Shown here: positions 1 to 59,446 of the stretch, piece by piece | Position numbering within the stretch: the first letter of the stretch is position 1 | How the letters are laid out: each line of letters begins with the position of its first letter | Source: Chloroflexota bacterium | Lineage (GTDB): Bacteria; Chloroflexota; Anaerolineae; Anaerolineales; DRMV01 | Reading direction: 5' to 3' | Assembly (NCBI GenBank): GCA_011322445.1 | Contig: DRMV01000009.1 | Span: forward strand, 1 to 59,446 | DNA: 59,446 bases | Made by a program: the position numbers and the translations under genes | The notes under the pieces: generated by a model | What the model saw: only the letters and a program-made list of their open reading frames with translations | The model's database searches: none | What the model was told of the DNA's origin: nothing

Positions 1-2
1 GG

Positions 3-119
3 CTCAAACGAGCCGGTGCTCGATGGACGCCATACGGGGCTGAAATGACCGCCAAAGCGCGAGCAGCCTGGTTGAGCGATGCTTGGTCTCCCACCACCGG
101 CTGGCCCCTTGCTGCCTGA
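3..119 (+). CDS. Possible C-terminal fragment of a transposase
   Basis: An open frame enters from the left edge and stops at the TGA at 117-119. The visible tail contains KRAGARW, then G-A, ARAAWLS and W. This recalls the C-terminal end of ISKra4-like transposases (KRxGxRW...GAxAM...RxxxLNxxW), from memory of that family. Only about 38 residues are visible and another short frame also ends nearby, so the call is weak. If right, the window is flanked by mobile elements on both sides. Confidence 0.25.
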   Translation, partial: LKRAGARWTPYGAEMTAKARAAWLSDAWSPTTGWPLAA

Positions 120-160
120 TTCTACAACTTATGAGTGCTCCCCCTCAATGATACCCGATT

Positions 161-188
161 TTGCAGTCGGCCGCAGGGGGAGTAAAAT
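161..188 (+). promoter_or_regulatory. Candidate promoter of the lipoprotein gene
   Basis: TTGCAG (161-166) and TAAAAT (183-188) are separated by 16 bp and lie 50 bp upstream of the ATG at 238. The same TAAAAT box with a 16-bp spacer occurs at the aroF leader and the tRNA-Leu promoter in this window. Confidence 0.4.
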
Positions 189-237
189 ATCACTGCCGCG
201 CTTCTTTATGGTTTGCCTACCCCGAGGAGTTTTCTCC

Positions 238-873
238 ATGCGCCTTTCCACTGTCTTCCGCCTTGCCCGCCAGGGATGGTTGGGGCTCGCTCTGCTGGCC
301 CTCATCGCCACGGCCTGCGCGCCCCGCCCCACGCCGTCTCCCACCGCCACGCTGAGGCCCACAATGCCGCCCACCGCCACCTCCCTTCCGCCGACGGCCA
401 CGCCCACGGTCACACCTTCTCCCACGCCTACGCCCATCCCGCCGACGGCCACACCCACCTTCACGCCTTCCCCCACCGCCACGGCCACGCCCGGCACGCC
501 CATCTTCCGGCAAGGGAAGGTCGATTTCGTATTCGACAAAACCATCAACCTGGATAACGGCAGCAAAGATATTGCCTACCACCGCTCCGGCTCGCAGGTG
601 GACGAACTGCGGCATGTGGGCCTGCACGTGGCGTTCTATGGCCCCCTCTACTTCTGGCCCCCCGATATCGCCGATTGCTACAACGCTCCTTACGATCCGG
701 AAAACAATGCGTTGCTCAACCTCTCGCGCTATGTAGGGCTGTCGTTCTGCTACTACACCAACGAAGGGCGCGTCGGCGCGCTGCACGTCGACGCGGATTA
801 CGTCGACGGCGCTGGTCAACGCCATCTGGTGATCACTTTCATTACCTGGGCCGTCTTCCTCAAAAAGAAGTAA
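238..873 (+). CDS. Lipoprotein of unknown function with Thr/Pro-rich linker
   Basis: The start at 238 is chosen because GAGGAG (224-229) precedes it at good spacing and the protein then begins with a lipoprotein signal peptide (RLSTVFRLARQ, hydrophobic stretch, LIATAC lipobox with Cys near residue 24). A linker of repeated T-P-T/P-T-A follows to about residue 85. The globular part of about 125 residues (FRQGKVDFVFDKTINLDNG..., aromatic-rich) belongs to no family I recognise. It is probably anchored to the outer face of the membrane, with the domain held away on the flexible linker. Its last 14 bp overlap tail-to-tail with the minus-strand gene ending at 860. An in-frame ATG at 79 exists but would bury the signal peptide. 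Confidence 0.75.
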   Translation: MRLSTVFRLARQGWLGLALLALIATACAPRPTPSPTATLRPTMPPTATSLPPTATPTVTPSPTPTPIPPTATPTFTPSPTATATPGTPIFRQGKVDFVFDKTINLDNGSKDIAYHRSGSQVDELRHVGLHVAFYGPLYFWPPDIADCYNAPYDPENNALLNLSRYVGLSFCYYTNEGRVGALHVDADYVDGAGQRHLVITFITWAVFLKKK

Positions 874-2086
874 CTCCGGCCTCCGCCCACGCTTCTCCCG
901 GCAGGCGCAAGGCCGCCCCCACTAACGCCTCACCGCTGGAAAAGTCTTCCACCGGCAGGCGATAGACTGCCACCACGCCCTCGGCCACCCCGGCAAAAGC
1001 CGTGAGGTGCTGTTGCAAGCGCATCTGCACGCGAGCGCCCCCCGCGGCATCGGTCGAAGGCAACAACACCAGCAGCCGATGCGGCGTAAGCGGCAAAACA
1101 TGATCACCCACGCGCAACACACGCGCCGCCTCGGCTTCCAGGGCTGTGCCCAAGGCAGCAGGGGCAAAGTGAACGACAAGCGCCTGGCAGGGCCGCGCGT
1201 GGGCTTCCCACGTCGCGGCCGCGGTGCGCAACAGGGCGGGGTCGGCGGGGGCTTCGGCTGTGGTGGCGCGCAAAACCGCGGGCAAACGGGCTTCAGCCGC
1301 AACCTGCACCGGCGCGCCTACCAGCGCCGCAAACGCCTGCGCTCTGGCTGCTGCTGCCAGCAAAGCCGAGACATCCACCAATTCGCCAGCGGCACACGCC
1401 AACCCGCAGCAGGCTGCGCCCTCGGGGGGAAACCGCTTGCGCAAACGGTTGACGGCTTCGCGAGCGCCGTCGCAGGGGGTGCCTTCCAGCCAGAAAATGC
1501 CCCCCTCGGTAAAGAATATGACGTCATCGTGGGCGCGCATCCTGGCCTGCAAAGGGTGCTGCGCCTCGGGGGAAAGGGGCACGAGGTCACGGCATACCGC
1601 CACGGTCACCACCGTGCCGGCTTCCCGTGCTGCCTGGGCGCGCGGCGCCCAAAGCGCCGCTGCCTTCCGGCGCGCCCGCGACCACGGGCCGACCTGATGC
1701 TGCAGTTCGCCATAGCAACCCGCCCCGACCAGCAAAAAGCCCAACACCGCGGCGAATGCACCAGCCCACGCCGCACCCCGGGACAAAAGGAACCACGCCA
1801 CCAAAATGCCCGCCACGCTCACCGCCATCGCGCCGGTGCCTGCCCAAGGGCTGCCTCGGCGACAGGCGCTCCACAGTGCTGCCAATGCCGCCATCAGCAC
1901 ATACAACACCACCAAGGCCCCTAACAAGCGGCTTACAAGCGCCACATCGCCCCCCTGGCTCAACGCCAGCACCAGATCATGCACCAACTGCGGCGCAGCC
2001 CGCTCACCCCACCACGGTGCCAACAGGCCGCTGTACCCCAACAGTACAGCGCCTACCCCAACCAGCACACTCCACATTCGCTTCAT
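860..2086 (-). CDS. Membrane protein with two degenerate GGDEF-like modules (inferred)
   Basis: The start at 2086 has GGAGGT just upstream and overlaps the stop of the preceding sortase-like gene by ATGA, so the two are translationally coupled. Four hydrophobic segments occupy roughly residues 3-135 (LVGVGAVLLGYSGLL; LLGALVVLYVLMAALAALW; SVAGILVAWFLL; FAAVLGFLLVGAGCYG). The cytoplasmic part of about 250 residues holds two stretches (around D-DVIFFTEGGIFWLEGT and RVGDHVLPLTPHRLLVLLP) whose pattern of strand, turn, strand and later GLACAAGELVD or GVVAVYRLPVED resembles the nucleotidyl-cyclase (GGDEF) fold without its catalytic motif. That resemblance is my inference. Function unknown. Confidence 0.75.
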   Translation of the reverse strand: MKRMWSVLVGVGAVLLGYSGLLAPWWGERAAPQLVHDLVLALSQGGDVALVSRLLGALVVLYVLMAALAALWSACRRGSPWAGTGAMAVSVAGILVAWFLLSRGAAWAGAFAAVLGFLLVGAGCYGELQHQVGPWSRARRKAAALWAPRAQAAREAGTVVTVAVCRDLVPLSPEAQHPLQARMRAHDDVIFFTEGGIFWLEGTPCDGAREAVNRLRKRFPPEGAACCGLACAAGELVDVSALLAAAARAQAFAALVGAPVQVAAEARLPAVLRATTAEAPADPALLRTAAATWEAHARPCQALVVHFAPAALGTALEAEAARVLRVGDHVLPLTPHRLLVLLPSTDAAGGARVQMRLQQHLTAFAGVAEGVVAVYRLPVEDFSSGEALVGAALRLPGEAWAEAGVTSF

Positions 2087-2913
2087 TGCGTACCTCCAGA
2101 GGGAATTATATCCCATCTTCCCAGGGCGCGCGCCAGCACAAACAAGCGCCCCCATGTCGTCTTTTTCCCTCGGGCAATGCAAGTTTGCAACACGGCACCG
2201 CCTTGTGCACTGCCGTAAGTGCGCCGAAAAGCCTCTGCCACCGTCAGACGCTCGCCCGTCGCCAGGTCAATAAAGGCGGAATACGGCGAATCGGGCTGCA
2301 AGGCACGGTATCGCACCAACTGGGTGACCAAATATGCTTCCACGCCGCCATCGCCACGGATCACATAAAACACGTCCCCCGCTTTCAAATGGAAAAAAGC
2401 CGCCCCCGCCAGCGTGTTGTGCGCCAGGAAGCCCAGCGTGCCATAATAACGGGCAGCCAGCCGAAAGCGCGTCACGGTACCGGGCAACGCGGCCACGAAG
2501 CCATCTTTCCCTGGCGGCTGCTCAACAACCCGCGCGGCCAACACACCGGGAAGGTACAAGCCCACCACAGCCTCAGACGGGCGATGCTCGCGCTGCAGGG
2601 CTGCGACAAACGCAGCCAGTGATGGCAGCGAAGGGGTGGGGGTAGGGGTGGGAGCAAGTGTAGGGGAAGGCACAGCCGCGCCTGTGGGCACGGGCGGCGC
2701 GGTCGGGTGCGGCGTGGGGGTAGGCGGGGGCGTCGCCGTTGCGGTGGGGCGCGGTGCGGGCATGGCCGGCACCAACACCGTGGCCGCCGGCGGCGTGACC
2801 ACCACCTCCACGGGGGTCGGTGCGCGCAGCACGCCAAACAACACGCTGCCGCCCGCTGCCAGCACCAGCAACAGGAACAGCGTTCTCTCCCACCATGCAC
2901 GCCGTGATGCCAT
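2083..2913 (-). CDS. Membrane-anchored sortase-domain protein
   Basis: One N-terminal membrane segment (LFLLLVLAAGGSVLFGVL) is followed by a Pro/Thr-rich linker of about 60 residues and a C-terminal domain of about 170 residues. The latter matches sortase layout: GTLGFLAHNTLAG with the catalytic-position His, then FFHLKAGDVFYV, a YLV strand, AVLQTCI with the catalytic-position Cys, and WGRLFVLA with the Arg. The full His-Cys-Arg set is therefore present. Sortases join secreted proteins to cell-wall acceptors or process them, but no LPXTG-type partner is visible nearby. The start at 2913 has GAGGGG upstream and gives a clean anchor; the frame stays open 33 codons further without support. The gene is coupled by ATGA to the downstream membrane protein. 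Confidence 0.72.
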   Translation of the reverse strand: MASRRAWWERTLFLLLVLAAGGSVLFGVLRAPTPVEVVVTPPAATVLVPAMPAPRPTATATPPPTPTPHPTAPPVPTGAAVPSPTLAPTPTPTPSLPSLAAFVAALQREHRPSEAVVGLYLPGVLAARVVEQPPGKDGFVAALPGTVTRFRLAARYYGTLGFLAHNTLAGAAFFHLKAGDVFYVIRGDGGVEAYLVTQLVRYRALQPDSPYSAFIDLATGERLTVAEAFRRTYGSAQGGAVLQTCIARGKKTTWGRLFVLARALGRWDIIPSGGTQ

Positions 2914-3006
2914 CTTTACCCCTCGAAGTTCACCGCCACCCACAGGGTCGTGGTGGCAGCAGGAAACCCCTCCTTCAGCCCCCACACCTGCTCCAGACCC
3001 GACAAC

Positions 3007-3039
3007 ACGCATCCCGCGCCGACCACGCGCGGGATGCGT
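3007..3039 (-). terminator. Hairpin after the FAD oxidoreductase gene
   Basis: A perfect 12-bp stem (ACGCATCCCGCG paired with CGCGGGATGCGT) with a 9-nt loop lies between the oxidoreductase stop and the next minus-strand gene. The U-tract is poor, so it may slow or end transcription inefficiently. Confidence 0.45.
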
Positions 3040-3077
3040 TATCTCACACTGCTACCCGGCCAGCGGGCGCCTTTCCC

Positions 3078-4268
3078 TCAGTCCTCCCCTTCTGCCCGCC
3101 AGATCGCCGCGTAGGGGTGCTCGCCGCGCAGCGGTTTGCCCGCCGCAAAGCGCTCCAGCCCAAAGGGGCGAATATCCACCGTGCGAGGCGCACCGTCCAG
3201 CATCCATTCGGCCAGGCTAAGGCCCACTGCCGGCGAAATTTTGAACCCCGTGCCGCTGTGCGCACAGTTCAGCCAAAAACCTTCAGGCCCCGCCGGGCCG
3301 ATGATGGCCCGCTGGTCGTCGGAAAGGCCATCGTAGCCGCGATGGGCGCTGTGGAGCGAGCCTTCCTCCATAGCAGGTACACGGCGGCAAACGTGTTCAA
3401 CGGCCCGCTCGACAAAGCCGGGGTGGGGATGCTCGGTGTCGGTATCGGGGTCTTCCCCAATGGGGTTGCCGACTTCTAACCCCACCAGCGTGAGCCCGCC
3501 CTGCTCAGGGCGGAAATACATCTCTTGGGTATCGTCGATCACCGAGGGGTGAGTGGGGCCAAGCCGCTTGGGGCGGCGGATGAACATCACGTCGTGGCTC
3601 CATGTCGTAAAAGAGGGAATCTCCACCCCGGCAGTCCGCGCCAGACGGTCGGCCCAGGCCCCCGCGGCATTGACCACGATGGGGGCATGGTAGGTCTCCC
3701 CGTCGGCAGTGCGCACACCCAGCACACGGCTTTCCGTGGTCAACACCTCGCTCACCGTCACCCCGGTCTTCAACTGCGCTCCCAGGCGGCGGGCAGCATC
3801 CATCAGGCTGGCCGCCGTGGCCGGGGGGTCGGCATAACCGGATTCCGGCTCATAAGCCGCAACCGAAAAATCGTCGGTCACAAAATAGGGAGCCAGCCGC
3901 CTGACATCGTCGGCTGTCACAAGGAAGGTAGGAATGCCCACTTCTTGCTGCATCGCCACATTGGCCCGCAGCGCGTCTTCATAGGCCGGGGGCACGATGC
4001 GAATGAAGCCGGTTCGGATGAAACCGCAGGACCCCCCAACGATTTCATCCCAATTGCGGAAGTACTCAAACGACTTCCACACCAGTTCACACTCCAGGCG
4101 CAGGTCATAGTGCATCCGCACCAGGCCGCTGGAACGCCCTGTCGCGCCTGCAGCCACAAACTTGCGTTCCAGCACCAGGGGCTTGAGCCCTCGCTGCGCC
4201 AGGTGAAACGCCAAACTTGCACCGTGGACGCCCCCGCCTACGATGATGACATCAGCCGTGATGGTCAT
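3078..4268 (-). CDS. FAD-dependent amine/amino-acid oxidoreductase (DAO / sarcosine-oxidase-beta type)
   Basis: The 396-residue protein starts with a dinucleotide-binding motif (VIIVGGGVHGASLAFHLA, about residues 8-25) and an acidic strand end (VLERKFVAAGATGRSSG). It ends with the family's C-terminal pattern DGLSDDQRAIIGP...GFWLNCAHSGTGFKISPAVG. These are features of the DAO family, which oxidises secondary or primary amines of small amino acids such as sarcosine, glycine or D-amino acids. Substrate cannot be read from sequence. The length fits a complete enzyme. AGAAAGGTAAC lies upstream of the ATG. It stands alone, with no glycine-cleavage or heterotetrameric sarcosine-oxidase partners adjacent. 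Confidence 0.9.
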   Translation of the reverse strand: MTITADVIIVGGGVHGASLAFHLAQRGLKPLVLERKFVAAGATGRSSGLVRMHYDLRLECELVWKSFEYFRNWDEIVGGSCGFIRTGFIRIVPPAYEDALRANVAMQQEVGIPTFLVTADDVRRLAPYFVTDDFSVAAYEPESGYADPPATAASLMDAARRLGAQLKTGVTVSEVLTTESRVLGVRTADGETYHAPIVVNAAGAWADRLARTAGVEIPSFTTWSHDVMFIRRPKRLGPTHPSVIDDTQEMYFRPEQGGLTLVGLEVGNPIGEDPDTDTEHPHPGFVERAVEHVCRRVPAMEEGSLHSAHRGYDGLSDDQRAIIGPAGPEGFWLNCAHSGTGFKISPAVGLSLAEWMLDGAPRTVDIRPFGLERFAAGKPLRGEHPYAAIWRAEGED

Positions 4269-4339
4269 GTTACCTTTCTCCCAAGGTCATAGGGTGATGA
4301 ACAGGCCACACCGGCCTGTCAAGATGACGGCAAGCCGCA

Positions 4340-4362
4340 GGGGCGCAGCGGCGCTGCGCCCC
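4340..4362 (-). terminator. GC-rich hairpin downstream of the tandem-repeat secreted protein
   Basis: GGGGCGCAGC and GCTGCGCCCC form a perfect 10-bp stem with a 3-nt loop, 48 bp past the stop of the minus-strand gene ending at 4410. No clear U-tract follows. Confidence 0.35.
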
Positions 4363-4409
4363 CACGCGATAACCATTGGGAAAGTGTCACGCGGTGCCTG
4401 CGCCCTGCC

Positions 4410-5177
4410 CTACGGCGCGGGCACCGTCGCGTCAAAGTTCCAGAACCAGTTGTAGGCATAGTAGCCTGTGGTCGCGCTTTCCAACCGAATGGCAATACGG
4501 TCCACATTCGCCAGTTGCGACGGGATGCTAAACGTCGTCGTGCTCAGGTTGCCGCTGGCATCGGTGGTGACCGTACCGACCACGTACCCGCCCACGCCGT
4601 ACGTGCCGTAGTAGTTCATGTACACCGTGTAGGTATCGTTAGCCGGGAAGTTGTGCGGCTTGATGGTCACACTGCTATTGCGCGCGACCGCGGTGATGTA
4701 GAAGTAAGGATAGCCCGGATAAGGCAGCGGCGTGGCCGTCGGCGCGGGGGTCGCGCTCGGGGCAGGCGTGGCCGTGACGGCCGTGTCATTGTTCCAGAAC
4801 CAGTTGTAGGCATAGTAGCCCGTCGTGGGGCTTTCCAACCGAATGGCGATGCGCACCTGCCCCGCCAGTTGAGCAGGCACACTGAAGGTTGTGTTGCTCA
4901 ACGTGCCGCTGGCGTCGGTGGTGACCGTGCCCACAACGTACCCTCCCACGCCATATGTGCCATAATAGTTCATCCGCACCGTAAAAGTGTCATTCGGCGG
5001 GAAGTTGTAGGGGGAGATCGTTACACTGGTATCGCGCTGCACCGCGGCGATGTAGAAATACGGATAGCCGACATAACCAGGCACCGCGCCCTGCGCCGGG
5101 AACCACGATTGCCCCAACGCCATCACCACGCCCAGCACCAGGCCGACGATGCCTTCCAACAGTCTTCGCTTGGTCAT
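4410..5177 (-). CDS. Secreted protein with two near-identical ~95-residue repeats
   Basis: A start at 5177 with AAGGAGGG upstream gives a signal peptide (KRRLLEGIVGLVLGVVMALGQ... ending near AQGA). The mature protein is two copies of one unit: GYPYFYI-A-V-R--SVTI-P-NFP-NDT, then MNYYGTYGVGGYVVGTVTTD, then RIAIRLES-TTGYYAYNWFWN. A short Ala/Thr/Pro linker separates them. The repeats are almost identical in the central block. The beta-rich, Tyr/Gly/Thr-rich pattern suggests tandem extracellular sandwich domains, perhaps adhesive or structural, but I do not recognise a named family. A candidate promoter lies at 5233-5261. Confidence 0.8.
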   Translation of the reverse strand: MTKRRLLEGIVGLVLGVVMALGQSWFPAQGAVPGYVGYPYFYIAAVQRDTSVTISPYNFPPNDTFTVRMNYYGTYGVGGYVVGTVTTDASGTLSNTTFSVPAQLAGQVRIAIRLESPTTGYYAYNWFWNNDTAVTATPAPSATPAPTATPLPYPGYPYFYITAVARNSSVTIKPHNFPANDTYTVYMNYYGTYGVGGYVVGTVTTDASGNLSTTTFSIPSQLANVDRIAIRLESATTGYYAYNWFWNFDATVPAP

Positions 5178-5232
5178 TGCAAACCCTCCTTCAAGACAGA
5201 AAAAGGGGGAAGCCCCCGACACGACTATCCTA

Positions 5233-5261
5233 AGCATACATGAAAAGCGCTAAAGGCGCAA
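5233..5261 (-). promoter_or_regulatory. Candidate promoter of the tandem-repeat secreted protein
   Basis: Read on the minus strand, TTGCGC (5256-5261) and TATGCT (5233-5238) are separated by 17 bp and lie 55 bp upstream of the start. A GGGGG/CCCCC hairpin (about 5206-5218) sits in the untranslated leader. Confidence 0.45.
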
Positions 5262-5291
5262 GCACCTTTTGACACGTCCGAAACCAATTCC

Positions 5292-5319
5292 TTGACAAAT
5301 GACGCTTCTGCCGTAAAAT
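5292..5319 (+). promoter_or_regulatory. Promoter of the aroF-tyrA operon
   Basis: Consensus TTGACA (5292-5297), a 16-bp spacer and TAAAAT (5314-5319). The leader-peptide ATG at 5328 lies only 8 bp past the -10 box, so the transcript would begin at or just before that ATG and be leaderless. The tRNA-Leu promoter at 43591 has the same TTGACAAAT start, the same spacer and the same TAAAATT end. Confidence 0.75.
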
Positions 5320-5327
5320 TGAGCGCA

Positions 5328-5414
5328 ATGAATACTCCCCTTCCCACTCACGCGTTTGGCTTTTATTACGCCCAGGGTAACGGCCCGCTGCCGCAGGCCG
5401 TTCGTGGCGCGTGA
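5328..5414 (+). CDS. Leader peptide of the aromatic amino-acid attenuator
   Basis: A 28-codon frame opens with ATG at 5328 and stops with TGA at 5412. Its centre reads HAFGFYYAQ: two Phe (TTT at 5355-5357 and 5361-5363) and two Tyr (TAT, TAC at 5364-5369) within five codons. It precedes DAHP synthase and prephenate dehydrogenase, enzymes leading to Phe and Tyr. A ribosome short of charged tRNA-Phe or tRNA-Tyr would stall here, which is the classical logic of leader-peptide attenuation (pheA, trp). No Shine-Dalgarno is present and the predicted transcript start lies almost on the ATG, so initiation would be leaderless. Confidence 0.72.
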   Translation: MNTPLPTHAFGFYYAQGNGPLPQAVRGA

Positions 5415-5456
5415 GCAGGGAAAACCCCCTGAGCGTCCGGGCGAGGTCTGACGGCC
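5379..5456 (+). promoter_or_regulatory. Alternative RNA pairings of the attenuator (1:2 and 2:3)
   Basis: Segment 1 AACGGCC (5379-5385) can pair perfectly with segment 2 GGCCGTT (5396-5402). Segment 2 can instead pair with GACGGCC (5450-5456, one G-U pair), which runs across the loop and into the first bases of the 3' arm of the terminator. A ribosome stalled on the Phe/Tyr codons would hinder segment 1 and free segment 2 to form the antiterminator. A ribosome reaching the stop at 5412 would cover segment 2 and let the terminator form. A small CAGGG/CCCTG hairpin (5416-5431) lies between. Confidence 0.6.
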
Positions 5457-5471
5457 TCGCCCTTTTGCTTT
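5439..5471 (+). terminator. Attenuator terminator upstream of aroF
   Basis: GGGCGAGG (5439-5446) and CCTCGCCC (5455-5462) form a perfect stem with an 8-nt loop, followed directly by TTTTGCTTT. It is a canonical intrinsic terminator placed between the leader peptide and the aroF ribosome-binding site. Confidence 0.85.
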
Positions 5472-5519
5472 AACGCCGTCTTGCCAGGCCGACCCATTTC
5501 CGCAGTTTGGAGGTGCCCC

Positions 5520-6566
5520 ATGATGATCGTAATGCACGCCCACGCCAGCGAAGAGGATGTGCAAACCGTCCTCGAGGCCATCCGCCGCCACGGGTTCCAG
5601 CCCCACATCTCACAGGGGGAAGAACGCGTGGTCATCGGCGTGGTGGGGGAAGCGCGACGCGCCGAGCCCGATGCCTTCTTGCGGCTGCCAGGGGTGGCGC
5701 GCGTGGTCCCCCTTTCCCGCCCTTACAAACTTGCCTCGCGGGAATTCCACCCCACGGATCGCGCAGTGATGGTTAGAGGGGTGCGCATTGGCGGCGGCGG
5801 TGAGCCGGTTTTCATCGCCGGGCCATGTTCGGTCGAAAGCCGCGCCCAGTTGCTCGAAACCGCCCATGCCGTCAAGGAAGCCGGCGCGCAAATTCTCCGC
5901 GGTGGCGCTTTCAAACCCCGCACTTCGCCCTACTCCTTCCAGGGGCTGGGCGAGCGCGGCCTGGAACTGCTCGCGGAGGCCCGGGAAGCCACTGGCCTGC
6001 CCGTCGTCACCGAGGTGATGTCGCCCGAACTGGTGCCGCTGGTCGCCCGCTACGCCGACATGCTGCAAATCGGTGCCCGCAACATGCAAAACTATGCCCT
6101 GCTGCGCGCCGCGGGCGCCAGCGGCAAACCCATCTTACTCAAGCGCGGCATGAGCGCCACCCTCGACGAACTGCTGCTCGCCGCCGAATACATCCTCAGC
6201 AGCGGCAACGAAAACCTGGTGCTGTGCGAACGCGGCATCCGCACTTACGAAACCGCCACCCGCAACACCACCGACATCAACGCCATCCCTGCGCTCAAAG
6301 CACGCACCTCGCTGCCCGTGATTTTAGACCCCAGCCACAGCACCGGCCACTGGGCGTATGTTTCTCCCGTGGCACGAGCAGCCATTGCCGCCGGTGCCGA
6401 CGGGCTCATCGTGGAAGTGCATCCGCACCCCGCGGAAGCCCTCTCGGACGGCGCGCAATCGCTCAAGCCGGAACGCTTCGCCCGCCTGGTCACCGAGGCG
6501 CGCGCCATTGCGCAAGCCTTGGGCCAGGAAACCCTGCACGAGGTGCCCCATGTGGCCGCCGACTGA
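5520..6566 (+). CDS. aroF: 3-deoxy-7-phosphoheptulonate (DAHP) synthase, type I-beta
   Basis: Condenses phosphoenolpyruvate and erythrose-4-phosphate, the first step of the shikimate pathway. Residues 1 to about 70 form the small ferredoxin-like regulatory domain seen in Thermotoga-type enzymes ([17 protein letters not shown]...). The barrel follows with [45 protein letters not shown] and ILDPSHSTG, which carry the PEP-, phosphate- and metal-binding residues. Length (348) is typical. GGAGG sits just upstream of the ATG at 5520. It is the first structural gene after the attenuator and overlaps tyrA, so both respond to the same signal. The N-terminal domain suggests added allosteric inhibition by Tyr/Phe, as known for this class. 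Confidence 0.95.
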
Positions 6567-7461
6567 AGCCGACGACGGAGAAGCCGACTTTGCGGCTGAC
6601 TTTCCGTTGCACCGCGCGCGCGTGGCGATCGTGGGGCTGGGGCTAATCGGCGGCTCGCTGGCGCTGGCGCTGCAAGGCCAATGCGCCGCCCTGCTGGGGG
6701 TGGACCCCAGCCCCAAAGCCCGCGCGCTGGCACAGGCCAGCGGTGCATTGGACGCCATCTCAGACGACCCCGCGGCGCTCCTCCCCGCCGCCGACGTGGT
6801 CATCCTGGCCGCCCCTGTGCGCACCATCCTGGCACTGCTCGACGCTTTACCTTCCTGGCAGCCCAGCCCGGCCATCGTGCTGGACGTCGGCTCGACGAAA
6901 ACCGCCATCACCACCCGCATGGCCGCGTTACCACCGCGTTTCGACCCCATTGGCGGGCACCCGATGGCAGGAAAAGAACATGGCGGGTTTGCCCACGCCG
7001 AGGCCAACCTGTTTCGCGACGCGCCTTTCGTCCTCACACCTCTCTCCCGCACCACGCCGCGCGCCCGCGCCTTTGCTCTGACGCTGGCCGGCGCTTTGCA
7101 GGCGCGGCCGCTCTGGCTCGACGCCACCACCCACGACCGCCATGCCGCGGCCATCAGCCACCTGCCCTACCTGCTCAGCCTCGCCCTCACGCTGAGCACC
7201 CCCCCAGAAGCCGCCCGCATCGCTGGCCCCGGCTTTCGTTCCACCACCCGGCTGGCCGCTTCCCCGCCCCACATGATGGCCGACATCCTCACCACCAACC
7301 GCCGCCCTGTGCTGGAAGCCCTGCGCCATTTCCGCACCACGCTGGACGCTCTGGAAACCGCCCTCGCCAACGACGACCCCCGTGCCTTGAAAGCCCTGCT
7401 GGCCGAAGGGCCGCCCCAACGACACCGCCTGTTGACCACGCCGCCCCCCGGCGAGCCTTGA
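6550..7461 (+). CDS. tyrA: Prephenate/arogenate dehydrogenase
   Basis: Oxidatively decarboxylates prephenate (or arogenate) towards tyrosine. The Rossmann motif [17 protein letters not shown] lies near residues 25-41. [15 protein letters not shown] and the [16 protein letters not shown] block are characteristic of the TyrA family. The ATG at 6550 overlaps aroF by 17 bp, with GAGGTG upstream inside aroF. The 303 residues contain no C-terminal ACT domain, so feedback control of this enzyme may be weak and control would rest on aroF and the attenuator. The first 20 residues are an acidic extension outside the core. Confidence 0.93.
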
Positions 7462-7523
7462 CCCGTGACACCCTGAGGCCCAGCGTTGCCCGAATGTACG
7501 GCCTAATTAGTGAAGTTTGTCAC

Positions 7524-7552
7524 TTGCTAAATGTGCCCGCATGTGCTATTCT
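7524..7552 (+). promoter_or_regulatory. Candidate promoter of the HypA-like gene
   Basis: TTGCTA (7524-7529), a 17-bp spacer and TATTCT (7547-7552), 66 bp upstream of the ATG at 7619. It separates this gene from the aroF-tyrA operon. Confidence 0.5.
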
Positions 7553-7618
7553 CAAGACAGAAACGATAACTCCCTCTGCCCCGCGCGGGCAGCGGCTCTT
7601 CACCTCGGAGGTGCCAGA

Positions 7619-7975
7619 ATGAACACCCAAATCAAGTCTCGTGAAGCCAGTTTGGTGCAGCGGCTGATCGAAGCAGCCTGCCAACAGGCCAACGGCAAAC
7701 CGGTGCTGGAAGTCAAAATCGCCGCGGCCAAATGCGCCGGGCTGGATGAAAGGCTGGTGCGGTTCTATTGGGACCAATACGCCCCCGAAACCGTATGCCA
7801 GGGCGCGCACATCCTCTATCGCGAAGTACCTTTCATCCAAAAGTGCCCTTACTGCGGCCACACCTTTGCCTCGCGCAAACAGAATGTGCCGTGCCCTCAA
7901 TGTCGCGCCGGCCACACGGCCACACTCGTGGGCGACGATTGCGCCATCGTGGAAGACATCACCACAGCAAACTAA
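7619..7975 (+). CDS. HypA/HybF-like zinc-ribbon protein
   Basis: A 118-residue protein. The central part (GLDERLVRFYWDQYAPETVCQGAHILYRE) followed by CPYC-GHTF...CPQC and LVGDDCAIVEDI reproduces the layout of HypA, the nickel-delivery and zinc-ribbon protein of [NiFe]-hydrogenase maturation. The N-terminal Met-His-Glu nickel site of HypA is missing: the protein starts MNTQIKSREAS. Nickel transfer in the usual way is therefore doubtful. No hydrogenase or other hyp gene is visible in the window. It may be a paralogue with another metal or regulatory role. GGAGGT lies 6 bp before the ATG, and a strong terminator follows. Confidence 0.75.
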   Translation: MNTQIKSREASLVQRLIEAACQQANGKPVLEVKIAAAKCAGLDERLVRFYWDQYAPETVCQGAHILYREVPFIQKCPYCGHTFASRKQNVPCPQCRAGHTATLVGDDCAIVEDITTAN

Positions 7976-8003
7976 CCACCTCCACGGCCTCCTCACTCCA
8001 TCC

Positions 8004-8048
8004 CCCAGGTCCCGCCTGTCCAGCGCACGGCGGGACCTGGGCGTTTTT
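8004..8048 (+). terminator. Intrinsic terminator after the HypA-like gene
   Basis: A perfect 13-bp stem (CCCAGGTCCCGCC with GGCGGGACCTGGG), 12-nt loop, then GCGTTTTT. Confidence 0.88.
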
Positions 8049-8052
8049 CCCA

Positions 8053-8061
8053 TGCTATAAT
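8053..8061 (+). promoter_or_regulatory. Extended -10 promoter of the alpha-2-macroglobulin gene
   Basis: TGCTATAAT (8053-8061) is an extended -10 box 38 bp upstream of the start. No -35 box is evident. Confidence 0.5.
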
Positions 8062-8098
8062 CTCCATGACGGTTCGCGTCTTTCCCTGGGAGGTTCCA

Positions 8099-11000
8099 AT
8101 GTCCATATTCCGCAGGCTTATCATGGGGGCCGTGCCGGCGTTTCTGCTTCTCGCCGTTGCAGCCTGCGGCCCGGCAACGCCTTTGCCTTCCATCTCTGCT
8201 GCTGCGACCTCGGTGGCTGCGGCGCCGACCCTGCTCCCTTTCACGCCTACCCCCACCGGGCTGGTGCTGGTGCAGGCTTCGCCGCCCAAGGGCGCCGCGC
8301 TGCCGCTGCAAGGGGTGCTTACCTTCACCTTCAGCCGCCCTCTTGACCCTGCCAGCGCGCCTCGCGCCTTCCAATTGCTTGACGCCACCCAGCAGCCGGT
8401 CGCGGGCCGCGTGGATTTCCCCAACGCCCGCACCCTCCGTTTCACGCCCGCCCAGCCGCTGACGCCTGAGAGCACCTACACCGCGGTGTTCGACGCCAGC
8501 CTGCGCGCCGCCGACGGCACCCCACTCGCAGCCCCTCTCCGCCTGGCCTACACCACCGAGGCTGCCTTTGCCGTGCTGCGCGTCTTCCCCGCCGAAGACA
8601 GCGAAGACGTGCCAGTGAAAAGCGACATCACCGTGGTGTTCAACAAGCCCGTCGTGCCGCTGACCACGCGCGAAGCCGCCACCCCGCTGCCCCTCAAAAT
8701 TTCCCCCGCCGTGGAAGGCAACGGCGCATGGATCAGCACGGCCATCTACACCTTCCACCCCGACCAGCCCCTCACCAGCAACACGACCTACACCGTCACC
8801 CTGCCAGCAGGGGTGCAAACGCTGAGCGGCGAAACGCTCTCCGCGCCAGTGACGTGGTCTTTCCACACCCACGCGGCGCGAGTCCGCCGCGTCAGCGCCG
8901 ACGGCTGGGGCATCGAAGAAGATCAGCCCCTGGACTACGCCCGCCTTGACGCCGCCCTGCAAATCACCTTCAGCCAGCCGATGGACAAAACCACCACCGA
9001 GCAGGCCGTGACGCTGCAGGCGGAGGAGGGGGCGCTTACACCGCCGATGAAAGCCCGCTGGAACAAGGACAGTACCCGCTTGACCCTTGTGCCCCAGGGC
9101 CTCTTCAGCCCCGGCGCGACTTACACCCTCACCATTGCCGCGACGGCCCACAGCCAGGACGGTGGCACATTGGGGCGCGCCTACCGCTTTGCTTTTCACA
9201 CCGCCGGGCTGCCGCGCGTGCTGAACACGTTTCCCGCCAACGGCCAGACCCAACAAGGCTACGATCCATGGGTCCAGGTGGAGTTCAACACCTACCCCGA
9301 CCCCAAAAACGTGACCCAATACATCCGCATCTCGCCCACTCCCCCCACCGTCAAGGTTCAGGTTTACGATCGTCGCCTGTTCATCGGCTCGCTGGAAGCG
9401 GGCACCCCTTACACCATCACCCTGCTGCCCGGCCTGCCCGACCGCTTCGGCCAGACGCTAAAAGAAGCCTACACCTTCCGCATCACCACCGCCCATCTGC
9501 AACCGCGTGCCGAGTTGCTGCTTCCCTCCGAACCGGCCGTGGTACGCGCCGACGGCCCCCAAACCGTCTGGCTACGCTATGCCAACCTGGAAAGCGCCAC
9601 CCTCAGCCTCTACCCGATGGCGGATGCCACGCTGATAGCCTCCCTCAACCGCGGGGCAGCCTGCTCACCGCAGGGGCAGCCGCTGGGTATCTTGCAGCCG
9701 GAAGCCGTAGCCACCGCCACCCGCGACGCCACCCACGCCCTCCAGTTCTCCCTCAGCCGCCTCAACCGGGGCAAGCCGCTCCCCCCAGGCGCCTACTGCC
9801 TCATCCTTCACCACGAACCCCACCAGAAATACGACCGCGACCGCGCCTACTGGCTGCTGGTTTCCACCGATAACCTCACCCTGGAAACCGGCCCTGCCGA
9901 CGCTTTGGTGTGGGCCACCGACCTCGAGGCAGGCGCGCCCCAACCCGACCTGCCGGTGCGCCTTTTCACCGCCGATGTCGAAGACTATCCCCCCACGCTA
10001 AACGACGCGGGCATCGTCACCACCGACGCCAACGGGGTGGCTTCCTGGCCCAACCTGCCCCACGCGGCCCGCTTCGCCCTCGTGCACACCGCCGACCGCT
10101 TCGCCTTCACCGATGCGCACTGGGGCGCGGCCAACTTCCAGCAGCCCCTGGCCGCTTCCTACTGGGACGCGGCTTACACCCGCCCCCACGACCTCACCGC
10201 CCTCATCTACACCGACCGCCCCCTCTACCGCCCCGGTCAAGAAATCTTCTTCAAAGGCCTGGTGCGACGCAACCACGACCTGCATTACACCCTGCCCGAA
10301 GCCACAGCCGTATGGGTTAGCCTTTCCCACGAGGGCAAAATCATCAGTCAGCAACGCCTGCCCCTCTCGACGCTGGGCACTTTCCACGGCTCGGTGCTGC
10401 TGGCCGAGGAAGCCCCGCCCGGCACCTACACCTGGACCATCCGCCTCGAGCCCAAAGGCGACGCCATCGGCTGGGGGAGCGTGCGGGTAGCGCTCTATCA
10501 CAAACCGGTTTTTGAAGTGCACCTCACGCCCCACGTGCCTGCGCTCATGCCTGGCGGCCGCACCACAGTGGACCTCACCGCCACTTACTACGCCGGCGAC
10601 GCAGTGACCCACGCGGCGGTGAACTACCACGTGGAAGTGCAGCCTTACACCTTCCGCCCGCCTGAAGCCTGGGCCGACTACACCTTCCAGCAAACCACCG
10701 CCTGGGCATGGGACTTTTACTTCTCTGGCGGCGCACCGAGCGCCCAGGCGACCGAGCAACCGCCCCAGAGCGGCAAAACCACCACCGACGCCCAGGGGCA
10801 CGCGGTCATCCCCGTGCAGGCGCCCATCGCCCTGCAAAGCGGCGACCAGCAACTCGCCGTGTGGACTTCCGTGACCGACGCGGGCGGCAACACTGCCGAC
10901 GGGCACACGACCATCGTGGTGCGGAAAAGCAACCTTTACGTCGGTCTGAAAACCGAAGGCTGGACGGGCATCGCGGGCCAGCCCACCACCATTCACCTGG

Positions 11001-14000
11001 TGGTGCTCGACCCCAACGGCCGCCCCTTGCCCCATTACCCCCTCACGCTGAACGTGGAAGAAGAACGCTGGCACAGCGTGCAGCAGCGCGACGCCAGCGG
11101 CATTCTGCACTGGAAAGACACCCTGGAAACCCTCCCCGTGACGACCTTCGACAGCCTCACCACCGACGACAAAGGGCGCGCCACGGTCACCTTTACGCCC
11201 GACCACAGCGGCACGTATCGCTTCACCGCTGCCGCCCGCGATCGCGACGGCCGCCGCCGCGAGGCTTCCTTGCGCTTCTGGGTTGCAGGCAAAGAAGCCC
11301 TGCTGTGGGCACAAGGCGAACACACCCTCCCACTCATCCCCGACAAATCGTCCTACCACCCCGGGGGAACCGCCCACCTGCTGGCGCCCCAGCCTTTCGG
11401 CAAGCCAACTTACGCGCTGCTCACCGTGGCGCGGGAGCACATCTTCACCCACCAGGTCGTGCGGCTCGACCAGCCCAACACGCTGCTGAACATCCCCCTC
11501 ACGGCCGACATGGCGCCGGTGGTTTACGCCTCACTGCTCACCCTGCGCCCGCCCGAAGGCGACCGTCCGGCCGATTTCCGCAGCGCCATCGTGCGGCTGC
11601 CGGTGGCGTTAGACGCCCAACAACTGGAAGTCACCCTCACCCCCGACCGCGACCACCTGGCCCCCGGCGAAACGGCCCGCTTCACCATCACCACCCGCAC
11701 CCACGACGGCCAGCCCGTGCCCGCCGAGGTTTCCCTCGCCCTGGTCGACAAAGCCATCTACGCCCTCGCCCCCGACACTTTCAGCCTGCTCCAGCGGCTT
11801 TACCCGATGTATGGCCTGCGCGTTGCCACGGCGCTGGGGTTGGTGAACGATCTGGAAGCCTACGACGCACGCGTCCGCAAATGGCTGCCGGAAGGGGAAG
11901 GCATGGGCAGCGGCGGGGGCGAAAAAGGCGCCGACCTGGGCGGCGTGATCCCGGTGCGGGAGACCTTCCGCGACACCGCCTACTGGCGGGCCAACGTCCA
12001 GACCGACGCGCAAGGGCGCGCCACCGTCAGCATCACGCTGCCCGATAACATGACCACCTGGGTGATGCGCGCCCGCGCCATCACCGCCGACACGCGCGTG
12101 GGCACTGCCACTGCTGAAATCACCGTCAACCGGCCCTTCTTCGTGCGGTTGCACACGCCCGCCTTCTTCACCGGCGGCGACCAGCCCCGCATTCAGGCCG
12201 TGGTGCACAACGCCACCGACACCCCCCTGCAAGCCACCGTGCGCCTCACCCGCGCCGACGGCCTCACGTTGCAAAGCCCGGTCGAGCAAACAGTCACCGT
12301 ACCCGCCAAAGGGCAGGCCGCGGTGGCCTGGCAGGCTTCCGTGCCCCTCACCGCCACCCGCGTCGACCTGGTGGTAGAAGCCCGCGCCGGCAACTACCGC
12401 GACGCCACCCGCCCCATCCTGACCACGCTGCCCGACGGCGGCATTCCGGTCTATCAGTTCACCACCGACGAAATCGTGGGCACCGCCCACGCCCTGACCC
12501 AGGCCGCCGAAATCCACGAAACCGTGTTGCCGCCCGCCGACGCCGCCGATGTGACCCTCCGGCTGGATGTGGCCGCCTCGCTCACCGCCGGCCTGGCCCA
12601 AAGCCTGAGCGTGGGCCAGCCGCCGGAAAGCCATTGCACCTACGCCTGGGCCGACAACCTGCTCGCCAACGCGGCCGCAGCCCAGGCCTTCCAGGCCCTC
12701 GGCGCGACGCCCCAAAACAAAGCCCAACTGGACACCGCCGTCCAACAGGCCGTGCAGGCGCTGGAAGCCACCCAACACCCCGACGGCGGGTGGGGCTGGT
12801 GCCCCCAGGGCGATACCGCCCCCCTGCCCACGGCCTACGCCACCCTCGCCCTCTCAGAAGCCGCCCGCGCCGGTTACACCACCGACCAGCGCGTGCTGCG
12901 CGCCGCCGCCGACAACCTCTACCTCGCCCTCACCCGCCAGCCCAAAAGCCCTGCCCCAGGCAAAACCTTCTCCGCCGCGGCCCAGCCGCTCTCGCTGGAA
13001 AGCCGCGCTTTCCTCATCGATACACTCGTCCGGCTGCCGTTCCGCTTCCCGGGGACGCTAACCACGGAAATCTACGCTCTCAACAAGAAAGCCGCCGACC
13101 ACGGCATGGGCATCACCGGCTGGGCACTGCTGCTACACGCCGCCCAGGCCACCGGCATGGGCGACGCCTTCACTACGCCCATCCTGCGGCGGGTGGAAAA
13201 CACGGTGGTGCTTTCCGCCGCCGGTGCCTACTGGGACCACAGCCCTGGCCCCGGCTGGATGTGGGGCACCGACACCGCCACCACCGCCCTGGCCCTGGAC
13301 GCCCTGCTGGAAACCGATCCCCAAGCGCCCTTCCTGCCCAATGTGGTGCGCTGGCTGATGCAAAACCGCGATGCCCGCGGCCGCTGGGCAGGCGGGCAGA
13401 ACACGGCTGTTGCGGTGCTCGCCCTTGCGCACTGGGTACGCTTCAGCGGCGAAAGCCACCCCAACTACCAGGCCACCATTGCCCTCAACGGCAGGCAGGT
13501 TGCCGCTTTGAACATCACACCCCAAAGCAACCTCGCACCGCAGCACTTCACCTGGCACGCCGCCGACCTCCGCCTGGGCGCGCCCAACGACCTCGCCATC
13601 CGCCGCACCGCCGGGCCGGGGACGCTCTACGCCAGCGCCTACCTGACCACCGTACTGCCCGCAGGCCAATTGCGCGCCCGTGCCGACGGCGTGGCGGTTT
13701 CCCGCGCTTACTACCTGCTGAACGACCTGAACACGCCCGTCACCACCTTCCCGGTGGGCGCGCTGGTGCAGGTGCGGCTCACGGTGGTCGCCCCCCACGA
13801 CTTGCGGCATGTGCTGCTCACCGACTACCTCCCCGCGGGCATGGAAGCCCTCGACCCCAACCGCACCTGGAAGCCCGAAGCCACCGACGCCTTCTCGTGG
13901 GAAGATTTCCGCCGCTACGGTTGGGGTGGCTGGTACTTCTACCATCGGGAAGCCTACGACGAACGCGTCGTCTTCTCAGCCGACTTCCTGCCCGCGGGCG

Positions 14001-14134
14001 TTTACACCATTGTGTACAATGCCCGCGCCGCGGTGCCTGGCGCCTATCAGGTGCGACCGGCCACCGCCGGCGAGGTCTTCTTCCCCGATGTGCGCGGGCG
14101 CAGCAACGGTGTGGTGGTGGAAATCAAACCCTGA
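8099..14134 (+). CDS. Bacterial alpha-2-macroglobulin-like lipoprotein with a broken thioester motif
   Basis: A 2,011-residue lipoprotein: signal peptide ending in the lipobox AVAAC near residue 20. Ig-like Big_5 domains follow to about residue 450 (SPPKGAALPLQGVLTFTFSRPLDP; VFPAEDSEDVPVKSDITVVFNKP). Next come macroglobulin domains with YTDRPLYRPGQEIFFKGLVRR, then the alpha-2-macroglobulin core DTAYWRANVQTDAQGRATVSITLPDNMTTW near residues 1290-1325 and an alpha-helical thioester-type domain. Bacterial homologues trap proteases at the envelope. At the thioester position Cys1513 is present but the motif reads CTYA rather than CxEQ, so the Gln needed for the bond is absent. It stands in a single-gene unit with its own promoter and terminator. 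GGGAGG supports the ATG at 8099. Confidence 0.92.
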   Translation: MSIFRRLIMGAVPAFLLLAVAACGPATPLPSISAAATSVAAAPTLLPFTPTPTGLVLVQASPPKGAALPLQGVLTFTFSRPLDPASAPRAFQLLDATQQPVAGRVDFPNARTLRFTPAQPLTPESTYTAVFDASLRAADGTPLAAPLRLAYTTEAAFAVLRVFPAEDSEDVPVKSDITVVFNKPVVPLTTREAATPLPLKISPAVEGNGAWISTAIYTFHPDQPLTSNTTYTVTLPAGVQTLSGETLSAPVTWSFHTHAARVRRVSADGWGIEEDQPLDYARLDAALQITFSQPMDKTTTEQAVTLQAEEGALTPPMKARWNKDSTRLTLVPQGLFSPGATYTLTIAATAHSQDGGTLGRAYRFAFHTAGLPRVLNTFPANGQTQQGYDPWVQVEFNTYPDPKNVTQYIRISPTPPTVKVQVYDRRLFIGSLEAGTPYTITLLPGLPDRFGQTLKEAYTFRITTAHLQPRAELLLPSEPAVVRADGPQTVWLRYANLESATLSLYPMADATLIASLNRGAACSPQGQPLGILQPEAVATATRDATHALQFSLSRLNRGKPLPPGAYCLILHHEPHQKYDRDRAYWLLVSTDNLTLETGPADALVWATDLEAGAPQPDLPVRLFTADVEDYPPTLNDAGIVTTDANGVASWPNLPHAARFALVHTADRFAFTDAHWGAANFQQPLAASYWDAAYTRPHDLTALIYTDRPLYRPGQEIFFKGLVRRNHDLHYTLPEATAVWVSLSHEGKIISQQRLPLSTLGTFHGSVLLAEEAPPGTYTWTIRLEPKGDAIGWGSVRVALYHKPVFEVHLTPHVPALMPGGRTTVDLTATYYAGDAVTHAAVNYHVEVQPYTFRPPEAWADYTFQQTTAWAWDFYFSGGAPSAQATEQPPQSGKTTTDAQGHAVIPVQAPIALQSGDQQLAVWTSVTDAGGNTADGHTTIVVRKSNLYVGLKTEGWTGIAGQPTTIHLVVLDPNGRPLPHYPLTLNVEEERWHSVQQRDASGILHWKDTLETLPVTTFDSLTTDDKGRATVTFTPDHSGTYRFTAAARDRDGRRREASLRFWVAGKEALLWAQGEHTLPLIPDKSSYHPGGTAHLLAPQPFGKPTYALLTVAREHIFTHQVVRLDQPNTLLNIPLTADMAPVVYASLLTLRPPEGDRPADFRSAIVRLPVALDAQQLEVTLTPDRDHLAPGETARFTITTRTHDGQPVPAEVSLALVDKAIYALAPDTFSLLQRLYPMYGLRVATALGLVNDLEAYDARVRKWLPEGEGMGSGGGEKGADLGGVIPVRETFRDTAYWRANVQTDAQGRATVSITLPDNMTTWVMRARAITADTRVGTATAEITVNRPFFVRLHTPAFFTGGDQPRIQAVVHNATDTPLQATVRLTRADGLTLQSPVEQTVTVPAKGQAAVAWQASVPLTATRVDLVVEARAGNYRDATRPILTTLPDGGIPVYQFTTDEIVGTAHALTQAAEIHETVLPPADAADVTLRLDVAASLTAGLAQSLSVGQPPESHCTYAWADNLLANAAAAQAFQALGATPQNKAQLDTAVQQAVQALEATQHPDGGWGWCPQGDTAPLPTAYATLALSEAARAGYTTDQRVLRAAADNLYLALTRQPKSPAPGKTFSAAAQPLSLESRAFLIDTLVRLPFRFPGTLTTEIYALNKKAADHGMGITGWALLLHAAQATGMGDAFTTPILRRVENTVVLSAAGAYWDHSPGPGWMWGTDTATTALALDALLETDPQAPFLPNVVRWLMQNRDARGRWAGGQNTAVAVLALAHWVRFSGESHPNYQATIALNGRQVAALNITPQSNLAPQHFTWHAADLRLGAPNDLAIRRTAGPGTLYASAYLTTVLPAGQLRARADGVAVSRAYYLLNDLNTPVTTFPVGALVQVRLTVVAPHDLRHVLLTDYLPAGMEALDPNRTWKPEATDAFSWEDFRRYGWGGWYFYHREAYDERVVFSADFLPAGVYTIVYNARAAVPGAYQVRPATAGEVFFPDVRGRSNGVVVEIKP

Positions 14135-14158
14135 AAACGGTCTCCCCAGAACACCCAC

Positions 14159-14193
14159 GCCCCCGCAGGCCAATCTGCGGGGGCGGTTTGATT
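14159..14193 (+). terminator. Intrinsic terminator after the alpha-2-macroglobulin gene
   Basis: A 10-bp stem (arms 14159-14168 and 14175-14184) with a 6-nt loop, followed by GGTTTGATTT. The next gene is convergent and starts its stop codon at 14223, so it may serve both. Confidence 0.7.
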
Positions 14194-14222
14194 TCCCAGG
14201 CAACGGGGGGCTTTCCGCTTGC

Positions 14223-15212
14223 TTACACTTCCGCCTCCGCCGCCACGCGGCGTGAGATGTGGCGATAAATCCACCCCAGCCCCAGCAGGAAGATCGGGCT
14301 GGTTACATACATTACCGGATACACCCGCCCTGCCAGCAGCGCGGTGAAAACGAGCAGAAAACTCAACTCGCCAGCGAGCAAAGCAAAGCGGTGGCGGTCG
14401 TTCCAACGGCTGCCGTGGCCGCTCCAGCGCAGGACGACCGCCAGCACCACGCCGGCTTCCAGCGCCAGCAGCGCCATGGCAACCAGCGGCGGGTAACGCC
14501 CAGCATCAGCACCCTGCGACACCAGAAAGAACATCAACAACATGCCCAAAAAACCGAGGGAGAAAAAAGCCAGCGGGTGCGGCGGATTCCCGCCGCGCGC
14601 TGCCCGGGGCCAAACAGGCCACACCCGCGCCAGCCCAATCAGCGCCATAATGCTCAACCAGCACAAAAGCACGCCGACATCGGGCGCATCGTAAGGGGTG
14701 AGGGCGCGCCCGATGAGCAGCACCAGCGCCAGATTGACGAGATGAAAGCCCCAGGCACGGCGGCTGTGCAGCCAGGGCCGCCCCCGCTGGTCAGGAAAAA
14801 GGATTTCCACAAAGGCCACCGTCGTGACAATGCTCAGCACTGCATGAAAGAGCATCAACTGTTCAACCCACACCCAGTTCACCCCCCAGGCCCGCCCATA
14901 AACGCCCAGATTGCCCAGGTCCATCCAGTGGGGGTTGAAGAACGACCGCACCACCAGCCCCTCTTCGAAAATGCCATAGGCAAAACCCAGCAAAAGCAGG
15001 CTGAACCAGCCTTTGCGCCACCGCACCACGGCCTCGCGCGCCAGCACCGCCCCCGAACCGTAAAGCATCATCAGCGAGATGAACGCCAGGGGATTGATGA
15101 ATTCATTGAGCGGCGTCGAGCCGGAAAACACCTCGGCCAGCACTGGCGCGATGACAAAAAGCACCCACGCCGGGTGGTCACGGAGCCAACGCTTCCAACG
15201 GCGAAAACGCAT
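14223..15212 (-). CDS. Multi-pass membrane protein of unknown function
   Basis: The start at 15212 (MRFRRWKRWLR, with AAAGGA upstream) gives 329 residues and eight to nine hydrophobic segments, for example WVLFVIAPVLAEVFSG, FISLMMLYGSGAVLA, WFSLLLLGFAYGIFEEG, ALVLLIGRAL and LLVFTALLAG. A positively charged N-terminus precedes the first segment. The EEG-VVRSFF stretch after the third segment recalls the EExxxR of CPBP proteases, but the later His motifs of that family are not evident, so I do not assign it. It is divergent from the EEP gene at 15312 and convergent with the macroglobulin gene. Longer open frame upstream of 15212 is Arg/Gln-rich and looks non-coding. Confidence 0.7.
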   Translation of the reverse strand: MRFRRWKRWLRDHPAWVLFVIAPVLAEVFSGSTPLNEFINPLAFISLMMLYGSGAVLAREAVVRWRKGWFSLLLLGFAYGIFEEGLVVRSFFNPHWMDLGNLGVYGRAWGVNWVWVEQLMLFHAVLSIVTTVAFVEILFPDQRGRPWLHSRRAWGFHLVNLALVLLIGRALTPYDAPDVGVLLCWLSIMALIGLARVWPVWPRAARGGNPPHPLAFFSLGFLGMLLMFFLVSQGADAGRYPPLVAMALLALEAGVVLAVVLRWSGHGSRWNDRHRFALLAGELSFLLVFTALLAGRVYPVMYVTSPIFLLGLGWIYRHISRRVAAEAEV

Positions 15213-15257
15213 GGGAACGTCCTTTGGATAGAGAGAACAGCAGCCTTTGCCTTCAAG

Positions 15258-15266
15258 TGCTATAAT
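15258..15266 (+). promoter_or_regulatory. Extended -10 promoter of the EEP membrane gene
   Basis: TGCTATAAT (15258-15266) is an extended -10 identical to the one at 8053, 46 bp before the start at 15312. Confidence 0.5.
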
Positions 15267-15311
15267 GCCTGTAAAGATTGTACCGCGTGGTTTTCTCAGG
15301 GGAGGCGAAAC

Positions 15312-17240
15312 ATGCTGGCCGTGCTGACCACAAGCGCCTTTTTTCTCTTTTTCTTCCAGACCCTCACGGAGTTCGTGGCGGCGGTGTATGCCTTCGGCCT
15401 GATGGGCACCAGCATTCCGCCGGAAATTGGGGTGCTGGTGCTGCTGCTCAGCCCTTTTCTGTTGGCGCTCTGGCGGCGGAAGGTCGGCGGCTGGCTGCTG
15501 CCAACGCTGCTGGCCGTGCTGGCTGCGGCGCGGCTCGCCCTGCCGCTGCTGCCGACGCGCGGGGTGCTGTGGGTGGGTGGCATTGGGGCTGCCGCGGCGC
15601 TGCTGGCGCTGCCCCTGATGCTGAAGCGCCTTCCGGCCACGGCGAATACCTTGGGACTGGCCTGGGCCGTTGCCGCCGCGGGGTTGTTGCGCGCCGCCGG
15701 GGCGGGCATTGACCTTTCGCTCAGCCCTCACGGGCAGGCCATCGGTTGGGCCGTAGCCGCCTCAGGCGTATGGGGCTGGCTGGCATCCCTGCGCAAGCCA
15801 CCTGCCCGCGCCGCGGGAAATCCCCCTCCCGCCGCCGCGCCCACCTTCGGGAAGGCCCTGGCCGCCGCGCTGGGCCTTGCTTCGGTGCTCTTTTTGCTGG
15901 AAGCCGCCTTCACCGCGCCCGCGGTGATTGCCCGCTGGGGCGGCTGGCAACCATCACTCCTTTACGGCCTCACCGGCGTGGCGCTGCTCGTCGTGGCGCT
16001 GGCATGGGCGCGGCAACGGCTGGCCGCCTGGCACAACCTTGACTTGGGGGCGCTGGCAGCGTGGGCTGTGCTCTTCGGCGGCGGGCTGTACAGCCTGGAA
16101 ACCACCTTCCCCACGGACCCCGCCGCCTACCCCTACACGCCATCCATCCCCCACGCTGGCTGGGCTGTGCTGCTGGCCGTATTGACGTTTGGGCTGCTCT
16201 TCTCAGCCTTCCACCGTTTCAGCGCACGGCTATACGAAACGCCTCCCTCGACCCGCACCCTGGGCGCGGCTTTCGGGCTGTGGGCGCTTTATCTCCTCGT
16301 GCTCATCTTCGCCCACGTCTGCACCACCACCTACGACTACATCCCCGTGGTGGGGCCGTTGTGGCGCGACCGCTTCTGGCTGGTGTACGCGCTGCCGGCA
16401 GCCGTGGCGGCGCTGGCCGCCTTCCTCTTTCCGGGCGGCGCGCCCCGTGGGGCGCTTTCCCGCAACGAGCGGCTGATGGGCGGAGGCATCCTTGCCCTGC
16501 TGGCGCTTGCAATGGTTGGCTTCGCTTACGCCCGCACCCCGCGCCCGCAACCAGCAGAGGAAACCGCCTTCCAGGCCCGCGTGCTCACTTTCAACATCCA
16601 GCAGGGCTACCGCGCCGACGGCCAAAAGGGCTGGGAAGACCAACTGGCCCTGATGCGGCAGGTGAACGCCGATATCATCGGCCTGCAGGAATCCGACACC
16701 GCCCGCCTCAGCGGGGCCAACAACGACCTGGTGGGCTACTTTGCTCATGCATTGGGCATGGAAGCCTACTACGGCCCGCCCACGGTGAACGGCACCTTTG
16801 GCATCGCACTGCTTTCCCGCTACCCCATCCTCGAAGCCCGCACGGTCTACCTGTACAGCAAAGGCGAGCAAACGGCGGCCATTCTCGCCACGGTGAGCGT
16901 CGGTCATCGCCCCCTGCATGTCGTGGTCACGCACCTGGGAAACCACGGCCCGATGGTGCAAGAAGTGAATCTCTTGCAAGCCATCCAGGGGCTGACGCCG
17001 GTGGTGCTGATGGGCGACTTCAATTTCACACCCAACACGCCGCAATACCGCCGTACGGTGGAAACCCTGCAAGACGCCTGGCTGGTAGCCCGCGGCCGCG
17101 GGAGCGCGAGCACCTATCTGCCGCCCGCCCCCATCGACCACATCTTCATCACCTCCGACCTGACCGCGCCCCAGGCAGCCTACCTGCCCCCTGGCCCTTC
17201 CGACCATCCGGCGTTGTGGGCGATGGTGGAAGGCAAATAG
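15312..17240 (+). CDS. Integral membrane protein with C-terminal endonuclease/exonuclease/phosphatase domain
   Basis: The start at 15312 follows GGGGAGGCG. About 420 residues carry ten or more hydrophobic segments. The last 230 or so form an EEP-superfamily domain: VLTFNIQQG (metal-site Asn), IIGLQESD (Glu), VVVTHLGNHG, VVLMGDFNFTP (Asp, Asn), PIDHIFITSD and PSDHPALWA (catalytic Asp-His). All expected catalytic positions are visible. EEP enzymes cleave phosphodiester or phosphomonoester bonds in nucleic acids, phosphoinositides or sphingomyelin. The domain follows the membrane part and could face outside. The substrate is unknown, but lipid or extracellular phosphodiesters are plausible. Confidence 0.88.
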   Translation: MLAVLTTSAFFLFFFQTLTEFVAAVYAFGLMGTSIPPEIGVLVLLLSPFLLALWRRKVGGWLLPTLLAVLAAARLALPLLPTRGVLWVGGIGAAAALLALPLMLKRLPATANTLGLAWAVAAAGLLRAAGAGIDLSLSPHGQAIGWAVAASGVWGWLASLRKPPARAAGNPPPAAAPTFGKALAAALGLASVLFLLEAAFTAPAVIARWGGWQPSLLYGLTGVALLVVALAWARQRLAAWHNLDLGALAAWAVLFGGGLYSLETTFPTDPAAYPYTPSIPHAGWAVLLAVLTFGLLFSAFHRFSARLYETPPSTRTLGAAFGLWALYLLVLIFAHVCTTTYDYIPVVGPLWRDRFWLVYALPAAVAALAAFLFPGGAPRGALSRNERLMGGGILALLALAMVGFAYARTPRPQPAEETAFQARVLTFNIQQGYRADGQKGWEDQLALMRQVNADIIGLQESDTARLSGANNDLVGYFAHALGMEAYYGPPTVNGTFGIALLSRYPILEARTVYLYSKGEQTAAILATVSVGHRPLHVVVTHLGNHGPMVQEVNLLQAIQGLTPVVLMGDFNFTPNTPQYRRTVETLQDAWLVARGRGSASTYLPPAPIDHIFITSDLTAPQAAYLPPGPSDHPALWAMVEGK

Positions 17241-17243
17241 CGC

Positions 17244-18332
17244 CTACGGCCCCAGCACCCGCTTATCCCGGAAAAACTGCCATACCTCTTGTACCATCTC
17301 GATATCGTGGTTCTGGTGGCCAAAGCGCCATTCATACAGCCAGGAATACTGCTGAGCCATGCTCGGTGCGGCGTGACCGCCTCCCTCGATGCGATAGAGC
17401 ACCACCTGGGTGCCCCCCACCCCATGTCCGTAGGTGTACCGCACCACGGTGCTGCCATCGTGCGGGTCGAGGTCAGGGAACCGGTGCACTACCGGCTCGG
17501 GATCGGCGCCGTCCACCTTGACCCACAGCGCCACCGAGGCCGCGGTGGATTGCACCGTGCCGAAAGAAGGTTTCGGCGGCCTGGAAACCGTGCCGCCCTC
17601 ATAAGGCAAATGGGCGTCACGCGTGCCGTTCATGAACAGCACCGAAAGGGGATGCGAAGGCGGCGGGCATTCGGAATGAGCAGGCATGGCTGCTGCCACG
17701 GCAGCCACTGCGGCCAGGCGGGTGGGCATCTCCACCGCCAGGCGCAAGGCCATCAGCCCGCCGTTGGAAGTGCCGGAAACATACACCCGCCGCGGGTCGA
17801 TGGAATAAGTGGAGAGCAAGTGCTCCAGAAGCACGCCAATAAACCGCACATCGTCGGCTTGAGAACTCACCGTGGCATCGCCGCGGCAATCGTTCCAGGT
17901 GGGCTTGCCGTAAGCACCGGGCCGCCCTTCGGGATAAACCACCACCACACCCTCGGCATCGGCCAGGGGCATCCAGAGTTTGTAAGGGGTTTTGTAACCG
18001 CTTTCCCCCGTCATATCGTCAATCGTCACGCCGCCGCCGTGGAGTTCCAGCACCAGGGCATACGGCCCGCTCTTTTCTGCCGCGGGCAAATAAAGGGCAT
18101 AGCGCCGCGAGACGCCATCCACCACCAACGTGTGCGTGGCAAGCGTGCCACGCGGGGCCTCACCCTGCGGCCAGACTGGGGCATTTATCCCGCGGGCACA
18201 GCCCCCCAACATCGCCAGGCCCCAAAACGCCACCACTCCCAACAACGGGAAGCCTATCCGCCACCCTCCGCTGCCCGGGTGCTGGCGGCCTTCCCGCCTG
18301 TTGGAAACCCTGCCGTGGCGGCCTGTTTTCAT
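17244..18332 (-). CDS. Secreted esterase lipoprotein (LpqC / PHB-depolymerase / feruloyl-esterase type)
   Basis: An alpha/beta-hydrolase of about 362 residues with an N-terminal hydrophobic stretch and lipobox (LAMLGGC, Cys near residue 45). The beta-strand and oxyanion region (YALVLELHGGG) and the nucleophile elbow VSGTSNGGLMA match the polyhydroxybutyrate-depolymerase/LpqC group. GTRDAHLPYEGG and IEGGGHAAP supply likely catalytic Asp and His. It should hydrolyse esters outside the cell. The first 25 residues are very basic, so a start a few codons inside cannot be excluded. Its stop is 3 bp from the convergent EEP gene's stop. Confidence 0.85.
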   Translation of the reverse strand: MKTGRHGRVSNRREGRQHPGSGGWRIGFPLLGVVAFWGLAMLGGCARGINAPVWPQGEAPRGTLATHTLVVDGVSRRYALYLPAAEKSGPYALVLELHGGGVTIDDMTGESGYKTPYKLWMPLADAEGVVVVYPEGRPGAYGKPTWNDCRGDATVSSQADDVRFIGVLLEHLLSTYSIDPRRVYVSGTSNGGLMALRLAVEMPTRLAAVAAVAAAMPAHSECPPPSHPLSVLFMNGTRDAHLPYEGGTVSRPPKPSFGTVQSTAASVALWVKVDGADPEPVVHRFPDLDPHDGSTVVRYTYGHGVGGTQVVLYRIEGGGHAAPSMAQQYSWLYEWRFGHQNHDIEMVQEVWQFFRDKRVLGP

Positions 18333-18368
18333 CTTCCCGCCGCCACGGCAGAGCAGCCAGCCAGCCCG

Positions 18369-18806
18369 CTACCCACTTTTGGCAACCTGCAAACGGCACC
18401 AGGCATAGAGCGCATCGTAAACATCAAACTGCCGCTCTAAATTTTCCAGGTCACCGGGAAAGCGCAGGCTGTAACCCACGGCCAGGGCTTCCAGCCCGGC
18501 GGCAATCGGGCCGTTGCCGCGGTCGGCACGAATATCGGCGCTATGAACGATTTGCGCCAGCCGCAGCAACGCGGGGTCGGTGAGGCCGTAATGCTCAATG
18601 ATGGTTTCAAAGGAGCATTTATTGCCGTGATGTCCCAATTCCACACCAGGGGCATCGAAAGGTATTGCGCCGGTTTCCTCGGCCACCCGATTGACCTCAC
18701 TCTTGGGCACGAACAGGAACTCGGCTTCTGAATCGATAAAGCGGCTGATCAACCACGGACACGCGACGCGGTCCACATGCACATGCGAGCGGGTTACCCA
18801 TTTCAT
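18369..18806 (-). CDS. Chromate-resistance-type protein (ChrB C-terminal domain)
   Basis: A 145-residue protein starting KWVTRSHVHVDRVACPWLISRFID-EAEFLFVP, the hallmark of the ChrB domain, followed by FDAPGVELGHHGNKCSFETI and IVHSADIRADRG. The N-terminal half of full ChrB is absent, which is usual for this stand-alone form. In other bacteria ChrB senses chromate and regulates the ChrA efflux pump. Here no chrA is visible, so a chromate role is uncertain. AAAGGAG precedes the ATG. Confidence 0.85.
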   Translation of the reverse strand: MKWVTRSHVHVDRVACPWLISRFIDSEAEFLFVPKSEVNRVAEETGAIPFDAPGVELGHHGNKCSFETIIEHYGLTDPALLRLAQIVHSADIRADRGNGPIAAGLEALAVGYSLRFPGDLENLERQFDVYDALYAWCRLQVAKSG

Positions 18807-18835
18807 CTGAGGCTCCTTTCACAGGGAAAAGGGAC

Positions 18836-18864
18836 AAAAAAACCGCAAGGTCAACCCTTGCGGT
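18836..18864 (-). terminator. Intrinsic terminator of the acyl-CoA dehydrogenase/GNAT unit
   Basis: ACCGCAAGG and CCTTGCGGT form a 9-bp stem with a 5-nt loop. Read on the minus strand it is followed by TTTTTT. Its 5' arm overlaps the last codons of the GNAT gene. Confidence 0.85.
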
Positions 18865-19408
18865 GCTGCTCGACATCCACGGGGTAAGCAAACTCGTGAG
18901 GGCCGACCTGCACGCGCCCTGCCAGAGATTCACCGGGAAGCGGACGGCGCACCTCTACCATGTTGAGCACGTCGTAACCACGCTTCTTCAAAAAGCGGAT
19001 GATGGCCGTGTTGTTGGGATGCACCCAGTTGTACACGGTAGGGCTACCCAGGCGAACAGCCAGCGCCTCGGCCTGGGCGTAGAGCGCCGCGGCCACGCCA
19101 CGCCGACGGTAGGGGGGCGCGACGTACAGCGCCTCAGCCCACACCACATCGTCGTCCACCCGGCAAACCAGCAGGCCGACCGCCTGGCCCTCAATTTCCG
19201 CCACGAAGATGGGGTAACGCCGGGCGCGATAATCGGCCAGTTCGCGCCTGGCGGCCTCCAGGTCAGGCGAAGGGGTGCGGCCATGCAGGGCAGCCAGTGC
19301 AACCCGGAAGCCTGCCAGCAGCGGCACCAGCGCCGCCCCGTCGCCTTCTTCCGCCCGACGCACGGTCACAGCGGAAGGCCGGGGAGCCGTGGCATCCGTG
19401 GCGCTCAT
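18851..19408 (-). CDS. GNAT-family N-acetyltransferase
   Basis: The 185-residue protein carries [16 protein letters not shown] at its start, and motif [22 protein letters not shown], whose R-RRGVA loop binds acetyl-CoA. [19 protein letters not shown] follows (motif B). This is a GCN5-type acetyltransferase; the acceptor is unknown. The ATG overlaps the stop of the acyl-CoA dehydrogenase gene by ATGA, so the two are made together. That hints at an acyl-metabolism context but proves nothing about substrate. Confidence 0.88.
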
Positions 19409-20673
19409 TCTTTCTCCCCCGGCGCGTTGTATTCTTTCTCCTCCACAGCGTCGGCTTCGGCGGCGTCGGCTTCCACATCGCGCCCCCGCGGCCCGGCCTG
19501 CAGGAATTCCCGGTAAAACTCGTGCTGAATTACCAGGTTCATGATTTCATTCGTGCCCGTCCAGATGGTAATCAGGCGCACATCGCGCAGCAGGCGTTCC
19601 ACCGGGAAAACGTTGGTATAGCCAATGCCGCCCAAAATCTGCATGGCGTGGTTGACCACTTCCCACGCGGCTTCGGTGGAAAACTTCTTCGCTTCGGAAA
19701 CCAGGCGGCGCACCTTGCCCGAGGGTACGGCGCCGCTATCGGCAGCCATGCCCGCCGCACGGTTGAGCGCCCGCGCCGCATCCAGCAGGGTCAGGCTTTC
19801 GGCAATCTTGAAACTCACGCCTTCAAAACGGCGGATTTTCTTGCCGAAGGCATAGCGGCGGTCGGCGTAGCGGGCAGCGATTTCCAGCGCGGCGCGCCCC
19901 ATGCCCACCGCACCGCCTGCCGAGGTCAGCCGCTCCGGAATCATCATCTGGTGGAACACGGCGGTGCCGTTGCCCACGCCGGCTTCCCCGCCCAGGACGT
20001 TCTCCACCGGCACCGGCACATTCTTGAACACAATGCGCCCGGTACCGCCGCCGCGTGTGCCCATCAGGCCGTAAACGTGATGCACTTCCACACCCGGCCC
20101 GCGCTCAATCAGGAAAGCCGTCATGGCTTTCTTGGGGTCGTCAATGCCTTCCACCTTGCCGTAGACGAGGAAGAGGTCGGCGCCTTCCGCCCCCACCACG
20201 AAGCGTTTTTGCCCGCTGACGTAAAACACATCGCCTTCGCGGCGGGCCTTGGTGGTCGCAGCGAAGAAATCTGAGCCGCCGCGGGGTTCGGTCAACCCCT
20301 CGGCCACGGCCAGTTTCCCGGCAATCATCGGCTTCAGATAGCGCTCCTTCTGGTCTTCCGTGCCGAAAACATGGATGGCCTCGCCCACAATGGAAATCAG
20401 GGAATACAGGCAGGCCAGCGCCGTTCCCAAAACGCCGACTTCTTCCAGCGCCACCAGTTCAGCAGCCCACGGCACGCCTGCGCCGCCCCAGCGGGGGTCA
20501 AAACGCAGCCCCAGCAGGCCGCGCGCCCCGGCTTCCTGCAGGAACTCGCGGGGGTAGACCACCTTCTCGGCGTCCATATCGAGCAGCAATTGCCGCGGCA
20601 CCGACTTGACGAATTCCCGCACTCGCGCCTGCAGGGCGCGCTCTTCTTCGCTCAACATGGCTTCCACCGACAT
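19405..20673 (-). CDS. Acyl-CoA dehydrogenase
   Basis: A 422-residue flavoprotein with [22 protein letters not shown] (acyl-CoA/FAD contact), [17 protein letters not shown] and the C-terminal [28 protein letters not shown]. The segment that in medium-chain enzymes reads YEGT, with the catalytic Glu, is WTGT here. The alternative Glu used by isovaleryl-CoA and long-chain enzymes is present in [10 protein letters not shown]. The base has thus probably moved to the helix position, suggesting a branched- or long-chain-type enzyme. A 25-residue acidic tail is unusual. GAGGAGG precedes the ATG. Confidence 0.95.
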
Positions 20674-20999
20674 GAGATTGCCTCCTCGTTCAAAGCGGCC
20701 GGGGCTCTCGGTATTTCACCCTTCCGACCAAACCGCCCCCAAGGCAATGCCGGGAACCCTGGCAAGCAAAACCATCCAAAAAGCCTGCCGCTGCGCCAAC
20801 CCTCACCACCGCGGGGGAAGCGCCACCTCGGCAATTTCATTATACCCCTGAACCCCTGCCAGGGCTCGTGAGAGAAAAGGGAAGCCGCCGGGCTGGCATG
20901 CAAGCCAACCACGGCGGCGTTTGAACCGACCAGCATCGCAAACGCTGACGTGCGGGCTTCCTCTCATCCCCTCGCAGGAAAGCGATACCCCGGTGCGCC
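20674..20999 (-). other. 326-bp gap between kinase-MurQ and acyl-CoA dehydrogenase genes
   Basis: No convincing gene on either strand. It holds an imperfect GCCGCC...GGCGGC hairpin (20884-20918) followed on the minus strand by a pyrimidine stretch, likely the end of the amino-sugar operon. The promoter of the acyl-CoA dehydrogenase gene presumably lies here too, but I could not pick out clear boxes. Confidence 0.5.
20870..20918 (-). terminator. Probable terminator of the amino-sugar operon
   Basis: Minus-strand stem with GCCGCC/GGCGGC outer arms and an inner TTGGCT/AGCC pairing, then TTCCCTTTTC. It is imperfect, so moderate support only. Confidence 0.45.
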
Positions 21000-22892
21000 C
21001 TAATGCTTCAAGGCAGCCGGCTCCTCGTTCCCCTCCTTGCGCGCCGCGGCAATGGCTTGCCGCACATTGCCACCGGCCCGGCGCAGATGCTCGCGGGCCT
21101 GTTTGGGGGAACAATGGAGCATGGTGCTCACGATGGCCACTTTGACATCGCGGTCACAGCGCGCCAGTGCCTCTGCAGCCTCGGCCAGAGAAACCCCACA
21201 GGCCTGAGCCACAATGCGCCGAGCCCGCTCCTGCAGTTTGGCGTTGTGCTGCTGCACATCCACCATCAAGTTGCCGTAGGTCTTCCCCAAACGCACCATC
21301 ACGCCGGTGCTCAGCATGTTGAGCACCAGTTTCTGCACCGTGCCAGCCTTGAGCCGCGTAGAACCCGCAATCACTTCCGGGCCGACCAACGGGGCCAGCA
21401 CATGCTCAGCGACTTCCGCCAAAGGGGCCGGCAGGTTGCAGATCAGCGCCACGGTCAGCGCGCCCCGCTGCCGGGCTTCGGTAAGGGCCCCCAGCACGTA
21501 AGGCGTCCGCCCGCTGGCAGCGATGCCTACCACGCTATCTAAGGGGCCGGCTTCCAGGTCACGGATGGCCCGGATGCCATTTTCAAGGCTATCTTCGGCT
21601 TCTTCCACCGCTTCGGTGAGGGCCGCCCGCCCCCCCGCAATCACGCCCACCACCTGGCCTGGTTTCGTATTGAAGGTGGGGGGGCACTCTGCGGCATCCA
21701 ACACCCCCAAGCGCCCCGACGTGCCCGCGCCGATATAGATCAACCGCCCACCCTGCTTCATGCGGGCTGCGATGGCTTCCACAGCCTGGGCAATAGCCGG
21801 CAACTGAAGACGCACCGCGGCCACAGCCCGCCGGTCTTCCAAATGCATGAGCCCCACCATCTCCAGGGTGGTGCGGGTATCCAAATCGTGGGTGAGGACA
21901 TGCCGCTGCTCCGAAGTCCAGGGCCCGCCCCCGGAAGGCGCTTGCGACGCAGCGTGACGGGGCCAGGGGCGGCCTGCCAGCGCCAACGCCAACCACCCTG
22001 CCCCCACGGCTGCATCGGCCAGGGGGCGCCGAGGTCGCGCAGCAGGCACGCGGGTTTGCACAGCCTGCGCCACCACCGAGCGATAAAACGCGCTCCGCGA
22101 CAACAGCCCGCCCGTGAGCACCACAGGGAAAGGTTCGGCATCGCTCCATCCCAACCGGCGAGCCACGGCGCCCACCCCCTCGGCCAGGGCATCGGCCGCC
22201 CGCAGCACGCCATCGGTGGCAATCAGGTCGCCCCGCTCGGCCTCTTCCAATACCAGCGGAGCCAGGGCTGCCATTTCGGCCACGCCACGCCGCGCGTCAT
22301 AGAGCCAGGGAATCAATTGCGTTGCTGAAGGCAACGCCAGGGCTTGCAGCAAGCGGTCGGTCAGGCGGGTAGGCAATTCGCTGCCGTCTGCTGCACGGGC
22401 CACAGCCCGACACGCCCAAAGTCCCAGGGCATACCCACTGCCCTCATCCAACAAATGGCCCCATCCTCCCGAGCGGGCGGTATTTCCGGCAGTATCTTCG
22501 CCATACACTATCGCGCCAGTTCCCGCAATCACCACCACCCCCTGACGGCGGCCTACCCCGCCCACCAACGCGGCGGCGGCGTCATCCACCACCTGACCGG
22601 GAACGCCGGGGAACAGAGCGGCCTGCATGTCGTGCAGGCGCTGGGCTTCAGCAGGGCGACCGGCCCCGGCCAGCGCCCACACCACCGCCGCGGCCTGGGA
22701 CAACGGCGCCCCCGCCGCCTCCGCGGCCGCGCGCATGGCCGCTTCCAGCGCGGCCCGCGCCCCCTCTTCCCCCACCAGGTGGTGATTGGAAGGACCGCTC
22801 CGGCCGCGCCCCAACACCTTCCCCCGGGCATCCAAAATCACGGCCTCGGTCTTGCTTCCGCCGCCATCCACACCAATGACAAAAAAACTCAT
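21000..22892 (-). CDS. murQ: Fused amino-sugar kinase (BadF/BadG/MurK type) and N-acetylmuramic-acid-6-phosphate etherase
   Basis: A 630-residue fusion. Residues 1 to about 315 are an ASKHA kinase of the GlcNAc/MurNAc kinase group: [14 protein letters not shown] (phosphate 1), [13 protein letters not shown] (phosphate 2) and LTGGLL (adenosine). Residues from about 330 are Mur[34 protein letters not shown] with the catalytic Glu, [11 protein letters not shown], and [16 protein letters not shown]. Together they could phosphorylate MurNAc and remove the lactyl ether to give GlcNAc-6-P in one polypeptide. In Firmicutes and Gammaproteobacteria these are separate proteins. The ATG overlaps the upstream hydrolase stop by ATGA. 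GAGAGGG supports the start. Confidence 0.92.
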
Positions 22893-24097
22893 CTCAGGCC
22901 CTCTCCAGTAGTGCTCGCTTCCACCACCGCTGCAACAGCCTGATGCACCCGAAGACGAAAGTGAGCAATTCGCTCGCCATCTCGGCCAAAATACACCCGG
23001 TTGGTCAACAGCGCCACCACCAGTTCCCGGCTCGGGTCCACCCACAGGGAAGTCCCGGTAAAACCGGTATGCCCAAAACTCTCCAGACTGAAAGCGTCAC
23101 CCACCGGGCTTTGGGTGGGTGTCTGCAGTTTCCAGCCCAAACCGCGCCGCTCAGCGCCCACCCAGGCCTGCTCTCGCACCATTTCCCGTACCAGCGGCGG
23201 GGGGAGCAACCCATCTCCCAACGACAAAGCGCATTGCCCCAAAAGGGCTACCTCCCTGGCCGTAGCAAACAACCCCGCATGACCCGACACCCCACCCAGG
23301 CAACATGCGTTCTCGTCGTGCACTTCCCCCCAAAGCCGTCGCCCTCGCCAGGAACATTGCTCGGTGGGCGCGAGGCAGCGCTGGGGAACTCCCTGAGCCA
23401 GGGGATTGTAAGTGGCCGACGTCATGCCCAAAGGGGTCAATACCGCTCGCGCCAGGTAATCGGGTAGAGGCATACCGGCCAGCCGGGCCACAGATTCCCC
23501 CAAAAGCACAAAGCCCACATCACTGTAAACCAGCCCTTCCCCCGGCGGGTACACGAACCGCGGTGCATGCAACAAAGCCGCCAGCCGTCGCTGGCGCATT
23601 TCTGCCGGCAGACGATGCGGCAACGGCACCGAAGCCCCCGCCGGCATGCCGCAGACATCCACCCAGGCCGCCAGCCCCGCCGTGTGGCTCAGCAGGTGGC
23701 GAAAGGTGACCCTGGCAGCGTCCACCGTCTTCCCTTGATAGGCCGGGTCAGGCGGCAACGGCACCTTGGCATGGGGATCAATGCCCGGCAAGATGGGATG
23801 CCGCCCGCGGAGTTCCGGCAACACCTCAACCACGGGGGTATCGGGCGTGACCTTCCCCGCCGCCACGAGGGTCATCCACGCGGTGGCGGTGAAAACCTTG
23901 GTCAACGAAGCCAAATCAAAAAGGGTGTCTTCCTCGGCGGCAAACTGCCGGGTTTCTGGGTCGAGCCAGCCGTAAGCCCCGCGGAAGCGCACTTCCCCCC
24001 CTTGCTGCACCCAAAGCACCGCGGCAGGGAACACGTGCCCCACCCCCTGTTCCATGAGGCTGTCAACTTTGTTCCAGAGGGTTGTGGCAGCAGTCAA
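22889..24097 (-). CDS. Beta-lactamase-fold serine hydrolase, possibly a muropeptide amidase
   Basis: Class-C beta-lactamase/penicillin-binding-protein fold: SLTK (residues 64-67) is the SxxK nucleophile motif, [13 protein letters not shown] gives the YxN-type Tyr, and SFGHTGFTG the K/HTG motif. No signal peptide is visible, so it is probably cytoplasmic. In the Bacillus subtilis MurNAc operon a protein of this fold (YbbE/AmiE) removes peptides from MurNAc. The position here between a sugar ABC importer and MurQ makes the same job likely by analogy. The start is TTG at 24097 with AGGA overlapping the upstream stop; no good ATG exists nearby. Confidence 0.87.
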
Positions 24098-24106
24098 AAC
24101 GCCATC

Positions 24107-24955
24107 CTATTTGCCGATGCCCGCCGTCAAACCGGCAATAATTTGCTTGGTAGCCAGCAGAAAGATGACGATCAACGGCAGGGTCATAATGATGAGCCCG
24201 GCGAAAAGGGTAGACCAATCGGTCTGGAATTCCCCGAAGAAACGGGTCATTCCCACCGGCAAAGTCCACTTGTCCGTGGAGCGGAGCAACACCAAGGGGA
24301 AGAAGAAATCGTTCCACAGGGGGACGAACTGGAAGACCACGACCGTGGCGAGGGCAGGACGCACCAGCGGCAACATGATGCGACCAAAAATGGAAAACTC
24401 GCCCGCTCCGTCGATACGCGCCGCTTCGCTCAATTCCTGAGGAAGTTGCCGGAAAAAGGACGAAAGGATAAACACAGAAAAGGGAATGCCGGTGGCTGCA
24501 TAGACCAGAATCAGCCCCAAGCGGGTATCCACCAGGCCCAAGTCGTTGAGCAGCAAGAACAAAGGCACAATGGCTAAACGGAAAGGGAGCATCAAACCGG
24601 CCAAGAAGTAAGCCGAAAGAAAAGCACTGCCTTTGAAGCGATAGCGCCCCAGCATGTAACCGGCCAGGGCCGAAACGGCCGTTGCCAGGAGCACCGCCGC
24701 CACGGTAATGATGAGGGAGTTGAAAAAGTAAACGTTGAAATTGGCTTTTTCCCACGCCTTGACAAAGCTCTGGAACGAAGGGGAAGTCGCCAACCCCAAC
24801 GGATTCCGAAAGATGTCACGGCTGGGCCGGAGCGCATCATTGACCACGAGCAACAAGGGGCCCAGAACCACAAAAGCATAACCCCACAGCAGAATTTGCG
24901 TACCGATGGCGACCAAGTCAATCCGACGCGTAGATTGCTTCCTCGAAATCCTCAT
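24107..24955 (-). CDS. Carbohydrate ABC transporter permease (MalG/UgpE type)
   Basis: 282 residues with six membrane segments and the cytoplasmic EAA loop EAARIDGAGEFSIFGRIMLPLVRP that docks the ATPase. GGAGAAC lies before the ATG at 24955, which overlaps the partner permease by ATGA. It forms the second half of the membrane channel. No ATPase gene is encoded in this operon, so it must use a shared MsmX-type ATPase, as many family-1 sugar importers do. Confidence 0.95.
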   Translation of the reverse strand: MRISRKQSTRRIDLVAIGTQILLWGYAFVVLGPLLLVVNDALRPSRDIFRNPLGLATSPSFQSFVKAWEKANFNVYFFNSLIITVAAVLLATAVSALAGYMLGRYRFKGSAFLSAYFLAGLMLPFRLAIVPLFLLLNDLGLVDTRLGLILVYAATGIPFSVFILSSFFRQLPQELSEAARIDGAGEFSIFGRIMLPLVRPALATVVVFQFVPLWNDFFFPLVLLRSTDKWTLPVGMTRFFGEFQTDWSTLFAGLIIMTLPLIVIFLLATKQIIAGLTAGIGK

Positions 24956-25920
24956 CGCAAGTTCTCCTCCCACCGGCGGAAAACGCTGACCATGACCATG
25001 GAGACGCCAAAGATAAGCACAAACATCAACACAGCCAAAGCCGAAGCCAACCCAAACGCATCCACACCGCCACGGAAGGCCGTGCGATAGAACACCAACC
25101 CCAGCACATCGGTGGCCCCGGCGGGCTCGCCGTTCACCCCGCCCATGGCCCAAACAATGCCAAAGACGTTGAAGTTACCAATGAAGGTCAGCACGGTGAC
25201 GATTCCGATGACCGGCAAAAGCAGCGGCAGTTCAATGCTCCAGAAAAGCCGCCAGCGCGAAGCGCCATCAATGCGGGCGGCTTCCCGCAGGTCTTCGCCA
25301 ATATTCGCCAAACCGGCAGAAAACAGAAGCATGGGAAATCCCACCCATTGCCACGCGTTCGCTAAAATGATCGCCGGTAACGCCGTGGCTGGGTCTCCCA
25401 ACCAGGGGCGGGCCAGCGCCCCCAGCCCTACCGCCTTGAGCACCCGGTTGATAGGGCCAAAGAGCGGGTTGAGCATCAGACTCCACAGATAGCCCACCAC
25501 CAAGGCGCTGATCAAATAAGGCATGGTATAAACCGTCTGGAAAAAGCGCTTGCCAAAGCGGGGCTTGTAGAGCAATTTGGCGAACAGCAACCCCAAAGTG
25601 TTCTGCACCAGCATGGTGCCCACAAAGAAATAGACATTATGAAGAAAGGCGCGGGGAAGTTGCTCATTGACGGGATAACGGGTAAAAAGTTCACGGAAGT
25701 TACGCAAACCGACAAAAGCCCCACGCGCCAGCCCTTTGAACTCAAAAAGGCTGAAGTAAAAGGATTGAGCCAAAGGCCAAACCATAAAAACGGTATAAAG
25801 CAAAAAAGCCGGGAGAATGAACGCCGCCACAATGCCCCACGAGGGGGCACCACGCCCCACGCCCCGGGCGCGGCCGTGCCTGGGTTTCTTCCTTTGCGTT
25901 GACCGTCGCAAGAGAGACAT
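24952..25920 (-). CDS. Carbohydrate ABC transporter permease (MalF/UgpA type)
   Basis: 322 residues from the ATG at 25920 (GGAGGCGGGGT upstream). A basic N-terminus is followed by six membrane segments and the EAA loop REAARIDGASRWRLFWSIELPLL. It pairs with the following permease and the binding protein encoded just upstream. An in-frame ATG at 25959 lacks a ribosome-binding site. Confidence 0.95.
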   Translation of the reverse strand: MSLLRRSTQRKKPRHGRARGVGRGAPSWGIVAAFILPAFLLYTVFMVWPLAQSFYFSLFEFKGLARGAFVGLRNFRELFTRYPVNEQLPRAFLHNVYFFVGTMLVQNTLGLLFAKLLYKPRFGKRFFQTVYTMPYLISALVVGYLWSLMLNPLFGPINRVLKAVGLGALARPWLGDPATALPAIILANAWQWVGFPMLLFSAGLANIGEDLREAARIDGASRWRLFWSIELPLLLPVIGIVTVLTFIGNFNVFGIVWAMGGVNGEPAGATDVLGLVFYRTAFRGGVDAFGLASALAVLMFVLIFGVSMVMVSVFRRWEENLR

Positions 25921-25992
25921 ACCCCGCCTCCACCACAAAGGTTTGGCGGAGCGACGCATCAGGTCGCTCCGCCAAAGCCCTCAGCACAAAAA

Positions 25993-27369
25993 CTACTTCT
26001 TGGGTTTAAACCACTGGGAAATGCCTTCCTGCAGGCTCTGAGCCACGTCGTCAGCCGTTATTTCACCCAAGAGCATCTTCTGGATGCCGTTCCCCATCAA
26101 GGTCGTGCCCGAGGGGTTGCCATAACGGAAATCAACCAGCAGCATGTACGCCGCGGGGGTCTCGGCGTAGAAGTCGGCAAACTTCTGCAACAGCGGGTCG
26201 GTCGGTTTCGCCTGAGGCAGAGGCGAAAGCTGCTTGATTTTCTCTGTGAACATCTGCCCAAACTCAGGGGTCCCCATCCACTCTACCAGTTTGATGGCTT
26301 CCTCTTTGGCGTCGCTGTTGGCATTCACGCCGTAAGAGCCATCCATCCAACCCGGAGCCAAGGGGCCATCATGCACCGAATCGGGCGCGGGCGGCACACG
26401 GAAAACGCCAATGTGCATATCGGGCGCCTGGTCACGCCAGAAGCCAACCTCGAAAGAGCCGCCGATGAAAATGGCCGCCTGACCGGTCACGAACAGCGTG
26501 CGAGCGTCCTGATACCCCACACCGACAACATGATCAGGCATGTAGGGCTGCAAGTCTTTCACCAGTTGAATCGAGGCAACATAGTTCGGATCGGTGAAGT
26601 CGGTTTCGCCAGCCAGGATCTTCTTTTCGAACTCAGGCCCGCCGTAGCGAGGGGCACCAATGGTATCGTGAACGATGGGCAGCATCCAGGTATCTTTAGC
26701 AGGCACTGCCAGAGGGGTGTAGCCAGCCTTCTTGACCACTTTGAGGATGTTGATGAAATCGTCCCACGTCTGCGGTTCGCTCAGCCCCAGTTCGTCGAAG
26801 ATATCCTTGTTGTAGTAAGCGCCCAGCACCTGAATGCCGAAAGGCACGCCGTAGATATGGCCGTCTTTGACGCCCATCGCGCCCTTGAGGATATCGGGCG
26901 TGAAGTTGTCAAGGGTCTTGACCTTGCCATCCAGGGGAACCAGTTGCCCGGCTTCCACCAACGGCTGCAACCCGCCATAAGCGCGCAATTGCACCACGTC
27001 GGGGCCACCCTCGCCGGTCAGGCCAGTCGCGAGGATGTTGTTGTAATCGGTGGCAACAAAGGGCACAAATTCCACCTTGACACCAGGATGTTCTTTCTCA
27101 TACACCGCAAAAATTTCATTGTAGGCTTTTTCGTCCTCGGTGCGCCAGGACCACACCGTCAGGGTGACGTTCTTCTGCGGCGCGGCTTCCTGGGTAGGCG
27201 CTTCGGTAGGCGCTTCGCCGGCAGCCTGGGTGGGCACAGCGGTCGGCGCGGACTGCTGCTGGGCAGCGGTAGGCTGAGGTGTGGACGCGGATTTGGCACA
27301 GCCGCCTAACGCCATAGCCACTACCACGAACAGCCCGACCAGTAAGACAAAAACTTTTTTGCGATTCAC
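25993..27369 (-). CDS. Sugar ABC transporter substrate-binding lipoprotein (family 1)
   Basis: A GTG start at 27369 with AAGGAGAG gives a standard lipoprotein signal (NRKKVFVLLVGLFVVVAMALGGC, lipobox Cys near 24). A Thr/Pro/Ala-rich spacer and a MalE-type binding domain follow (LTVWSWRTEDEKAYNEIF, VPFVATDYNNIL, GGPDVVQLRAYGG, FPLVEAGQ-like, GVNANSDAKEEAIKLVEWM). It would capture amino sugars or muropeptide-derived saccharides, judged only from the operon. An ATG at 27438 overlapping the regulator stop is an alternative start but would place 23 residues before the signal peptide. Confidence 0.92.
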   Translation of the reverse strand: MNRKKVFVLLVGLFVVVAMALGGCAKSASTPQPTAAQQQSAPTAVPTQAAGEAPTEAPTQEAAPQKNVTLTVWSWRTEDEKAYNEIFAVYEKEHPGVKVEFVPFVATDYNNILATGLTGEGGPDVVQLRAYGGLQPLVEAGQLVPLDGKVKTLDNFTPDILKGAMGVKDGHIYGVPFGIQVLGAYYNKDIFDELGLSEPQTWDDFINILKVVKKAGYTPLAVPAKDTWMLPIVHDTIGAPRYGGPEFEKKILAGETDFTDPNYVASIQLVKDLQPYMPDHVVGVGYQDARTLFVTGQAAIFIGGSFEVGFWRDQAPDMHIGVFRVPPAPDSVHDGPLAPGWMDGSYGVNANSDAKEEAIKLVEWMGTPEFGQMFTEKIKQLSPLPQAKPTDPLLQKFADFYAETPAAYMLLVDFRYGNPSGTTLMGNGIQKMLLGEITADDVAQSLQEGISQWFKPKK

Positions 27370-27434
27370 TTGCTTCTCTCCTTGTGTGTTAGGGATAGAA
27401 AAAACGAGAAAAGGATAGGGAACAACAGGCATCC

Positions 27435-28193
27435 TCATCTTCCATGGTTACCTCCTTGAGATTGGTCTAAAGCACTCAACTCGGCTTGGAAGACATAACG
27501 ATCGCCGCGATAAGCCGATTCAGTGTATTCAAAGGGGCGCCCCCAGCGGTCGTAAGTGATACGCTTGTTGCGCAACACAGGGGCTCCAGCAGGAATCTGC
27601 AAAAGATCCTGCTCGCGCCGGCTACAAAGGTCTGCGCCGATTTTCTGGACGGCCCGCGCAGGCGCAAGATGGTATTTCTCCGAAAGAATCTGGTACAACG
27701 AGCGGTTCTCAAAATCTTCCTGCAAGAGCGCCTCGACGCCATTGAAATACAAATGGCTGGTCTCAAGGGCAATGGGTTCGCCCCCCGCTAACCGCAACCG
27801 TTCCAACAGCACAATTTTCTTTTCTGGGGTGATTTGCAAAGCCCGCGCAACCCGCAGCGCGGGTTTAACCGCCATCAACCGAATCACGCGCGCACCCGGC
27901 TTCATGCCACGGGCCTGCATATCTTCTGTAAAACCGGTCAGCCGGGTCAAACCATGCTCAATCTTTGGCTCGGCCACAAAAGTGCCCCGCCCTGGTTCGC
28001 GGCGCAACAGGCCCTCAATGGCAAGTTCCTGCAAGGCTTGCCGGGCCGTCATCCGACTGATATGGTATTGCTCACTCAATTCACGCTCCGAAGGCACCAT
28101 ATCGCCTGGTTTCCATTCACCCGAGGCGATTTTCTCGCGCAAGAGTTCCTTGAGCTGAAAATAGAGCGGCAAAGGGTAAGTCTTATCGAGCAT
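27435..28193 (-). CDS. nagR: GntR/HutC-family regulator, NagR/DasR type
   Basis: 252 residues: N-terminal winged helix-turn-helix (LYFQLKELLREKIASGEWKPGDMVPSERELSEQYHISRMTARQALQEL, in two parts) and C-terminal UTRA effector domain (VIRLMAVKPALRVARAL..., ERLRLAGGEPIALETSHLYF, QIPAGAPVLRNKRITYDRWGRPFEYTESAYRGDRYVFQ). The length and UTRA ending match NagR/DasR, which sense glucosamine- or GlcNAc-6-phosphate. A DasR/NagR-type operator overlaps its own -10 box (28239-28254), so it very probably represses itself and the whole transporter-hydrolase-MurQ operon that follows. Confidence 0.92.
   Translation of the reverse strand: MLDKTYPLPLYFQLKELLREKIASGEWKPGDMVPSERELSEQYHISRMTARQALQELAIEGLLRREPGRGTFVAEPKIEHGLTRLTGFTEDMQARGMKPGARVIRLMAVKPALRVARALQITPEKKIVLLERLRLAGGEPIALETSHLYFNGVEALLQEDFENRSLYQILSEKYHLAPARAVQKIGADLCSRREQDLLQIPAGAPVLRNKRITYDRWGRPFEYTESAYRGDRYVFQAELSALDQSQGGNHGR
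27461..27476 (-). promoter_or_regulatory. Second NagR/DasR-like operator inside the regulator gene
   Basis: ATTGGTCTAAAGCACT matches 13 of 16 positions of the DasR consensus AGTGGTCTAGACCACT (consensus from memory). It lies in the last codons of the regulator gene, just before the binding-protein gene, where it could act as a roadblock or auxiliary site. Coding constraint may explain it instead. Confidence 0.35.
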
Positions 28194-28238
28194 GATGGAC
28201 CACGCCTCCCGGAGGTTGGACAGAATGTATAGTTGTTC

Positions 28239-28254
28239 AGTGGTCTATACCAAT
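28239..28254 (-). promoter_or_regulatory. NagR/DasR operator (dre-type site)
   Basis: AGTGGTCTATACCAAT is a near-palindrome (TGGT-N4-ACCA core) that follows the DasR/NagR site consensus closely. It overlaps the -10 box of the promoter read towards the regulator gene, the classical position for repression. Confidence 0.75.
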
Positions 28255-28280
28255 ATAGCAAATTTAACAGCCCGTGTCAA
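28252..28280 (-). promoter_or_regulatory. Promoter of the nagR-transporter-murQ operon
   Basis: On the minus strand TTGACA (28275-28280), a 17-bp spacer and TATATT (28252-28257), about 60 bp upstream of the regulator start. It is one of the best sigma-70-type matches in the window. Confidence 0.8.
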
Positions 28281-28336
28281 GCGACTTTACGCCCTCAGCG
28301 GCATTTCCCTCTCGCTGGGGCACCAAGAGACCACAC

Positions 28337-29374
28337 CTATACGGTTTCGGTCACCTTGCGCAAGCCACGCGGCCGCTCTGTATCGTAACCTTTCGCCAAA
28401 GTCAGATGGTAAGTGAACAATTGAGCCCCCACCACGCTCACTAAAGGCGTCAACCATTCAGGCACTTCCCGAGGAAGGCGCAACGGCACCTCAGCCCAAG
28501 AAAGCACTTCGTCGTCATCAGAGATCACCACCAGTTCCGCGCCCAACGTATCGTGCAAGTAACGCAACAAGTCACGCATCGAATCCAGCACCGCGCCGGA
28601 AGGCGCAACGGCCAGCACCGGATACCCCTTGCCCACCACCGCGACCGGCCCATGCTGGAAATCGGCCGAGGAATACGGCTCAGCAGCGATGTAGGTGAGT
28701 TCCTTCAGTTTAAGCGCCCACTCGAATGCTGTAGCGTAATTGTAGCCCCTCCCCAGCACCACGCACTGGGTCACGTACCGGTAGCGGACGACGGCGCGGG
28801 CAATATCGGCTTCCAACGCCAACATGGCATCCATCCACCGCGGCACCTGGTCCAACGCCTGCTGCATGGCCTCATCTTGCGCCAGTGCGGCCGAAAGCAG
28901 GGCAATCGCCGCCAGTTGGGCCGTGTAAGTTTTCGTAGCCGCCACACTCTCTTCCCGCCCGGCCTGAATATCCAGCACCCATTCAGCCACGCGCGCCAGG
29001 GGCGATTCAGGAGCATTGGTAATCGCCAAAGTGAGGTTACCCTGCTCACGACCGTGTTCAATCACACTCACGATGTCAGGTGAGCGCCCCGATTGGGAAA
29101 TGCCCACCACCAACGCTTCGCGCAGCCGCGGCGGCCGGCGGTAAAGCGTAAACAGCGAAGGAGCGGCCAAAGCCATCGGAAGGCGATTGTGGGCTCCCCA
29201 GAGATAATTGGCGTAGCGGCCGGCGTTGTCGGAAGTGCCGCGCGCGGCCAGGAAGGCAAAGCGAGGGTCAGTCCGGCGAATTGCGGCAGCAATTTGCGCA
29301 GCCGTGGGCCGTTGGGTTTCCAGCAGCCGCCGGATGACAGCCGGTTGTTCGGCAATTTCTGCGTGTAGTCCCAT
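28337..29374 (-). CDS. SIS-domain glucosamine-6-phosphate deaminase/isomerase (GlmS-like, NagB-II type)
   Basis: 345 residues equal to the isomerase half of GlmS without the glutaminase domain. First SIS unit: FLAARGTSDNAGRYANYL and LVVGISQSGRSPDIVSVIEH. Second: VVLGRGYNYATAFEWALKLKELTYIAAEPYSSADFQHGP. The ending DTERPRGLRKVTETV matches the GlmS C-terminus. Such stand-alone proteins act as GlcN-6-P deaminases (NagB-II) or fructosamine-type isomerases. Located between a PIG-L deacetylase and the nagR unit, the deaminase role giving fructose-6-phosphate fits best. GAGAGGAGAAG precedes the ATG. Confidence 0.9.
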   Translation of the reverse strand: MGLHAEIAEQPAVIRRLLETQRPTAAQIAAAIRRTDPRFAFLAARGTSDNAGRYANYLWGAHNRLPMALAAPSLFTLYRRPPRLREALVVGISQSGRSPDIVSVIEHGREQGNLTLAITNAPESPLARVAEWVLDIQAGREESVAATKTYTAQLAAIALLSAALAQDEAMQQALDQVPRWMDAMLALEADIARAVVRYRYVTQCVVLGRGYNYATAFEWALKLKELTYIAAEPYSSADFQHGPVAVVGKGYPVLAVAPSGAVLDSMRDLLRYLHDTLGAELVVISDDDEVLSWAEVPLRLPREVPEWLTPLVSVVGAQLFTYHLTLAKGYDTERPRGLRKVTETV

Positions 29375-29386
29375 GTTCTTCTCCTC

Positions 29387-30250
29387 TCACTGTACGGTAC
29401 GCGATGGCCGCAATCGCTCGATTCGCCCGGCCACCTCGTTGCGAAAACCCTCGATGAGGGTGAGCACATAGTCCAGGGGGTCCAACTTCTCTTGCTGAAC
29501 CAGGGGCGTCAGGTCCATAGCCCACGCCAAGGCCGTCGCCTGATCCACCGCGTGGGAAGCGAAATAAGTGGCGTTCACCCGCCGCCGCCCCAGCGTGGCC
29601 ACATCGTACCGTTTTCCCCCGCTGATCTGCGAATCGAACACGCCCAACAGAGCCGCTTGCAAATTTTCCTGGTGAGAAAGGTCGAACACCACCTTGTCCT
29701 CATCGCGCATCCAATCCAGGTCCCTCCACACAGCGCCGCCATACAACTTTGCGGGACGTTCTTCCCGCGGCAACATGCGGATGGCCTGAATAACCCGCAG
29801 GGCTACGGCGATATGAGTATCGTGCTTATCGGCCAGGTTATGCGTGTAAACCTCACGCGGGTGGGTGGCCCGAAGCACGGCCACCAAATCCTCCGTAGGG
29901 GGCATCGCCGCGCGCTTGACCACGCTGCTGGGGTAATCGAGCAAAATCTGGGCAGCGTATTCGCCTACAAATGCAGCTTTGCGCTGCTCTTGTCGGCGAA
30001 CCGCCCACATTTCATCGTCCGTGTAGCCAGCATACAGGCCCGCTCGCGGCGACCCTCGCCCATCGGTCACGACCACGCCGGTAAACCACTGGTCCGGCTG
30101 CTGAAAGCACGCCAACACGGCTTGCGCTGCCATAATCTCGATATCGTCCTGATGGGCAGCGATGCACAAATGGGTTGTGCGCTCTAAAGCCTGTGTTTCG
30201 GGCATGCCGTCAGGGATGTAAACTTCCGCCTGAGGCATTCGCAAGTTCAT
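29387..30250 (-). CDS. PIG-L family (LmbE-like) deacetylase
   Basis: 286 residues from the ATG at 30250 (AAGGAG upstream). The metal-site motif appears as CIAAHQDDIEI (family form AHPDDE, with the first His and the Asp pair kept). THNLADKHDTHIAVA gives the later metal His (H-x-D-x-H), and GVVVTDGRGSPRAG lies between them. PIG-L enzymes hydrolyse N-acetyl groups of GlcNAc-like substrates. With the SIS protein 12 bp downstream it would supply glucosamine phosphates from acetylated sugars, doing the job usually done by NagA, which is absent here. Confidence 0.9.
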   Translation of the reverse strand: MNLRMPQAEVYIPDGMPETQALERTTHLCIAAHQDDIEIMAAQAVLACFQQPDQWFTGVVVTDGRGSPRAGLYAGYTDDEMWAVRRQEQRKAAFVGEYAAQILLDYPSSVVKRAAMPPTEDLVAVLRATHPREVYTHNLADKHDTHIAVALRVIQAIRMLPREERPAKLYGGAVWRDLDWMRDEDKVVFDLSHQENLQAALLGVFDSQISGGKRYDVATLGRRRVNATYFASHAVDQATALAWAMDLTPLVQQEKLDPLDYVLTLIEGFRNEVAGRIERLRPSRTVQ

Positions 30251-30645
30251 CGTCACGCTCCTTATCATTCGGGTGTTGCCAAGGCAACAGGGGGGACAAA
30301 ACAAGCCACCTGCCATATACAGCGATGCCTGTCGGCAGCGCCGAGCAGGCAACAAGGGCAAGCCTCCATCTCGCCCCAGGGCAGTTAGCATTATCAGAGA
30401 GTATACCCGAAAACGGCTCGTCCCCGTGGCAGCCCCACTCTCCACGGGCACTTCCCCCTGCGGAGCCTCTCACCCCCCGTCCGCCCCGCAACCAACCGCC
30501 TACAACGCTTCGCCGAGAGCCCCCCTCGCGTGTCCTCTTCCCTCTCAGCCAGAGCGCTCGCGCGGCAGAGCCCCCCGGCGCGTCGGCTTTTCCCCAGGCC
30601 GCGCCACACCTCAGCCCTGGCGTGACAGCCCGGCCCGAAGCCCCC
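30251..30645. other. 395-bp gap between the xanthine-dehydrogenase and PIG-L genes
   Basis: Apart from the palindrome at 30274 and AT-rich boxes around 30393-30413 (GATAAT, TATACT read on the minus strand) that may be a promoter for PIG-L, I see no gene. The open frames here are low-complexity Pro/Arg/Ala shadows. Confidence 0.5.
30274..30289 (-). promoter_or_regulatory. Palindrome upstream of the PIG-L gene
   Basis: TGTTGCC-AA-GGCAACA is a perfect inverted repeat 24 bp upstream of the PIG-L start. It could be an operator or a small hairpin in the leader. Nothing in the sequence says which regulator would bind. Confidence 0.3.
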
Positions 30646-33435
30646 TCAGGCGTCGCGCGGCGAGCGGCTGGCCAACGCTTCTTGATCCACCGGCAGGCGA
30701 TCGAATCGCACCCCCACCGCGCGGTAAATGGCATTGGCAATTGCGGGCGCCGTGGGCACGCTGACAATTTCGCCAATGCCCTTGCCGCCGAAGGGGCCGG
30801 TTTCCACCGGGTGCTCCACCACGATGGGGATGATTTCCGGCACTTGCTCAAAAGAGGGCATCCGGTAGCGGGCTAAGCGGTCGGTCACGACGCGGCCTTC
30901 CTCAACGATGAAGTGCTCGGTGAGCGCGGTGCCGATGCCCATGATCACGCCGCCTTCAATTTGCCCTTTCAGCGTCAGCGGGTTGATGGCCGCCCCCACA
31001 TCCACCGCCGTCACCACCCGCAGCACTTTCACTTCGCCGGTGAGGGTGTTCACTTCCACCTCTGCGGCTTGCGCGGCGAAGGCGTAGGCAAAGTGCATGT
31101 CGCCGCTTTCGCCTAACGGCCTGGTCTCGGGCGCGTGGTAGGTGTAACGGACGCGCGGCGCGCGCCCCAAGGCGTGCATTCCCGCCGCCACCTCAGGCCA
31201 GCGGAGCAGCCGCTTGCCCAGCAAAAGGCCCTCGGGCTGCGGCCGGATTTGGTCGGGCGGAACGTCATACCGTTCCGCCAGGGTGGAGCGCAAGGCGTTA
31301 ACCAGCACCCGCGCCGCCATCCGCGCCGCGTTGCCGCTGACGTAAGTCTGCCGGGAAGCCGTGGTTGGGCCGCCGTCGGGGGTGCGGTCGGTGTCCATCA
31401 CTAACACCCGCACACCATCCGCCTCCACGCCGATTTCCTCCGCGGCCACCAACTGCAACACCGAAACCAGCCCTTGCCCTAACTCGGCGGACGAAATCCG
31501 CACTTCAAACAAGCCCTCGGGCAGCAGTTCCACCTCGGCGGTGGCCTCGTCGGGCGCGCCGCCGCCCAGCCCCGTGTTCTTGAACGCCGCGGCAAAGCCC
31601 CACGCCCGCACTTTGTGCGGCTCGCCGGGCACGGGATGCGGCGCGAAGGGGTCGGCTTCCCCTCTCAGGCGGCGCACCTCCGCGTCCACGCGGTCAATGC
31701 ATTCCAGCAGGCCCACGCTCTCCCGCAGCACCTGCCCGGTGCTGGTGGTGGAACCCACCCGCAGGGCGTTCTTGCGCCGCAGTTCCACCGGGTCAAGCCC
31801 CAAGCGCTCGGCGAGCATGTCCATCAGGCTTTCCACCGCAAAGTTGGACTGGGTGACGCCGAAGCCGCGGAACGCGCCCGCCGGCGGGTTGTTGGTGTAC
31901 ACCGCGTAGCAGTCGGCGCGCACGTGCAGCACGTCGTAAGGCCCGGCGGAATGGGTGGTGGCGCGGGTCATCACCTTCTCGCCGAGGGAAGCGTACGCGC
32001 CGGTGTCGCCGTAGAGTTCGGTCTGCACCGCGGTCAGGCGGCCATCGCGCCTGGCGCCGATGCGGACGCGAATTTGCGTGGCGTGGCGCTTGGGGTGGGC
32101 AATCAGGCTTTCGCGGCGGTCGTAGAGCAGTTTCACCGGACGGCCGGTCTTCCACGCCAGGAGCGCGGCGTGAATCTGCCCGGCGATGTCTTCCTTGCCG
32201 CCGAAGCCGCCGCCCATGGTCTGCCCCACGATGTGCACCCGCTCCTCAGGCCAGCCCAACGCCGCGGCCACTTGCCGCCGGTCGTCGTAGGGGATCTGCG
32301 AGCCGACATATACCTCCATCCGCCCGTCCTCGGTGGGCACGGCGACGCTCGCCTCGGGCTCAAGGAAGGCGTGGTCGTAGTGGGGCGTGGTGAAGGTGTG
32401 TTCCAGCACCACATCGGCCTCGGCAAAGCCCCGTTCCACATCGCCTTTGCGGACTTTGATATGCTTGAGCAGGTTGCCGGAAGGGTGCAACTGCGGGGCG
32501 TCGGGCGCAAGCGCGGCCAGCGGGTCGGCGAGCACGGGCAACGGTTCGATTTCGGCTTCAATCAGGGAAGCCGCTTCCTGCGCGATAGCACGCGTTTCCG
32601 CGGCCACAATGGCTAAGGCATCGCCGACGTAGCGGATGCGCTCGCCCACGCCGACCAGAATGGGCCAGTCGTCAATGAGCACGCCGTGGTTGCGCGCCGC
32701 GGGCAAATCCTCGGCGGTCATCACCGCGACCACGCCCTTCAGCGCGCGGGCTTTGCTCACATCCAGCCGCCGCAAGATGCCGTGGGGGACTTCGGCGCGG
32801 CGCACCGCGGCGTGGAGCATGTTCGGGAAGATGAGGTCGTCGGTGTAGCGGGCGCGCCCCGTGACTTTATCCACCGCGTCGGGGCGAATGTGGGGCCTGC
32901 CGACCACCTTGCCCGCGTAGGCCGAGGCGGGGATTTCGGGCGGGGGCAGCGGTTCGCCGGTGCGCAGACTGTGCGCGGCGGCGAGAATCGCGTCCTCAAT
33001 GGCGGGGTAAGCCCCGCAGCGGCAGAGGTTGTCCTTCAGCGCGTGGTGGATGTCCTCGGGCTGGGGGTCGGGGTTGTGTTCCAGCAGGGCGTGGGCGGCC
33101 ATGATCTGGCCGGGGGTGCAGAAGCCGCACTGGGTCGCGCCGTGCTCCACAAAGGCTTCCTGCAGCGGGTGCAGAATGAATTCGTGGTCGCGCTGCTGCG
33201 CCAGCCCTTCAATGGTGAGGACGCTCTTGCCGTCGGCGCGCTCGGCGGGGTAGATGCAGGAAAGCACCGCCTCGCCGTTCACTTCCACGGTGCACGCGCC
33301 GCACTCGCCTTCCTGGCAGCCGATTTTGGTGCCGGTCAGGCCAAGGCGGTAGCGCAGGACATCGGCGAGGGTCTCGCCGGCGTCAATGGTGAGGGTATGG
33401 GGGGTGCCGTTTACGGTAAGGGTGATAGTGGGCAT
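30646..33435 (-). CDS. Xanthine-dehydrogenase-family hydroxylase: fused 2Fe-2S and molybdopterin subunit
   Basis: 929 residues. Residues 1 to about 160 form the 2Fe-2S unit: KIGCQEGECGACTVEVNG for the plant-type cluster and GATQCGFCTPG...NLCRCGAYPAI for the second cluster. From about residue 180 comes the molybdopterin domain: GRARYTDDL, VGQTMGGGFGGKEDI, GAFRGFGVTQ and the C-terminal GGKGIGEIVSVPTAPAI with the catalytic Glu. The two are fused directly and the FAD domain is a separate gene upstream. It hydroxylates purines such as hypoxanthine or xanthine, inferred from the BMP nucleoside transporter in the same operon. Molybdenum cytosine- or mono-cofactor form cannot be told. Confidence 0.95.
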   Translation of the reverse strand: MPTITLTVNGTPHTLTIDAGETLADVLRYRLGLTGTKIGCQEGECGACTVEVNGEAVLSCIYPAERADGKSVLTIEGLAQQRDHEFILHPLQEAFVEHGATQCGFCTPGQIMAAHALLEHNPDPQPEDIHHALKDNLCRCGAYPAIEDAILAAAHSLRTGEPLPPPEIPASAYAGKVVGRPHIRPDAVDKVTGRARYTDDLIFPNMLHAAVRRAEVPHGILRRLDVSKARALKGVVAVMTAEDLPAARNHGVLIDDWPILVGVGERIRYVGDALAIVAAETRAIAQEAASLIEAEIEPLPVLADPLAALAPDAPQLHPSGNLLKHIKVRKGDVERGFAEADVVLEHTFTTPHYDHAFLEPEASVAVPTEDGRMEVYVGSQIPYDDRRQVAAALGWPEERVHIVGQTMGGGFGGKEDIAGQIHAALLAWKTGRPVKLLYDRRESLIAHPKRHATQIRVRIGARRDGRLTAVQTELYGDTGAYASLGEKVMTRATTHSAGPYDVLHVRADCYAVYTNNPPAGAFRGFGVTQSNFAVESLMDMLAERLGLDPVELRRKNALRVGSTTSTGQVLRESVGLLECIDRVDAEVRRLRGEADPFAPHPVPGEPHKVRAWGFAAAFKNTGLGGGAPDEATAEVELLPEGLFEVRISSAELGQGLVSVLQLVAAEEIGVEADGVRVLVMDTDRTPDGGPTTASRQTYVSGNAARMAARVLVNALRSTLAERYDVPPDQIRPQPEGLLLGKRLLRWPEVAAGMHALGRAPRVRYTYHAPETRPLGESGDMHFAYAFAAQAAEVEVNTLTGEVKVLRVVTAVDVGAAINPLTLKGQIEGGVIMGIGTALTEHFIVEEGRVVTDRLARYRMPSFEQVPEIIPIVVEHPVETGPFGGKGIGEIVSVPTAPAIANAIYRAVGVRFDRLPVDQEALASRSPRDA

Positions 33436-33572
33436 GGGAGGGAATTAGGGAATTAGGGAATTAGGGAATTAAGGGATTGAGGGATGTGCGACGCAATTCG
33501 CCACTCGCAATTCCTCATTCGCCACTCGCTACTCGCAATTCGCGATTCGCCACTCGCAATTCTTCATTCGCC
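33436..33572. repeat. Simple and degenerate tandem repeats between xanthine-dehydrogenase genes
   Basis: About four units of GGGAATTA (33439-33471) are followed by irregular units built from ATTCGCCACTCGCAATTC (33491-33572). The latter run into the stop codon of the FAD-subunit gene. The origin is probably replication slippage. No hairpin with a T-run is evident. Confidence 0.75.
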
Positions 33573-34433
33573 CTTCGCGCGCTCCCACGCCTTCCCCACG
33601 GTTTCGCGCAGGAGAATGCCGGCGAGGTGGCGGCGGTAGGTTTCGGTGGCGCGGTAGCGGCTGGTGCGGAAGCGGGCTTCGCGGAGCAGGGCTTCCACCG
33701 CGGCGTTCAGCGTCGCTTCGTCGGGCGTGTGGCCGCAGAGGACGCTTTCGGCGGCAGTGGCGCGGCGAGGCACCGGCCCAAACGGCCCCACGGCAATGCG
33801 GATTTGCGCGATGCGGTCGCCTTCCCGCACCAGCCAGACCGCCGCGTTGAGGATGGGCAGCGCCACGCCCTGGGGGCGCATCACGCGGCGGAATGCCGAA
33901 GCCGCCTTCCGCCGCGCCAGCGGCAGCCAAAAGCCGACCAGCATTTCCTCGTGCTTGAGCGCGGAGCGGCCGGGGCCGAGGTAAAGGTCGGCCAGGGGCA
34001 CGCGGCGGCGTCCTTGGGGGAAAGCGACCTCGGCGCGGGCATCCAACGCGAGGAGGGCAATCGCGCCGTCCGCCGCGGGAAGGGCATGAGCCACGTTCCC
34101 GCCCAGCGTGGCGACATTGCGCACCTGGTGGCCTGCCATCTGACCGGTGGCCTCGGCAAGGGCCGTGGCGTGCTTGCACACCAAAGGCGACGCCGAAACG
34201 CGGTTGAGGGGCACGCCCGCGCCAACGAAGAGTTCGTCGCCGCGGACTTCCAACGCCCGCAGTTCAGGGATTTCGGTGATGTCCACCAGTGCCTGCACGG
34301 GCGGGTGCCGCCCCTGTTGCAAATCCAGCATCAGGTCGGTGCCGCCGGCAATCAGCACGGCGGCTTCCCCTGCTTCGGCCAACGCCTGCAGGGCTTCTTC
34401 TACGGTTTTCGGGCGAAGGTGGGTGTGCCACAT
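33564..34433 (-). CDS. Xanthine-dehydrogenase-family FAD-binding subunit (CoxM type)
   Basis: 289 residues from the ATG at 34433. VLIAGGTDLMLDLQQGR and QVRNVATLGGNVAHALPAAD are the two FAD-binding motifs of this family. The C-terminal CO-dehydrogenase flavoprotein domain follows. It accepts electrons from the 2Fe-2S clusters of the downstream subunit. No Shine-Dalgarno is evident upstream, where simple repeats lie; an in-frame ATG 18 codons earlier (34487) is equally unsupported. Confidence 0.92.
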   Translation of the reverse strand: MWHTHLRPKTVEEALQALAEAGEAAVLIAGGTDLMLDLQQGRHPPVQALVDITEIPELRALEVRGDELFVGAGVPLNRVSASPLVCKHATALAEATGQMAGHQVRNVATLGGNVAHALPAADGAIALLALDARAEVAFPQGRRRVPLADLYLGPGRSALKHEEMLVGFWLPLARRKAASAFRRVMRPQGVALPILNAAVWLVREGDRIAQIRIAVGPFGPVPRRATAAESVLCGHTPDEATLNAAVEALLREARFRTSRYRATETYRRHLAGILLRETVGKAWERAKGE

Positions 34434-34537
34434 GGAGGTTGAGGGATTGAGGGGAATTAAGGGACTGGGGTATTGGGGACGGGTCAATTGGTTGATTGGT
34501 TACTTGGTCAAGGGGATGCCGAGGTAACCAGGCAACC
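34434..34537. repeat. Low-complexity repeats between the ABC ATPase and FAD-subunit genes
   Basis: GGGATTGAGGGGAATTAAGGG and GGTTGATTGGTTACTTGG-like stretches resemble the repeats at 33436. No gene or clear terminator. Confidence 0.4.
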
Positions 34538-34539
34538 AC

Positions 34540-36081
34540 TCAACCAACCCCCGCCATCAGCAGGCCCAGGCGCTCGGCGGTGGCTTCTTCCCGCGGCAGG
34601 ATGTCCATCACCTGCCCCTCGTAGAGCACCGCAATGCGGTCGGAAAGCGCCAGAATTTCGTCCAGATCTTCGGAAATCAGCAACACAGCCACGCCGGCGC
34701 GGCGTTGGGCTAACAACTGCTCGCGGACGTACTCGGTCGCGCCGATGTCCAGACCGCGGGTGGGCTGTGCGGCGATGAGCACACGAGGTTGACGCGCCAG
34801 TTCCCGCGCCAGCACCACTTTCTGGATGTTGCCGCCAGAAAGGCTTTTCGCCAAAGTGTTGCGTGAGGGCGTCTTGATGCGGAACTGCTCGATGAGGCGG
34901 TCGCTGTGCTCGGCAATGTAGCGCAGGTTGAGGAAGCCGCGGCGGGAAAAGGGCGGCTTGTGGTGCTCGCGCAAAATCAGGTTTTCGGCTACGGTAAAAT
35001 CGCCGATCATGCCGTCGCGCATCCGCTCTTCGGGGATGTAAGCCAACATGCGGTCGGTGCGCGCACCCACGGGCAGGGCGGTGACGTCTTCGCCTTCCAG
35101 CAGAATGCGGCCGGCGGTGACCTCGCGCAGCCCGGCAATGACCTCCGCAAGTTCCCGCTGGCCGTTGCCCGAAACGCCCGCGATGCCGAGAATCTCGCCG
35201 CTGCGCACCTCAAGGCTGACATCCCGCAAGCCGGGCGTGCCCCGGTCGCTTCCGCAACTGACACCTTCCAGCACCAGGCGCGGCTCGCCGATTTCGCTCT
35301 CCCCGCGCTCCAGCATCAATGACACCTCACGCCCAACCATCCAGTTTGCCAGGGTCTCTTTCGTCACCTCGCTCGTCGGGCGGGTACCGATTTTACGACC
35401 GTCGCGCAGCACGGTCACCCGGTCGCTGATTTCGATGACCTCGTGCAGTTTGTGGGAGATGAAAATCAGGGCATGCCCGTCTTGCGTCATCTGGCGCATG
35501 ATGCCGAAAAGTTCGTCCACTTCCTGCGGGGTGAGCACGGCGGTCGGCTCGTCCAGGATGAGCAACGAAGCGCCGCGGTAAAGCGCCTTGATGATTTCCA
35601 CCCGCTGTTGCTGCCCCACCGACAGTTGCCAGATGTAGGCAGAAGGGTCAATGTGCAAGCCGTAGGTCTCGGCGAGTTCCAGAATGCGGCGGGAAACCAC
35701 ATCCAAATCGGTGAGGACGCCACGGGAGGAAGGCAGGCCGAGGGCAACATTTTCGGCCACGGTGAGGGTTTCCACCAGCATGAAGTGCTGGTGCACCATG
35801 CCGATGCCGTGGGCGATGGCGTCGCTGGGGGAATGAATGGCCACACGCTCGCCGTTGATGTAAATTTCGCCCTCGTCGGGCTGGTAAAGCCCGTAGAGGA
35901 TTTTCATCAAGGTGCTTTTGCCCGCACCGTTTTCGCCCAGCAGCGCGTGCACTTCGCCCGCGTGGACGTCGAAATCCACATGGTCGTTGGCCAGCACGCC
36001 TGGGAAGCGCTTGGTAATGCCGCGCATCTCCAGCGTTTGAATGTGCTGCCGGGGCAGAGCAGAGGCGTCGGGTTGGGTCAT
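34540..36081 (-). CDS. Nucleoside (BMP-type) ABC importer ATPase with two nucleotide-binding domains
   Basis: 513 residues. First domain: Walker [10 protein letters not shown], signature [10 protein letters not shown] and Walker B LLILDEPT. Second domain: the P-loop is degenerate (GVSGNGQRE) while signature LSGGNIQKV is kept and the Walker B Asp-Glu is altered (LIAAQPTRG). This duplicated layout with one weak site is typical of RbsA- and NupA/YufO-type ATPases. It powers the two permeases encoded upstream. The ATG at 36081 is preceded by GGAG at slightly long spacing. Confidence 0.95.
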
Positions 36082-36142
36082 TGCAGCATTTTCTCCAGGG
36101 TCGGGGCGCAGGGTTGCTGCGCCCCGACCGAAAGGCAAGGCG

Positions 36143-37159
36143 TTATTTCTTCAATTCGATCTTGATGGTGCCGTCTTCGATGCCTTTGATGGCGTCTTCG
36201 GCGGCTTTCTTCACCTCAGGCGACAGTTTATATTGCGGATTGTATTCAATGACCTCGCCACCATTCTTCAAGTTGATGGTGAAGGCCTGACCGCCCAGCG
36301 TGCCGTGCTGAATCAAGTCGATCATCTTGGTCAGCACCACCTCCCAGTGGTAAACCTGGTTGGCGACCACGATATTGGGGGCGAGGGAACTCTGGTCGGC
36401 CTGGGTGCCGAACCAAAGCACGTTCTTCTCTTTTGCCACACCGATCGCGCCCACCACCATCTGGGCGGTGCCGGTGAGCACATCGGCGCCCGCAGCAATG
36501 TGGGTATTGGCGGCTTCGGCGGCCGCGGAAACGTCCGAGAACGAGCCTGTCCAGGTGACGTTGACTTTGATGTCGGGGTTGGTCGCCTTTGCGCCGGCAA
36601 TGAAGCCTTCCACATAGCGCTGCGCGTCGCCGGTTTCAATCGGCCCAATCACGCCCAGCACGCCGCTCTTGGAAAGTTTCGCCGCCATCACGCCGTTGAC
36701 ATAGCCGCCTTCCTCAGAAGCGGCCTCATAGGCAAACACGTTGGGCATCCCGAAGGTGTCGACCGTAGTGCCCCAGGCGAAACTGGTCTTGGGGAAGTCG
36801 GGGGCGATTTCTTGCAGCGAAGAGCCATATTGCGAGCCGTGGGCAATGATGAGGTCATAGCCCTGCGAAGCATAGTCGCGAATGGCAGCCGCCGCGTCGT
36901 CCACTTTATACATGCCATCGGAATACACGAACTGCATGGCGTCTTCCCCGCCCATTTGCTTTTGCACTGCCAGCAACGCCTGATACATGCTCTGGCTGAA
37001 AGCCAGGTCGTTGATGGAACTGGGCAGCACAACAGCGATACGGAAAGGCTTCTTGGGGGCTTCGGTCTTGGTGGGCGCGGGCGTGGCCTTCCCACAGGCG
37101 GCCAGCACAAACGCCGCAACAAGCAAAACAGCCACGAACACATAGAGTTTCTTTCTCAT
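36143..37159 (-). CDS. BMP-family (PnrA-like) nucleoside-binding lipoprotein
   Basis: 338 residues from the ATG at 37159 (AGGAGGAACC). Signal peptide with lipobox VLAAC, then the BMP fold: [64 protein letters not shown] and [15 protein letters not shown]. The family binds purine nucleosides or related compounds. It is the receptor of this importer, and its coupling to a xanthine-dehydrogenase-type enzyme supports a purine substrate. Confidence 0.95.
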
Positions 37160-37218
37160 CGGTTCCTCCTTCAAAAGGTGAAAAGCGGACAAAACAGAAC
37201 CACAGATTACGAACCACA

Positions 37219-37254
37219 ATTACACAGATTTACACAGATTTACACAGATTTTTT
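37219..37254. repeat. Three exact tandem copies of TACACAGATT
   Basis: Three 10-bp units (37221-37250) with an A/T-rich tail lie in the 162-bp gap between the permease and binding-protein genes. Related ACAGATT/AATCTGTG pieces recur to 37310. This helically phased short repeat has no evident partner and may be neutral slippage. Confidence 0.7.
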
Positions 37255-37321
37255 CTGCGGAATCTGCGCAATCTGCGGTTTCAACCATCTCATCGGTGCA
37301 AATCTGTGTCAATCGGTGGAT

Positions 37322-38254
37322 TTACCCTTCCCGCTCAAACGGTTTGGCAAGCGCCGAGGGGGCACGCACCTTCGAGACCGTCGCCATGAGCACCAAAATC
37401 GTGAGCACGTAAGGCATCATGACGGCCAGGTCCGAAGGGATGGGCACACCGAGCACCTGCATCCAGAGTTGCAGCGCGTTGACCATGCTGAAAAGTAGCG
37501 AGCCGCCCAGCACACCCAACGGCCGCCAGGCCCCAAAATAAACCAGCGCGACCGCGATGAAGCCCATCCCGCTGGTCATGTTCTGCTGGAAGACGTTGAG
37601 CAGCCCGATGGAAAGCGACGCGCCCGCAATGCCCGAAAGCACGCCGCCCTGGATGATGGTGTAATAACGCACCGCGGCGACCCTGATGCCCAGCGAATCG
37701 GCCGCCTGCGGATTTTCGCCCACCGAGCGGATTTTCAGCCCAATGGTGGTTTTGTTGAGCACAAACCACGCCAGCGGCACCAGTGCATAGGCAGCATAGA
37801 CCACCACATTGTGCTGAAAGAGCACCGGCCCCAACACCGGCAGGTCGCTTAGCACGGGAATGTGAACCGAAGGAAAGCCCTGGATAGTCTTCACCGTGCC
37901 AACCAGTTTTTGAAAGAGCAAATCGCTCAGCCCCAGGCCAAAGAGGTAAAAACCAATGCCGCTAATGCCCTGCTCGGCCTGGAGGTTGACGGTCACGAAA
38001 GCCATCGCCAGCCCCATGAGCGCGCCCACCCCTGCCGCGGCTAACATGCCCAACCACAGGCTGCCCGTGACCAGCGTGACATAGAAGGCAAAAAACGCAC
38101 CCAGCAGCATCTGGCCTTCCACACCGAGGTTGAGCACGCCGCTCCGCTGGCCGAAAGTTTCGCCAATGGTCGCGTAGAGATACGGCGCTGCCAGACGCAC
38201 ACCGGAAGCCAGAATGCCTATCAGAACCGAAGCGGAGAAGAGTTTGGCTATCAT
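37322..38254 (-). CDS. BMP-type nucleoside ABC permease (second)
   Basis: 310 residues with eight to nine membrane segments. GVLNLGVEGQMLLGAFFA, TIGLKIRSVGENPQAADSLGI and GGSLLFSMVNALQL match the branched-chain/BMP permease group (YufQ/NupQ type). GAGGTAAGCGC precedes the ATG at 38254. It pairs with the permease encoded 46 bp upstream. A longer in-frame reading to 38407 is Arg-rich and overlaps the other permease. Confidence 0.93.
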   Translation of the reverse strand: MIAKLFSASVLIGILASGVRLAAPYLYATIGETFGQRSGVLNLGVEGQMLLGAFFAFYVTLVTGSLWLGMLAAAGVGALMGLAMAFVTVNLQAEQGISGIGFYLFGLGLSDLLFQKLVGTVKTIQGFPSVHIPVLSDLPVLGPVLFQHNVVVYAAYALVPLAWFVLNKTTIGLKIRSVGENPQAADSLGIRVAAVRYYTIIQGGVLSGIAGASLSIGLLNVFQQNMTSGMGFIAVALVYFGAWRPLGVLGGSLLFSMVNALQLWMQVLGVPIPSDLAVMMPYVLTILVLMATVSKVRAPSALAKPFEREG

Positions 38255-38300
38255 GCGCTTACCTCGTGACCAACGAATAGGGGAACCGCGACAGCGCCGG

Positions 38301-39431
38301 TCATCCCGGCTTCTCCGGGGCATCCGCGGCTTCCGCGGGGGCTTCCTCGCCCTCGCCAGCAGTTGCGGCCAGGCGGCGGCGCTGGCGGCGGATGCGCCAG
38401 ATTTCACTGCTCACCACAAACACCACCACCAACCCGTTCAGGGCCGTAATCAACGCAGAAGGCACCTGCGCCACGCGCTGCATCTTGTTCGCCCCGACCA
38501 ACAACGCCCCAAACAAAATGGAAGCCGGTATCGTGCCGATGGGATGCAAATGGCCGAACAGGGCAGCGACGATGCCGTTGAAGCCCGCGCCGCCGGTAAA
38601 GCCCGTGGCCGAGCCGTCGGTAATCATGCGATAGTTCACGCCGTACACCTGAATCACGCCTGCCAGCCCGGCAAACGCGCCGCTCAGCAACAGCGCCAGC
38701 ACCACATAGCGCTTGACCGGAATGCCGCCGTAGCGCGCCGCATGGGGGTTCTTGCCCACCGCGCGAATGCGGTAGCCCCACACCGTGCGCCAGAGAAAGA
38801 TATAGACCACGAAAGCCAGCACCAGGGCAATCAGGGCGCCGAGATGCAGGCGGGTGGGGGCCAGCCTCGGCAGACGGTAAGCCATTGCAAGCCGCGCCGT
38901 TTGCGGAATTTTGGAAGCCATCGCGGCCTGGGCCGGATCGATCATTGGCCCGCGCAGCAAATAATTCATCAACTGAACCGCAATCGCGTTCATCATCACC
39001 GTGCTCAAAATCTCGTTCACGCCGAAATATGCCTTCAGCGCGCCGGCAATGCCGCCCCAAATGGCCCCGCCGACAAAGCCCATCGCCAGCGCAAACGTAA
39101 TCATCAGCCACCCCGGCCAATGCTGAAAGTGCAAGCCAACCCACGTGCCCAAAATGGCCCCCACAATCATCTGCCCCTCACCACCAATGTTGATCACATT
39201 CCCCTGGAAGGCAATACAAATGCCCAACCCCACCAGCAACAGCGGCGTGGCTTTGACCAGCGTTTCGGCAATCGCGTTGGTGCTGCCAAACGCGCCCACC
39301 ACCAACGCCCAGTAAGCCTCGAGCGGATTGGCCTTGAGGAACAGCAACATCACCGCGCCCACCAACAACGCCAGGAACGTGGCAATGATGGGCAAAGAGA
39401 GGTCGAAAAGGGCACCCCAGCGTGAACGCAC
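38301..39431 (-). CDS. BMP-type nucleoside ABC permease (first)
   Basis: 376 residues, multi-pass, with GNVINIGGEGQMIVGAI, ILSTVMMNAIAVQL and RIRAVGKNPHAARYGGI, typical of YufP/NupP-type permeases. An acidic Ala/Glu-rich tail of about 25 residues is unusual. The start is a GTG at 39431 with AGGAGG at 7-bp spacing. A TTG two codons earlier would sit too close to that site. Confidence 0.93.
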   Translation of the reverse strand: MRSRWGALFDLSLPIIATFLALLVGAVMLLFLKANPLEAYWALVVGAFGSTNAIAETLVKATPLLLVGLGICIAFQGNVINIGGEGQMIVGAILGTWVGLHFQHWPGWLMITFALAMGFVGGAIWGGIAGALKAYFGVNEILSTVMMNAIAVQLMNYLLRGPMIDPAQAAMASKIPQTARLAMAYRLPRLAPTRLHLGALIALVLAFVVYIFLWRTVWGYRIRAVGKNPHAARYGGIPVKRYVVLALLLSGAFAGLAGVIQVYGVNYRMITDGSATGFTGGAGFNGIVAALFGHLHPIGTIPASILFGALLVGANKMQRVAQVPSALITALNGLVVVFVVSSEIWRIRRQRRRLAATAGEGEEAPAEAADAPEKPG

Positions 39432-39468
39432 CGGCAATCCTCCTGAAAACTGGCCTGACCGGATTACC

Positions 39469-40194
39469 TCACCATGCCTGCACCAGGCTCAAGTGAAGCA
39501 CCTGATCGTCGAAGTAACTCTGCCCCATCACCAGGGGCGTGCTATCTTTTCCGTAGAACGACATCCGCAAACGGAGCATGGCCGCGCCCAACTCACGCCG
39601 CAAGAACGCCACGGCTTCTTGCGGTGCGGGCACAGCATGAATTTCGGTGATGGCAAAAGAAATCTCGCGCCCCGCGAATTCCCGCAGCAGTTGGCGGATG
39701 GGGCGTGTGCCATCTACCGCTTCCGGCGGAACCCGAAACAGGGCAAGGGGAAAGACGTTATCGGCAAGAATGACCGGTTTGTCATCGGCCAGGAAAAGCC
39801 GCCGGAGAAAAAGCAAACCCGCGCCTGGGCGTAACGCCAGGACGCGGGCCTCTTCTTCGTTCGCGGCACGAATTTCACGCTTCAACAAACGAATGGTTGC
39901 CGCAAACCCGCTGCTTTCTATCAGGCAGTTGAAATCCCAAAGGTTGCCGAAATGGGCGCTGCCTTGGCTCAGCCGCTCGTTGACATAGGTGCCATCCCCC
40001 TGACGGCGCAGGACCAGGCCGTGAGCAGCCAGTTTGGCGAGCACCGTGCGCACCGTGGCCCGGCTCACACCGAACTCTGCCGCCAACTCACTTTCGGAAG
40101 GCATCCGCGCACCGGGCGGATAGACGCCTTCGCGCAGGCGCCTGCGCAAAATGTGCTCGACTTGTGCTGCCAGCGGTTTGGATTGAACCAGCAT
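39469..40194 (-). CDS. GntR/HutC-family regulator of the purine operon
   Basis: 241 residues. Winged helix-turn-helix near residues 8-70 (LAAQVEHILRRRLREGVYPPGARMPSE, VSRATVRTVLAKLAAHGLV) and a UTRA domain (LRPGAGLLFLRRLFLADDKPVILADNVFP; MLRLRMSFYGKDSTPLVMGQSYF). It is the first gene of the purine transport/oxidation unit, 37 bp before the first permease, so it likely controls that unit. The ligand is unknown, perhaps a purine or nucleoside. Open frame upstream of 40194 is a shadow of the AOR gene. Confidence 0.92.
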   Translation of the reverse strand: MLVQSKPLAAQVEHILRRRLREGVYPPGARMPSESELAAEFGVSRATVRTVLAKLAAHGLVLRRQGDGTYVNERLSQGSAHFGNLWDFNCLIESSGFAATIRLLKREIRAANEEEARVLALRPGAGLLFLRRLFLADDKPVILADNVFPLALFRVPPEAVDGTRPIRQLLREFAGREISFAITEIHAVPAPQEAVAFLRRELGAAMLRLRMSFYGKDSTPLVMGQSYFDDQVLHLSLVQAW

Positions 40195-40264
40195 GAAGGC
40201 ACACCCAGGTGGCGGAAAAAGCGGGGGAAGCGGTGGGCAATCGTCTGACCTTTCCAACGCTTTT

Positions 40265-40293
40265 ACTTTAGCAGAAGATGAGAAGAAAAGCAA
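40265..40293 (-). promoter_or_regulatory. Candidate promoter of the purine operon
   Basis: On the minus strand TTGCTT (40288-40293), a 17-bp spacer and TAAAGT (40265-40270), about 70 bp upstream of the GntR start in an A/T-rich island. No clear operator palindrome was found next to it. Confidence 0.5.
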
Positions 40294-40416
40294 GGGGGTT
40301 TTTCCAGAAAGAGAAAATCTGCTTTTCCAAAAGGCCCGATTACCGCGCCCTCTTCCACACGCACCCGCGGTAAAATGGAGCCGTTGCGCCGCATCCGCTC
40401 TTTCAAGGAGGTTGCC

Positions 40417-42123
40417 ATGCACGTTCTGCGCATCAACACCCGCACCCAGGAAGCCCGCACTGAGCCCGTGCCGCCCTCGTGGGAACGCCTCGGCGGGCGC
40501 GGCCTGATTGCCCGCATTTTGCTCGATGAAGTGCCCCCCCACGCAGAACCCCTCGGGCCCAAAAACGTGCTTATCTGGGCACCGGGGCTGCTGGTGGGGC
40601 ACATGCTTTCTTCCTGCGACCGCATCTCCATCGGCGGCAAAAGCCCCCTCACTGGCGGCGTGAAGGAAGCCAACGCGGGCGGCTCCACCGGCCTGGCAGT
40701 GGCGCGCCTCGGCATCAAGGCGCTGCTGCTGGAAGACCGCCCCGATGACGACCGCTGGTGGGTGATCGTCATTGACGGCGACGGCGTGCGCTTCGAGCCA
40801 GCCGACGACCTCGTGGGCCTGGGTGTGTATGCCAGTGCAGAGAAACTTCAAGCCCGCTACGGCAAACAAGCCGCAATTTCCCTTATTGGCCCCGCGGGTG
40901 AAATGCTGATGCGTGCCGCGGGCATCCAGAACCTCGACCGCGACGGCATGCCCACCCGCATCAGCGCGCGCGGTGGCCTCGGCGCAGTGATGGGCTCCAA
41001 GCACATCAAAGCCATCGTGTTCGACCCGCCCAAGGGCGCCAAACCGCCGCTTGCCGACCCCAAAGCCTTCCGTGAAGCGCAGAAAATCTACAACAAGGCC
41101 CTGATGGAACACCCCCAAACCAAGGTCTATCACGACTACGGCACCGCGGCCATGGCTTCCATGACCAGCCACTTCGGCAGCCTGCCCACGCGCGGCTTTT
41201 CGGAAGGCTACTTCGAAGGGTGGGAAAAAATCAGCGGCGAGCACCTGCGCGAAGTCCTCATCAAGCGCGGCAAACCCAGCCTGCCCAACCATGCCTGCAT
41301 GAGCGGCTGCGTGATCCAGTGCTCCAACGTCTATGCCGACGAAGAGGGCAACATCATCACCTCGCCGCTGGAATACGAAACTATCGGTCTGATGGGCTCC
41401 AACCTGGGCATTGACGATTTAGACGTCATCGCCCAACTCAACCACGAAGCCAACGACCTGGGGCTGGATACCATCGACACCGGTGCGGCGTTAGGCGTGG
41501 CCGGGCGCGCCGGCATTTTGAAATGGGGTGACGGCCAAAAAGCCCTCGAACTGATGGGAGAAATCCGCAAGGGCACGGCCTTGGGGCGGGTGCTGGGCAA
41601 CGGCGCGGCGCTGGCAGGCAAAGTGCTGGGGGTAGAACAGGTACCGGTGGTCAAAGGCCAGGCCATGCCCGCCTACGAACCGCGCGTCATCAAAGGCACC
41701 GGCGTGACCTACGCGACCTGCCCCCAGGGCGCCGACCACACCGCGGGCCTGACCATCCGCGCCAAAGTCGACCACCTCAACCCCGAAGGCCAGGCGAAAC
41801 TTTCTCGCGGGGTGCAAATCAGCATGGCCGGCTACGACACTTTGGGCGTGTGCATCTTCGCAGGCTTCGGCTTTGCCGCCGCGCCGAAAGACACCATCGC
41901 CCGCCTGCTGCGCGCCCGCTACGGTTGGGAGGATGTTGGTGAAGATATCCTCGCCGAGCTGGGCAAGGAAACCATCACCTTAGAGCGGGAATTCAACCGC
42001 CGGGCGGGCTTCACGGCAGCCGACGACCGCCTGCCGGAATGGATGACACGAGAACCTGTGCCCCCTACCGGTGCGGTTTTCGATGTGCCTGAAGAAGACC
42101 TCGACACCATCTTCGACTGGTAA
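40417..42123 (+). CDS. Aldehyde:ferredoxin oxidoreductase family tungsten/molybdenum enzyme
   Basis: 568 residues from the ATG at 40417 (AAGGAGG). N-terminal RINTRTQEARTEPVP and GGRGLIARILLDEVPP, then GLLVGHMLSSCDRISIGGKSPLTGG and ARGGLGAVMGSKHIKAI (pterin-binding) are classic AOR motifs. The 4Fe-4S ligands are HACMSGCVIQC plus the late Cys in DTLGVCIFAGF. The first group is spaced CX3CX3C instead of the usual CX2CX3C. The enzyme oxidises aldehydes or reduces acids with ferredoxin and a tungsto- or molybdo-bispterin. No cofactor or ferredoxin gene lies alongside. TAAAAT at 40371-40376 may be its -10 box. Confidence 0.95.
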   Translation: MHVLRINTRTQEARTEPVPPSWERLGGRGLIARILLDEVPPHAEPLGPKNVLIWAPGLLVGHMLSSCDRISIGGKSPLTGGVKEANAGGSTGLAVARLGIKALLLEDRPDDDRWWVIVIDGDGVRFEPADDLVGLGVYASAEKLQARYGKQAAISLIGPAGEMLMRAAGIQNLDRDGMPTRISARGGLGAVMGSKHIKAIVFDPPKGAKPPLADPKAFREAQKIYNKALMEHPQTKVYHDYGTAAMASMTSHFGSLPTRGFSEGYFEGWEKISGEHLREVLIKRGKPSLPNHACMSGCVIQCSNVYADEEGNIITSPLEYETIGLMGSNLGIDDLDVIAQLNHEANDLGLDTIDTGAALGVAGRAGILKWGDGQKALELMGEIRKGTALGRVLGNGAALAGKVLGVEQVPVVKGQAMPAYEPRVIKGTGVTYATCPQGADHTAGLTIRAKVDHLNPEGQAKLSRGVQISMAGYDTLGVCIFAGFGFAAAPKDTIARLLRARYGWEDVGEDILAELGKETITLEREFNRRAGFTAADDRLPEWMTREPVPPTGAVFDVPEEDLDTIFDW

Positions 42124-42130
42124 GCCCTGC

Positions 42131-42160
42131 GCCCCTGCCGTGTGAAAGCAGGGGCGTTTG
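42131..42160 (+). terminator. Terminator after the AOR gene
   Basis: GCCCCTGC (42131-42138) and GCAGGGGC (42148-42155) form a perfect 8-bp stem with a 9-nt loop, followed by GTTTG. Confidence 0.6.
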
Positions 42161-42464
42161 CGTTCAGGCCCCCCGAGGGCCCGACAGGTTTTAGTGCATA
42201 ATCAACCCAGATGTTGGGTTTAGGCTCTTCGGCAATGCCCAGTCGCCTGGCTTAATCTCTCCCTACCCCCGCTACGGCGAGGCCTCGCTTGGCCTTCGAC
42301 TTCGCTCAGGCCAGGCGCTCGGCTCATCGGGGGATGGGTGAGATCTTGCCACAAAGAGGGCGGATGGCGCCTTCCGTAATGACCAAAATCTTGTTTGAGA
42401 ATGCATCAGGAAACCCTCAAGTCCTCAATACCAAACAGGCTATACGAAGCCCGGAGGTGCAACC
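42161..42464. other. Intergenic region before the CPBP protease gene
   Basis: No gene seen. It holds a small AACCCA/TGGGTT hairpin (about 42203-42221) and, at 42291-42312, an inverted element GGCCT-TCGACTTCGCTC-AGGCC. The latter resembles interspersed TTCG-CTTCGCTCAGG repeats common in several bacterial genomes. GGCTATACGAA (42439-42449) also occurs twice near 53200. Confidence 0.45.
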
Positions 42465-43466
42465 ATGACCCACCGCCAAACCAAACCCTGGCTGCTCTGG
42501 CTGCTGTGGACGCTGGCCGGCGCGGGCCTTTTGTTCTTCGTGGTGCTGGACGAAGGCACCACAATGCACCCCCTCACCTGGCTGGCCCTGATGCTCGGCA
42601 TGGCGCCCCTCATCGGCGCCCAACTCGCGCTGGGGGCCCCAAAGGCAGCCGCCGCGGTGCAGACCTGGCTGGACGACCACCCACGAGCCTGGCTGGTAGC
42701 CGTGGGGGTGTTGAGTGGCTTCTACCTGCTCACCGGCCTGCTCACTCTGCACTTCGACCCCTACGCCACCGCCATCTTCATCGTCGGGCTGCTGGCCGCG
42801 TTTGGCACCCTGCGGGAAATCCAGCACGGGCGGCGCGGGCTGACGTGGGCCGACATCGCAGTCTGGCTGCTGCTGTGGATTCCCTTTGACCTGCGCTGGA
42901 ATTACGACCTGTGGTTCGGCCCCAAGGGTTTTGCCTACAACTGGTGGGCTGTGCTGCTCACCGTGGTGGCGGTCATTGGATGGTATGGCCTGCGCGGCCT
43001 GCCCGACTTTGGCTACCGCCTCACCCCGCGCTGGAAAGATCTCGGCATCGCCCTGGTGGCCACCGCGGTGTTTGCGGTCATCGTCATTCCGCTGGGGCTG
43101 GCCATTGATTTCCTTTCCTTCCCGCCTTCGCACACCCCTACCCTGCTGGGCATCGCGGCGCACTTCGTCGGCCTGTTCCTCACCGTGGCGCTGCCTGAGG
43201 AAATCTTCTTTCGCGGCATCCTGCTTCACGGCCTCGACCAGATGAGCAACCGCCGCGGATGGACGCTCTTCCTGTCCTCGGTCGCCTTTGGCCTGATGCA
43301 CTGGAACAACGCCGCCGCGCTGGGCACCAAAGTGGCCTATGTTGCCCTGGCGACCCTCGCGGGCGCCTTCTACGGCTGGGCCTACCGCAAAAGCGAGAAC
43401 AACCTGCTTGCCGCGGTGCTTTCCCACACCTTCGTGGACTTGCTTTGGAGCGTGTTGTTCAGCTAA
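42465..43466 (+). CDS. CPBP-family intramembrane metalloprotease
   Basis: 333 residues with about eight membrane segments. The catalytic motifs are in the last third: PEEIFFRGILLHGL (EExxxR), FGLMHWNN (FxxxH) and LSHTFVDLLW (HxxxD/N type). Length and order fit the CPBP/Abi family, relatives of the Rce1 protease. Family members process prenylated proteins, bacteriocins or signals; the substrate here is unknown. GGAGGTGCAACC precedes the ATG. Confidence 0.9.
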   Translation: MTHRQTKPWLLWLLWTLAGAGLLFFVVLDEGTTMHPLTWLALMLGMAPLIGAQLALGAPKAAAAVQTWLDDHPRAWLVAVGVLSGFYLLTGLLTLHFDPYATAIFIVGLLAAFGTLREIQHGRRGLTWADIAVWLLLWIPFDLRWNYDLWFGPKGFAYNWWAVLLTVVAVIGWYGLRGLPDFGYRLTPRWKDLGIALVATAVFAVIVIPLGLAIDFLSFPPSHTPTLLGIAAHFVGLFLTVALPEEIFFRGILLHGLDQMSNRRGWTLFLSSVAFGLMHWNNAAALGTKVAYVALATLAGAFYGWAYRKSENNLLAAVLSHTFVDLLWSVLFS

Positions 43467-43590
43467 CTCGCGGCGTGCTGGAAACCGCAGCCTGAAAACA
43501 TGCGAAGGGAAAGAGACAAACTTGCCGCTCGCGGCTGATCCAACACAGCAGTCCCACCTTCACAATCCCGCCCAAAAGCCGCGCAAAAGG

Positions 43591-43618
43591 TTGACAAATC
43601 GCGCCTTTAGGGTAAAAT
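43591..43618 (+). promoter_or_regulatory. Promoter of tRNA-Leu
   Basis: TTGACA (43591-43596), 16-bp spacer, TAAAAT (43613-43618), 10 bp before the mature tRNA end. Confidence 0.75.
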
Positions 43619-43628
43619 TTTCCCGCAC

Positions 43629-43713
43629 GCCGAAGTGGCGGAATTGGCAGACGCGCTGCGTTCAGGGCGCAGTGGGCCTTGCGCCCATGTGGGTTCGACT
43701 CCCACCTTCGGCA
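43629..43713 (+). tRNA. tRNA-Leu (anticodon CAG)
   Basis: An 85-nt class II tRNA. The acceptor stem GCCGAAG/CTTCGGC, anticodon stem CTGCG/CGCAG with loop TTCAGGG (anticodon 43663-43665), a long variable arm and the T-loop GTTCGACTC are all visible. The discriminator is A and CCA is not encoded. It reads CUG leucine codons. It has its own promoter and a terminator directly after. Confidence 0.95.
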
Positions 43714-43715
43714 TC

Positions 43716-43747
43716 GCCCACCCTCCCCGGGGTGGGCTTTCCCTTTT
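43716..43747 (+). terminator. Terminator of tRNA-Leu
   Basis: GCCCACCC (43716-43723) and GGGTGGGC (43730-43737) form an 8-bp stem, followed by TTTCCCTTTTT. The TATAAT at 43753-43758 just beyond is the probable -10 box of the LCP gene. Confidence 0.75.
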
Positions 43748-43790
43748 TGCGGTATAATGGGGCGGCATTCCGCTCAAATAGAGGTGAGAG

Positions 43791-44876
43791 ATGCAACGAA
43801 AAACATGGCTTTTAGGTGCAGCCGTTGCCGGGGGAAGCCTGGTCATTGGCATCGTCGTAGGCGTTTTCCTCATGAAAGTATGGACTCGTCCGTTGGCGCC
43901 CAGCCTTCCGACGTTGGTGCCCACGGCCACGCAAGGCGCGCTGCCGACCCAGGCACCGACCCAAGTGCCTACGCAGGCAGCCACAGCCGCGCCTCCTACG
44001 GCCACCCCTGCACCCACCAACACCCCAACACCTACCCCCGCACCGATGTGCGGCGGGCCTGCCAGCATGAACATCCTCGCAATCGGCACCAACCGGGGCT
44101 TCTATGACCTTGCCGACGTGATCCGCGTCATTCGCGTCGATTTCGTCACGGGCGATGTCTACGTGGTGCCCCTGCCGCGCGACCTGAAAGTCGACCTGCC
44201 GCCCAAAATCACCACCTACCCCAGCCCTCAGAAACTCAACGAAGGCTATTTCCTGGGCACGCCGGTCTGGCAATGGGGCGCGCCCCGCAGTGGCGGCGCT
44301 GCCTTGCTGGCTCAAACGCTGTCCTATAATTTCGGCATTACGACCGACCATTACGTCGTCGTCAGCGGGAAAGGCTTCCGCGACCTGGTCGACGCCGTGG
44401 GCGGGGTGCAGATCTACCTGCCTGCGCCAGTGGTTGACCCCGGTCAGGCCCACGCCAACTTCCCCGCCGGGCCCCAAACCCTCGATGGCTACCACACCTG
44501 GCTGCTGGCCCGCATCCGAAAGAACGTCGGTGATCCCGGCCGCATCGAGCGTCAGAACATGATCCTCAAAGCCCTGCTGGATAGGGTAACCAGCCCCGCC
44601 ATCTTGCCCCGCCTGCCCGAGATGGCAAAACTGTACAGTTCGCTGGTGATGACCGACCTCTCGCCGCAGCAAATTTCCCAACTCATTTGCCTGCTGCAAA
44701 AAATGGACAACCCCAAAGCCCATTTCCACTTCTACGCCGTCCCGCGCGATCTGTTGAAAGAGTCGGCCGAAAGCGTTTACGCTGGTCAGGTCAAGAACAT
44801 CCGAGACGTCTTGCTGTGGGATGAACGCTACAAGCAGTGGCTGCACGACGCCATAGAAGGCAAAATCAAGCCGTAA
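43791..44876 (+). CDS. LytR-CpsA-Psr (LCP) family protein
   Basis: 361 residues: one membrane anchor (LLGAAVAGGSLVIGIVVGVFLM), a Thr/Pro/Ala-rich linker to about residue 85, then the LCP domain. DVIRVIRVDFVTGDVYVVPLPRDLKVDLP contains the family's Asp/Arg signature region. LNEGYFLG, VVVSGKGFRDLVDAVGGVQIYL and LLARIRKNVGDPGRIERQN carry the conserved Arg residues that bind pyrophosphate lipids. LCP enzymes attach glycopolymers to the cell wall. GAGGTGAG precedes the ATG. Confidence 0.9.
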   Translation: MQRKTWLLGAAVAGGSLVIGIVVGVFLMKVWTRPLAPSLPTLVPTATQGALPTQAPTQVPTQAATAAPPTATPAPTNTPTPTPAPMCGGPASMNILAIGTNRGFYDLADVIRVIRVDFVTGDVYVVPLPRDLKVDLPPKITTYPSPQKLNEGYFLGTPVWQWGAPRSGGAALLAQTLSYNFGITTDHYVVVSGKGFRDLVDAVGGVQIYLPAPVVDPGQAHANFPAGPQTLDGYHTWLLARIRKNVGDPGRIERQNMILKALLDRVTSPAILPRLPEMAKLYSSLVMTDLSPQQISQLICLLQKMDNPKAHFHFYAVPRDLLKESAESVYAGQVKNIRDVLLWDERYKQWLHDAIEGKIKP

Positions 44877-44882
44877 TCCTGC

Positions 44883-44910
44883 AAGGGCTGACAGCCGTCA
44901 GCCCTTTTTT
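44883..44910 (+). terminator. Terminator after the LCP gene
   Basis: AAGGGCTGAC (44883-44892) and GTCAGCCCTT (44897-44906) form a 10-bp stem with a 4-nt loop and a T-run to 44910. It lies only 21 bp before the next ATG, so that gene depends on read-through or an unseen promoter. Confidence 0.8.
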
Positions 44911-44930
44911 GTCCTTGCGAGGGCACTTCA

Positions 44931-45311
44931 ATGGCAAAATACGGTAAAAGCGTCTTTTGGGTAGCAGCGGTGGTTCTGGCTTTCGTCGCCCTGACCTCCA
45001 TCGCCCGTCGCGCCACACTGGTACAACGGCTTTCCCGGCAAGTCGCCACAGCCACTGCGATGTATGCACGCGTCGATGCCACCCACGCCTACCTGCAAAC
45101 TCAGGTTGCCCTTGCCACAGAAGGCGCCAACGCCGACCTCCCCCTGCGGGAAGACGCGGGCATGGCCCGCCCCGGCGACCAGGTCATCATTCCCGTCCCC
45201 GTAGGCACGCCGGTGCCTTCCCCCTCGATAGCCACACCGCCACCCACCCCCACCCCGCAACCGCCCCCCTGGAAAGTGTGGTGGCGGCTCTTCTTCGGGC
45301 CCTTAGACTAA
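44931..45311 (+). CDS. DivIC/FtsB-like small membrane protein
   Basis: 126 residues: a membrane segment (VFWVAAVVLAFVALTSIA), a short helix predicted as coiled coil (RLSRQVATATAMYARVDATHAYLQTQVA), then LREDAGMARPGDQVIIPVP. The last part resembles the ARE-LG-V-PGE-V pattern that ends DivIC/FtsB septum proteins. A Pro/Thr-rich tail follows. FtsB-type proteins link division proteins in the membrane. The match is short, so the call is moderate. Proximity to an LCP cell-wall gene agrees with an envelope role. Confidence 0.6.
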   Translation: MAKYGKSVFWVAAVVLAFVALTSIARRATLVQRLSRQVATATAMYARVDATHAYLQTQVALATEGANADLPLREDAGMARPGDQVIIPVPVGTPVPSPSIATPPPTPTPQPPPWKVWWRLFFGPLD

Positions 45312-45325
45312 GCACGAAACCACAA

Positions 45326-45365
45326 CGCCGGAGCCAGAGGAACTTCCTTGGCTCCGGCGCTTTTT
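45326..45365 (+). terminator. Intrinsic terminator after the DivIC-like gene
   Basis: CGCCGGAGCCA and TGGCTCCGGCG form an 11-bp perfect stem with a 12-nt loop, then CTTTTT. It lies between convergent genes. Confidence 0.87.
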
Positions 45366-45385
45366 ACTGCCCGAGAATGGCAATC

Positions 45386-46687
45386 TTACTGCATTCTCGC
45401 CCGCATCTCTCGGTGGGTGAACGCCCGGTACAGCCACTCCACCGCAAACGCAGCCACCAACACCACCACCAGCACCGCCAGCGTCACAGGGGTCGTCGTC
45501 CACAGGTAATAAGTCAGCACACCAAAGGACGACAAACACGCCACAATCGCTGCAACAATCACCCACCGCTTTGCACCGGTCTCACGGTACAACCGCAAAT
45601 GCCCAATGCTGACCGCAGCATAAATCAGCAGGAAAGCCGCACTGCCCATCATGCCAATTTTGTCCAGATTGAACAAATTGGCGAACAAAATCACCAGCGC
45701 TGCGGTAATGAACAAACCTTCGGTGGCGCGTCCCCACACCCCGCGCTCGAAAATTTCCGGCAATTCTCCATCTTTAGCAATAGTGTAACTCACATTGGCC
45801 CCACCATACAAGGTGGCGTTGATGGCCGAAGCCGTTGCAAACAACGCGGCAAAGGCCACCAGCCGCAAGCCCCACTGCCCCAGGAAAGCCTGCGCTGCCG
45901 CGGCCGCCGCGTAGTCGCTCGCTGCCACAATCTTTGGCACGGCCAGGTTCCCCACCACCGCCACACTAACCGCAATATAGAGAAAAATCACAATGCCCAC
46001 ACTCAGGTACAGGGCCTTCGGCAGGGTTTCCTGGGGGTTTTCCATATCTTCCGCCGTATTCGTCACCAGCCCGAAACCCTCGTAAGTCAGAAAAACCACA
46101 CCAGCCGCGAAGAGCATCTTATTCACATGCGGCCAATGGGCCGGAGAAAGCAACGCCGGCTTCAGGAAAACGAACCCCGCCCCCGCGAACAACAACAGAA
46201 AGCCCACGTTCGCTGCCACAATCACCAATTCCGACCGCCCCACAGCCTTCGAGCCAAGAAAGTTGACAGCGGTGAACACCAGGACAATCAGCGTAGCGAA
46301 AATATTTTGCCAGTAGCCCGGCAGCCCGGGGAAGAAGGTGCTCAAATAAGCCCCAAACGCGCGCGCATATAGGGCAAGCGCGAAAACGTAGCCTATCCAG
46401 AGCAACACATTGAACCCCCCGCTCAAAATGCCATCACCGAAACCCTGAATCAGGAATTCCACCGGGCCGCCTGCCGATGGATAACGCGCCCCCAACTTAG
46501 CGTAGGAATAGGCGCTAAAGAGCGCCACCAGCCCCGCCAGAGCAAAGGAGAGGTACACCGCGTTGCCCGCGACGCTCACCGCAGCCCCCAACAGGGAATA
46601 GATGCCGCCGCCAACCATGCCGCCAATGCCAATGGCAACCGCCGCGCCCAGGCTCATGGCCTTCCTGTCGCTCGCTTGCTTGCTCAT
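45386..46687 (-). CDS. APC-family amino-acid permease
   Basis: 433 residues and about twelve membrane segments. Segment 1 carries the substrate-binding GIGGMVGGGIYSLLG (APC motif GxGIxGGG-type). YPSAGGPVEFL, TYEGFGLVTNTAEDMENP and INATLYGGANVSYTIAKDGELP are other family motifs. It is a proton- or sodium-coupled amino-acid carrier; substrate unknown. The ATG at 46687 has GGAGG at good spacing; one four codons earlier does not. Confidence 0.93.
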   Translation of the reverse strand: MSKQASDRKAMSLGAAVAIGIGGMVGGGIYSLLGAAVSVAGNAVYLSFALAGLVALFSAYSYAKLGARYPSAGGPVEFLIQGFGDGILSGGFNVLLWIGYVFALALYARAFGAYLSTFFPGLPGYWQNIFATLIVLVFTAVNFLGSKAVGRSELVIVAANVGFLLLFAGAGFVFLKPALLSPAHWPHVNKMLFAAGVVFLTYEGFGLVTNTAEDMENPQETLPKALYLSVGIVIFLYIAVSVAVVGNLAVPKIVAASDYAAAAAAQAFLGQWGLRLVAFAALFATASAINATLYGGANVSYTIAKDGELPEIFERGVWGRATEGLFITAALVILFANLFNLDKIGMMGSAAFLLIYAAVSIGHLRLYRETGAKRWVIVAAIVACLSSFGVLTYYLWTTTPVTLAVLVVVLVAAFAVEWLYRAFTHREMRARMQ

Positions 46688-46732
46688 GCACGCCTCCATC
46701 CCGAGAATGTGCGCTCACCTCGCGCCACGCTC

Positions 46733-46760
46733 ATCTTACCATAATCTGACATTCAGACAA
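46733..46760 (-). promoter_or_regulatory. Candidate promoter of the APC permease gene
   Basis: On the minus strand TTGTCT (46755-46760), 16-bp spacer, TAAGAT (46733-46738). Confidence 0.45.
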
Positions 46761-46866
46761 CGCCCTGCGCCATACTGCACGCCAGGCAAGCCCCTCTACG
46801 GGAGCGACCGCCACCTCTCTTCCTGAGGCACGGCCACGCCCACACGCGCGATAAAGCCGCCGACGT

Positions 46867-46875
46867 TGGTATAAT
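46867..46875 (+). promoter_or_regulatory. Extended -10 promoter of the histidine kinase/response regulator pair
   Basis: TGGTATAAT (46867-46875) is an extended -10 box 52 bp before the kinase start. Confidence 0.45.
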
Positions 46876-46927
46876 CCCCCACGTCGTTCTGCTTTGCCGG
46901 CAAAGAGCCTCCCCCGCAGGAGCGCGT

Positions 46928-48391
46928 ATGACTCCGACCTCCACCACCAACCTGACCTTATGGAAAACACTGGCTGCCGCCGAAGCCACCATCGCGCTGG
47001 TGTTGCTGGCGCTGCTGCTATGGCGCGGGCGGCGCAAAGCCATGCCTCGACCGCTCCTGCTGGCTTTTGGCGTGTTGGTAGTTTGGGCAGGGCTGCGGCT
47101 GGTTTCCCCCCCATTGGGCATATGGCGCTGGCTGCATGGCTTTTGGGTACCGGTAAGCGATCGGGCCCTGTTCACCCTTTTTCTCATCCTCACCGCCTAT
47201 GCCCTCGTCCGCCCGCTATTCCCTGCCTATCGGCAGGCCGTCTACTGGCTGCTGGGTAGCCACCTGGGCTTCTGGGTACTGCTCACAGCCGCCGCGCTGT
47301 ACGATTTCAGCCGCGTGTGGCAACCTCGCGCCCGCTTCACTGCCCACTGGAGCAACCTGGTCTTCGGACTTTACCAGGCTGCGCTGCTGCTCACGGTGCT
47401 TATGGTGGTAGGCTACGTCTACCGTCACGGACGCGCCCGCTCCCTGGGCTGGGCAGGCGCAGCCTTCGCCATCTGGCTGCTGGCCGACGTCCTGCATCTG
47501 GCCGCCGCCATCCGGGGCACCAACATCCCCGAAGGGTTGGGGCTTATTACCCGCGGCGCTGAAATGCTGGCTTTCATCTTCCTCGCCCTGGCCTACTGGC
47601 TGCCAGACCCCTCACGGCGTGCCTTTGCCGAGCGCTACTTTGCCGACGCACAGGCGATGGTGCAACGGCTGGAAGCCCAACTGGCCGAAATGGTGGCCGT
47701 GCAAGCGCGCCTGGAAGAGCGCCAAAGGCTGGCGCGCGAGTTGCACGACTCGGTAAGCCAGGCGCTTTTCAGCACCGAACTGCAACTGGGCACCGCCGAA
47801 ATGCTGCTGGAAAACGATCCCCAGGCTGCCCGCGAGCGCTTAGAACAGGCGCGGCGCACCATCCACGAAGCCGCCAACGACCTGCGAGCCCTCATCGCCG
47901 ACCTGCGCCCTCCTGCGCTTGCCGGGAAAACCCTCACCGAAGCCCTGGCCGATTTCACCCACTCGCTGGAAACCGTCGAAGGCATCCCCGTCGTATTCGA
48001 GGCAGATGTCGAAGGGCGCTTGAGTGAAGCAGAAGAAGCCGAACTTTACCGCATTGCCTACGAGGCACTGACCAACGCCGTGCGCCACGGCCAACCTCAC
48101 CAAATCAACGTCAGTCTCTGGTTGCGCCCACCAGCCTTCCGGCTGGCTATTGCCGACGATGGGCAAGGCTTCGACCCCACCCACACGCCATCGGGCCACT
48201 GGGGGCTGGTAGGTATGCGGGAACGCGCCGAGCGGCTGGGGGCTTCGCTCGCCATCGATTCGGCGCCGGGGCGCGGAACCCGGGTAGAAATTGTGCGCGC
48301 CTCCCCCGCCGCCGACTTTGCAAGCGTCGCGGCCGCCCCCAACGACCTCACCGCTCGTTCCAACCGTGGATCCTTTGGGAGTACATCGTGA
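46928..48391 (+). CDS. NarL-type sensor histidine kinase
   Basis: 487 residues. Six to seven membrane segments fill the first 220 or so, with no large extracellular domain. A coiled linker (MVQRLEAQLAEMVAVQARLEER) leads to the HisKA_3 motif ARELHDSVSQALFSTEL with the phosphorylated His. The ATPase domain follows with YEALTNAVRHGQP (N box), IADDGQGFDP (G1) and GHWGLVGMRERAERLGA (G2). The stimulus is probably membrane- or lipid-related. AGGAG precedes the ATG, and the stop overlaps the regulator start by GTGA. Confidence 0.92.
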   Translation: MTPTSTTNLTLWKTLAAAEATIALVLLALLLWRGRRKAMPRPLLLAFGVLVVWAGLRLVSPPLGIWRWLHGFWVPVSDRALFTLFLILTAYALVRPLFPAYRQAVYWLLGSHLGFWVLLTAAALYDFSRVWQPRARFTAHWSNLVFGLYQAALLLTVLMVVGYVYRHGRARSLGWAGAAFAIWLLADVLHLAAAIRGTNIPEGLGLITRGAEMLAFIFLALAYWLPDPSRRAFAERYFADAQAMVQRLEAQLAEMVAVQARLEERQRLARELHDSVSQALFSTELQLGTAEMLLENDPQAARERLEQARRTIHEAANDLRALIADLRPPALAGKTLTEALADFTHSLETVEGIPVVFEADVEGRLSEAEEAELYRIAYEALTNAVRHGQPHQINVSLWLRPPAFRLAIADDGQGFDPTHTPSGHWGLVGMRERAERLGASLAIDSAPGRGTRVEIVRASPAADFASVAAAPNDLTARSNRGSFGSTS

Positions 48392-49017
48392 TTCGCCTGA
48401 TCATCGCCGAAGACCACCAGATCGTGCGGGAAGGGCTGCGCCTCTTCCTGAACGCCCAACCCGATATGAAAGTCGTTGCCGAAGCCGAAAACGGCAAACA
48501 GGCGCTGGAAGCCGTTCAACGCTACAAGCCCGACGTCCTCTTGCTGGACCTGTTGATGCCCGAAATGGACGGCCTGGCGGTGCTGCGCGCCCTGCCCCAA
48601 ACCGCCCCCGAAACTCACGTGCTGGTCCTCACCAGCGCCAACGAAGACCGCCTGGTGCTGCCCGCGGTGCGGGCGGGGGCGACCGGCTACGTGCTCAAAA
48701 ACATCTCCTCGGCCGAACTGGCCGAAGCCGTCCGAAAAGTGGCCCGTGGTGAACCGGTGCTGCACCCCGAAATCACCCGCATGCTGATGCGCGAAGTGCG
48801 CCAAGGGCCGGGGGCCGTGGCCGGTGAGGCCTTCACCCAGCGGGAACTGGAAGTGCTTAGCCTGTTAGCCCATCGCCTGACCAACAGGGAAATCGCTGCC
48901 GAGTTGGGCGTGAGCGAGACCACCGTAAAAACGCACGTCCGTAACATTCTGCGCAAATTAGGGGTTAGCACACGCGCCGAGGCTGCCCGCTACGCACGCG
49001 AACAAGGGCTGGGGTAA
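48388..49017 (+). CDS. NarL/FixJ-family response regulator
   Basis: 209 residues. Receiver domain with IIAEDHQIVREGL, phosphoacceptor Asp in DVLLLDLLMPEMDG and the Lys in GYVLKNIS. LuxR-type helix-turn-helix at the C-terminus (TQRELEVLSLLAHRLTNREIAAELGVSETTVKTHVRNILRKLG, in two parts). The start is GTG, overlapping the kinase stop. It is the cognate partner of that kinase. Confidence 0.95.
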   Translation: MIRLIIAEDHQIVREGLRLFLNAQPDMKVVAEAENGKQALEAVQRYKPDVLLLDLLMPEMDGLAVLRALPQTAPETHVLVLTSANEDRLVLPAVRAGATGYVLKNISSAELAEAVRKVARGEPVLHPEITRMLMREVRQGPGAVAGEAFTQRELEVLSLLAHRLTNREIAAELGVSETTVKTHVRNILRKLGVSTRAEAARYAREQGLG

Positions 49018-49051
49018 CCCTGCCACGAACCCTCGCCAGAAAAAGCACAAC

Positions 49052-49077
49052 AAAAAGGGCGGCTCTTGAAGCCGCCC
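49052..49077 (-). terminator. Terminator of the DUF2202 gene
   Basis: GGGCGGCT/AGCCGCCC 8-bp stem with a 5-nt loop. Read on the minus strand it is followed by TTTTTG. It may also end the plus-strand regulator transcript less efficiently. Confidence 0.8.
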
Positions 49078-49111
49078 CTTGAGCGTACAGGCAACAATGA
49101 GGCCCGGAGGG

Positions 49112-49855
49112 TTATCCGCCGTTGCCCTGGCCCTGGCCTCGACCCGAAGAGCCTTGTAAAATCTGCTGAAATTCTTCTTCGGTAATGTACTGCGGCGTAT
49201 AATCGGCGCCCTGCGCCCGCAGGTTGCTCACGAAAGCCCGCATGTGGCTTTCGGAACCCATCTTCAGGTTTTCATACACCTCACGAATATCGGCCTTATC
49301 GGTGCGAGCCAAGGCGTCATTGAGGTCCTTGATATCCAGGTCTTCAATCGTCGCGCCCACAGTGAGGGCATCCACCAGGGAAGCCGAGCCTTTGCTCACC
49401 AACTGGTCATACAACGCTTGCAGTTTGGGGTCGGTGAACACACCGCGCTGATCCTGGGTCTGCGCTACGGGGTCTTCGATGCCATACGCCGTCAACAGCG
49501 TCTTCACGGCATCCATGTGGGTTTGCTCAGCGCTGGCGATGTTTTGGAACACCTGGGTGCCCCACTTGTCGTAAAGGGTCAAATACACATCACGGGCAAG
49601 TTTTTCCTCTTCCCGCATGTGGAGCAGGTCGGCCACCTCTTCAGTGGTCAGGCCAGAAGCGGCTGCCGCTGTCACATCCGCCGCGGGCACAGTGGCTTCT
49701 GCTGCTTCTGTTGGTGCTTCTGCGGGTTCTGTGGTTGCCACGGGAGATGCAGCCGCCGGGGCCGCCGTGGTCGTCGTCGCTTGGGTCGGCGCACAGGCCG
49801 CCGCGCTCAAAGCCAAAACCAATACCCCAATCCAGGGCATCCATTTGCGCAACAT
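49112..49855 (-). CDS. DUF2202 (ferritin-like) lipoprotein
   Basis: 247 residues from the ATG at 49855 (GAGGAGGTACG). Lipoprotein signal with lipobox SAAAC, a long Ala/Thr/Pro/Glu linker, then the DUF2202 domain: DLLHMREEEKLARDVYLTLYDKWG, NIASAEQTHMDAVKTLL and YENLKMGSESHMRAFVSNL. The E-x-K-ARD-Y and E-x-x-H repeats are the ferritin-like helices, which could bind a metal pair. The C-terminus is Gly/Gln-rich. The function of the family is not established; an iron or redox role is only suggested by the fold. Confidence 0.88.
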   Translation of the reverse strand: MLRKWMPWIGVLVLALSAAACAPTQATTTTAAPAAASPVATTEPAEAPTEAAEATVPAADVTAAAASGLTTEEVADLLHMREEEKLARDVYLTLYDKWGTQVFQNIASAEQTHMDAVKTLLTAYGIEDPVAQTQDQRGVFTDPKLQALYDQLVSKGSASLVDALTVGATIEDLDIKDLNDALARTDKADIREVYENLKMGSESHMRAFVSNLRAQGADYTPQYITEEEFQQILQGSSGRGQGQGNGG

Positions 49856-50069
49856 TTCGTACCTCCTCATTATGAGAGTTCAATCGGCTATTTTGGATAG
49901 CAGCCGCCTGCAACCTGGCTGCCTTCATCGTCGCCCTGAGTGTAGCCGGAAAGCCGCAACCCCGCATCGTCCGTTGGGGAGGAAAAAGGGAGGAAAAAGC
50001 CTGCTTGCCTGTGCTCCCCCCACAACGCAGTAAGGTACAATATTCCCAACCTCACCCCAAGGCACACCC
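49856..50069. other. Divergent intergenic region
   Basis: Separates the DUF2202 gene from the second two-component system. TACAAT at 50036-50041 may be a -10 box for the kinase gene, without a good -35 partner. Confidence 0.4.
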
Positions 50070-51887
50070 ATGAAGCCGCCCAACCCCTCCAAACCCCTTC
50101 CCGAAGAAATCGACGCCTACCTGCTGGCGCTCCGCTGGGGGATGCTCGTGGCTACGGCCATCATTTACTGGCTGGTGCGCTTCCCGCCCTCGGCTTCCCC
50201 CCCGCCCGCCTTTTTGCTCGACCCCCGGCTGGTCTTCATCGCCTTGCTGGCTTACAACGTGCCGGTCTCGCTGTACTGCCTGCGAGAGCGCCCCATCGCC
50301 GCGGGACGCCCCTGGCTGCTGCTCCTCAGCGATACCGTCATCTCTTTGGGCCTGGTCGGCCTGACGGGCGGCCACCTGAGCGCCTTCTTTCTCATTTTCC
50401 TGATTGCCATCATCGAAGCCGCGCTGGCCTTCCGCTGGCAGACCGCGCTGGTGCTCATCGTGCTTTTGGATACGCTCCAATTGCTGATTTTCTCTTTCCT
50501 CGGCCCGCAGGTCCATGCCATCATCATCATCAACCGCTTCGTGGCATTCCTGGTCTTTGGCATTTCGGCCATCCTGTTTGGGGAAGGCACCCGCCGCGAA
50601 GAAGCCGAGCGCCAGGAGGCCCTGGCAGCCGCAGAACGGGAACGCACCCTCAACGAAATCTTCTTCGAACTCGGCAAAAGCGGCATGAACCCCGAAAAAG
50701 TTTTCCAGGTGCTGCTGGAAAGCACCCACCGGCTCCTCAACGCTGCCTGCGCGCTGATTGCCCTTGAAGTGGAAGACGGCACCCTGCGGGTCGCGGCGTC
50801 CACCTCGCCCCATCATCCCCCCGGCAAAGCCCTCGCCGCGGTCCCCTGGCCCACCTACGACGAGCCGCTGGTGGTCACCCGACGCAACGACCCGGCCTGG
50901 CCTTCCTTCATCCGCCAAAGCGACGTCCGGCAACTGCTCGCCGTGCCCCTGCGCTCGGCCACCCAAAAGCCCCTCGGCTGGCTCATGGTCGGGATGAACC
51001 GCGCCTTCCCCCTCGCCGCCGCTGACCGCAACCTGCTCAAAACCCTCGGCCTGGAAGCCGGTTTGGCCCTGCACAACGCCCAACTTTACCGCCGAGAAGA
51101 AGAACACGTGCGCGAACTGGAACATTTCAGCGAAATGCGGGCCAACTTCTTTTCTGCCCTGGGGCACGAACTCAAAACCCCCCTCACCGCGCTCAAAACC
51201 CTGGGGCCTTCGCTGGAGCGCCTTCCCGACCTGCCGCCCGAAACCCGCGCCGAAATCACCGAAAGCATTCAAATCAACCTGGAACGCCTGGACGGGTTGA
51301 TCAACGAACTGTTTGAGAGCCTGCGGCTGGAAGCCAACATGGTCGCGCTCCACCCCACCTCGCTGGATGTACGTGCCCGCATCCAACACAACCTCGCCGC
51401 GCTGCGCCCGGTGCTGGAACAAAAGAAGTTGCAGGTGGAAACAGACCTGGCCCCCGACCTGCCGCGCGCCCAGGCCGACCCGCGGCGCTTTGACCAGATT
51501 TTGGGTAACCTGCTGCACAACGCGGTCAAGTTTTCCCCCGAGGGCGGGGTCATTCGGGTTGATGCGGCACCCGAGGCCAACAGCGTACGCATTTGCGTGG
51601 AAGACGCCGGCCCCGGCATTCCCCCTGAAGAACGGGAGCGGATTTTCGACAAATTCGCCGTAGTTTCCCAACGCAAAGCCATGGCGGGCGTGGGGCTGGG
51701 GTTGTTCATCAGCCGCGAACTGGTGCGGCTGCACGGCGGCACCATCTGGGTTGAAGACGCCTCCTTAGGCGGCAGCCGCTTCTGCTTCACCCTTCCCCTG
51801 GCAACCAAAGACACCCGCGAGCCACCACCATCCCCTTCCTCTGGAGACAGGCATGGAAAAAGCCACCAAGCGCATCCTGGTCATTGA
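50070..51887 (+). CDS. Sensor histidine kinase with GAF domain
   Basis: 605 residues. Five to six membrane segments (about 15-180), a coiled linker (RREEAERQEALAAAERERTLNEI), and a GAF-like domain (VFQVLLESTHRLLNAACALIALEVEDG..., LLAVPLRSATQKPLGWLMVG). HisKA follows with FSALGHELKTPLTALKTLG, then HATPase with ILGNLLHNAVKFSPEGG, VEDAGPGIPPEERERIFDKFA and GVGLGLFISRELVRLHGG. It resembles KdpD/PhoR-like soluble-signal kinases. The last 35 bp overlap the regulator gene. Confidence 0.92.
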   Translation: MKPPNPSKPLPEEIDAYLLALRWGMLVATAIIYWLVRFPPSASPPPAFLLDPRLVFIALLAYNVPVSLYCLRERPIAAGRPWLLLLSDTVISLGLVGLTGGHLSAFFLIFLIAIIEAALAFRWQTALVLIVLLDTLQLLIFSFLGPQVHAIIIINRFVAFLVFGISAILFGEGTRREEAERQEALAAAERERTLNEIFFELGKSGMNPEKVFQVLLESTHRLLNAACALIALEVEDGTLRVAASTSPHHPPGKALAAVPWPTYDEPLVVTRRNDPAWPSFIRQSDVRQLLAVPLRSATQKPLGWLMVGMNRAFPLAAADRNLLKTLGLEAGLALHNAQLYRREEEHVRELEHFSEMRANFFSALGHELKTPLTALKTLGPSLERLPDLPPETRAEITESIQINLERLDGLINELFESLRLEANMVALHPTSLDVRARIQHNLAALRPVLEQKKLQVETDLAPDLPRAQADPRRFDQILGNLLHNAVKFSPEGGVIRVDAAPEANSVRICVEDAGPGIPPEERERIFDKFAVVSQRKAMAGVGLGLFISRELVRLHGGTIWVEDASLGGSRFCFTLPLATKDTREPPPSPSSGDRHGKSHQAHPGH

Positions 51888-52578
51888 CGACGAGCCGGAA
51901 ATCCGCCGCGCCGTGCGGCTGACCATCACGCTGCAGGAACCCACCTGGGAAGTCGTCGAAGCCCCCTCCGGCCGCGCCGGTTTGGCCCGCCTGAGCGAAG
52001 AAGACTTCGACCTGGTGCTGCTGGATTTGATGATGCCCGAAATGTCCGGCTACGAAGTGCTGGAACAAATCCGCCTGTTCAGCGACGTGCCGGTCATCAT
52101 CCTCACCGTGCGCGACGATGAACTGGATAAAGTCCACGGGCTGGAACTCGGCGCGGACGATTACATCGTCAAGCCCTTTGGGCACCTGGAGCTGCTGGCG
52201 CGCATCCGCTCGCTCTTCCGCCGCATCGAAGGCACCACTCAGGCTTACGAAAAGCCCTTCGTTTCCGGCGATCTGCGGATTGACTACAACACCCGCACCG
52301 TCACCCTCAAAGGGAAACCGGTTTCCCTCACCCGCACCGAATACCGCCTGCTGGAAATCCTGGCACGCAACGCGGGCAAAATCGTGCCTACGCGCACGCT
52401 TACGGCCAAAATTTGGGGGCCGCTGGCTGAAGACAACCCCGAATACCTCAAGGTTTACATTCACCGCCTGCGCGCCAAACTGGGCGACGACCCGCGCTCC
52501 CCGCTTTACCTGCACACCGAGCGCGGCGTGGGCTATTGGCTGACACCCCCCGCCCGGCCGCAGAAGTCAAAGGAATGA
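51853..52578 (+). CDS. OmpR/PhoB-family response regulator
   Basis: 241 residues. Receiver: ILVIDDEPEIRRAV, phosphoacceptor Asp in LVLLDLMMPEMSG, ADDYIVKPFG with the conserved Lys. Winged-helix output: VSLTRTEYRLLEILARNAGKIV, VYIHRLRAKLGDDP and ERGVGYWL. GGAGA precedes the ATG, which lies inside the kinase gene in another frame. Confidence 0.95.
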   Translation: MEKATKRILVIDDEPEIRRAVRLTITLQEPTWEVVEAPSGRAGLARLSEEDFDLVLLDLMMPEMSGYEVLEQIRLFSDVPVIILTVRDDELDKVHGLELGADDYIVKPFGHLELLARIRSLFRRIEGTTQAYEKPFVSGDLRIDYNTRTVTLKGKPVSLTRTEYRLLEILARNAGKIVPTRTLTAKIWGPLAEDNPEYLKVYIHRLRAKLGDDPRSPLYLHTERGVGYWLTPPARPQKSKE

Positions 52579-52591
52579 GCCCTGCCGACGT

Positions 52592-52630
52592 AAAAAGCCC
52601 CTCCCCACCCGGCCGAAGGGTGAGGAGGGG
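52592..52630 (-). terminator. Terminator of the SPW-repeat gene
   Basis: A 13-bp stem with one mismatch (arms 52598-52610 and 52618-52630). On the minus strand the hairpin is followed by CTTTTT. It lies between convergent genes. Confidence 0.7.
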
Positions 52631-52671
52631 TTGTGCCACGGCTGGCACAAGGAGGGAGAGGCGAGGGGTCT

Positions 52672-53013
52672 CTATCCCTTTGCGGTCTGGGCTGCCCACA
52701 CACCCAGCACCAGCACGATGATGCCCACGATGATGTCGTTCCACATGGCGGCAGCGACGCCCGAGTAAGCCAGGATGAAGGGGGCAATCACCAGCCACAA
52801 CCCCAGCACGGCGTTGACCCAACTGAGCGCCTTCACCGTGCCCACTTCATTGGCCAGCCCGGCCCACGCCCCCAAAACCACCAGCACAATGCCGATGATG
52901 ATGGCATCCCACATGGCGGTTTTGGTCTGCGAGTAAGAGAGGATAAACGGCGCCAGCAACTCCCACACGCCACCAACGGCAATGATCCAGTTGAGCGTCT
53001 TCGCGGTCTTCAT
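52672..53013 (-). CDS. SPW-repeat membrane protein
   Basis: 113 residues made of two SPW repeats. Each has a helix pair: LNWIIAVGGVWELLAPFILSYS...MWDAIIIGIVLVVLGAWA and LSWVNAVLGLWLVIAPFILAYS...MWNDIIVGIIVLVLGVWA (quoted in parts). Each repeat shows the W-x-x-x-APF and W-D/N-x-I-x-G pattern of the family, giving four membrane segments. Function is unknown. GGAGGTGG sits 5-8 bp from the chosen ATG. Confidence 0.85.
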   Translation of the reverse strand: MKTAKTLNWIIAVGGVWELLAPFILSYSQTKTAMWDAIIIGIVLVVLGAWAGLANEVGTVKALSWVNAVLGLWLVIAPFILAYSGVAAAMWNDIIVGIIVLVLGVWAAQTAKG

Positions 53014-53183
53014 CATCCACCTCCGTAGGGATTGGTTTGGCGAGAACAGGCTTTCGTTCAACACTTGCATTGTGCCACCGGGAGGTGAACAGACGCGTGG
53101 TGAAAGGTAAAAAGAAGGTTACAAAAACGCCCTTTTGAATCTTCCGGCGACCCCTTGCCCGTAAAACACATCAGCAGAGGAAC

Positions 53184-53223
53184 GGCTATACGAAACACCC
53201 CTTTAGAAAAAGGCTATACGAAA
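53184..53223. repeat. Direct repeat of GGCTATACGAAA at the DnaA-N gene end
   Basis: Two copies (53184-53195 and 53212-53223) spaced 28 bp. The second contains the stop codon of the minus-strand gene. The flanking CACCCC is also repeated, so this looks like a local duplication of the gene end. Confidence 0.5.
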
Positions 53224-55382
53224 TCCACCCCCAGCCACCCTGCCAAAGCCAGCATGGCCTGGCGCCCTGCTTTCCCGAAGACCTGCCAGCGCGGCTCCAC
53301 CGCCATCACGGCTTCCGGCCCGTATTCCAGATGCCGCGCCAGTAGCGCCCGGATTTGTTCTTTGGGTAGCCGGGCAAGGGCATCAAAGGCGCCGCCGGGC
53401 AAGCCACCCTGCCGGATTTTGTGTACGGCAAAACCTAACGGCGCTTCCAGCCTGGTGTCATGCGCGGCCACATAGAGCAGCCAGGCCACCCCGTGCCAGG
53501 CAGGAAAGCGCAGCAGGGCTTTCTGCACGGCTGGGGCAAGGTTTTGCCAGGCCGGTAAATCTTCCCAGCGCCACGCGGTAGAGATTTCCCCACCCGCCTG
53601 CGCAGGTGGGTGCTCTTTTGGTTGCCCGGAGGTTGCCTGAGGGTGATTAAGGTTAACGTGAGGGAAAGTTTTGGCGCTTTCCGCGGGAAGGTTTTGGCCG
53701 CGCGGGAGGAAAGTTTTGGCAGAGCCGGAGGAAACCTTTGGCGTTTCCGGGGGAAATTTTTGGCCTTCTGGCGAGGATTGTTGAGGAACACCGGGGGAAA
53801 TTTCTGGCAATTCGGCCAGGGCTTCCAGGGCGCGGCGGCGAATTTCCGGCGGAGCCTCGACGTTGGTCAGCGTATGAAGGGCTTCTTCGGCCACAGTCGT
53901 GTCTTTGTGGCGGCAGGCTTCCTGCAGGCGATGCAAGGGGGTGAAATCGCCCTGCTGGGCGCAGGCGGCCAGGGCTTGCAGCGCGAGGCGATGAGCCGCT
54001 TCGTCGGCGGGTGTGAGCGGCAGCACGGTCTGCACCGCGAGCGTGAAGGTGTTTCCCCGCCCGGGTGGTCGGCGCAGGAAGGCCGCGGGCGGTATGCTTT
54101 CCCCTTCTGGCGGCGCAGCGGCCGGCGTGTCGAGGGCTGCCACGGGGATCAAATCACGCCCATAGCGGGCTTTTTTCAGGCCCAGCCAGCCTGCCACGCG
54201 GCGGGCTGTGGCTTCCAGCGTGCGGAAGCCGTTGCCTGCCGCGCGGCCTTCGCGCTCGGCGCGGTGGCGGGCGACCAGGTAAAGCCAGGCTACGGTGTGC
54301 CCCAGCGCCGGCAGGTGATGCTCGATGAAATACCAGGGGATGAAGAGTTTGCCTTCGGCTTCGATGAGTGAAGTTTCCAGAAGTTCGCCCATGCCGAGTG
54401 CTTTGGCCAGGGTGGCTTGAGGCAGCGCCAGAGGGCGCAAACGCTCGCTGAGCGCGGCGCGCAGGGAGGGCGGTTGCGCAGGCGGCGCGGGGGGCGGGCT
54501 GGGCAGGGGCGCCAGCAAATTTTGGGGAGGCTGTTGCAGCGCCGCGGCCAGCGCTGCGATGGGGTCTTCTTTCAGATTGTGGGCTTCCAGGAACGCTAAC
54601 ACGCTTTCCAGGTCGTGGGGCGTGAGGGGCATATCGGTGGTGAAGATGTAGCGGTTGGGCGCTTGCCGGTGGGCGTCGAGATGGCGGTCTCGCTCCACCT
54701 GCACAAGGGGGGCGAGCAGCCCCTGGTTGAGGATGTTGTTGATGGTGCGCTTGGTGAGGTGGCTCCAGCGGGCGAGGGTGTGGCGTGGTACTTCCAGCGC
54801 CTGGCCGGGGCGGATGGGCTGACCGGGGCCATAAGGATGGCGATTGGCGAGGAAGTGGGTTTGCCGGAGGGCAACGTAGAGCCAGGCAGCCCGACTGCCG
54901 AGGTAAGGCAACCAGCGCAGGAAGTAGCCGGGCAGGAAGACGATGCGGCGAGGTCGCTGGAAGGCGTCGCGCAGGCGCAGGCTGACAGCGCGCAGGTCGA
55001 CGGATGCAGGCATGGGTGTCGGGGGTGGTGACGGCTCGTTGGCTTGGGCTTGCGGAACAGTTGTTCCGGAAGGCTGTGGGTTTTCAGAAGGTGGGGTTGT
55101 ATCGAGGGGTGGGGTTGTATCGGGCGCGGCCACGACGAAAACCACCTGAACAGGCGCGCCGAGCAAGCCGCGCAGTTGATTTTCCAGCGTGGTGCGCAGG
55201 CGGTCGGCCAGCCAATCTCGGGCATAGGCGTTGGCGACGCCCACGGTCAGCACTTGCCCATCGTAGTTCAAGGGGCGCGCGTCGCGCAACCAGGCGTCGA
55301 AATCGGCCCGGTTGAGGGTGTAACGCAGCTGGCCGAGCACTTGCTGCCAGGCTTGCTGTGCTTGCGAAAGGAGGGACGACAT
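53214..55382 (-). CDS. DnaA-N-terminal-domain protein with duplicated winged-helix-like modules (putative replication initiator or DNA-binding protein)
   Basis: 722 residues. Residues 5 to about 85 match the DnaA N-terminal domain: AWQQVLGQLRYTLNRADFDAWLRDARPL, LTVGVANAYARDWLADRL, VQVVFVV. After a Pro-rich linker a module begins RIVFLPGYFLRWLPYLGSRA-AWLYVALRQ, runs through LARWSHLTKRTINNILNQG (helix-turn-helix-like), and ends NRYIFTTDMPLTPHD. A second copy reads KLFIPWYFIEHHLPALGHTV-AWLYLVARH ... NTFTLAVQTVLPLTPADE. A third, partial copy has FPAWHGVAWLLYVAAHD. There is no AAA+ or DnaA box-binding domain. The neighbours (AAA ATPase, parAB) and the internal iteron-like DNA repeats suggest a replicon-initiation or segregation role. 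Function unproven. Confidence 0.83.
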   Translation of the reverse strand: MSSLLSQAQQAWQQVLGQLRYTLNRADFDAWLRDARPLNYDGQVLTVGVANAYARDWLADRLRTTLENQLRGLLGAPVQVVFVVAAPDTTPPLDTTPPSENPQPSGTTVPQAQANEPSPPPTPMPASVDLRAVSLRLRDAFQRPRRIVFLPGYFLRWLPYLGSRAAWLYVALRQTHFLANRHPYGPGQPIRPGQALEVPRHTLARWSHLTKRTINNILNQGLLAPLVQVERDRHLDAHRQAPNRYIFTTDMPLTPHDLESVLAFLEAHNLKEDPIAALAAALQQPPQNLLAPLPSPPPAPPAQPPSLRAALSERLRPLALPQATLAKALGMGELLETSLIEAEGKLFIPWYFIEHHLPALGHTVAWLYLVARHRAEREGRAAGNGFRTLEATARRVAGWLGLKKARYGRDLIPVAALDTPAAAPPEGESIPPAAFLRRPPGRGNTFTLAVQTVLPLTPADEAAHRLALQALAACAQQGDFTPLHRLQEACRHKDTTVAEEALHTLTNVEAPPEIRRRALEALAELPEISPGVPQQSSPEGQKFPPETPKVSSGSAKTFLPRGQNLPAESAKTFPHVNLNHPQATSGQPKEHPPAQAGGEISTAWRWEDLPAWQNLAPAVQKALLRFPAWHGVAWLLYVAAHDTRLEAPLGFAVHKIRQGGLPGGAFDALARLPKEQIRALLARHLEYGPEAVMAVEPRWQVFGKAGRQAMLALAGWLGVDFV
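53661..53808. repeat. Iteron-like array, 16-bp unit at 22-bp period, inside the DnaA-N gene
   Basis: Six copies related to GGGGGAAATTTTTGGC end at 53675, 53698, 53720, 53742, 53764 and 53808. Steps are 23, 22, 22, 22 and 44 bp. The slot ending at 53786 holds a decayed copy. Two helical turns separate the units. Since 22 is not a multiple of 3, the encoded peptides differ in frame, so selection on protein does not explain the array. Exact copies recur at 59145 and 59169. Confidence 0.65.
55054..55067. promoter_or_regulatory. Candidate parS-like palindrome 1
   Basis: GGAACAGTTGTTCC within TGCGGAACAGTTGTTCCGGA, in the segment of the DnaA-N gene encoding its Pro-rich linker, where coding constraint is low. 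Confidence 0.5.
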
Positions 55383-55565
55383 TGCGCGCACCTGAATGGA
55401 TTCCCCCGATCGGTATGGGTGCGCAGGCGGGTATCGGGAATGCGCCAGCCGGAAGCCCTGAGGGCGTCCGGTGCCACGAGGGGAGCCTGGTTGTAAGGGG
55501 AGGCGGTCCGGCAGGGGGCTTTCCCTTCCACGGGAATGTGCCACACCTTTCCGGCCCTCTCAACC

Positions 55566-55593
55566 TTGACAAGGCGGCCAAAACCCCTATAAT
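55566..55593 (+). promoter_or_regulatory. Strong orphan promoter
   Basis: Perfect TTGACA (55566-55571), 16-bp spacer, perfect TATAAT (55588-55593). It points into about 175 bp of non-coding DNA and then antisense into the AAA gene. Confidence 0.7.
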
Positions 55594-55599
55594 TGGCGT

Positions 55600-55750
55600 T
55601 GCCCGAAAAATTTCTGCCCGCCTGCGCCCACGGTTGCCCGACCGGGGCGCTTGGCTTTTAAGCCCTTACCCGTGTCCCTGTTCGGCTTTGGCCGCGCGTG
55701 CGGCAAAGCGCCGGGCATGGGTTGGGCTTCAGCATGGAAGGCCGATTCTC
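55600..55750 (+). ncRNA. Candidate small or antisense RNA (extent uncertain)
   Basis: Inferred only from the orphan promoter, absence of an ORF with a ribosome-binding site, and hairpin potential: GGCTTTGGCCGC (55684-55695) against GCGGCAAAGCGCC (55700-55712). No terminator with a T-run was found, so the 3' end is unknown. It matches no RNA family that I recognise. Confidence 0.3.
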
Positions 55751-55755
55751 CTTGC

Positions 55756-55769
55756 GGAACAATTGTTCC
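55756..55769. promoter_or_regulatory. Candidate parS-like palindrome 2
   Basis: GGAACAATTGTTCC, preceded by TTGC, ends exactly one base before the stop codon of the AAA gene (55770). Confidence 0.55.
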
Positions 55770-56540
55770 TCAAGGCTGCCCGACCATCCACGGCTCGACG
55801 GTGGTGCCGCCGCCTTCCAGCAGCGCCTCAAGGGCCAGGCGGCTGAGTTCCAGCGTCTCCCGTGGATTGCCTTGCGAAAGCATGTAGAGGCGCTCTAACG
55901 CCTCGGGGGTGAATAGCGATCCCATCACCCGGCCGGCGCGCCGCGTGATTTCTTCGATCACGAAAACCAGCGTGTCATAGTCCCACGGCGTCAGCAGGTA
56001 ACGGGCTGCGCCCTGGATGCCCCGGCTATCCCACGGATGGTTGAAGACGGCATAGCCGGTAAGCACGACGGTTGTGGCCTGCGCGAGGTCGGCAATGAGT
56101 TGTGCCATGCCCGAGTTCAGGCGTTGCTGCCCCAGGTCGATCACAATGCCGGCGTATTGATTCTGCAGGAAGGCCTCTAAGCGAGCGCGGCGCAGTTTTT
56201 CTTCCTTGACCCGCGGCAGCCCTAAACTGTCGTTGACCAGCTTGAGTAGCCGGTTGGCTGTGCGCGGGGCAACGGCTAAGGCCAGGGGCGAGGGCAACCG
56301 TCCCCCCGCCAGAAAGCGGGCAAATGCCGATTTGCCGCTCCCCGGCTCGCCATCGATCAGCACCAGGCCTTTCTCCTGGCTGAACCATCGCTGCCGGATT
56401 TCTTGATAAACGCGGGCCAGTTGAGGCACGGGCACGAAATAACGCCCGTCCTCGAAGGTCTCAAAGGGGTTTTCCAGCAGACGGAGCATCTGCAGGCGCA
56501 GCGCACGCTGCACAGCCGGGTTCTCTGGGGAAGTTGCCAT
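55770..56540 (-). CDS. AAA ATPase (ExeA/TniB-like)
   Basis: 256 residues. Walker A GEPGSGKSAFARFL near residues 64-77, a Walker B-like AGIVIDLGQQ, sensor-1-like TTVVLTGYAVF, and a C-terminal helical part with LYMLSQGNPRETLELSRLALEAL (sensor-2 lid). This is the architecture of the ExeA/TniB/MuB group of ATPases that load partner proteins on DNA or peptidoglycan. It lies upstream of the DnaA-N gene on the same strand and divergent from parA. It could assist the DnaA-N protein as DnaC/MuB-like ATPases do; that is inference. The ATG at 56540 has GAGGTGACC close by; a GTG two codons earlier is possible. Confidence 0.85.
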   Translation of the reverse strand: MATSPENPAVQRALRLQMLRLLENPFETFEDGRYFVPVPQLARVYQEIRQRWFSQEKGLVLIDGEPGSGKSAFARFLAGGRLPSPLALAVAPRTANRLLKLVNDSLGLPRVKEEKLRRARLEAFLQNQYAGIVIDLGQQRLNSGMAQLIADLAQATTVVLTGYAVFNHPWDSRGIQGAARYLLTPWDYDTLVFVIEEITRRAGRVMGSLFTPEALERLYMLSQGNPRETLELSRLALEALLEGGGTTVEPWMVGQP

Positions 56541-56772
56541 GGTCACCTCGTGACCTCATTATACACCCTTTTGGCGGAATGTGCATAACGGGATTTGAAT
56601 ATGCTCATTTTGTTCAAAATGGCGCCTTGTTGGTGCGGTTTTGTGAAACGCACTTGCTTTTTTGCTTTGGGGGTGATAAGATATAAGCGGCGGGGAGCCT
56701 ATGCTGGCGGTGCGAGGGGGCAGCGGGTTGGCTTCCCCAAAGCGCGTGTTCGCGTGAACGAAGGAGCATTCT
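56541..56772. promoter_or_regulatory. Divergent promoter region between the AAA gene and parA
   Basis: Minus strand: TATAAT at 56558-56563 serves the AAA gene. Plus strand: TATAAG at 56682-56687 may serve parA. Between them lie inverted repeats ATTTTG-tt-CAAAAT (56606-56619) and GTGCG...CGCAC (about 56632-56652), plausible operators for ParA/ParB or the AAA-DnaA-N pair. Confidence 0.4.
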
Positions 56773-57594
56773 ATGATTCTGGCGGTTTCGGCCCTCAAAG
56801 GGGGGCCAGGCAAGACCACCTTCGCAGTCAATGTGGCGGCAGGGTTGGCGCTCCGCATCAGCAAGCGCACCCCCCGCCCGCGGGTCCTGCTGGTGGATCT
56901 GGACCCGCAGGCGCACGCCGCGTATTGGGCGTTGGGGAAATCGCGCGGCGACCCCATCCCTGTGGGTGAAGAGGACCTCTCCACCCATCTGCTGGGCACC
57001 GCCCACGGTTCGCCGCTGGACATCATTCACCCGGCGGCCTTCCCCGCTTCGGCCAATATGGATGTGGTGCTGGTGCGCCCTCAGGCTATGGCCCAGGCTG
57101 AGCGGGTGTTGACGTCGGACCTGGCCGAGGGTATTTACGCCCTGGAGGAGTATCTGGAGCCGTTACGGAGCGCCTATGCGGTGATTGTAGTTGACACGCC
57201 GCCTTCGGCGGGGGCGATGACGCTGAACGCGCTGGTGGCTGCGGATGCCGTGCTCATTCCCATGGAACTGACCAAAATGGGGGTCGATGGCCTGCGCGAA
57301 ACGCTGGCTGTGGTGGAAAAAATCCGCCGCCGTCACAACCCCCAAATGCGCATTGTGGGCATTGCCCCCAACCGCTGCGATTTCCGCCGTAGTGAGACGA
57401 ATGATATTTACCGCTTCATGCGCCAGCAATACAAGGACCTGGTGCTGCTTCCGGTGGCCGAGCGGGCGCAAATTGCTTATGCCTCTTCACTGCGCAAAGA
57501 TATTTTTTCGCACCTTGGCTCGACCCAGGACCAGGCGGTGGTGGAAATGGGGCGGGTGGTCGATGCCGTAGTGCAGAGGTTGGGACTCCGGTAG
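56773..57594 (+). CDS. parA: ParA-family chromosome/plasmid partition ATPase
   Basis: 273 residues. Deviant Walker A SALKGGPGKTT near residues 6-16 (with the signature Lys), VLLVDLDPQAHAAYWALG, and Walker B VIVVDTPPSAGAMTLNAL. IGIAPNRCD-type and VAERAQIAYASSLRKDIFSH segments complete the ParA/MinD fold. There is no N-terminal DNA-binding extension, so this is a small chromosomal or type Ib ParA. It works with the ParB encoded 67 bp downstream to move DNA carrying parS. AAGGAG precedes the ATG. Palindrome 3 lies between it and parB. Confidence 0.95.
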   Translation: MILAVSALKGGPGKTTFAVNVAAGLALRISKRTPRPRVLLVDLDPQAHAAYWALGKSRGDPIPVGEEDLSTHLLGTAHGSPLDIIHPAAFPASANMDVVLVRPQAMAQAERVLTSDLAEGIYALEEYLEPLRSAYAVIVVDTPPSAGAMTLNALVAADAVLIPMELTKMGVDGLRETLAVVEKIRRRHNPQMRIVGIAPNRCDFRRSETNDIYRFMRQQYKDLVLLPVAERAQIAYASSLRKDIFSHLGSTQDQAVVEMGRVVDAVVQRLGLR

Positions 57595-57601
57595 CCCTTG
57601 C

Positions 57602-57615
57602 GGAACAGTTGTTCC
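57602..57615. promoter_or_regulatory. Candidate parS-like palindrome 3
   Basis: GGAACAGTTGTTCC, preceded by TTGC, lies 8 bp after the parA stop and 46 bp before the parB start. Confidence 0.55.
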
Positions 57616-57661
57616 ATAAGCCGCGTGTTGCCCAAACGGGCGCTTTCTCTTGGGAGTGCGT

Positions 57662-58822
57662 ATGTCTCGGAAACGCAAGCCTCAGTGGACGGCCGATGAC
57701 TTTCAACCGACCGCCGACACCCAATACGACGACCTGCTGCAAACCCCCGCGGTGCCCACCGGCGGGCGGCAGGCCCGCAAGCGGGTCACGCGGGTGCTGG
57801 TTAGCCAGATTTTGCCCGACCCTTACCAGCCGCGCCCTTTGTTGCCGCCGGAAATCAAGCAAGATTTCTTTGCTGGGCAACTGAACTGCTTCGAGGCCGC
57901 GCGTGCCTGGCTGACGCTGGCCGAGCAGGAGCCTGCCGAGGCCGAGCGCGTTCAGGCTCTGCTGCACATGGGGGCGACTTTCAGCGAACACGGCCAGATC
58001 AAGCCCGTTACTGGCTACTGGGATGCGCAAAGCCGGCGCTTCATTCTGGAAACCGGGGAACGGCGTTTCTGGGCAGCGGTGTTACAGGCGGTGCAGCAAG
58101 AGAGCGCCGAAGAGCCCCAACTGGAAGCCCTGGTCGTCGAAAAGCCTTCCCGCGCCCGGCAGGTGTTGGAAAACATCACCGCTGAACCGCCCAGCGCGGT
58201 GATGCGCGCCCGGGAGATCGCAGCCCTGGTGTTGGAGCAAATGGATGTCTTGCCGGAGACCGGCGAAAGCGATTTCGCTTACTACCGACGCGCTGCTGAG
58301 ATCAAGCGCCTGCCTTCGGCGGTGGTGCGCCATGTGGAAGATTTGTTGGGCATGAGCCGCCGCTACATTCGCTACTACTTGCAAATTCTCCATTTGCCCG
58401 ACCACCTGCTGTTGCTGGCCGACCGCTACCGCCTGAGCGAAGGCGCGCTACGCGAGGTGCTCAAAGGCGCGCCGGAGACCTGGGAAGAAAGCATTACGGC
58501 GCTGATTGCGGGTCTGGGTGATCCGCGGGAAGCCGCTGCGCCGGTGGCCGAAAAGCCGTCCCCTGCCAGGGGCAAGCCCCGCCCCAAGCGGGCGCAACTC
58601 GACCCCCGCATTTCCATTGCGCGCCGCATGCGCACGCCGGTGCGCTCGTTGTTGCGGCTGGAAGCCGACGACGTTCCCCGGGTGGCCGAGCACTTCGCGG
58701 CTGAGTTGGGTGATCCTGCGATGGTGCAGCAGGCTGCCGATGCGCTGGCTGCCCTGGCCGAGCGGCTGCGCGCCCTGGCGCAGGAAGGAGAAAGCGGCAA
58801 ATCGCGCCGCCGTAAACGGTAG
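57662..58822 (+). CDS. parB: ParB-family DNA-binding partition protein
   Basis: 386 residues from the ATG at 57662 (GGGAG upstream). The CTPase/ParB-N part has RVLVSQILPDPYQPRPLLP and GQIKPVTGYWD...FILETGERRFWAAVLQA. Between these lies a 50-residue insertion (FEAARAWLTLAEQEPAEAERVQALL) not found in standard ParB. The helix-turn-helix part follows: REIAALVLEQMD, LLGMSRRYIRYYLQILHLPDHLLLLADRYRLSEGALREVLKG. A basic Arg/Lys-rich C-terminus ends the protein. The insertion and divergent HTH could recognise a site other than canonical parS. Confidence 0.88.
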   Translation: MSRKRKPQWTADDFQPTADTQYDDLLQTPAVPTGGRQARKRVTRVLVSQILPDPYQPRPLLPPEIKQDFFAGQLNCFEAARAWLTLAEQEPAEAERVQALLHMGATFSEHGQIKPVTGYWDAQSRRFILETGERRFWAAVLQAVQQESAEEPQLEALVVEKPSRARQVLENITAEPPSAVMRAREIAALVLEQMDVLPETGESDFAYYRRAAEIKRLPSAVVRHVEDLLGMSRRYIRYYLQILHLPDHLLLLADRYRLSEGALREVLKGAPETWEESITALIAGLGDPREAAAPVAEKPSPARGKPRPKRAQLDPRISIARRMRTPVRSLLRLEADDVPRVAEHFAAELGDPAMVQQAADALAALAERLRALAQEGESGKSRRRKR

Positions 58823-58849
58823 CCGCTGCTGTGATGGAAGCGCCGACAT

Positions 58850-58889
58850 ACCGGCCTGGGATACGCCTCCCGGGCCGGTCTTCTTGTTA
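58850..58889 (+). terminator. Terminator of parAB
   Basis: ACCGGCCTGGG and CCCGGGCCGGT form an 11-bp stem (one G-U pair) with an 8-nt loop, then CTTCTTGTT. Confidence 0.7.
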
Positions 58890-58964
58890 GAGGAACTTGA
58901 GTTTCGGATAGTGTCTCTGGTAGCGTTTCGTGCTGAGCGGAGCAACCCACGGGAGCGAAATCGA

Positions 58965-59005
58965 AGTGCCTGCACTGAGCCATGCCGCAGTGCCTGCACT
59001 GAGCC
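58965..59005. repeat. Direct repeat AGTGCCTGCACTGAGCC
   Basis: Two exact 17-bp copies (58965-58981, 58989-59005). Each contains AGTGC-ctg-CACT, a small palindrome. The flanks GCGTTTCG (58923-58930) and CGAAACGC (about 59017-59024) are inverted, so the whole block may fold. It belongs to a TCGAAGTGC/GCTGAGCGGAG-type interspersed repeat. Confidence 0.5.
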
Positions 59006-59116
59006 GCGTCGAAGTGCGAAACGCGGCCAACAGCGCGTTTCGACGATGATTGCTTCGCGATTTCCGCTCAACGCGCTTATCCGCAACTCAGGTTGGGTGA
59101 GGATGATGGGGCTGCG

Positions 59117-59130
59117 GAACAATTGTTCCG
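59117..59130. promoter_or_regulatory. Candidate parS-like palindrome 4
   Basis: GGAACAATTGTTCC in TGCGGAACAATTGTTCCGTA, 14 bp before two exact iteron-like units. Confidence 0.55.
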
Positions 59131-59144
59131 TAGGTTGACATCCG

Positions 59145-59184
59145 GGGGAAATTTTTGGCCGGTTGCTGGGGGAAATTTTTGGCA
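59145..59184. repeat. Two exact iteron-like units beyond parB
   Basis: GGGGGAAATTTTTGGC at 59145-59160 and 59169-59184 (24-bp period), identical to the best copy in the DnaA-N gene at 53749-53764. Confidence 0.65.
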
Positions 59185-59353
59185 GACGCCGTGCGGGAGA
59201 ATGCCGCTGCGGAAAGCGCCATGGAAGTGGGGGGGCGCGGTCCTTCCGCCGGTGCAAGGTGTGGGGACGCGGGAAGCGCAGAGACAAGGCGGCGAGCCCC
59301 CTTCAACAAGGCTTAGACTCTATCCGAAAAATCGGAAAGGAGTTGAAAAAGAA

Positions 59354-59405
59354 GGCGTAACCTGCTAAAAAGGGTGTCCCAAAACCACTTTAGCGAGGTT
59401 ACGCC
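59354..59405 (+). mobile_element. Probable left end of an insertion sequence
   Basis: GGCGTAACCTGCTAAA (59354-59369) and TTTAGCGAGGTTACGCC (59389-59405) form a hairpin with one extra base. It encloses AGGGTGTCCCAAAACC, a sequence typical of IS terminal repeats (GGNTGTCCCAAAA, from memory). A start codon follows directly. The right end lies outside the window. Confidence 0.4.
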
Positions 59406-59446
59406 ATGCGCAGAAATCCTAACACAAAACCAGCCAGCCCGGACTA
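59406..59446 (+). CDS. Start of a truncated gene, possibly a transposase
   Basis: ATG at 59406 with GAGG 8-9 bp upstream opens a basic frame (RRNPNTKPASPD) that leaves the window after 13 codons. Its place next to the IS-like end suggests a transposase, which cannot be confirmed. Confidence 0.3.
   Translation, partial: MRRNPNTKPASPD

What the first reader, a model, noticed from the sequence alone, without database searches (positions are those of the whole stretch)
5292..5519. Complete leader-peptide attenuator for Phe/Tyr upstream of DAHP synthase
Seen: promoter, 28-codon leader with F-G-F-Y-Y, mutually exclusive 7-bp pairings (5379/5396/5450) and a perfect terminator with T-run before aroF. 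All parts of a classical attenuator line up, with stall codons 10 nt before segment 1. Attenuation of a type I-beta aroF-tyrA operon by a mixed Phe/Tyr leader in this lineage is, to my knowledge, not a textbook case.
Basis: partly seen in the sequence, partly recalled or inferred. Interest (0 to 1): 0.75.

Follow-up and report, generated by a model that had tools for sequence, protein, structure and literature searches.

The report
Phe/Tyr leader-peptide attenuator, Chloroflexota-wide
A short stretch of DNA in front of the first gene of aromatic amino-acid synthesis encodes a tiny peptide rich in phenylalanine and tyrosine whose translation very probably decides whether the genes behind it are switched on; the switch type is long known, but here it runs through the Anaerolineae and patchily through other Chloroflexota, where I found no earlier report of it.

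Summary
Window 5292-5519 holds a promoter, a 28-codon leader ORF (MNTPLPTHAFGFYYAQGNGPLPQAVRGA) starting 8 nt after the -10 box (probably leaderless), two competing 7-bp pairings and a terminator ahead of aroF (type I-beta DAHP synthase) and tyrA. All four genus-mates with an aroF of the window's type have the same leader. In the rest of the family and order the same attenuator stands in front of aroH-aroF, so in the window's genus aroH was lost from between leader and aroF. Across 2.0 Mb of strand-bases, 63 of 63 F/Y-rich leader-plus-terminator hits lie upstream of aroH or aroF; a similar scan gives none in 200 shuffles. Segments 2 and 3 covary. All 56 leaders examined carry both Phe and Tyr codons, in nearly equal numbers (164:158). 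The mechanism is classical ribosome-mediated attenuation. C. glutamicum aroR-aroF is a close precedent with a Phe-Tyr-Phe leader, and an Acholeplasma aroF motif is another. So this is a new, probably convergent, Chloroflexota member of a known kind; it is absent from Rfam. No RNA or reporter data were available, so regulation itself is inferred.

The parts
5292..5319 (+). sigma-70-type promoter: -35 TTGACA, 16-nt spacer, -10 TAAAAT; predicted start of transcription about 5326-5327
   Evidence: 11 of 12 matches; the same promoter type lies at the same place in the genus-mates. Start site inferred, not mapped.
5328..5414 (+). leader peptide ORF, 28 codons, MNTPLPTHAFGFYYAQGNGPLPQAVRGA; ATG 8 nt after the -10 box, so probably a leaderless start
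   Evidence: the F/Y run is kept in-frame in genus-mates although N-termini and lengths differ (26-30 codons); F/Y density 5.75 per 8 residues in frame against 1.75 and 1.6 in the other frames over 57 leaders
5355..5369 (+). regulatory (stall) codons TTT GGC TTT TAT TAC = F-G-F-Y-Y
   Evidence: relatives have FGYYY, FGFYYFAF, FFAFYYY, YYYFF
5379..5385 (+). segment 1, AACGGCC
5395..5402 (+). segment 2, AGGCCGTT, shared by the 1:2 (anti-antiterminator) and 2:3 (antiterminator) helices; lies inside the leader ORF
   Evidence: covariation with segment 3
5406..5436 (+). possible inner antiterminator helix GGCGC (5406-5410) with GCGTC (5432-5436)
   Evidence: read by eye; both halves recur in most genus-mates; not tested statistically
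5439..5462 (+). intrinsic terminator stem-loop GGGCGAGGTC-TGAC-GGCCTCGCCC (10 pairs)
5450..5457 (+). segment 3, GACGGCCT, in the loop and 3' arm of the terminator
5463..5473 (+). T-rich tail TTTTGCTTTAA of the terminator
5520..6566 (+). aroF: 3-deoxy-7-phosphoheptulonate (DAHP) synthase, type I-beta with N-terminal ferredoxin-like domain
   Evidence: PF00793 1.8e-82, PF18152 2.2e-20; NF006421, TIGR01361
6550..7461 (+). tyrA: prephenate dehydrogenase; start codon overlaps the end of aroF, so probably one operon
   Evidence: PF02153 2.8e-26, PF20463 5.3e-20

Best explanation
It is a ribosome-mediated transcription attenuator that senses charged tRNA-Phe and tRNA-Tyr and controls aroF-tyrA. Transcription starts next to the leader ATG and a ribosome follows RNA polymerase closely. 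With both amino acids plentiful, the ribosome runs to the stop codon (5412-5414), covers segment 2, and the terminator forms. When Phe or Tyr is short, the ribosome stalls at F-G-F-Y-Y, keeps segment 1 and the base of the 1:2 hairpin out of reach, segment 2 pairs with the newly made segment 3, the terminator cannot form and aroF-tyrA are transcribed. Shown: the parts, their conservation, covariation of 2:3, dependence on reading frame, and their position at aroH or aroF. Inferred: start site, termination, stalling, and response to Phe and Tyr.
For: (1) All parts are in the right order and register. (2) The same architecture stands in front of aroF in G001, G002, G003 and G005 of the same genus, and in front of aroH-aroF in G004, the rest of the family and nearly all the order: about 37 genomes, the clear exception being G054 (a few read by eye). 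(3) 48 of 100 loci against 0 of 200 dinucleotide shuffles. In 2.0 Mb of strand-bases the scan found 63 distinct F/Y leaders: 58 before aroH or aroF, the other 5 also 195-1391 nt upstream of aroF in loci that were cut there. (4) Segment 2:3 covariation in 25 leaders: 87% standard pairs against 82% when the segment-3 blocks are permuted (0 of 1000) and at most 53% when slid; 11 two-sided changes against 4.9 (1 of 1000). (5) The 1:2 region folds better than shuffles, mean z -1.2. (6) Modelled states: 2:3 is the best structure only with a ribosome stalled in the F/Y run and polymerase at 5452-5458, never with no ribosome or with one at the stop codon. (7) The terminator has no + strand gene to end: the upstream gene is on the - strand. 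(8) No Rfam riboswitch or T-box there.
Against: No transcript or reporter data. At equilibrium the complete transcript always prefers the terminator, even with the stalled ribosome, so the switch must be kinetic, as is usual for attenuators. For the window alone the duplex energy of the segment 2 region with the terminator is no better than shuffles (z = +0.8); support comes from the family. The T-run is interrupted (TTTTGC). The covariation test used a structure-blind alignment, but the helix was defined from one of its sequences.
Confidence: 0.93

Rival explanations
1. The attenuator works, but answers to one of the two amino acids only (Phe alone, as reported for C. glutamicum AroR, or Tyr alone); the other codons are passengers.
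For: In C. glutamicum the Phe-Tyr-Phe leader responds to Phe and not to Tyr (review PMC11802643).
Against: All 56 leaders carry both residues, 164 Phe and 158 Tyr in the best 8-residue windows; F and Y replace each other at the same place between genus-mates; the operon usually serves both branches (aroH-aroF-tyrA).
Confidence: 0.25
2. A T-box, riboswitch or protein-bound RNA element does the sensing, and the short ORF is incidental.
For: T-box-like and SAM-riboswitch matches occur elsewhere in this family's loci (L008, L010).
Against: No Rfam match on the + strand of the leader; F/Y density is confined to one reading frame; leader sequence is variable except for F/Y codons and paired segments.
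Confidence: 0.03
3. A constitutive premature terminator plus a chance ORF: no regulation.
For: The terminator wins at equilibrium.
Against: 0 of 200 shuffles; 63 of 63 leader hits at aroH/aroF; covarying antiterminator.
Confidence: 0.02
4. The leader also senses Trp, since DAHP synthase feeds all three aromatic amino acids.
For: Trp lies in or near the F/Y run in 18 of 56 leaders and in several leaders of other Chloroflexota classes.
Against: No Trp codon in the window's leader; no trpE N-terminal domain was found in G000.
Confidence: 0.02

Closest known systems
aroR leader peptide of the aroF operon, Corynebacterium glutamicum (Neshat et al. 2014, as described in PMC11802643; also PMC4046766)
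   Same: Short leader with a Phe-Tyr-Phe run in front of a DAHP synthase gene; ribosome-mediated attenuation
   Different: Other phylum; here the leader has a longer mixed F/Y run, mostly in front of aroH-aroF-tyrA, with competing segments of its own; no sequence comparison with aroR was made here; aroR answers to Phe, not Tyr
uORFC-13-1 motif upstream of aroF in Acholeplasma (PMC8632094)
   Same: Predicted uORF with Phe codon(s) just before a terminator upstream of aroF
   Different: Only Acholeplasma and environmental sequences; Phe only; described as an RNA motif with an RBS
E. coli pheL-pheA and trpL-trp attenuators (Rfam Phe_leader RF01859, Trp_leader RF00513)
   Same: Working principle: a stalled leader ribosome chooses 2:3 over 3:4
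   Different: No Rfam match at the window's leader; the weak RF01859 match in L025 is outside the leader; different peptide, target gene and phylum
Hypothesised aroF-tyrA attenuation in E. coli (Camakaris 1980, cited in PMC8632094 and PMC2659441)
   Same: Same pair of enzyme activities downstream
   Different: From general knowledge: different DAHP synthase type, and E. coli aroF is chiefly controlled by TyrR

Membership tests
Ribosome-mediated (classical) transcription attenuator | Short leader ORF with codons of the amino acid(s) made by the operon | tested here: met
Ribosome-mediated (classical) transcription attenuator | Intrinsic terminator between leader ORF and first structural gene | tested here: met
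Ribosome-mediated (classical) transcription attenuator | Mutually exclusive 1:2 / 2:3 / 3:4 pairings placed so that a stall frees segment 2 and a ribosome at the stop codon covers it | tested here: met
   window alone not significant by duplex energy
Ribosome-mediated (classical) transcription attenuator | Readthrough rises when the cognate charged tRNA is short | not testable with these tools
   needs RNA or reporter data
Rfam Phe_leader RF01859 | Match to the covariance model at or above the gathering score | tested here: not met
T-box leader RF00230 | Match to the covariance model at the leader | tested here: not met
C. glutamicum aroR attenuator | Common descent of leader and operon | not tested
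   no aroR sequence compared; same function, unrelated phylum, so convergence is assumed, not shown

The most novel reading that the evidence does not exclude
An ancient attenuator of Chloroflexota that acts as an OR-gate: shortage of either Phe or Tyr (in some lineages also Trp) opens the entry enzyme of the pathway, often from a leaderless leader peptide that lets the ribosome start as soon as the RNA appears.
Probability: 0.4. Interest if true: 0.6.

Novelty: new member of a known kind. Interest (0 to 1): 0.45.

Why it matters
It puts classical leader-peptide attenuation into a large, mostly uncultured phylum. A 2010 genome-wide survey said leader-peptide systems had not been shown outside Proteobacteria and Actinobacteria before its own Firmicutes case (PMC2965389). 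It gives a clean, large natural series for asking how two-amino-acid sensing, leaderless starts and antiterminator covariation evolve, and supports a new RNA family entry.

Tried and rejected
Rfam at gathering and permissive thresholds: nothing fitting at the leader; the one weak match (SdsR, 25.8 bits, - strand) is below its gathering score and taken as chance. Trp leader before trpE as a positive control in eight order genomes: none found. A Phe/Tyr leader before the aroH-pheA operon of the window's genus: none seen directly upstream of aroH. Plasmid collection: no match. Forbidding helices by hard constraints gave structures that make no sense; those three lines are not used. The automatic scan missed some true leaders (L007, G014, G020, G033, G046), which were read by eye from the printed sequence, so counts are lower bounds. 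L097 (Clostridiales) was left out as a weak hit.

Full report
What was claimed, and is it there? All are present at the given coordinates. The terminator stem-loop is far more stable than shuffles (z = -4.85) and the whole leader folds at z = -3.8. Two small corrections: the T-run is interrupted (TTTTGC), and the ATG (5328) lies 8 nt after the -10 box, so the leader is probably translated from a leaderless RNA. The genes behind it are a type I-beta DAHP synthase with its ferredoxin-like domain and a prephenate dehydrogenase whose start overlaps the end of aroF. The gene upstream lies on the other strand, so the terminator has nothing to terminate except the leader RNA.

Close relatives. A protein search found an aroF of the window's type in four genus-mates: G001, G002, G003 and G005. 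All four have promoter, short leader, competing segments and terminator in the same order. The leaders differ (MNIPALLLHAFGYYYRPISNGPLPPAVRGA, MMTAHAFGFYYFAFHNGLQPLAVRGA, MLRNPFFAFYYYASPNGLIPLAGGGA, MNLPSVARRYYYFFASGHGLWSLAGRGA) but each keeps the F/Y run in frame, with Phe and Tyr replacing each other.

The wider group, and what happened in this genus. In the rest of the family and order aroF follows aroH, a chorismate mutase, and no leader was found between them; the attenuator stands in front of aroH. By my count about 37 genomes of the order have it; G054 is the clear exception and several others are cut by contig ends or have no aroF of this type. G004, placed in the same genus, has the order leader-aroH-aroF. 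The window's genus has its chorismate mutase elsewhere, as aroH-pheA, and no chorismate mutase of the other common family (PF01817) was found. The simplest reading is that aroH was lost from between leader and aroF and the attenuator stayed; this is inferred from the distribution, no tree was built.

How specific is it? Among 100 loci with at least 1 kb upstream of an aroF-type gene, 48 have an ATG-initiated ORF with at least 5 Phe/Tyr in 8 residues ending next to a terminator, against 0 of 200 dinucleotide shuffles; the next seven commonest residue pairs all involve F or Y. In 2.0 million strand-bases of fetched DNA the scan gave 63 distinct leaders: 51 labelled as before aroH, 7 before aroF, and 5 that the automatic label missed because those loci end at the aroF start; these 5 lie 195 to 1391 nt upstream of aroF. 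Most of that DNA was fetched because it lies near aroF, so the count shows specificity of position, not a genome-wide rate. The F/Y density is confined to the reading frame (5.75 per 8 against 1.75 and 1.6). All 56 leaders examined have both Phe and Tyr, in near-equal numbers (164 and 158), and 18 have Trp in or near the run; in 23 of 47 leaders with a promoter and start the start codon lies 6-10 nt after the -10 box. Given that many F/Y residues, finding both in each leader is not surprising in itself; the even ratio is what speaks for sensing both.

Structure. In an alignment of 25 leaders made without structural information, segment 2 pairs with segment 3 in 87% of cells, against 82% when segment-3 blocks are permuted between sequences (0 of 1000 permutations reach it) and at most 53% when slid by 1-3 columns; two-sided changes number 11 against 4.9 (1 of 1000). 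The related genome G004 shows it plainly: GCCGAGGG with CCCTCGGC where most have GCCGTTGGC with GCCAACGGC. Other lineages use another sequence, GGTTGCTTCACG with CGTGGAGCAACC, in the same architecture. The 1:2 region also folds better than shuffles on average (mean z -1.2). Folding of the growing transcript, with a ribosome as a block, gives the 2:3 helix only for stalled ribosomes and polymerase at 5452-5458, and never for no ribosome or a ribosome at the stop codon; at full length the terminator wins in every state, so the choice must be kinetic. For the window alone the duplex energy test is not significant.

Distribution. Named hits and one search are nearly all Chloroflexota (bins labelled Anaerolineae, Ardenticatenaceae/Ardenticatena, Caldilineae, Thermoflexales and one Chloroflexaceae); exceptions are one bin labelled Deltaproteobacteria (L086) and one Calditrichota (L095). 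In a sample of 40 more Chloroflexota, the four of the same class all have it and the other classes are patchy, about ten of 36 including one weak hit, sometimes directly before aroF and with Trp added. Whether that is one old element or several gains is open.

What is known. C. glutamicum has the aroR leader with Phe-Tyr-Phe before aroF; there Phe but not Tyr limitation acts. Acholeplasma has a Phe-coding uORF motif before aroF, and aroF attenuation was hypothesised for E. coli and listed for Shewanella. Searches of the held papers for Chloroflexi or Anaerolineae with attenuator or leader peptide found no earlier report, but subscription papers, among them Lopatovskaya et al. 2010 and Neshat et al. 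2014, could not be read. Rfam has no such family at the window.

Verdict. It works like, and meets the sequence-level definition of, a classical ribosome-mediated attenuator. Novelty lies in phylum, breadth and the balanced Phe/Tyr run, not in the principle.

Noticed in passing
G000 (window genome), whole genome: No anthranilate synthase N-terminal domain (trpE, PF04715) and no acetolactate synthase over the cut-off were found, although the assembly is 96% complete; the organism may not make Trp or branched-chain amino acids. Genus-mate G003 does have trpE.
   Followed up: partly
L132 (G000:C32:116000-128000), around 5108-8752: A second DAHP synthase gene lies beside a chorismate-using enzyme of the isochorismate/anthranilate synthase type and a menA-like prenyltransferase (by eye), which suggests a separate supply for menaquinone; no leader looked for there.
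   Followed up: partly
L008, 478-768, - strand; L010, 336-474, - strand: A T-box-like element (68 bits, under the gathering score) and a SAM riboswitch (85 bits) in family-mates, so T-boxes or riboswitches and leader peptides occur side by side in this group.
   Followed up: no
L095 (Calditrichota), about 172 to 61 nt before aroF: Leader MASTERLNHFFGFYFGYYYWTQ with a terminator whose arm has a further, nearly perfect copy upstream (long antiterminator): the same device outside Chloroflexota.
   Followed up: no
L021, L027, L028, L029: Some order members carry two aroF-type genes in tandem behind aroH.
   Followed up: no
window 13150-13228: ARAGORN calls a tRNA with a four-base anticodon inside a 2022-codon ORF (alpha-2-macroglobulin-like by eye); almost certainly spurious.
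   Followed up: no

Follow-up and report, generated by a model that had tools for sequence, protein, structure and literature searches.

At one end of a 59,446-nucleotide contig from an Anaerolineales bacterium (Chloroflexota; the whole contig is called the window in the following) an initiator-like gene, a gene for an AAA+ ATPase, parA and parB form a compact set, accompanied by repeated DNA sites in clusters (Table 1). The locus raises the question whether these genes together maintain a replicon, and of which kind. We consider it likely that the module serves a plasmid- or chromid-type replicon lineage of Anaerolineales as its core for replication initiation and partition. No experiment supports this reading so far; it draws on what was observed, namely the domains of the proteins, the constant arrangement of the genes, the clustering of the sites and, for several replicons, a skew that reaches its minimum at the module.

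A conserved four-gene module

The initial annotation had described a DnaA-N/winged-helix protein and an AAA ATPase divergent from parAB, accompanied by iterons and parS-like sites. Pfam, BLAST, repeat and palindrome scans located all of these parts where it had placed them. Relatives carry the four genes together as well, always arranged alike with one exception: the same genes were found in identical orientation in 41 of 42 testable loci of other Anaerolineales, and the initiator and AAA genes diverged from parA-parB in 41 of the 42 loci. The module is spread widely within one order. A plasmid collection queried with the window initiator and ParB returned one record each, and a phage collection gave no match. 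No earlier description of it was found in the openly licensed literature.

Table 1. Features of the module and their positions in the window.
Feature	Position	Strand	Evidence or remark
Initiator gene, 722 aa	53214..55382	-	ATG at 55382; Pfam DnaA_N, AlphaFold model, fold search, family alignment
Iteron array, six copies of GGAAANTTTTGGC	53663..53808	+	spacing 23, 22, 22, 22, 44 bp; inside initiator gene
Module II, residues about 307-400	54183..54464	-	homologous to module I (BLAST I vs II E 2e-6); models
Winged-helix module I, residues about 130-250	54633..54995	-	confident model region; winged-helix fold matches
Palindrome GGAACAGTTGTTCC, parS candidate	55054..55067		within initiator gene
DnaA domain I coding stretch, Pfam residues 10-68	55179..55355	-	Pfam; fold match 4tps_D
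Palindrome GGAACAATTGTTCC, parS candidate	55756..55769		between AAA and initiator genes
AAA+ ATPase gene, 256-258 aa	55770..56546	-	AAA_22 above Pfam cut-off; Walker A GEPGSGKS
Divergent promoter region	56547..56772		palindrome TTTTGNNCAAAA and, on either strand, -10-like elements, all conserved in an alignment of six relatives
parA, 273 aa	56773..57594	+	Pfam AAA_31 1.3e-29; NCBIfam ParA_partition 3.5e-23, below family cut-off
Palindrome GGAACAGTTGTTCC, parS candidate	57602..57615		between parA and parB
parB-like gene, 386 aa, divergent sequence	57662..58822	+	family profile matches Spo0J/Noc 8e-10
Palindrome GGAACAATTGTTCC, parS candidate	59116..59129		downstream of parB
Two more iterons	59147..59183	+	same orientation as array; downstream of parB

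The initiator-like protein

The protein comprises DnaA domain I, winged-helix modules, a disordered linker and a weak C-terminal module. Its proposed DnaA-N similarity held in profile as well as fold searches: DnaA_N scored 37.6 bits (1.8e-9) against a Pfam cut-off of 24.6, and the DnaA fold of 4tps_D was matched with Z 14.7 and 1.7 Å across 84 residues. W6, F22, W25 and W50 of E. coli DnaA domain I correspond to the conserved W12, F28, W31 and W57 of the initiator, while E21 and F46 align with D27 and Y53. DnaA_N was undetectable in the tested initiator of f13-g46, such that the domain is not universal among the initiators. The "two or three" repeats noticed before resolved into two homologous winged-helix modules and a weaker third one, which BLAST related to the second with E 0.004. 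Model confidence was low for the linker (residues 532-604, AlphaFold) and for the C-terminal part.

The winged-helix fold matches stayed below Z 8 and are common to transcription factors too. A fold search restricted to the winged-helix part gave nothing more specific than general winged-helix matches, and no Rep family is claimed by fold. None of the family models searched identified the window initiator as a member of a known initiator family, and a PHROGs search with it gave no match; phrog_26369, a phage family labelled "replication initiation protein", matches two relatives, one through its winged-helix part and the other through its DnaA_N part. A phylum-wide winged-helix search provided relatives in other classes, several of which adjoin an XRE-type gene and lack par genes. 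The winged-helix domain family is therefore wider than the module. Directly downstream of two related initiators (G028 and G124) a DnaB helicase gene is found.

Iterons within the initiator gene

In an unguided repeat scan no other direct-repeat cluster on the contig was as strong as the iteron array (top at 53,662). It encodes initiator residues of about 525-573 and overlaps the coding part of the disordered linker. Its period of 22 bp is not divisible by 3, so the array does not derive from repeats in the encoded protein. The iterons reported at the module were recovered both inside the initiator gene and, as two additional copies, after parB, where relatives G003 and G009 carry iterons as well. 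In two f13 genomes and in the plasmid plas-ZRK (see below) the period is 33 bp.

The AAA+ ATPase

The small ATPase annotated beside the initiator gene is present, with a Walker B acidic pair that looks degenerate in the window's family. When the AAA family profile was compared with solved structures, Orc1/Cdc6 matched best, across the whole AAA+ domain. This match weakly supports the idea that initiator functions are split over two proteins. The protein also has ExeA-like matches, and ExeA family is the name given to distant AAA relatives found on plasmids. Together with the AAA_22 match this would suit a transposition or conjugation module, in which an ExeA/TniB-like ATPase has a DNA-binding partner. 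We regard such a function as highly improbable given the Orc1/Cdc6 match, the pairing with ParAB conserved at 41 of 42 loci, and the lack of any transposase or relaxase seen adjoining the module.

Partition genes and palindromes

The N-terminal and HTH domains of ParB were recognised by the family profile, whereas a single-sequence Pfam search stayed below the cut-off. As parS-like sites, suspected in this region before, we found four lineage-specific palindromes clustered at the module. The pattern GGAACARYTGTTCC occurs at four sites in the 2.63-Mb genome, all within the module, and nowhere else even when one mismatch is allowed (0 control matches). It is the sole recurring palindrome family of the 59-kb contig, and none was seen in 5 base shuffles. 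With a ParA-type ATPase, ParB domains and clustered palindromes near parAB, the criteria for a putative ParABS system are met at the sequence level, in the absence of binding data. The genome encodes a second, canonical ParAB on contig C20; the canonical 16-bp parS was found neither on C20 nor on the dnaA contig (C27, see below) nor in the window.

GC skew places the module at a probable origin

The GC-skew minimum of the window is located at 53,492, i.e. 170 bp from the iteron array. Corrected for gene strand the arm effect amounted to t = 3.7 with the best split at 53-54 kb; beyond the minimum, the right arm of the window measures only 6 kb. A closed circular plasmid of 179,736 bp, plas-ZRK (CP069395.1), carries the module as well. 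Its skew minimum at 106,513 (detrended 107,238) falls within the initiator gene (105,416-107,635), and the maximum at 18,286 lies almost diametrically opposite. The strongest direct-repeat cluster of the plasmid in an unguided scan, at 106,999, is inside the same gene, and its sole recurring palindrome family, TTGCCACGTGGCAA, has five sites, all in the module. On a contig of another family (G059) the skew minimum and the top two direct-repeat clusters are likewise inside the initiator gene.

Other replicons were less clear. The Leptolinea HRD-7 plasmid (AP024711.1) has kept the AAA gene, a small gene and the initiator gene next to a different par pair, and ParB of the module family is absent from it. 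Its raw skew reaches the minimum close to the module, at 191,076, but after strand correction the fit favours 163.5 kb. The minimum of a 293-kb Longilinea contig is 10-18 kb away from the module, and the skew of the G009 and G005 contigs is weak or mixed. In unguided repeat scans of HRD-7 and Longilinea other repeats rank higher, on HRD-7 probably including CRISPR arrays, so that neither gives independent support for iterons. Overall, the position of the module is origin-like and not terminus-like. None of the three outcomes that the initial annotation had named as refuting it was observed. Concerning the alternative left by the initial annotation, a chromosomal origin-proximal module or a plasmid/chromid core, the latter is supported directly by plas-ZRK and in part by HRD-7, while chromosome versus chromid remains unsettled for the source genome.

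The locus could also serve partition or nucleoid organisation only, its accessory DNA-binding and ATPase proteins regulating or tethering while replication starts elsewhere. ParA, ParB and the palindromes are indeed the clearest parts of the module, and the canonical ParAB on C20 would fit this picture. ParABS loci are generally found near origins, such that a nearby skew minimum would be expected anyway. However, plas-ZRK must have some initiator, and it is inside this very gene that the skew minimum and the iterons lie. DnaB is linked to related initiators, and the par pair of HRD-7 shows that the initiator half can be separated from the ParAB of the module. A mere partition locus thus appears improbable to us.

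Chromosome or chromid

In the window's family the module adjoins essential genes (rpoC and hisF in G002) and thus resides there on a chromosome or chromid, which of the two being unresolved; in G059 arginine genes adjoin it. The neighbours in G002 would also be compatible with the remnant of a plasmid or mobile element that integrated into the family's chromosome and lost its origin use, as would the flanking genes, which vary between congeners, and the distant relatives, which lie within elements carrying serine or tyrosine recombinases. Against decay, though, the family has retained the genes, the palindromes at conserved positions and the iterons at 47-98% protein identity. In addition, no recombinase adjoining the module was seen in the window's own family, and the skew inflects at the module in the window and in G059. 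We therefore think that a remnant is unlikely.

The separate full-length dnaA, whose presence had to be checked, was found on C27. This contig shows neither dnaN nor a cluster of DnaA boxes, and its skew does not switch clearly. At the module a single DnaA-box-like site occurs near 56580, without a cluster, and a search of the genome for strict DnaA-box pairs gave none, although the consensus may differ there. Tentatively, a plasmid-type origin may drive a replicon with essential genes in the window's family, being either a second chromosome or the main chromosome taken over from the DnaA/oriC origin. The searchable literature holds no description of a second chromosome in Anaerolineales.

Proposed mechanism and comparison with known systems

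If the module is a replication and partition core, the winged-helix protein would be the initiator and bind iterons within its own gene. With the iterons in a probably dispensable linker stretch, this gene would also be the origin. DnaA domain I recruits DnaB in DnaA, and the same domain of the initiator probably recruits this replicative helicase. The small Orc/Cdc6- or ExeA-like AAA+ protein may assist as remodeller or helicase loader, and ParA with the divergent ParB would segregate the copies via the palindromes acting as parS. Iteron binding, helicase recruitment, the AAA role and parS function are all inferred.

The best explanation is that the module works like RepABC or RepA_N replicons, with the origin inside the initiator gene, while belonging to neither by sequence. 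In RepABC of p42d the origin is inside the initiator coding sequence and iterons are lacking (PMC3155836). Like RepABC of Alphaproteobacteria, found on large plasmids and chromids, the module unites ParA and ParB with an initiator of its own at a single locus, and it has iterons and the skew minimum inside the initiator gene, as judged from sequence evidence only. It differs by its divergent genes, which do not form one operon as repA, repB and repC do, by its iterons, by the extra AAA gene and by DnaA domain I in the initiator, for which Pfam and NCBIfam gave no match to the RepC family.

The winged-helix RepA_N initiator of pSK41 has its binding boxes centrally in the rep gene, in DNA encoding a dispensable linker (PMC5703833). 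The module's iterons occupy linker-coding DNA of the initiator gene in a similar way, without binding data. The fold matches to RepA_N are weak (4pql_B, with Z 7.9 over 119 residues and Z 5.7 when the domain model was used), and the RepA_N domain (PF06970) was detected neither in the window protein nor in 15 family members. In contrast to RepA_N with one winged helix and a DnaD-like C-terminal domain contacting primase, the initiator has two or three winged-helix-like modules and DnaA domain I; the phylum differs as well. With Rep_3 (RepE) the module shares an iteron array at helical spacing and the tandem winged-helix arrangement. RepE54 fold matches span both initiator modules at Z about 5, below the safe level, and no Rep_3 sequence match was obtained for the initiator.

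In chromid-like replicons of Ktedonobacteria parA lies near a skew extremum, and neither a canonical Rep initiator nor parB was found (2026 study; PMC13289182). The phylum, the position of parA and the lack of a recognised canonical Rep initiator agree with the module, whereas parB, undetected there, is present here. The module may be one possible form of the machinery unseen in these chromids and illustrates why Pfam searches would miss such parts. It offers Anaerolineales replicons a proposed type of origin and a proposed initiator family to which none of the known Rep family models corresponds. To our knowledge, no replicating vectors exist for Anaerolineales, and the module would offer a starting point for them.

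With DnaA the initiator shares domain I by sequence and fold but lacks domains III (AAA+) and IV (DNA binding); at the locus Pfam gives DnaA_N only and no Bac_DnaA match, and a separate AAA+ protein is encoded alongside. Initiator parts therefore seem to be recombinable, given that a winged-helix protein carries DnaA domain I here and the AAA+ partner is a protein of its own.

Gene layout and domain composition

The module lies at the right end of contig C9, one of 53 contigs of a 2.63 Mb draft genome, and the window covers this contig entirely. Close relatives of the window are named Anaerolineales. Its remainder carries ordinary metabolic genes, including those for DAHP synthase and prephenate dehydrogenase, and may hold the sole tRNA-Leu(CAG) copy, since no second CAG tRNA was found among the Leu-type tRNAs checked. 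At 59397-59446 the contig stops just past a possible gene start (ATGCGCAGAAATCC); an insertion sequence may have interrupted the assembly at this point.

Coordinates of the module genes, of regions in the 722-residue protein and of further features
Feature	Location	Strand	Remark
722-aa initiator-like protein	53214-55382	minus	
AAA ATPase	55770-56546	minus	
ParA	56773-57594	plus	
ParB	57662-58822	plus	divergent
tRNA-Leu(CAG)	window 43629-43713		
Full-length dnaA	G000:C27:32518-33966		window's own genome
Helical stretch	residues 458-524 of the 722-aa protein		predicted structure
Disordered linker	residues 532-604 of the 722-aa protein		predicted structure
C-terminus of the 722-aa protein			low confidence in predicted structure

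In the 722-residue protein, our proposed initiator, DnaA_N was matched at residues 10-68 above the curated cut-off. Its predicted structure (mean pLDDT 69) is confident for residues 1-85 and for the winged-helix-like modules. Comparison of residues 1-85 with DnaA domain I gave a Z score of 14.7 at 1.7 Å, and with DciA a Z score of 9.6. Two modules, at about 130-250 and 307-400, are homologous to each other (E 2e-6), while a third is weak. Fold matches of these modules are to a wide range of proteins that bind DNA. They include RepA_N and RepE initiators, but all are at Z <8, which supports only the designation "winged helix" for the predicted modules.

Conservation and variants

The ParB search covered 400 genomes of the order; the family turned up in 61 of them, and 64 loci have named records. 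Among the 42 loci whose sequence extends 5 kb or more beyond parB on its upstream side, 41 had ParA in line and the AAA and initiator genes divergent. Elsewhere in the phylum only a few distant ParB relatives were found; the module is nearly restricted to Anaerolineales. At several loci of family f13 the initiator is shorter, with DnaA_N and a single winged helix, and genes for a small protein and for a P22_AR_N-type protein are also present. At other f13 loci no DnaA_N was detectable in the initiator. The domain order is not fixed, because the same module in G059, from another family of the order (L050, 7097-9085), carries DnaA_N at the C-terminus of the initiator.

Six loci (L091, L093, L095, L096, L106, L107) carry another parA near the module, paired with a small partner gene of 120-130 aa. 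Single winged-helix relatives were seen in other classes of the phylum (L285-L294, L299). Several of these adjoin an XRE-type gene, and par genes belonging to the module's family accompany none of them.

DNA sites and proposed origin

The palindrome GGAACARYTGTTCC, a candidate parS, occurs exactly four times genome-wide, always within the module, and allowing one mismatch revealed no extra sites in the genome. In congeners it is found at matching positions: within the initiator gene, in the AAA/initiator and parA/parB gaps, and past parB. Distant lineages have different palindromes in similar placement, e.g. TTGCCACGTGGCAA on the closed plasmid plas-ZRK (CP069395.1). Iterons (GGAAANTTTTGGC) with a 22-bp period lie within the initiator gene of the window, and the array is kept in relatives. 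Its DNA codes for the poorly conserved, disordered linker; since 22 is not divisible by three, protein repeats cannot account for it.

On CP069395.1 the skew minimum falls within the initiator gene and the maximum opposite. Iterons with a 33-bp period, near 107.0 kb, form the strongest repeat cluster of this plasmid. The window has its minimum at 53,492, 170 bp from the iterons; with gene strand modelled, the arm effect had t = 3.7 with the best split at 53-54 kb, only four genes being rightward. G059 also has its minimum within the initiator gene. Other cases are weaker. On the Leptolinea HRD-7 plasmid (AP024711.1) the raw minimum lies near a repeat array and the module, but the strand-corrected fit favours 163.5 kb. 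In a Longilinea contig the minimum is 10-18 kb from the module, and two further genomes (G009, G005) were uninformative or mixed.

A separate full-length dnaA, for which the initial annotation had advised looking, is indeed present away from the module. On its contig dnaA has no dnaN beside it, DnaA boxes form no cluster and the GC skew does not switch clearly. The module could therefore play a dominant role, though these observations do not show that it does.

Type of replicon

On the closed plasmid CP069395.1 the module is complete. AP024711.1 has the AAA-initiator half only, with a different par pair; a parA/small-partner pair similar to those mentioned occupies the place expected for the module's ParAB. 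In G002, from the window's family, hisF adjoins the initiator and rpoC is about 7 kb off, and in G059 arginine genes flank the module. From these neighbours we infer a chromosomal or chromid location in both, between which the drafts cannot decide.

Proposed mechanism and relation to known systems

Domain I of DnaA contacts DnaB. DciA is a DnaB-binding protein containing a DnaA-NTD-like domain (PMC5720831). By analogy with both, domain I of the initiator would probably contact DnaB. A DnaB gene lies directly downstream of the initiator in two relatives (G028, G124), an association by gene neighbourhood that links the family to helicase loading. The best match of the AAA protein across the domain is Orc1/Cdc6 (E about 6e-6), but ExeA-type ATPases are among its broader relatives, and in the window's family the acidic pair of its Walker B motif looks degenerate; its role is an inference.

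The proposed origin within the initiator gene resembles that of RepABC (PMC3155836) and of pSK41 RepA_N, where the origin DNA codes for a dispensable linker (PMC5703833). A replication and partition core with such an origin is already known. In the literature searched we found no earlier description of this family of initiators, of the DnaA domain I within it, of the AAA protein that accompanies it or of the near-restriction to Anaerolineales.

Related loci elsewhere

The window's own genome contains a second DnaA_N hybrid (contig C1, L052, 1447-5788), with an N-terminal winged helix and C-terminal DnaA_N. Its neighbours are genes for ParA, for a small ParB-like protein and for a tyrosine recombinase, and the locus looks like an integrative element. 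The single-contig genome G028 has three related initiator loci on one chromosome (L046, L047, L048), two of them next to genes that encode large serine recombinases or resemble excisionase genes; at L048 the initiator locus is followed by a DnaB helicase gene. At L296 (G124, 7845-11052) an initiator without detectable DnaA_N has its own DnaB helicase directly after it.

What the first reader, a model, noticed from the sequence alone, without database searches (positions are those of the whole stretch)
53661..53808. Iteron-like DNA array hidden in a coding sequence, with exact copies 5.4 kb away
Seen: six 16-bp units on a 22-bp grid (with one decayed slot) within the DnaA-N-domain gene, and two exact units at 59145-59184. 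A period of 22 is out of codon phase, so the array is kept for DNA function, with two helical turns per step as in plasmid iterons. Inference: binding sites for the DnaA-N protein, with its duplicated helix-turn-helix modules, or for ParB.
Basis: partly seen in the sequence, partly recalled or inferred. Interest (0 to 1): 0.82.

Follow-up and report, generated by a model that had tools for sequence, protein, structure and literature searches.

The report
Replication-origin repeats hidden inside initiator gene
A regular row of short DNA repeats sits inside a bacterial gene for a probable DNA-replication starter protein, is kept at the same positions in related species even where the gene has been cut short, and most likely marks where a second, plasmid-like chromosome starts copying itself.

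Summary
In detail: six 16-bp units at offsets 0/23/45/67/89/133 (slot 111 blank) in the 3' linker of a DnaA-domain-I gene, and two exact units 5.4 kb away; no other exact copy exists in the 2.63-Mb genome. Offsets are identical in five species. Unit columns are 81% identical against 47% for spacers, equally at all codon positions. In two species a stop codon cuts the ORF inside the array, yet all six units remain. Other families carry different iterons (24- or 33-bp steps) at the same place in the same gene. The locus (initiator, AAA ATPase, ParA, ParB, four private GGAACARTTGTTCC palindromes) sits at a GC-skew minimum. In two near-complete relatives it lies on a 180- or 293-kb second contig, at the bottom of a V-shaped skew; the 180-kb one matches a circular plasmid record (CP069395). 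Chromosomal ParABS and dnaA are elsewhere. Best reading: iterons of a plasmid/chromid-type origin embedded in its own initiator gene and bound by that initiator; the palindromes are parS-like. Binding is inferred. Embedded origins are known (lambda O, repC); this initiator type (DnaA domain I without AAA+) appears undescribed. That the window's own contig is a chromid is probable, not shown.

The parts
53660..53808 (+). embedded iteron array: six 16-bp units (consensus GNGGGMARNNWTTGGC) at 53660, 53683, 53705, 53727, 53749, 53793; slot 53771-53786 blank
59144..59183 (+). second iteron cluster, two exact units 24 bp apart, downstream of parB; a pair is also present in four other f1 genomes
53214..55544 (-). 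initiator-like protein: DnaA domain I (residues 64-122), two similar helical (putative winged-helix) modules, low-confidence linker encoded by the array (residues 579-629), C-terminal helical domain; the true start may be an internal ATG
   Evidence: Pfam DnaA_N 2e-9; PDB DnaA domain I 2.6e-8; AF2 low confidence outside the two ends
55770..56546 (-). AAA ATPase (AAA_22), conserved neighbour; helicase-loader or ORC-like role is only a guess
56773..57594 (+). ParA ATPase
57650..58822 (+). divergent ParB (TIGR00180 below cut-off; weak HTH_ParB)
55054..55067 (.). parS-like palindrome GGAACAGTTGTTCC inside the initiator ORF (peptide GTTVPQ)
55756..55769 (.). parS-like palindrome GGAACAATTGTTCC just past the 3' end of the AAA gene, between it and the initiator gene
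57602..57615 (.). parS-like palindrome GGAACAGTTGTTCC between parA and parB
59116..59129 (.). parS-like palindrome GGAACAATTGTTCC, 14 bp before the second iteron cluster

Best explanation
The array is the iteron part of a replication origin (oriV) embedded in the 3' linker of its own initiator gene. The initiator (DnaA domain I plus DNA-binding-like modules, no AAA+ domain of its own) binds the direct repeats, which lie about two helical turns apart on one face of the helix. Its DnaA domain I then helps recruit the replicative helicase, perhaps with the neighbouring AAA ATPase. The second unit pair downstream of parB is a further initiator site (handcuffing, copy control or origin extension). 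ParA, ParB and the palindromes segregate the replicon. In relatives this locus starts a secondary replicon of 180-290 kb; the window's contig is probably part of such a replicon. Shown: conservation, position, locus specificity, skew minimum, secondary replicons in relatives. Inferred: who binds what, helicase recruitment, and the replicon status of this contig.
For: Identical offsets in five species; 81% against 47% identity with no codon-position effect. Array retained beyond an in-frame stop in G009 and G012. Non-homologous arrays at the same place in the initiator ORF in other families: G171 24-bp steps, G059 33-bp, G131/G112/G091/G324 33-bp. A further unit cluster downstream of parB in f1 and in f13 genus g46. 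Skew minimum at the locus in the window. V-shaped skew with minimum at or near the locus and maximum half a circle away in G324 C2 and G331 C2. A circular plasmid record of the same length and ParB position as G324 C2. dnaA and canonical ParB on C1 in those genomes and on other contigs in G000, with canonical parS on C17. DnaA domain I by profile.
Against: No binding data. The DNA-binding modules were not matched to any solved winged-helix initiator, and the model of that part is poor. No clear AT-rich unwinding element was identified next to the array. Part of f13 has a short initiator and its array downstream of parB, so embedding is not universal. The window contig carries tRNA-Leu(CAG) and a DAHP synthase gene, which would also fit a main chromosome.
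Confidence: 0.75

Rival explanations
1. The direct repeats are a ParB (or ParA) centromere site, like the repeat-type centromeres of some plasmids, not replication iterons.
For: The array lies in a par locus, and repeat-type centromeres exist on plasmids. Two of the eight units lie 14 bp from a palindrome.
Against: Four palindromes private to the locus already provide parS-type sites. The array consistently sits in the initiator gene, across families with unrelated unit sequences.
Confidence: 0.12
2. The locus is the main chromosomal origin of this lineage, or a plasmid fused into the chromosome, rather than that of a second replicon; the array is still an origin.
For: 50 kb of almost uniformly negative skew to the left; tRNA-Leu(CAG) and a DAHP synthase gene on the contig; no clustered canonical DnaA boxes found in the genome with the pattern used.
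Against: Canonical ParA/ParB and parS lie on other contigs. In G324 and G331 the same locus is on a separate small contig, circular in the matching record. A second negative-to-positive skew switch is indicated on contig C12.
Confidence: 0.2
3. The repeats are a protein-level feature (repetitive linker) or low-complexity drift.
For: The linker is low-complexity; in other families the step is 24 or 33 bp, in codon phase.
Against: In the window the units are read in all three frames, conservation ignores codon position, and units persist past a stop codon and downstream of parB.
Confidence: 0.03
4. The repeats are operators for autoregulation of the initiator or par genes, not origin elements.
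For: Initiators often autoregulate (general knowledge).
Against: The array is at the 3' end of the gene, far from the divergent AAA/parA promoter region, and at a skew minimum.
Confidence: 0.07

Closest known systems
Phage lambda ori-lambda within gene O
   Same: Direct-repeat sites for the initiator lie within the initiator gene (PMC6022878 states that ori-lambda lies within gene O; the four iterons are from general knowledge).
   Different: Phage, unrelated protein, no DnaA domain I and no par locus; here units are out of codon phase and a second pair lies downstream of parB.
repABC replicons (Rhizobium etli p42d)
   Same: oriV lies inside the initiator gene repC, next to ParA/ParB-type genes, on large plasmids and secondary chromosomes (PMC3155836).
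   Different: repC has no iterons (PMC3155836, abstract); different gene order; here the initiator carries DnaA domain I and an AAA ATPase is added.
Iteron plasmids (RK2, P1, R6K, pPS10)
   Same: Two to seven iterons of 17-22 bp, bound cooperatively by winged-helix Rep proteins (PMC4980987).
   Different: Iterons there generally lie outside the rep gene (general knowledge); no detectable Rep homology here.
Ktedonobacteria chromid-like replicons
   Same: Large secondary replicons of Chloroflexota with V-shaped skew and parA near the origin (PMC13289182).
   Different: That study found no Rep-family initiator and no parB on them; here a candidate initiator and a parB are present.

Membership tests
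Iteron-type origin | Multiple regularly spaced direct repeats in the origin region | tested here: met
   Six units, offsets conserved in five species
Iteron-type origin | Origin location (skew minimum) | tested here: met
   Window switch near 53-54 kb; G324 C2 and G331 C2
Iteron-type origin | Repeats bound by the cognate initiator | not testable with these tools
   Needs footprinting or ChIP
Iteron-type origin | AT-rich unwinding element | tested here: inconclusive
   Least GC-rich stretches at 53100-53249 (49%) and 56550-56699 (46%); neither is striking
Known Rep families (Rep_3, RepA_N, RepC and others) | Pfam or solved-structure match of the initiator | tested here: not met
   Only DnaA_N / DnaA domain I found
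DnaA | AAA+ domain III and HTH domain IV | tested here: not met
   No Bac_DnaA match at this locus; genuine dnaA on C27; TIGR00362 only 30.7 bits over domain I, below cut-off
ParABS | ParA and ParB genes with local palindromic sites | tested here: met
   ParA strong; ParB divergent; four private palindromes. Binding of ParB to them not testable here.
Chromid / secondary replicon (window's own contig) | Separate circular replicon with plasmid-type maintenance genes and core genes | tested here: inconclusive
   Shown for relatives; the window contig is a 59-kb fragment

The most novel reading that the evidence does not exclude
Families of Anaerolineales-type Chloroflexota carry a long-lived secondary chromosome that replicates from a previously undescribed initiator class: DnaA domain I fused to DNA-binding modules without AAA+. 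Its iterons, and in f1 also a parS-like site, are written into the initiator gene's own linkers, and the iteron sequence has turned over between families while its location stayed.
Probability: 0.45. Interest if true: 0.78.

Novelty: new variant of a known kind. Interest (0 to 1): 0.62.

Why it matters
It gives a testable origin, initiator and centromere for secondary replicons of a large, mostly uncultured bacterial group. The initiator is annotated only as a hypothetical protein in the circular plasmid record. It is also a clean comparative case of DNA sites overprinted on coding sequence: exact spacing is kept while the protein frame is not. If the binding is confirmed, it adds an initiator type that borrows only the helicase-recruiting domain of DnaA.

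Tried and rejected
PDB hits for the AAA protein looked like chance. A canonical DnaA-box cluster was not found in G000 with the pattern used. A first DNA alignment of the array used wrong coordinates for two rows and was replaced (replaced). Window genes other than the par-rep genes show no conserved synteny with the f13 secondary replicons. Literature searches found no description of this initiator or of such Anaerolineae replicons in the held library.

Full report
Observation. The six units and the two distant exact units are there, one base left of the stated positions. Eleven matches with up to 3 mismatches occur in the window against 1.13 expected. Across the 2.63-Mb genome (53 contigs; the window is the whole of contig C9) the consensus has three exact copies, all here. 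The first step is 23 bp, the others 22 bp, and slot 111 is blank.

Comparative evidence. Orthologues of the host gene were found in the same genus and family. Five species (G000, G004, G001, G012, G009) have units at exactly 0, 23, 45, 67, 89 and 133. Unit columns are 81% identical in pairwise comparison against 47% in spacers. The unit figure is 0.78, 0.83 and 0.83 for codon positions 1, 2 and 3, and the units are read in three frames. In G009 and G012 an in-frame stop lies inside the array, so that four units fall outside the ORF, and all six persist. G002 and G008 keep only part of the array. Every f1 genome whose contig was read well past parB (G003, G005, G009, G002 and the window) has a second pair of units there. 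The array is therefore kept for DNA function.

Same place, other sequence. Initiator homologues in other families carry unrelated direct repeats in the same 3' part of the ORF: TGGACATTTTTTGA on 24 bp (G171), GTTAAATTTTGTCC on 33 bp (G059), GTMTCAAAATGACA on 33 bp (G131, G112, G091), CCGGTGTTTCAA on 33 bp (G324). The g46 genomes also have a copy downstream of parB. In the other f13 genomes read, the initiator is short (about 300 aa) and in most of them an array GTGCAAATTTTGCAC on 24 bp lies downstream of parB instead. Sequence turnover with fixed location is what a co-evolving initiator and iteron pair would give; this step is inference.

The neighbourhood. The order initiator(-), AAA(-), ParA(+), ParB(+) is conserved in f1 and much of f13. 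Four copies of GGAACARTTGTTCC occur at the locus and nowhere else in the genome even with one mismatch; relatives keep them, one inside the initiator ORF at the peptide GTTVPQ. Several f13 loci have a different palindrome, TGTAACCNNGGTTACA. These are parS candidates.

The replicon. GC skew is negative for 53 kb and turns positive at the locus. Part of the local rise near the array comes from the G-rich units themselves. In G324 and G331, near-complete genomes of two contigs each, the locus is on the small contig (179,736 and 293,070 bp). Its cumulative skew has its minimum at or near the locus and its maximum half a circle away, and no tRNA genes were found in the stretches read. CP069395.1 is a circular plasmid of exactly 179,736 bp with ParB at the same coordinates, so it is taken to be the same molecule; the initiator is a 'hypothetical protein' there. 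A weaker relative lies on the 212-kb circular Leptolinea HRD-7 plasmid, about 5.5 kb from a direct-repeat array on a 25-bp grid. Main-chromosome dnaA and canonical ParB lie on C1 of those genomes and on contigs C27 and C20 of G000, with canonical parS on C17. The window contig is therefore probably part of a second replicon. It also carries tRNA-Leu(CAG) and one of two DAHP synthase genes, so chromid would be the apt word if confirmed.

The protein. Residues 64-122 are DnaA domain I by Pfam and by solved structures. No AAA+ and no known Rep domain was found. By eye there are two similar internal modules; the array codes for residues 579-629, inside a low-confidence, structure-free stretch 578-655. 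In G059 the DnaA domain I sits at the C-terminus instead.

Mechanism and kinds. The working model is the iteron-plasmid one (PMC4980987), with the origin placed inside the initiator gene as in lambda O (PMC6022878) and repABC (PMC3155836; there without iterons). It works like those, but it was not shown to belong to any known Rep family. In Ktedonobacteria a study of chromid-like replicons found no Rep initiator and no parB (PMC13289182); whether relatives of this initiator occur there was not tested here.

Noticed in passing
G059 locus L072:8985-11081: Initiator homologue with permuted order: HTH-like modules and the 33-bp array come first, DnaA domain I at the C-terminus.
   Followed up: partly
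G028 C1:44062, C1:3139244 and C1:2029489 (L068-L070): Three distant initiator homologues beside ParA genes on one 4.4-Mb chromosome contig; two have open frames of the same length (659 aa). Possibly integrated plasmids or mobile elements.
   Followed up: no
L233:2340-2514 (Leptolinea HRD-7 plasmid, AP024711.1): Direct-repeat array on a 25-bp grid near a Soj-like gene, a likely origin or centromere of that plasmid.
   Followed up: no
L058:8520-8904 (G009): Six-copy interspersed repeat (CAGAGNACACAGAA, TTATCCACCGA) between parA and parB.
   Followed up: no
window 58961-59017: 24-bp tandem repeat (2.4 copies) between parB and the second unit pair.
   Followed up: no
window 13150-13228: ARAGORN call of a tRNA with a four-base anticodon inside a 2022-aa ORF, probably false.
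   Followed up: no
G000 C12 (20-34 kb not read): Skew goes from negative to positive across this contig: candidate main-chromosome origin away from dnaA.
   Followed up: partly
window 33439-33578: Short-period tandem repeats (AGGGAATT and a TCGCCAC-type 7/14/21/28-bp array).
   Followed up: no
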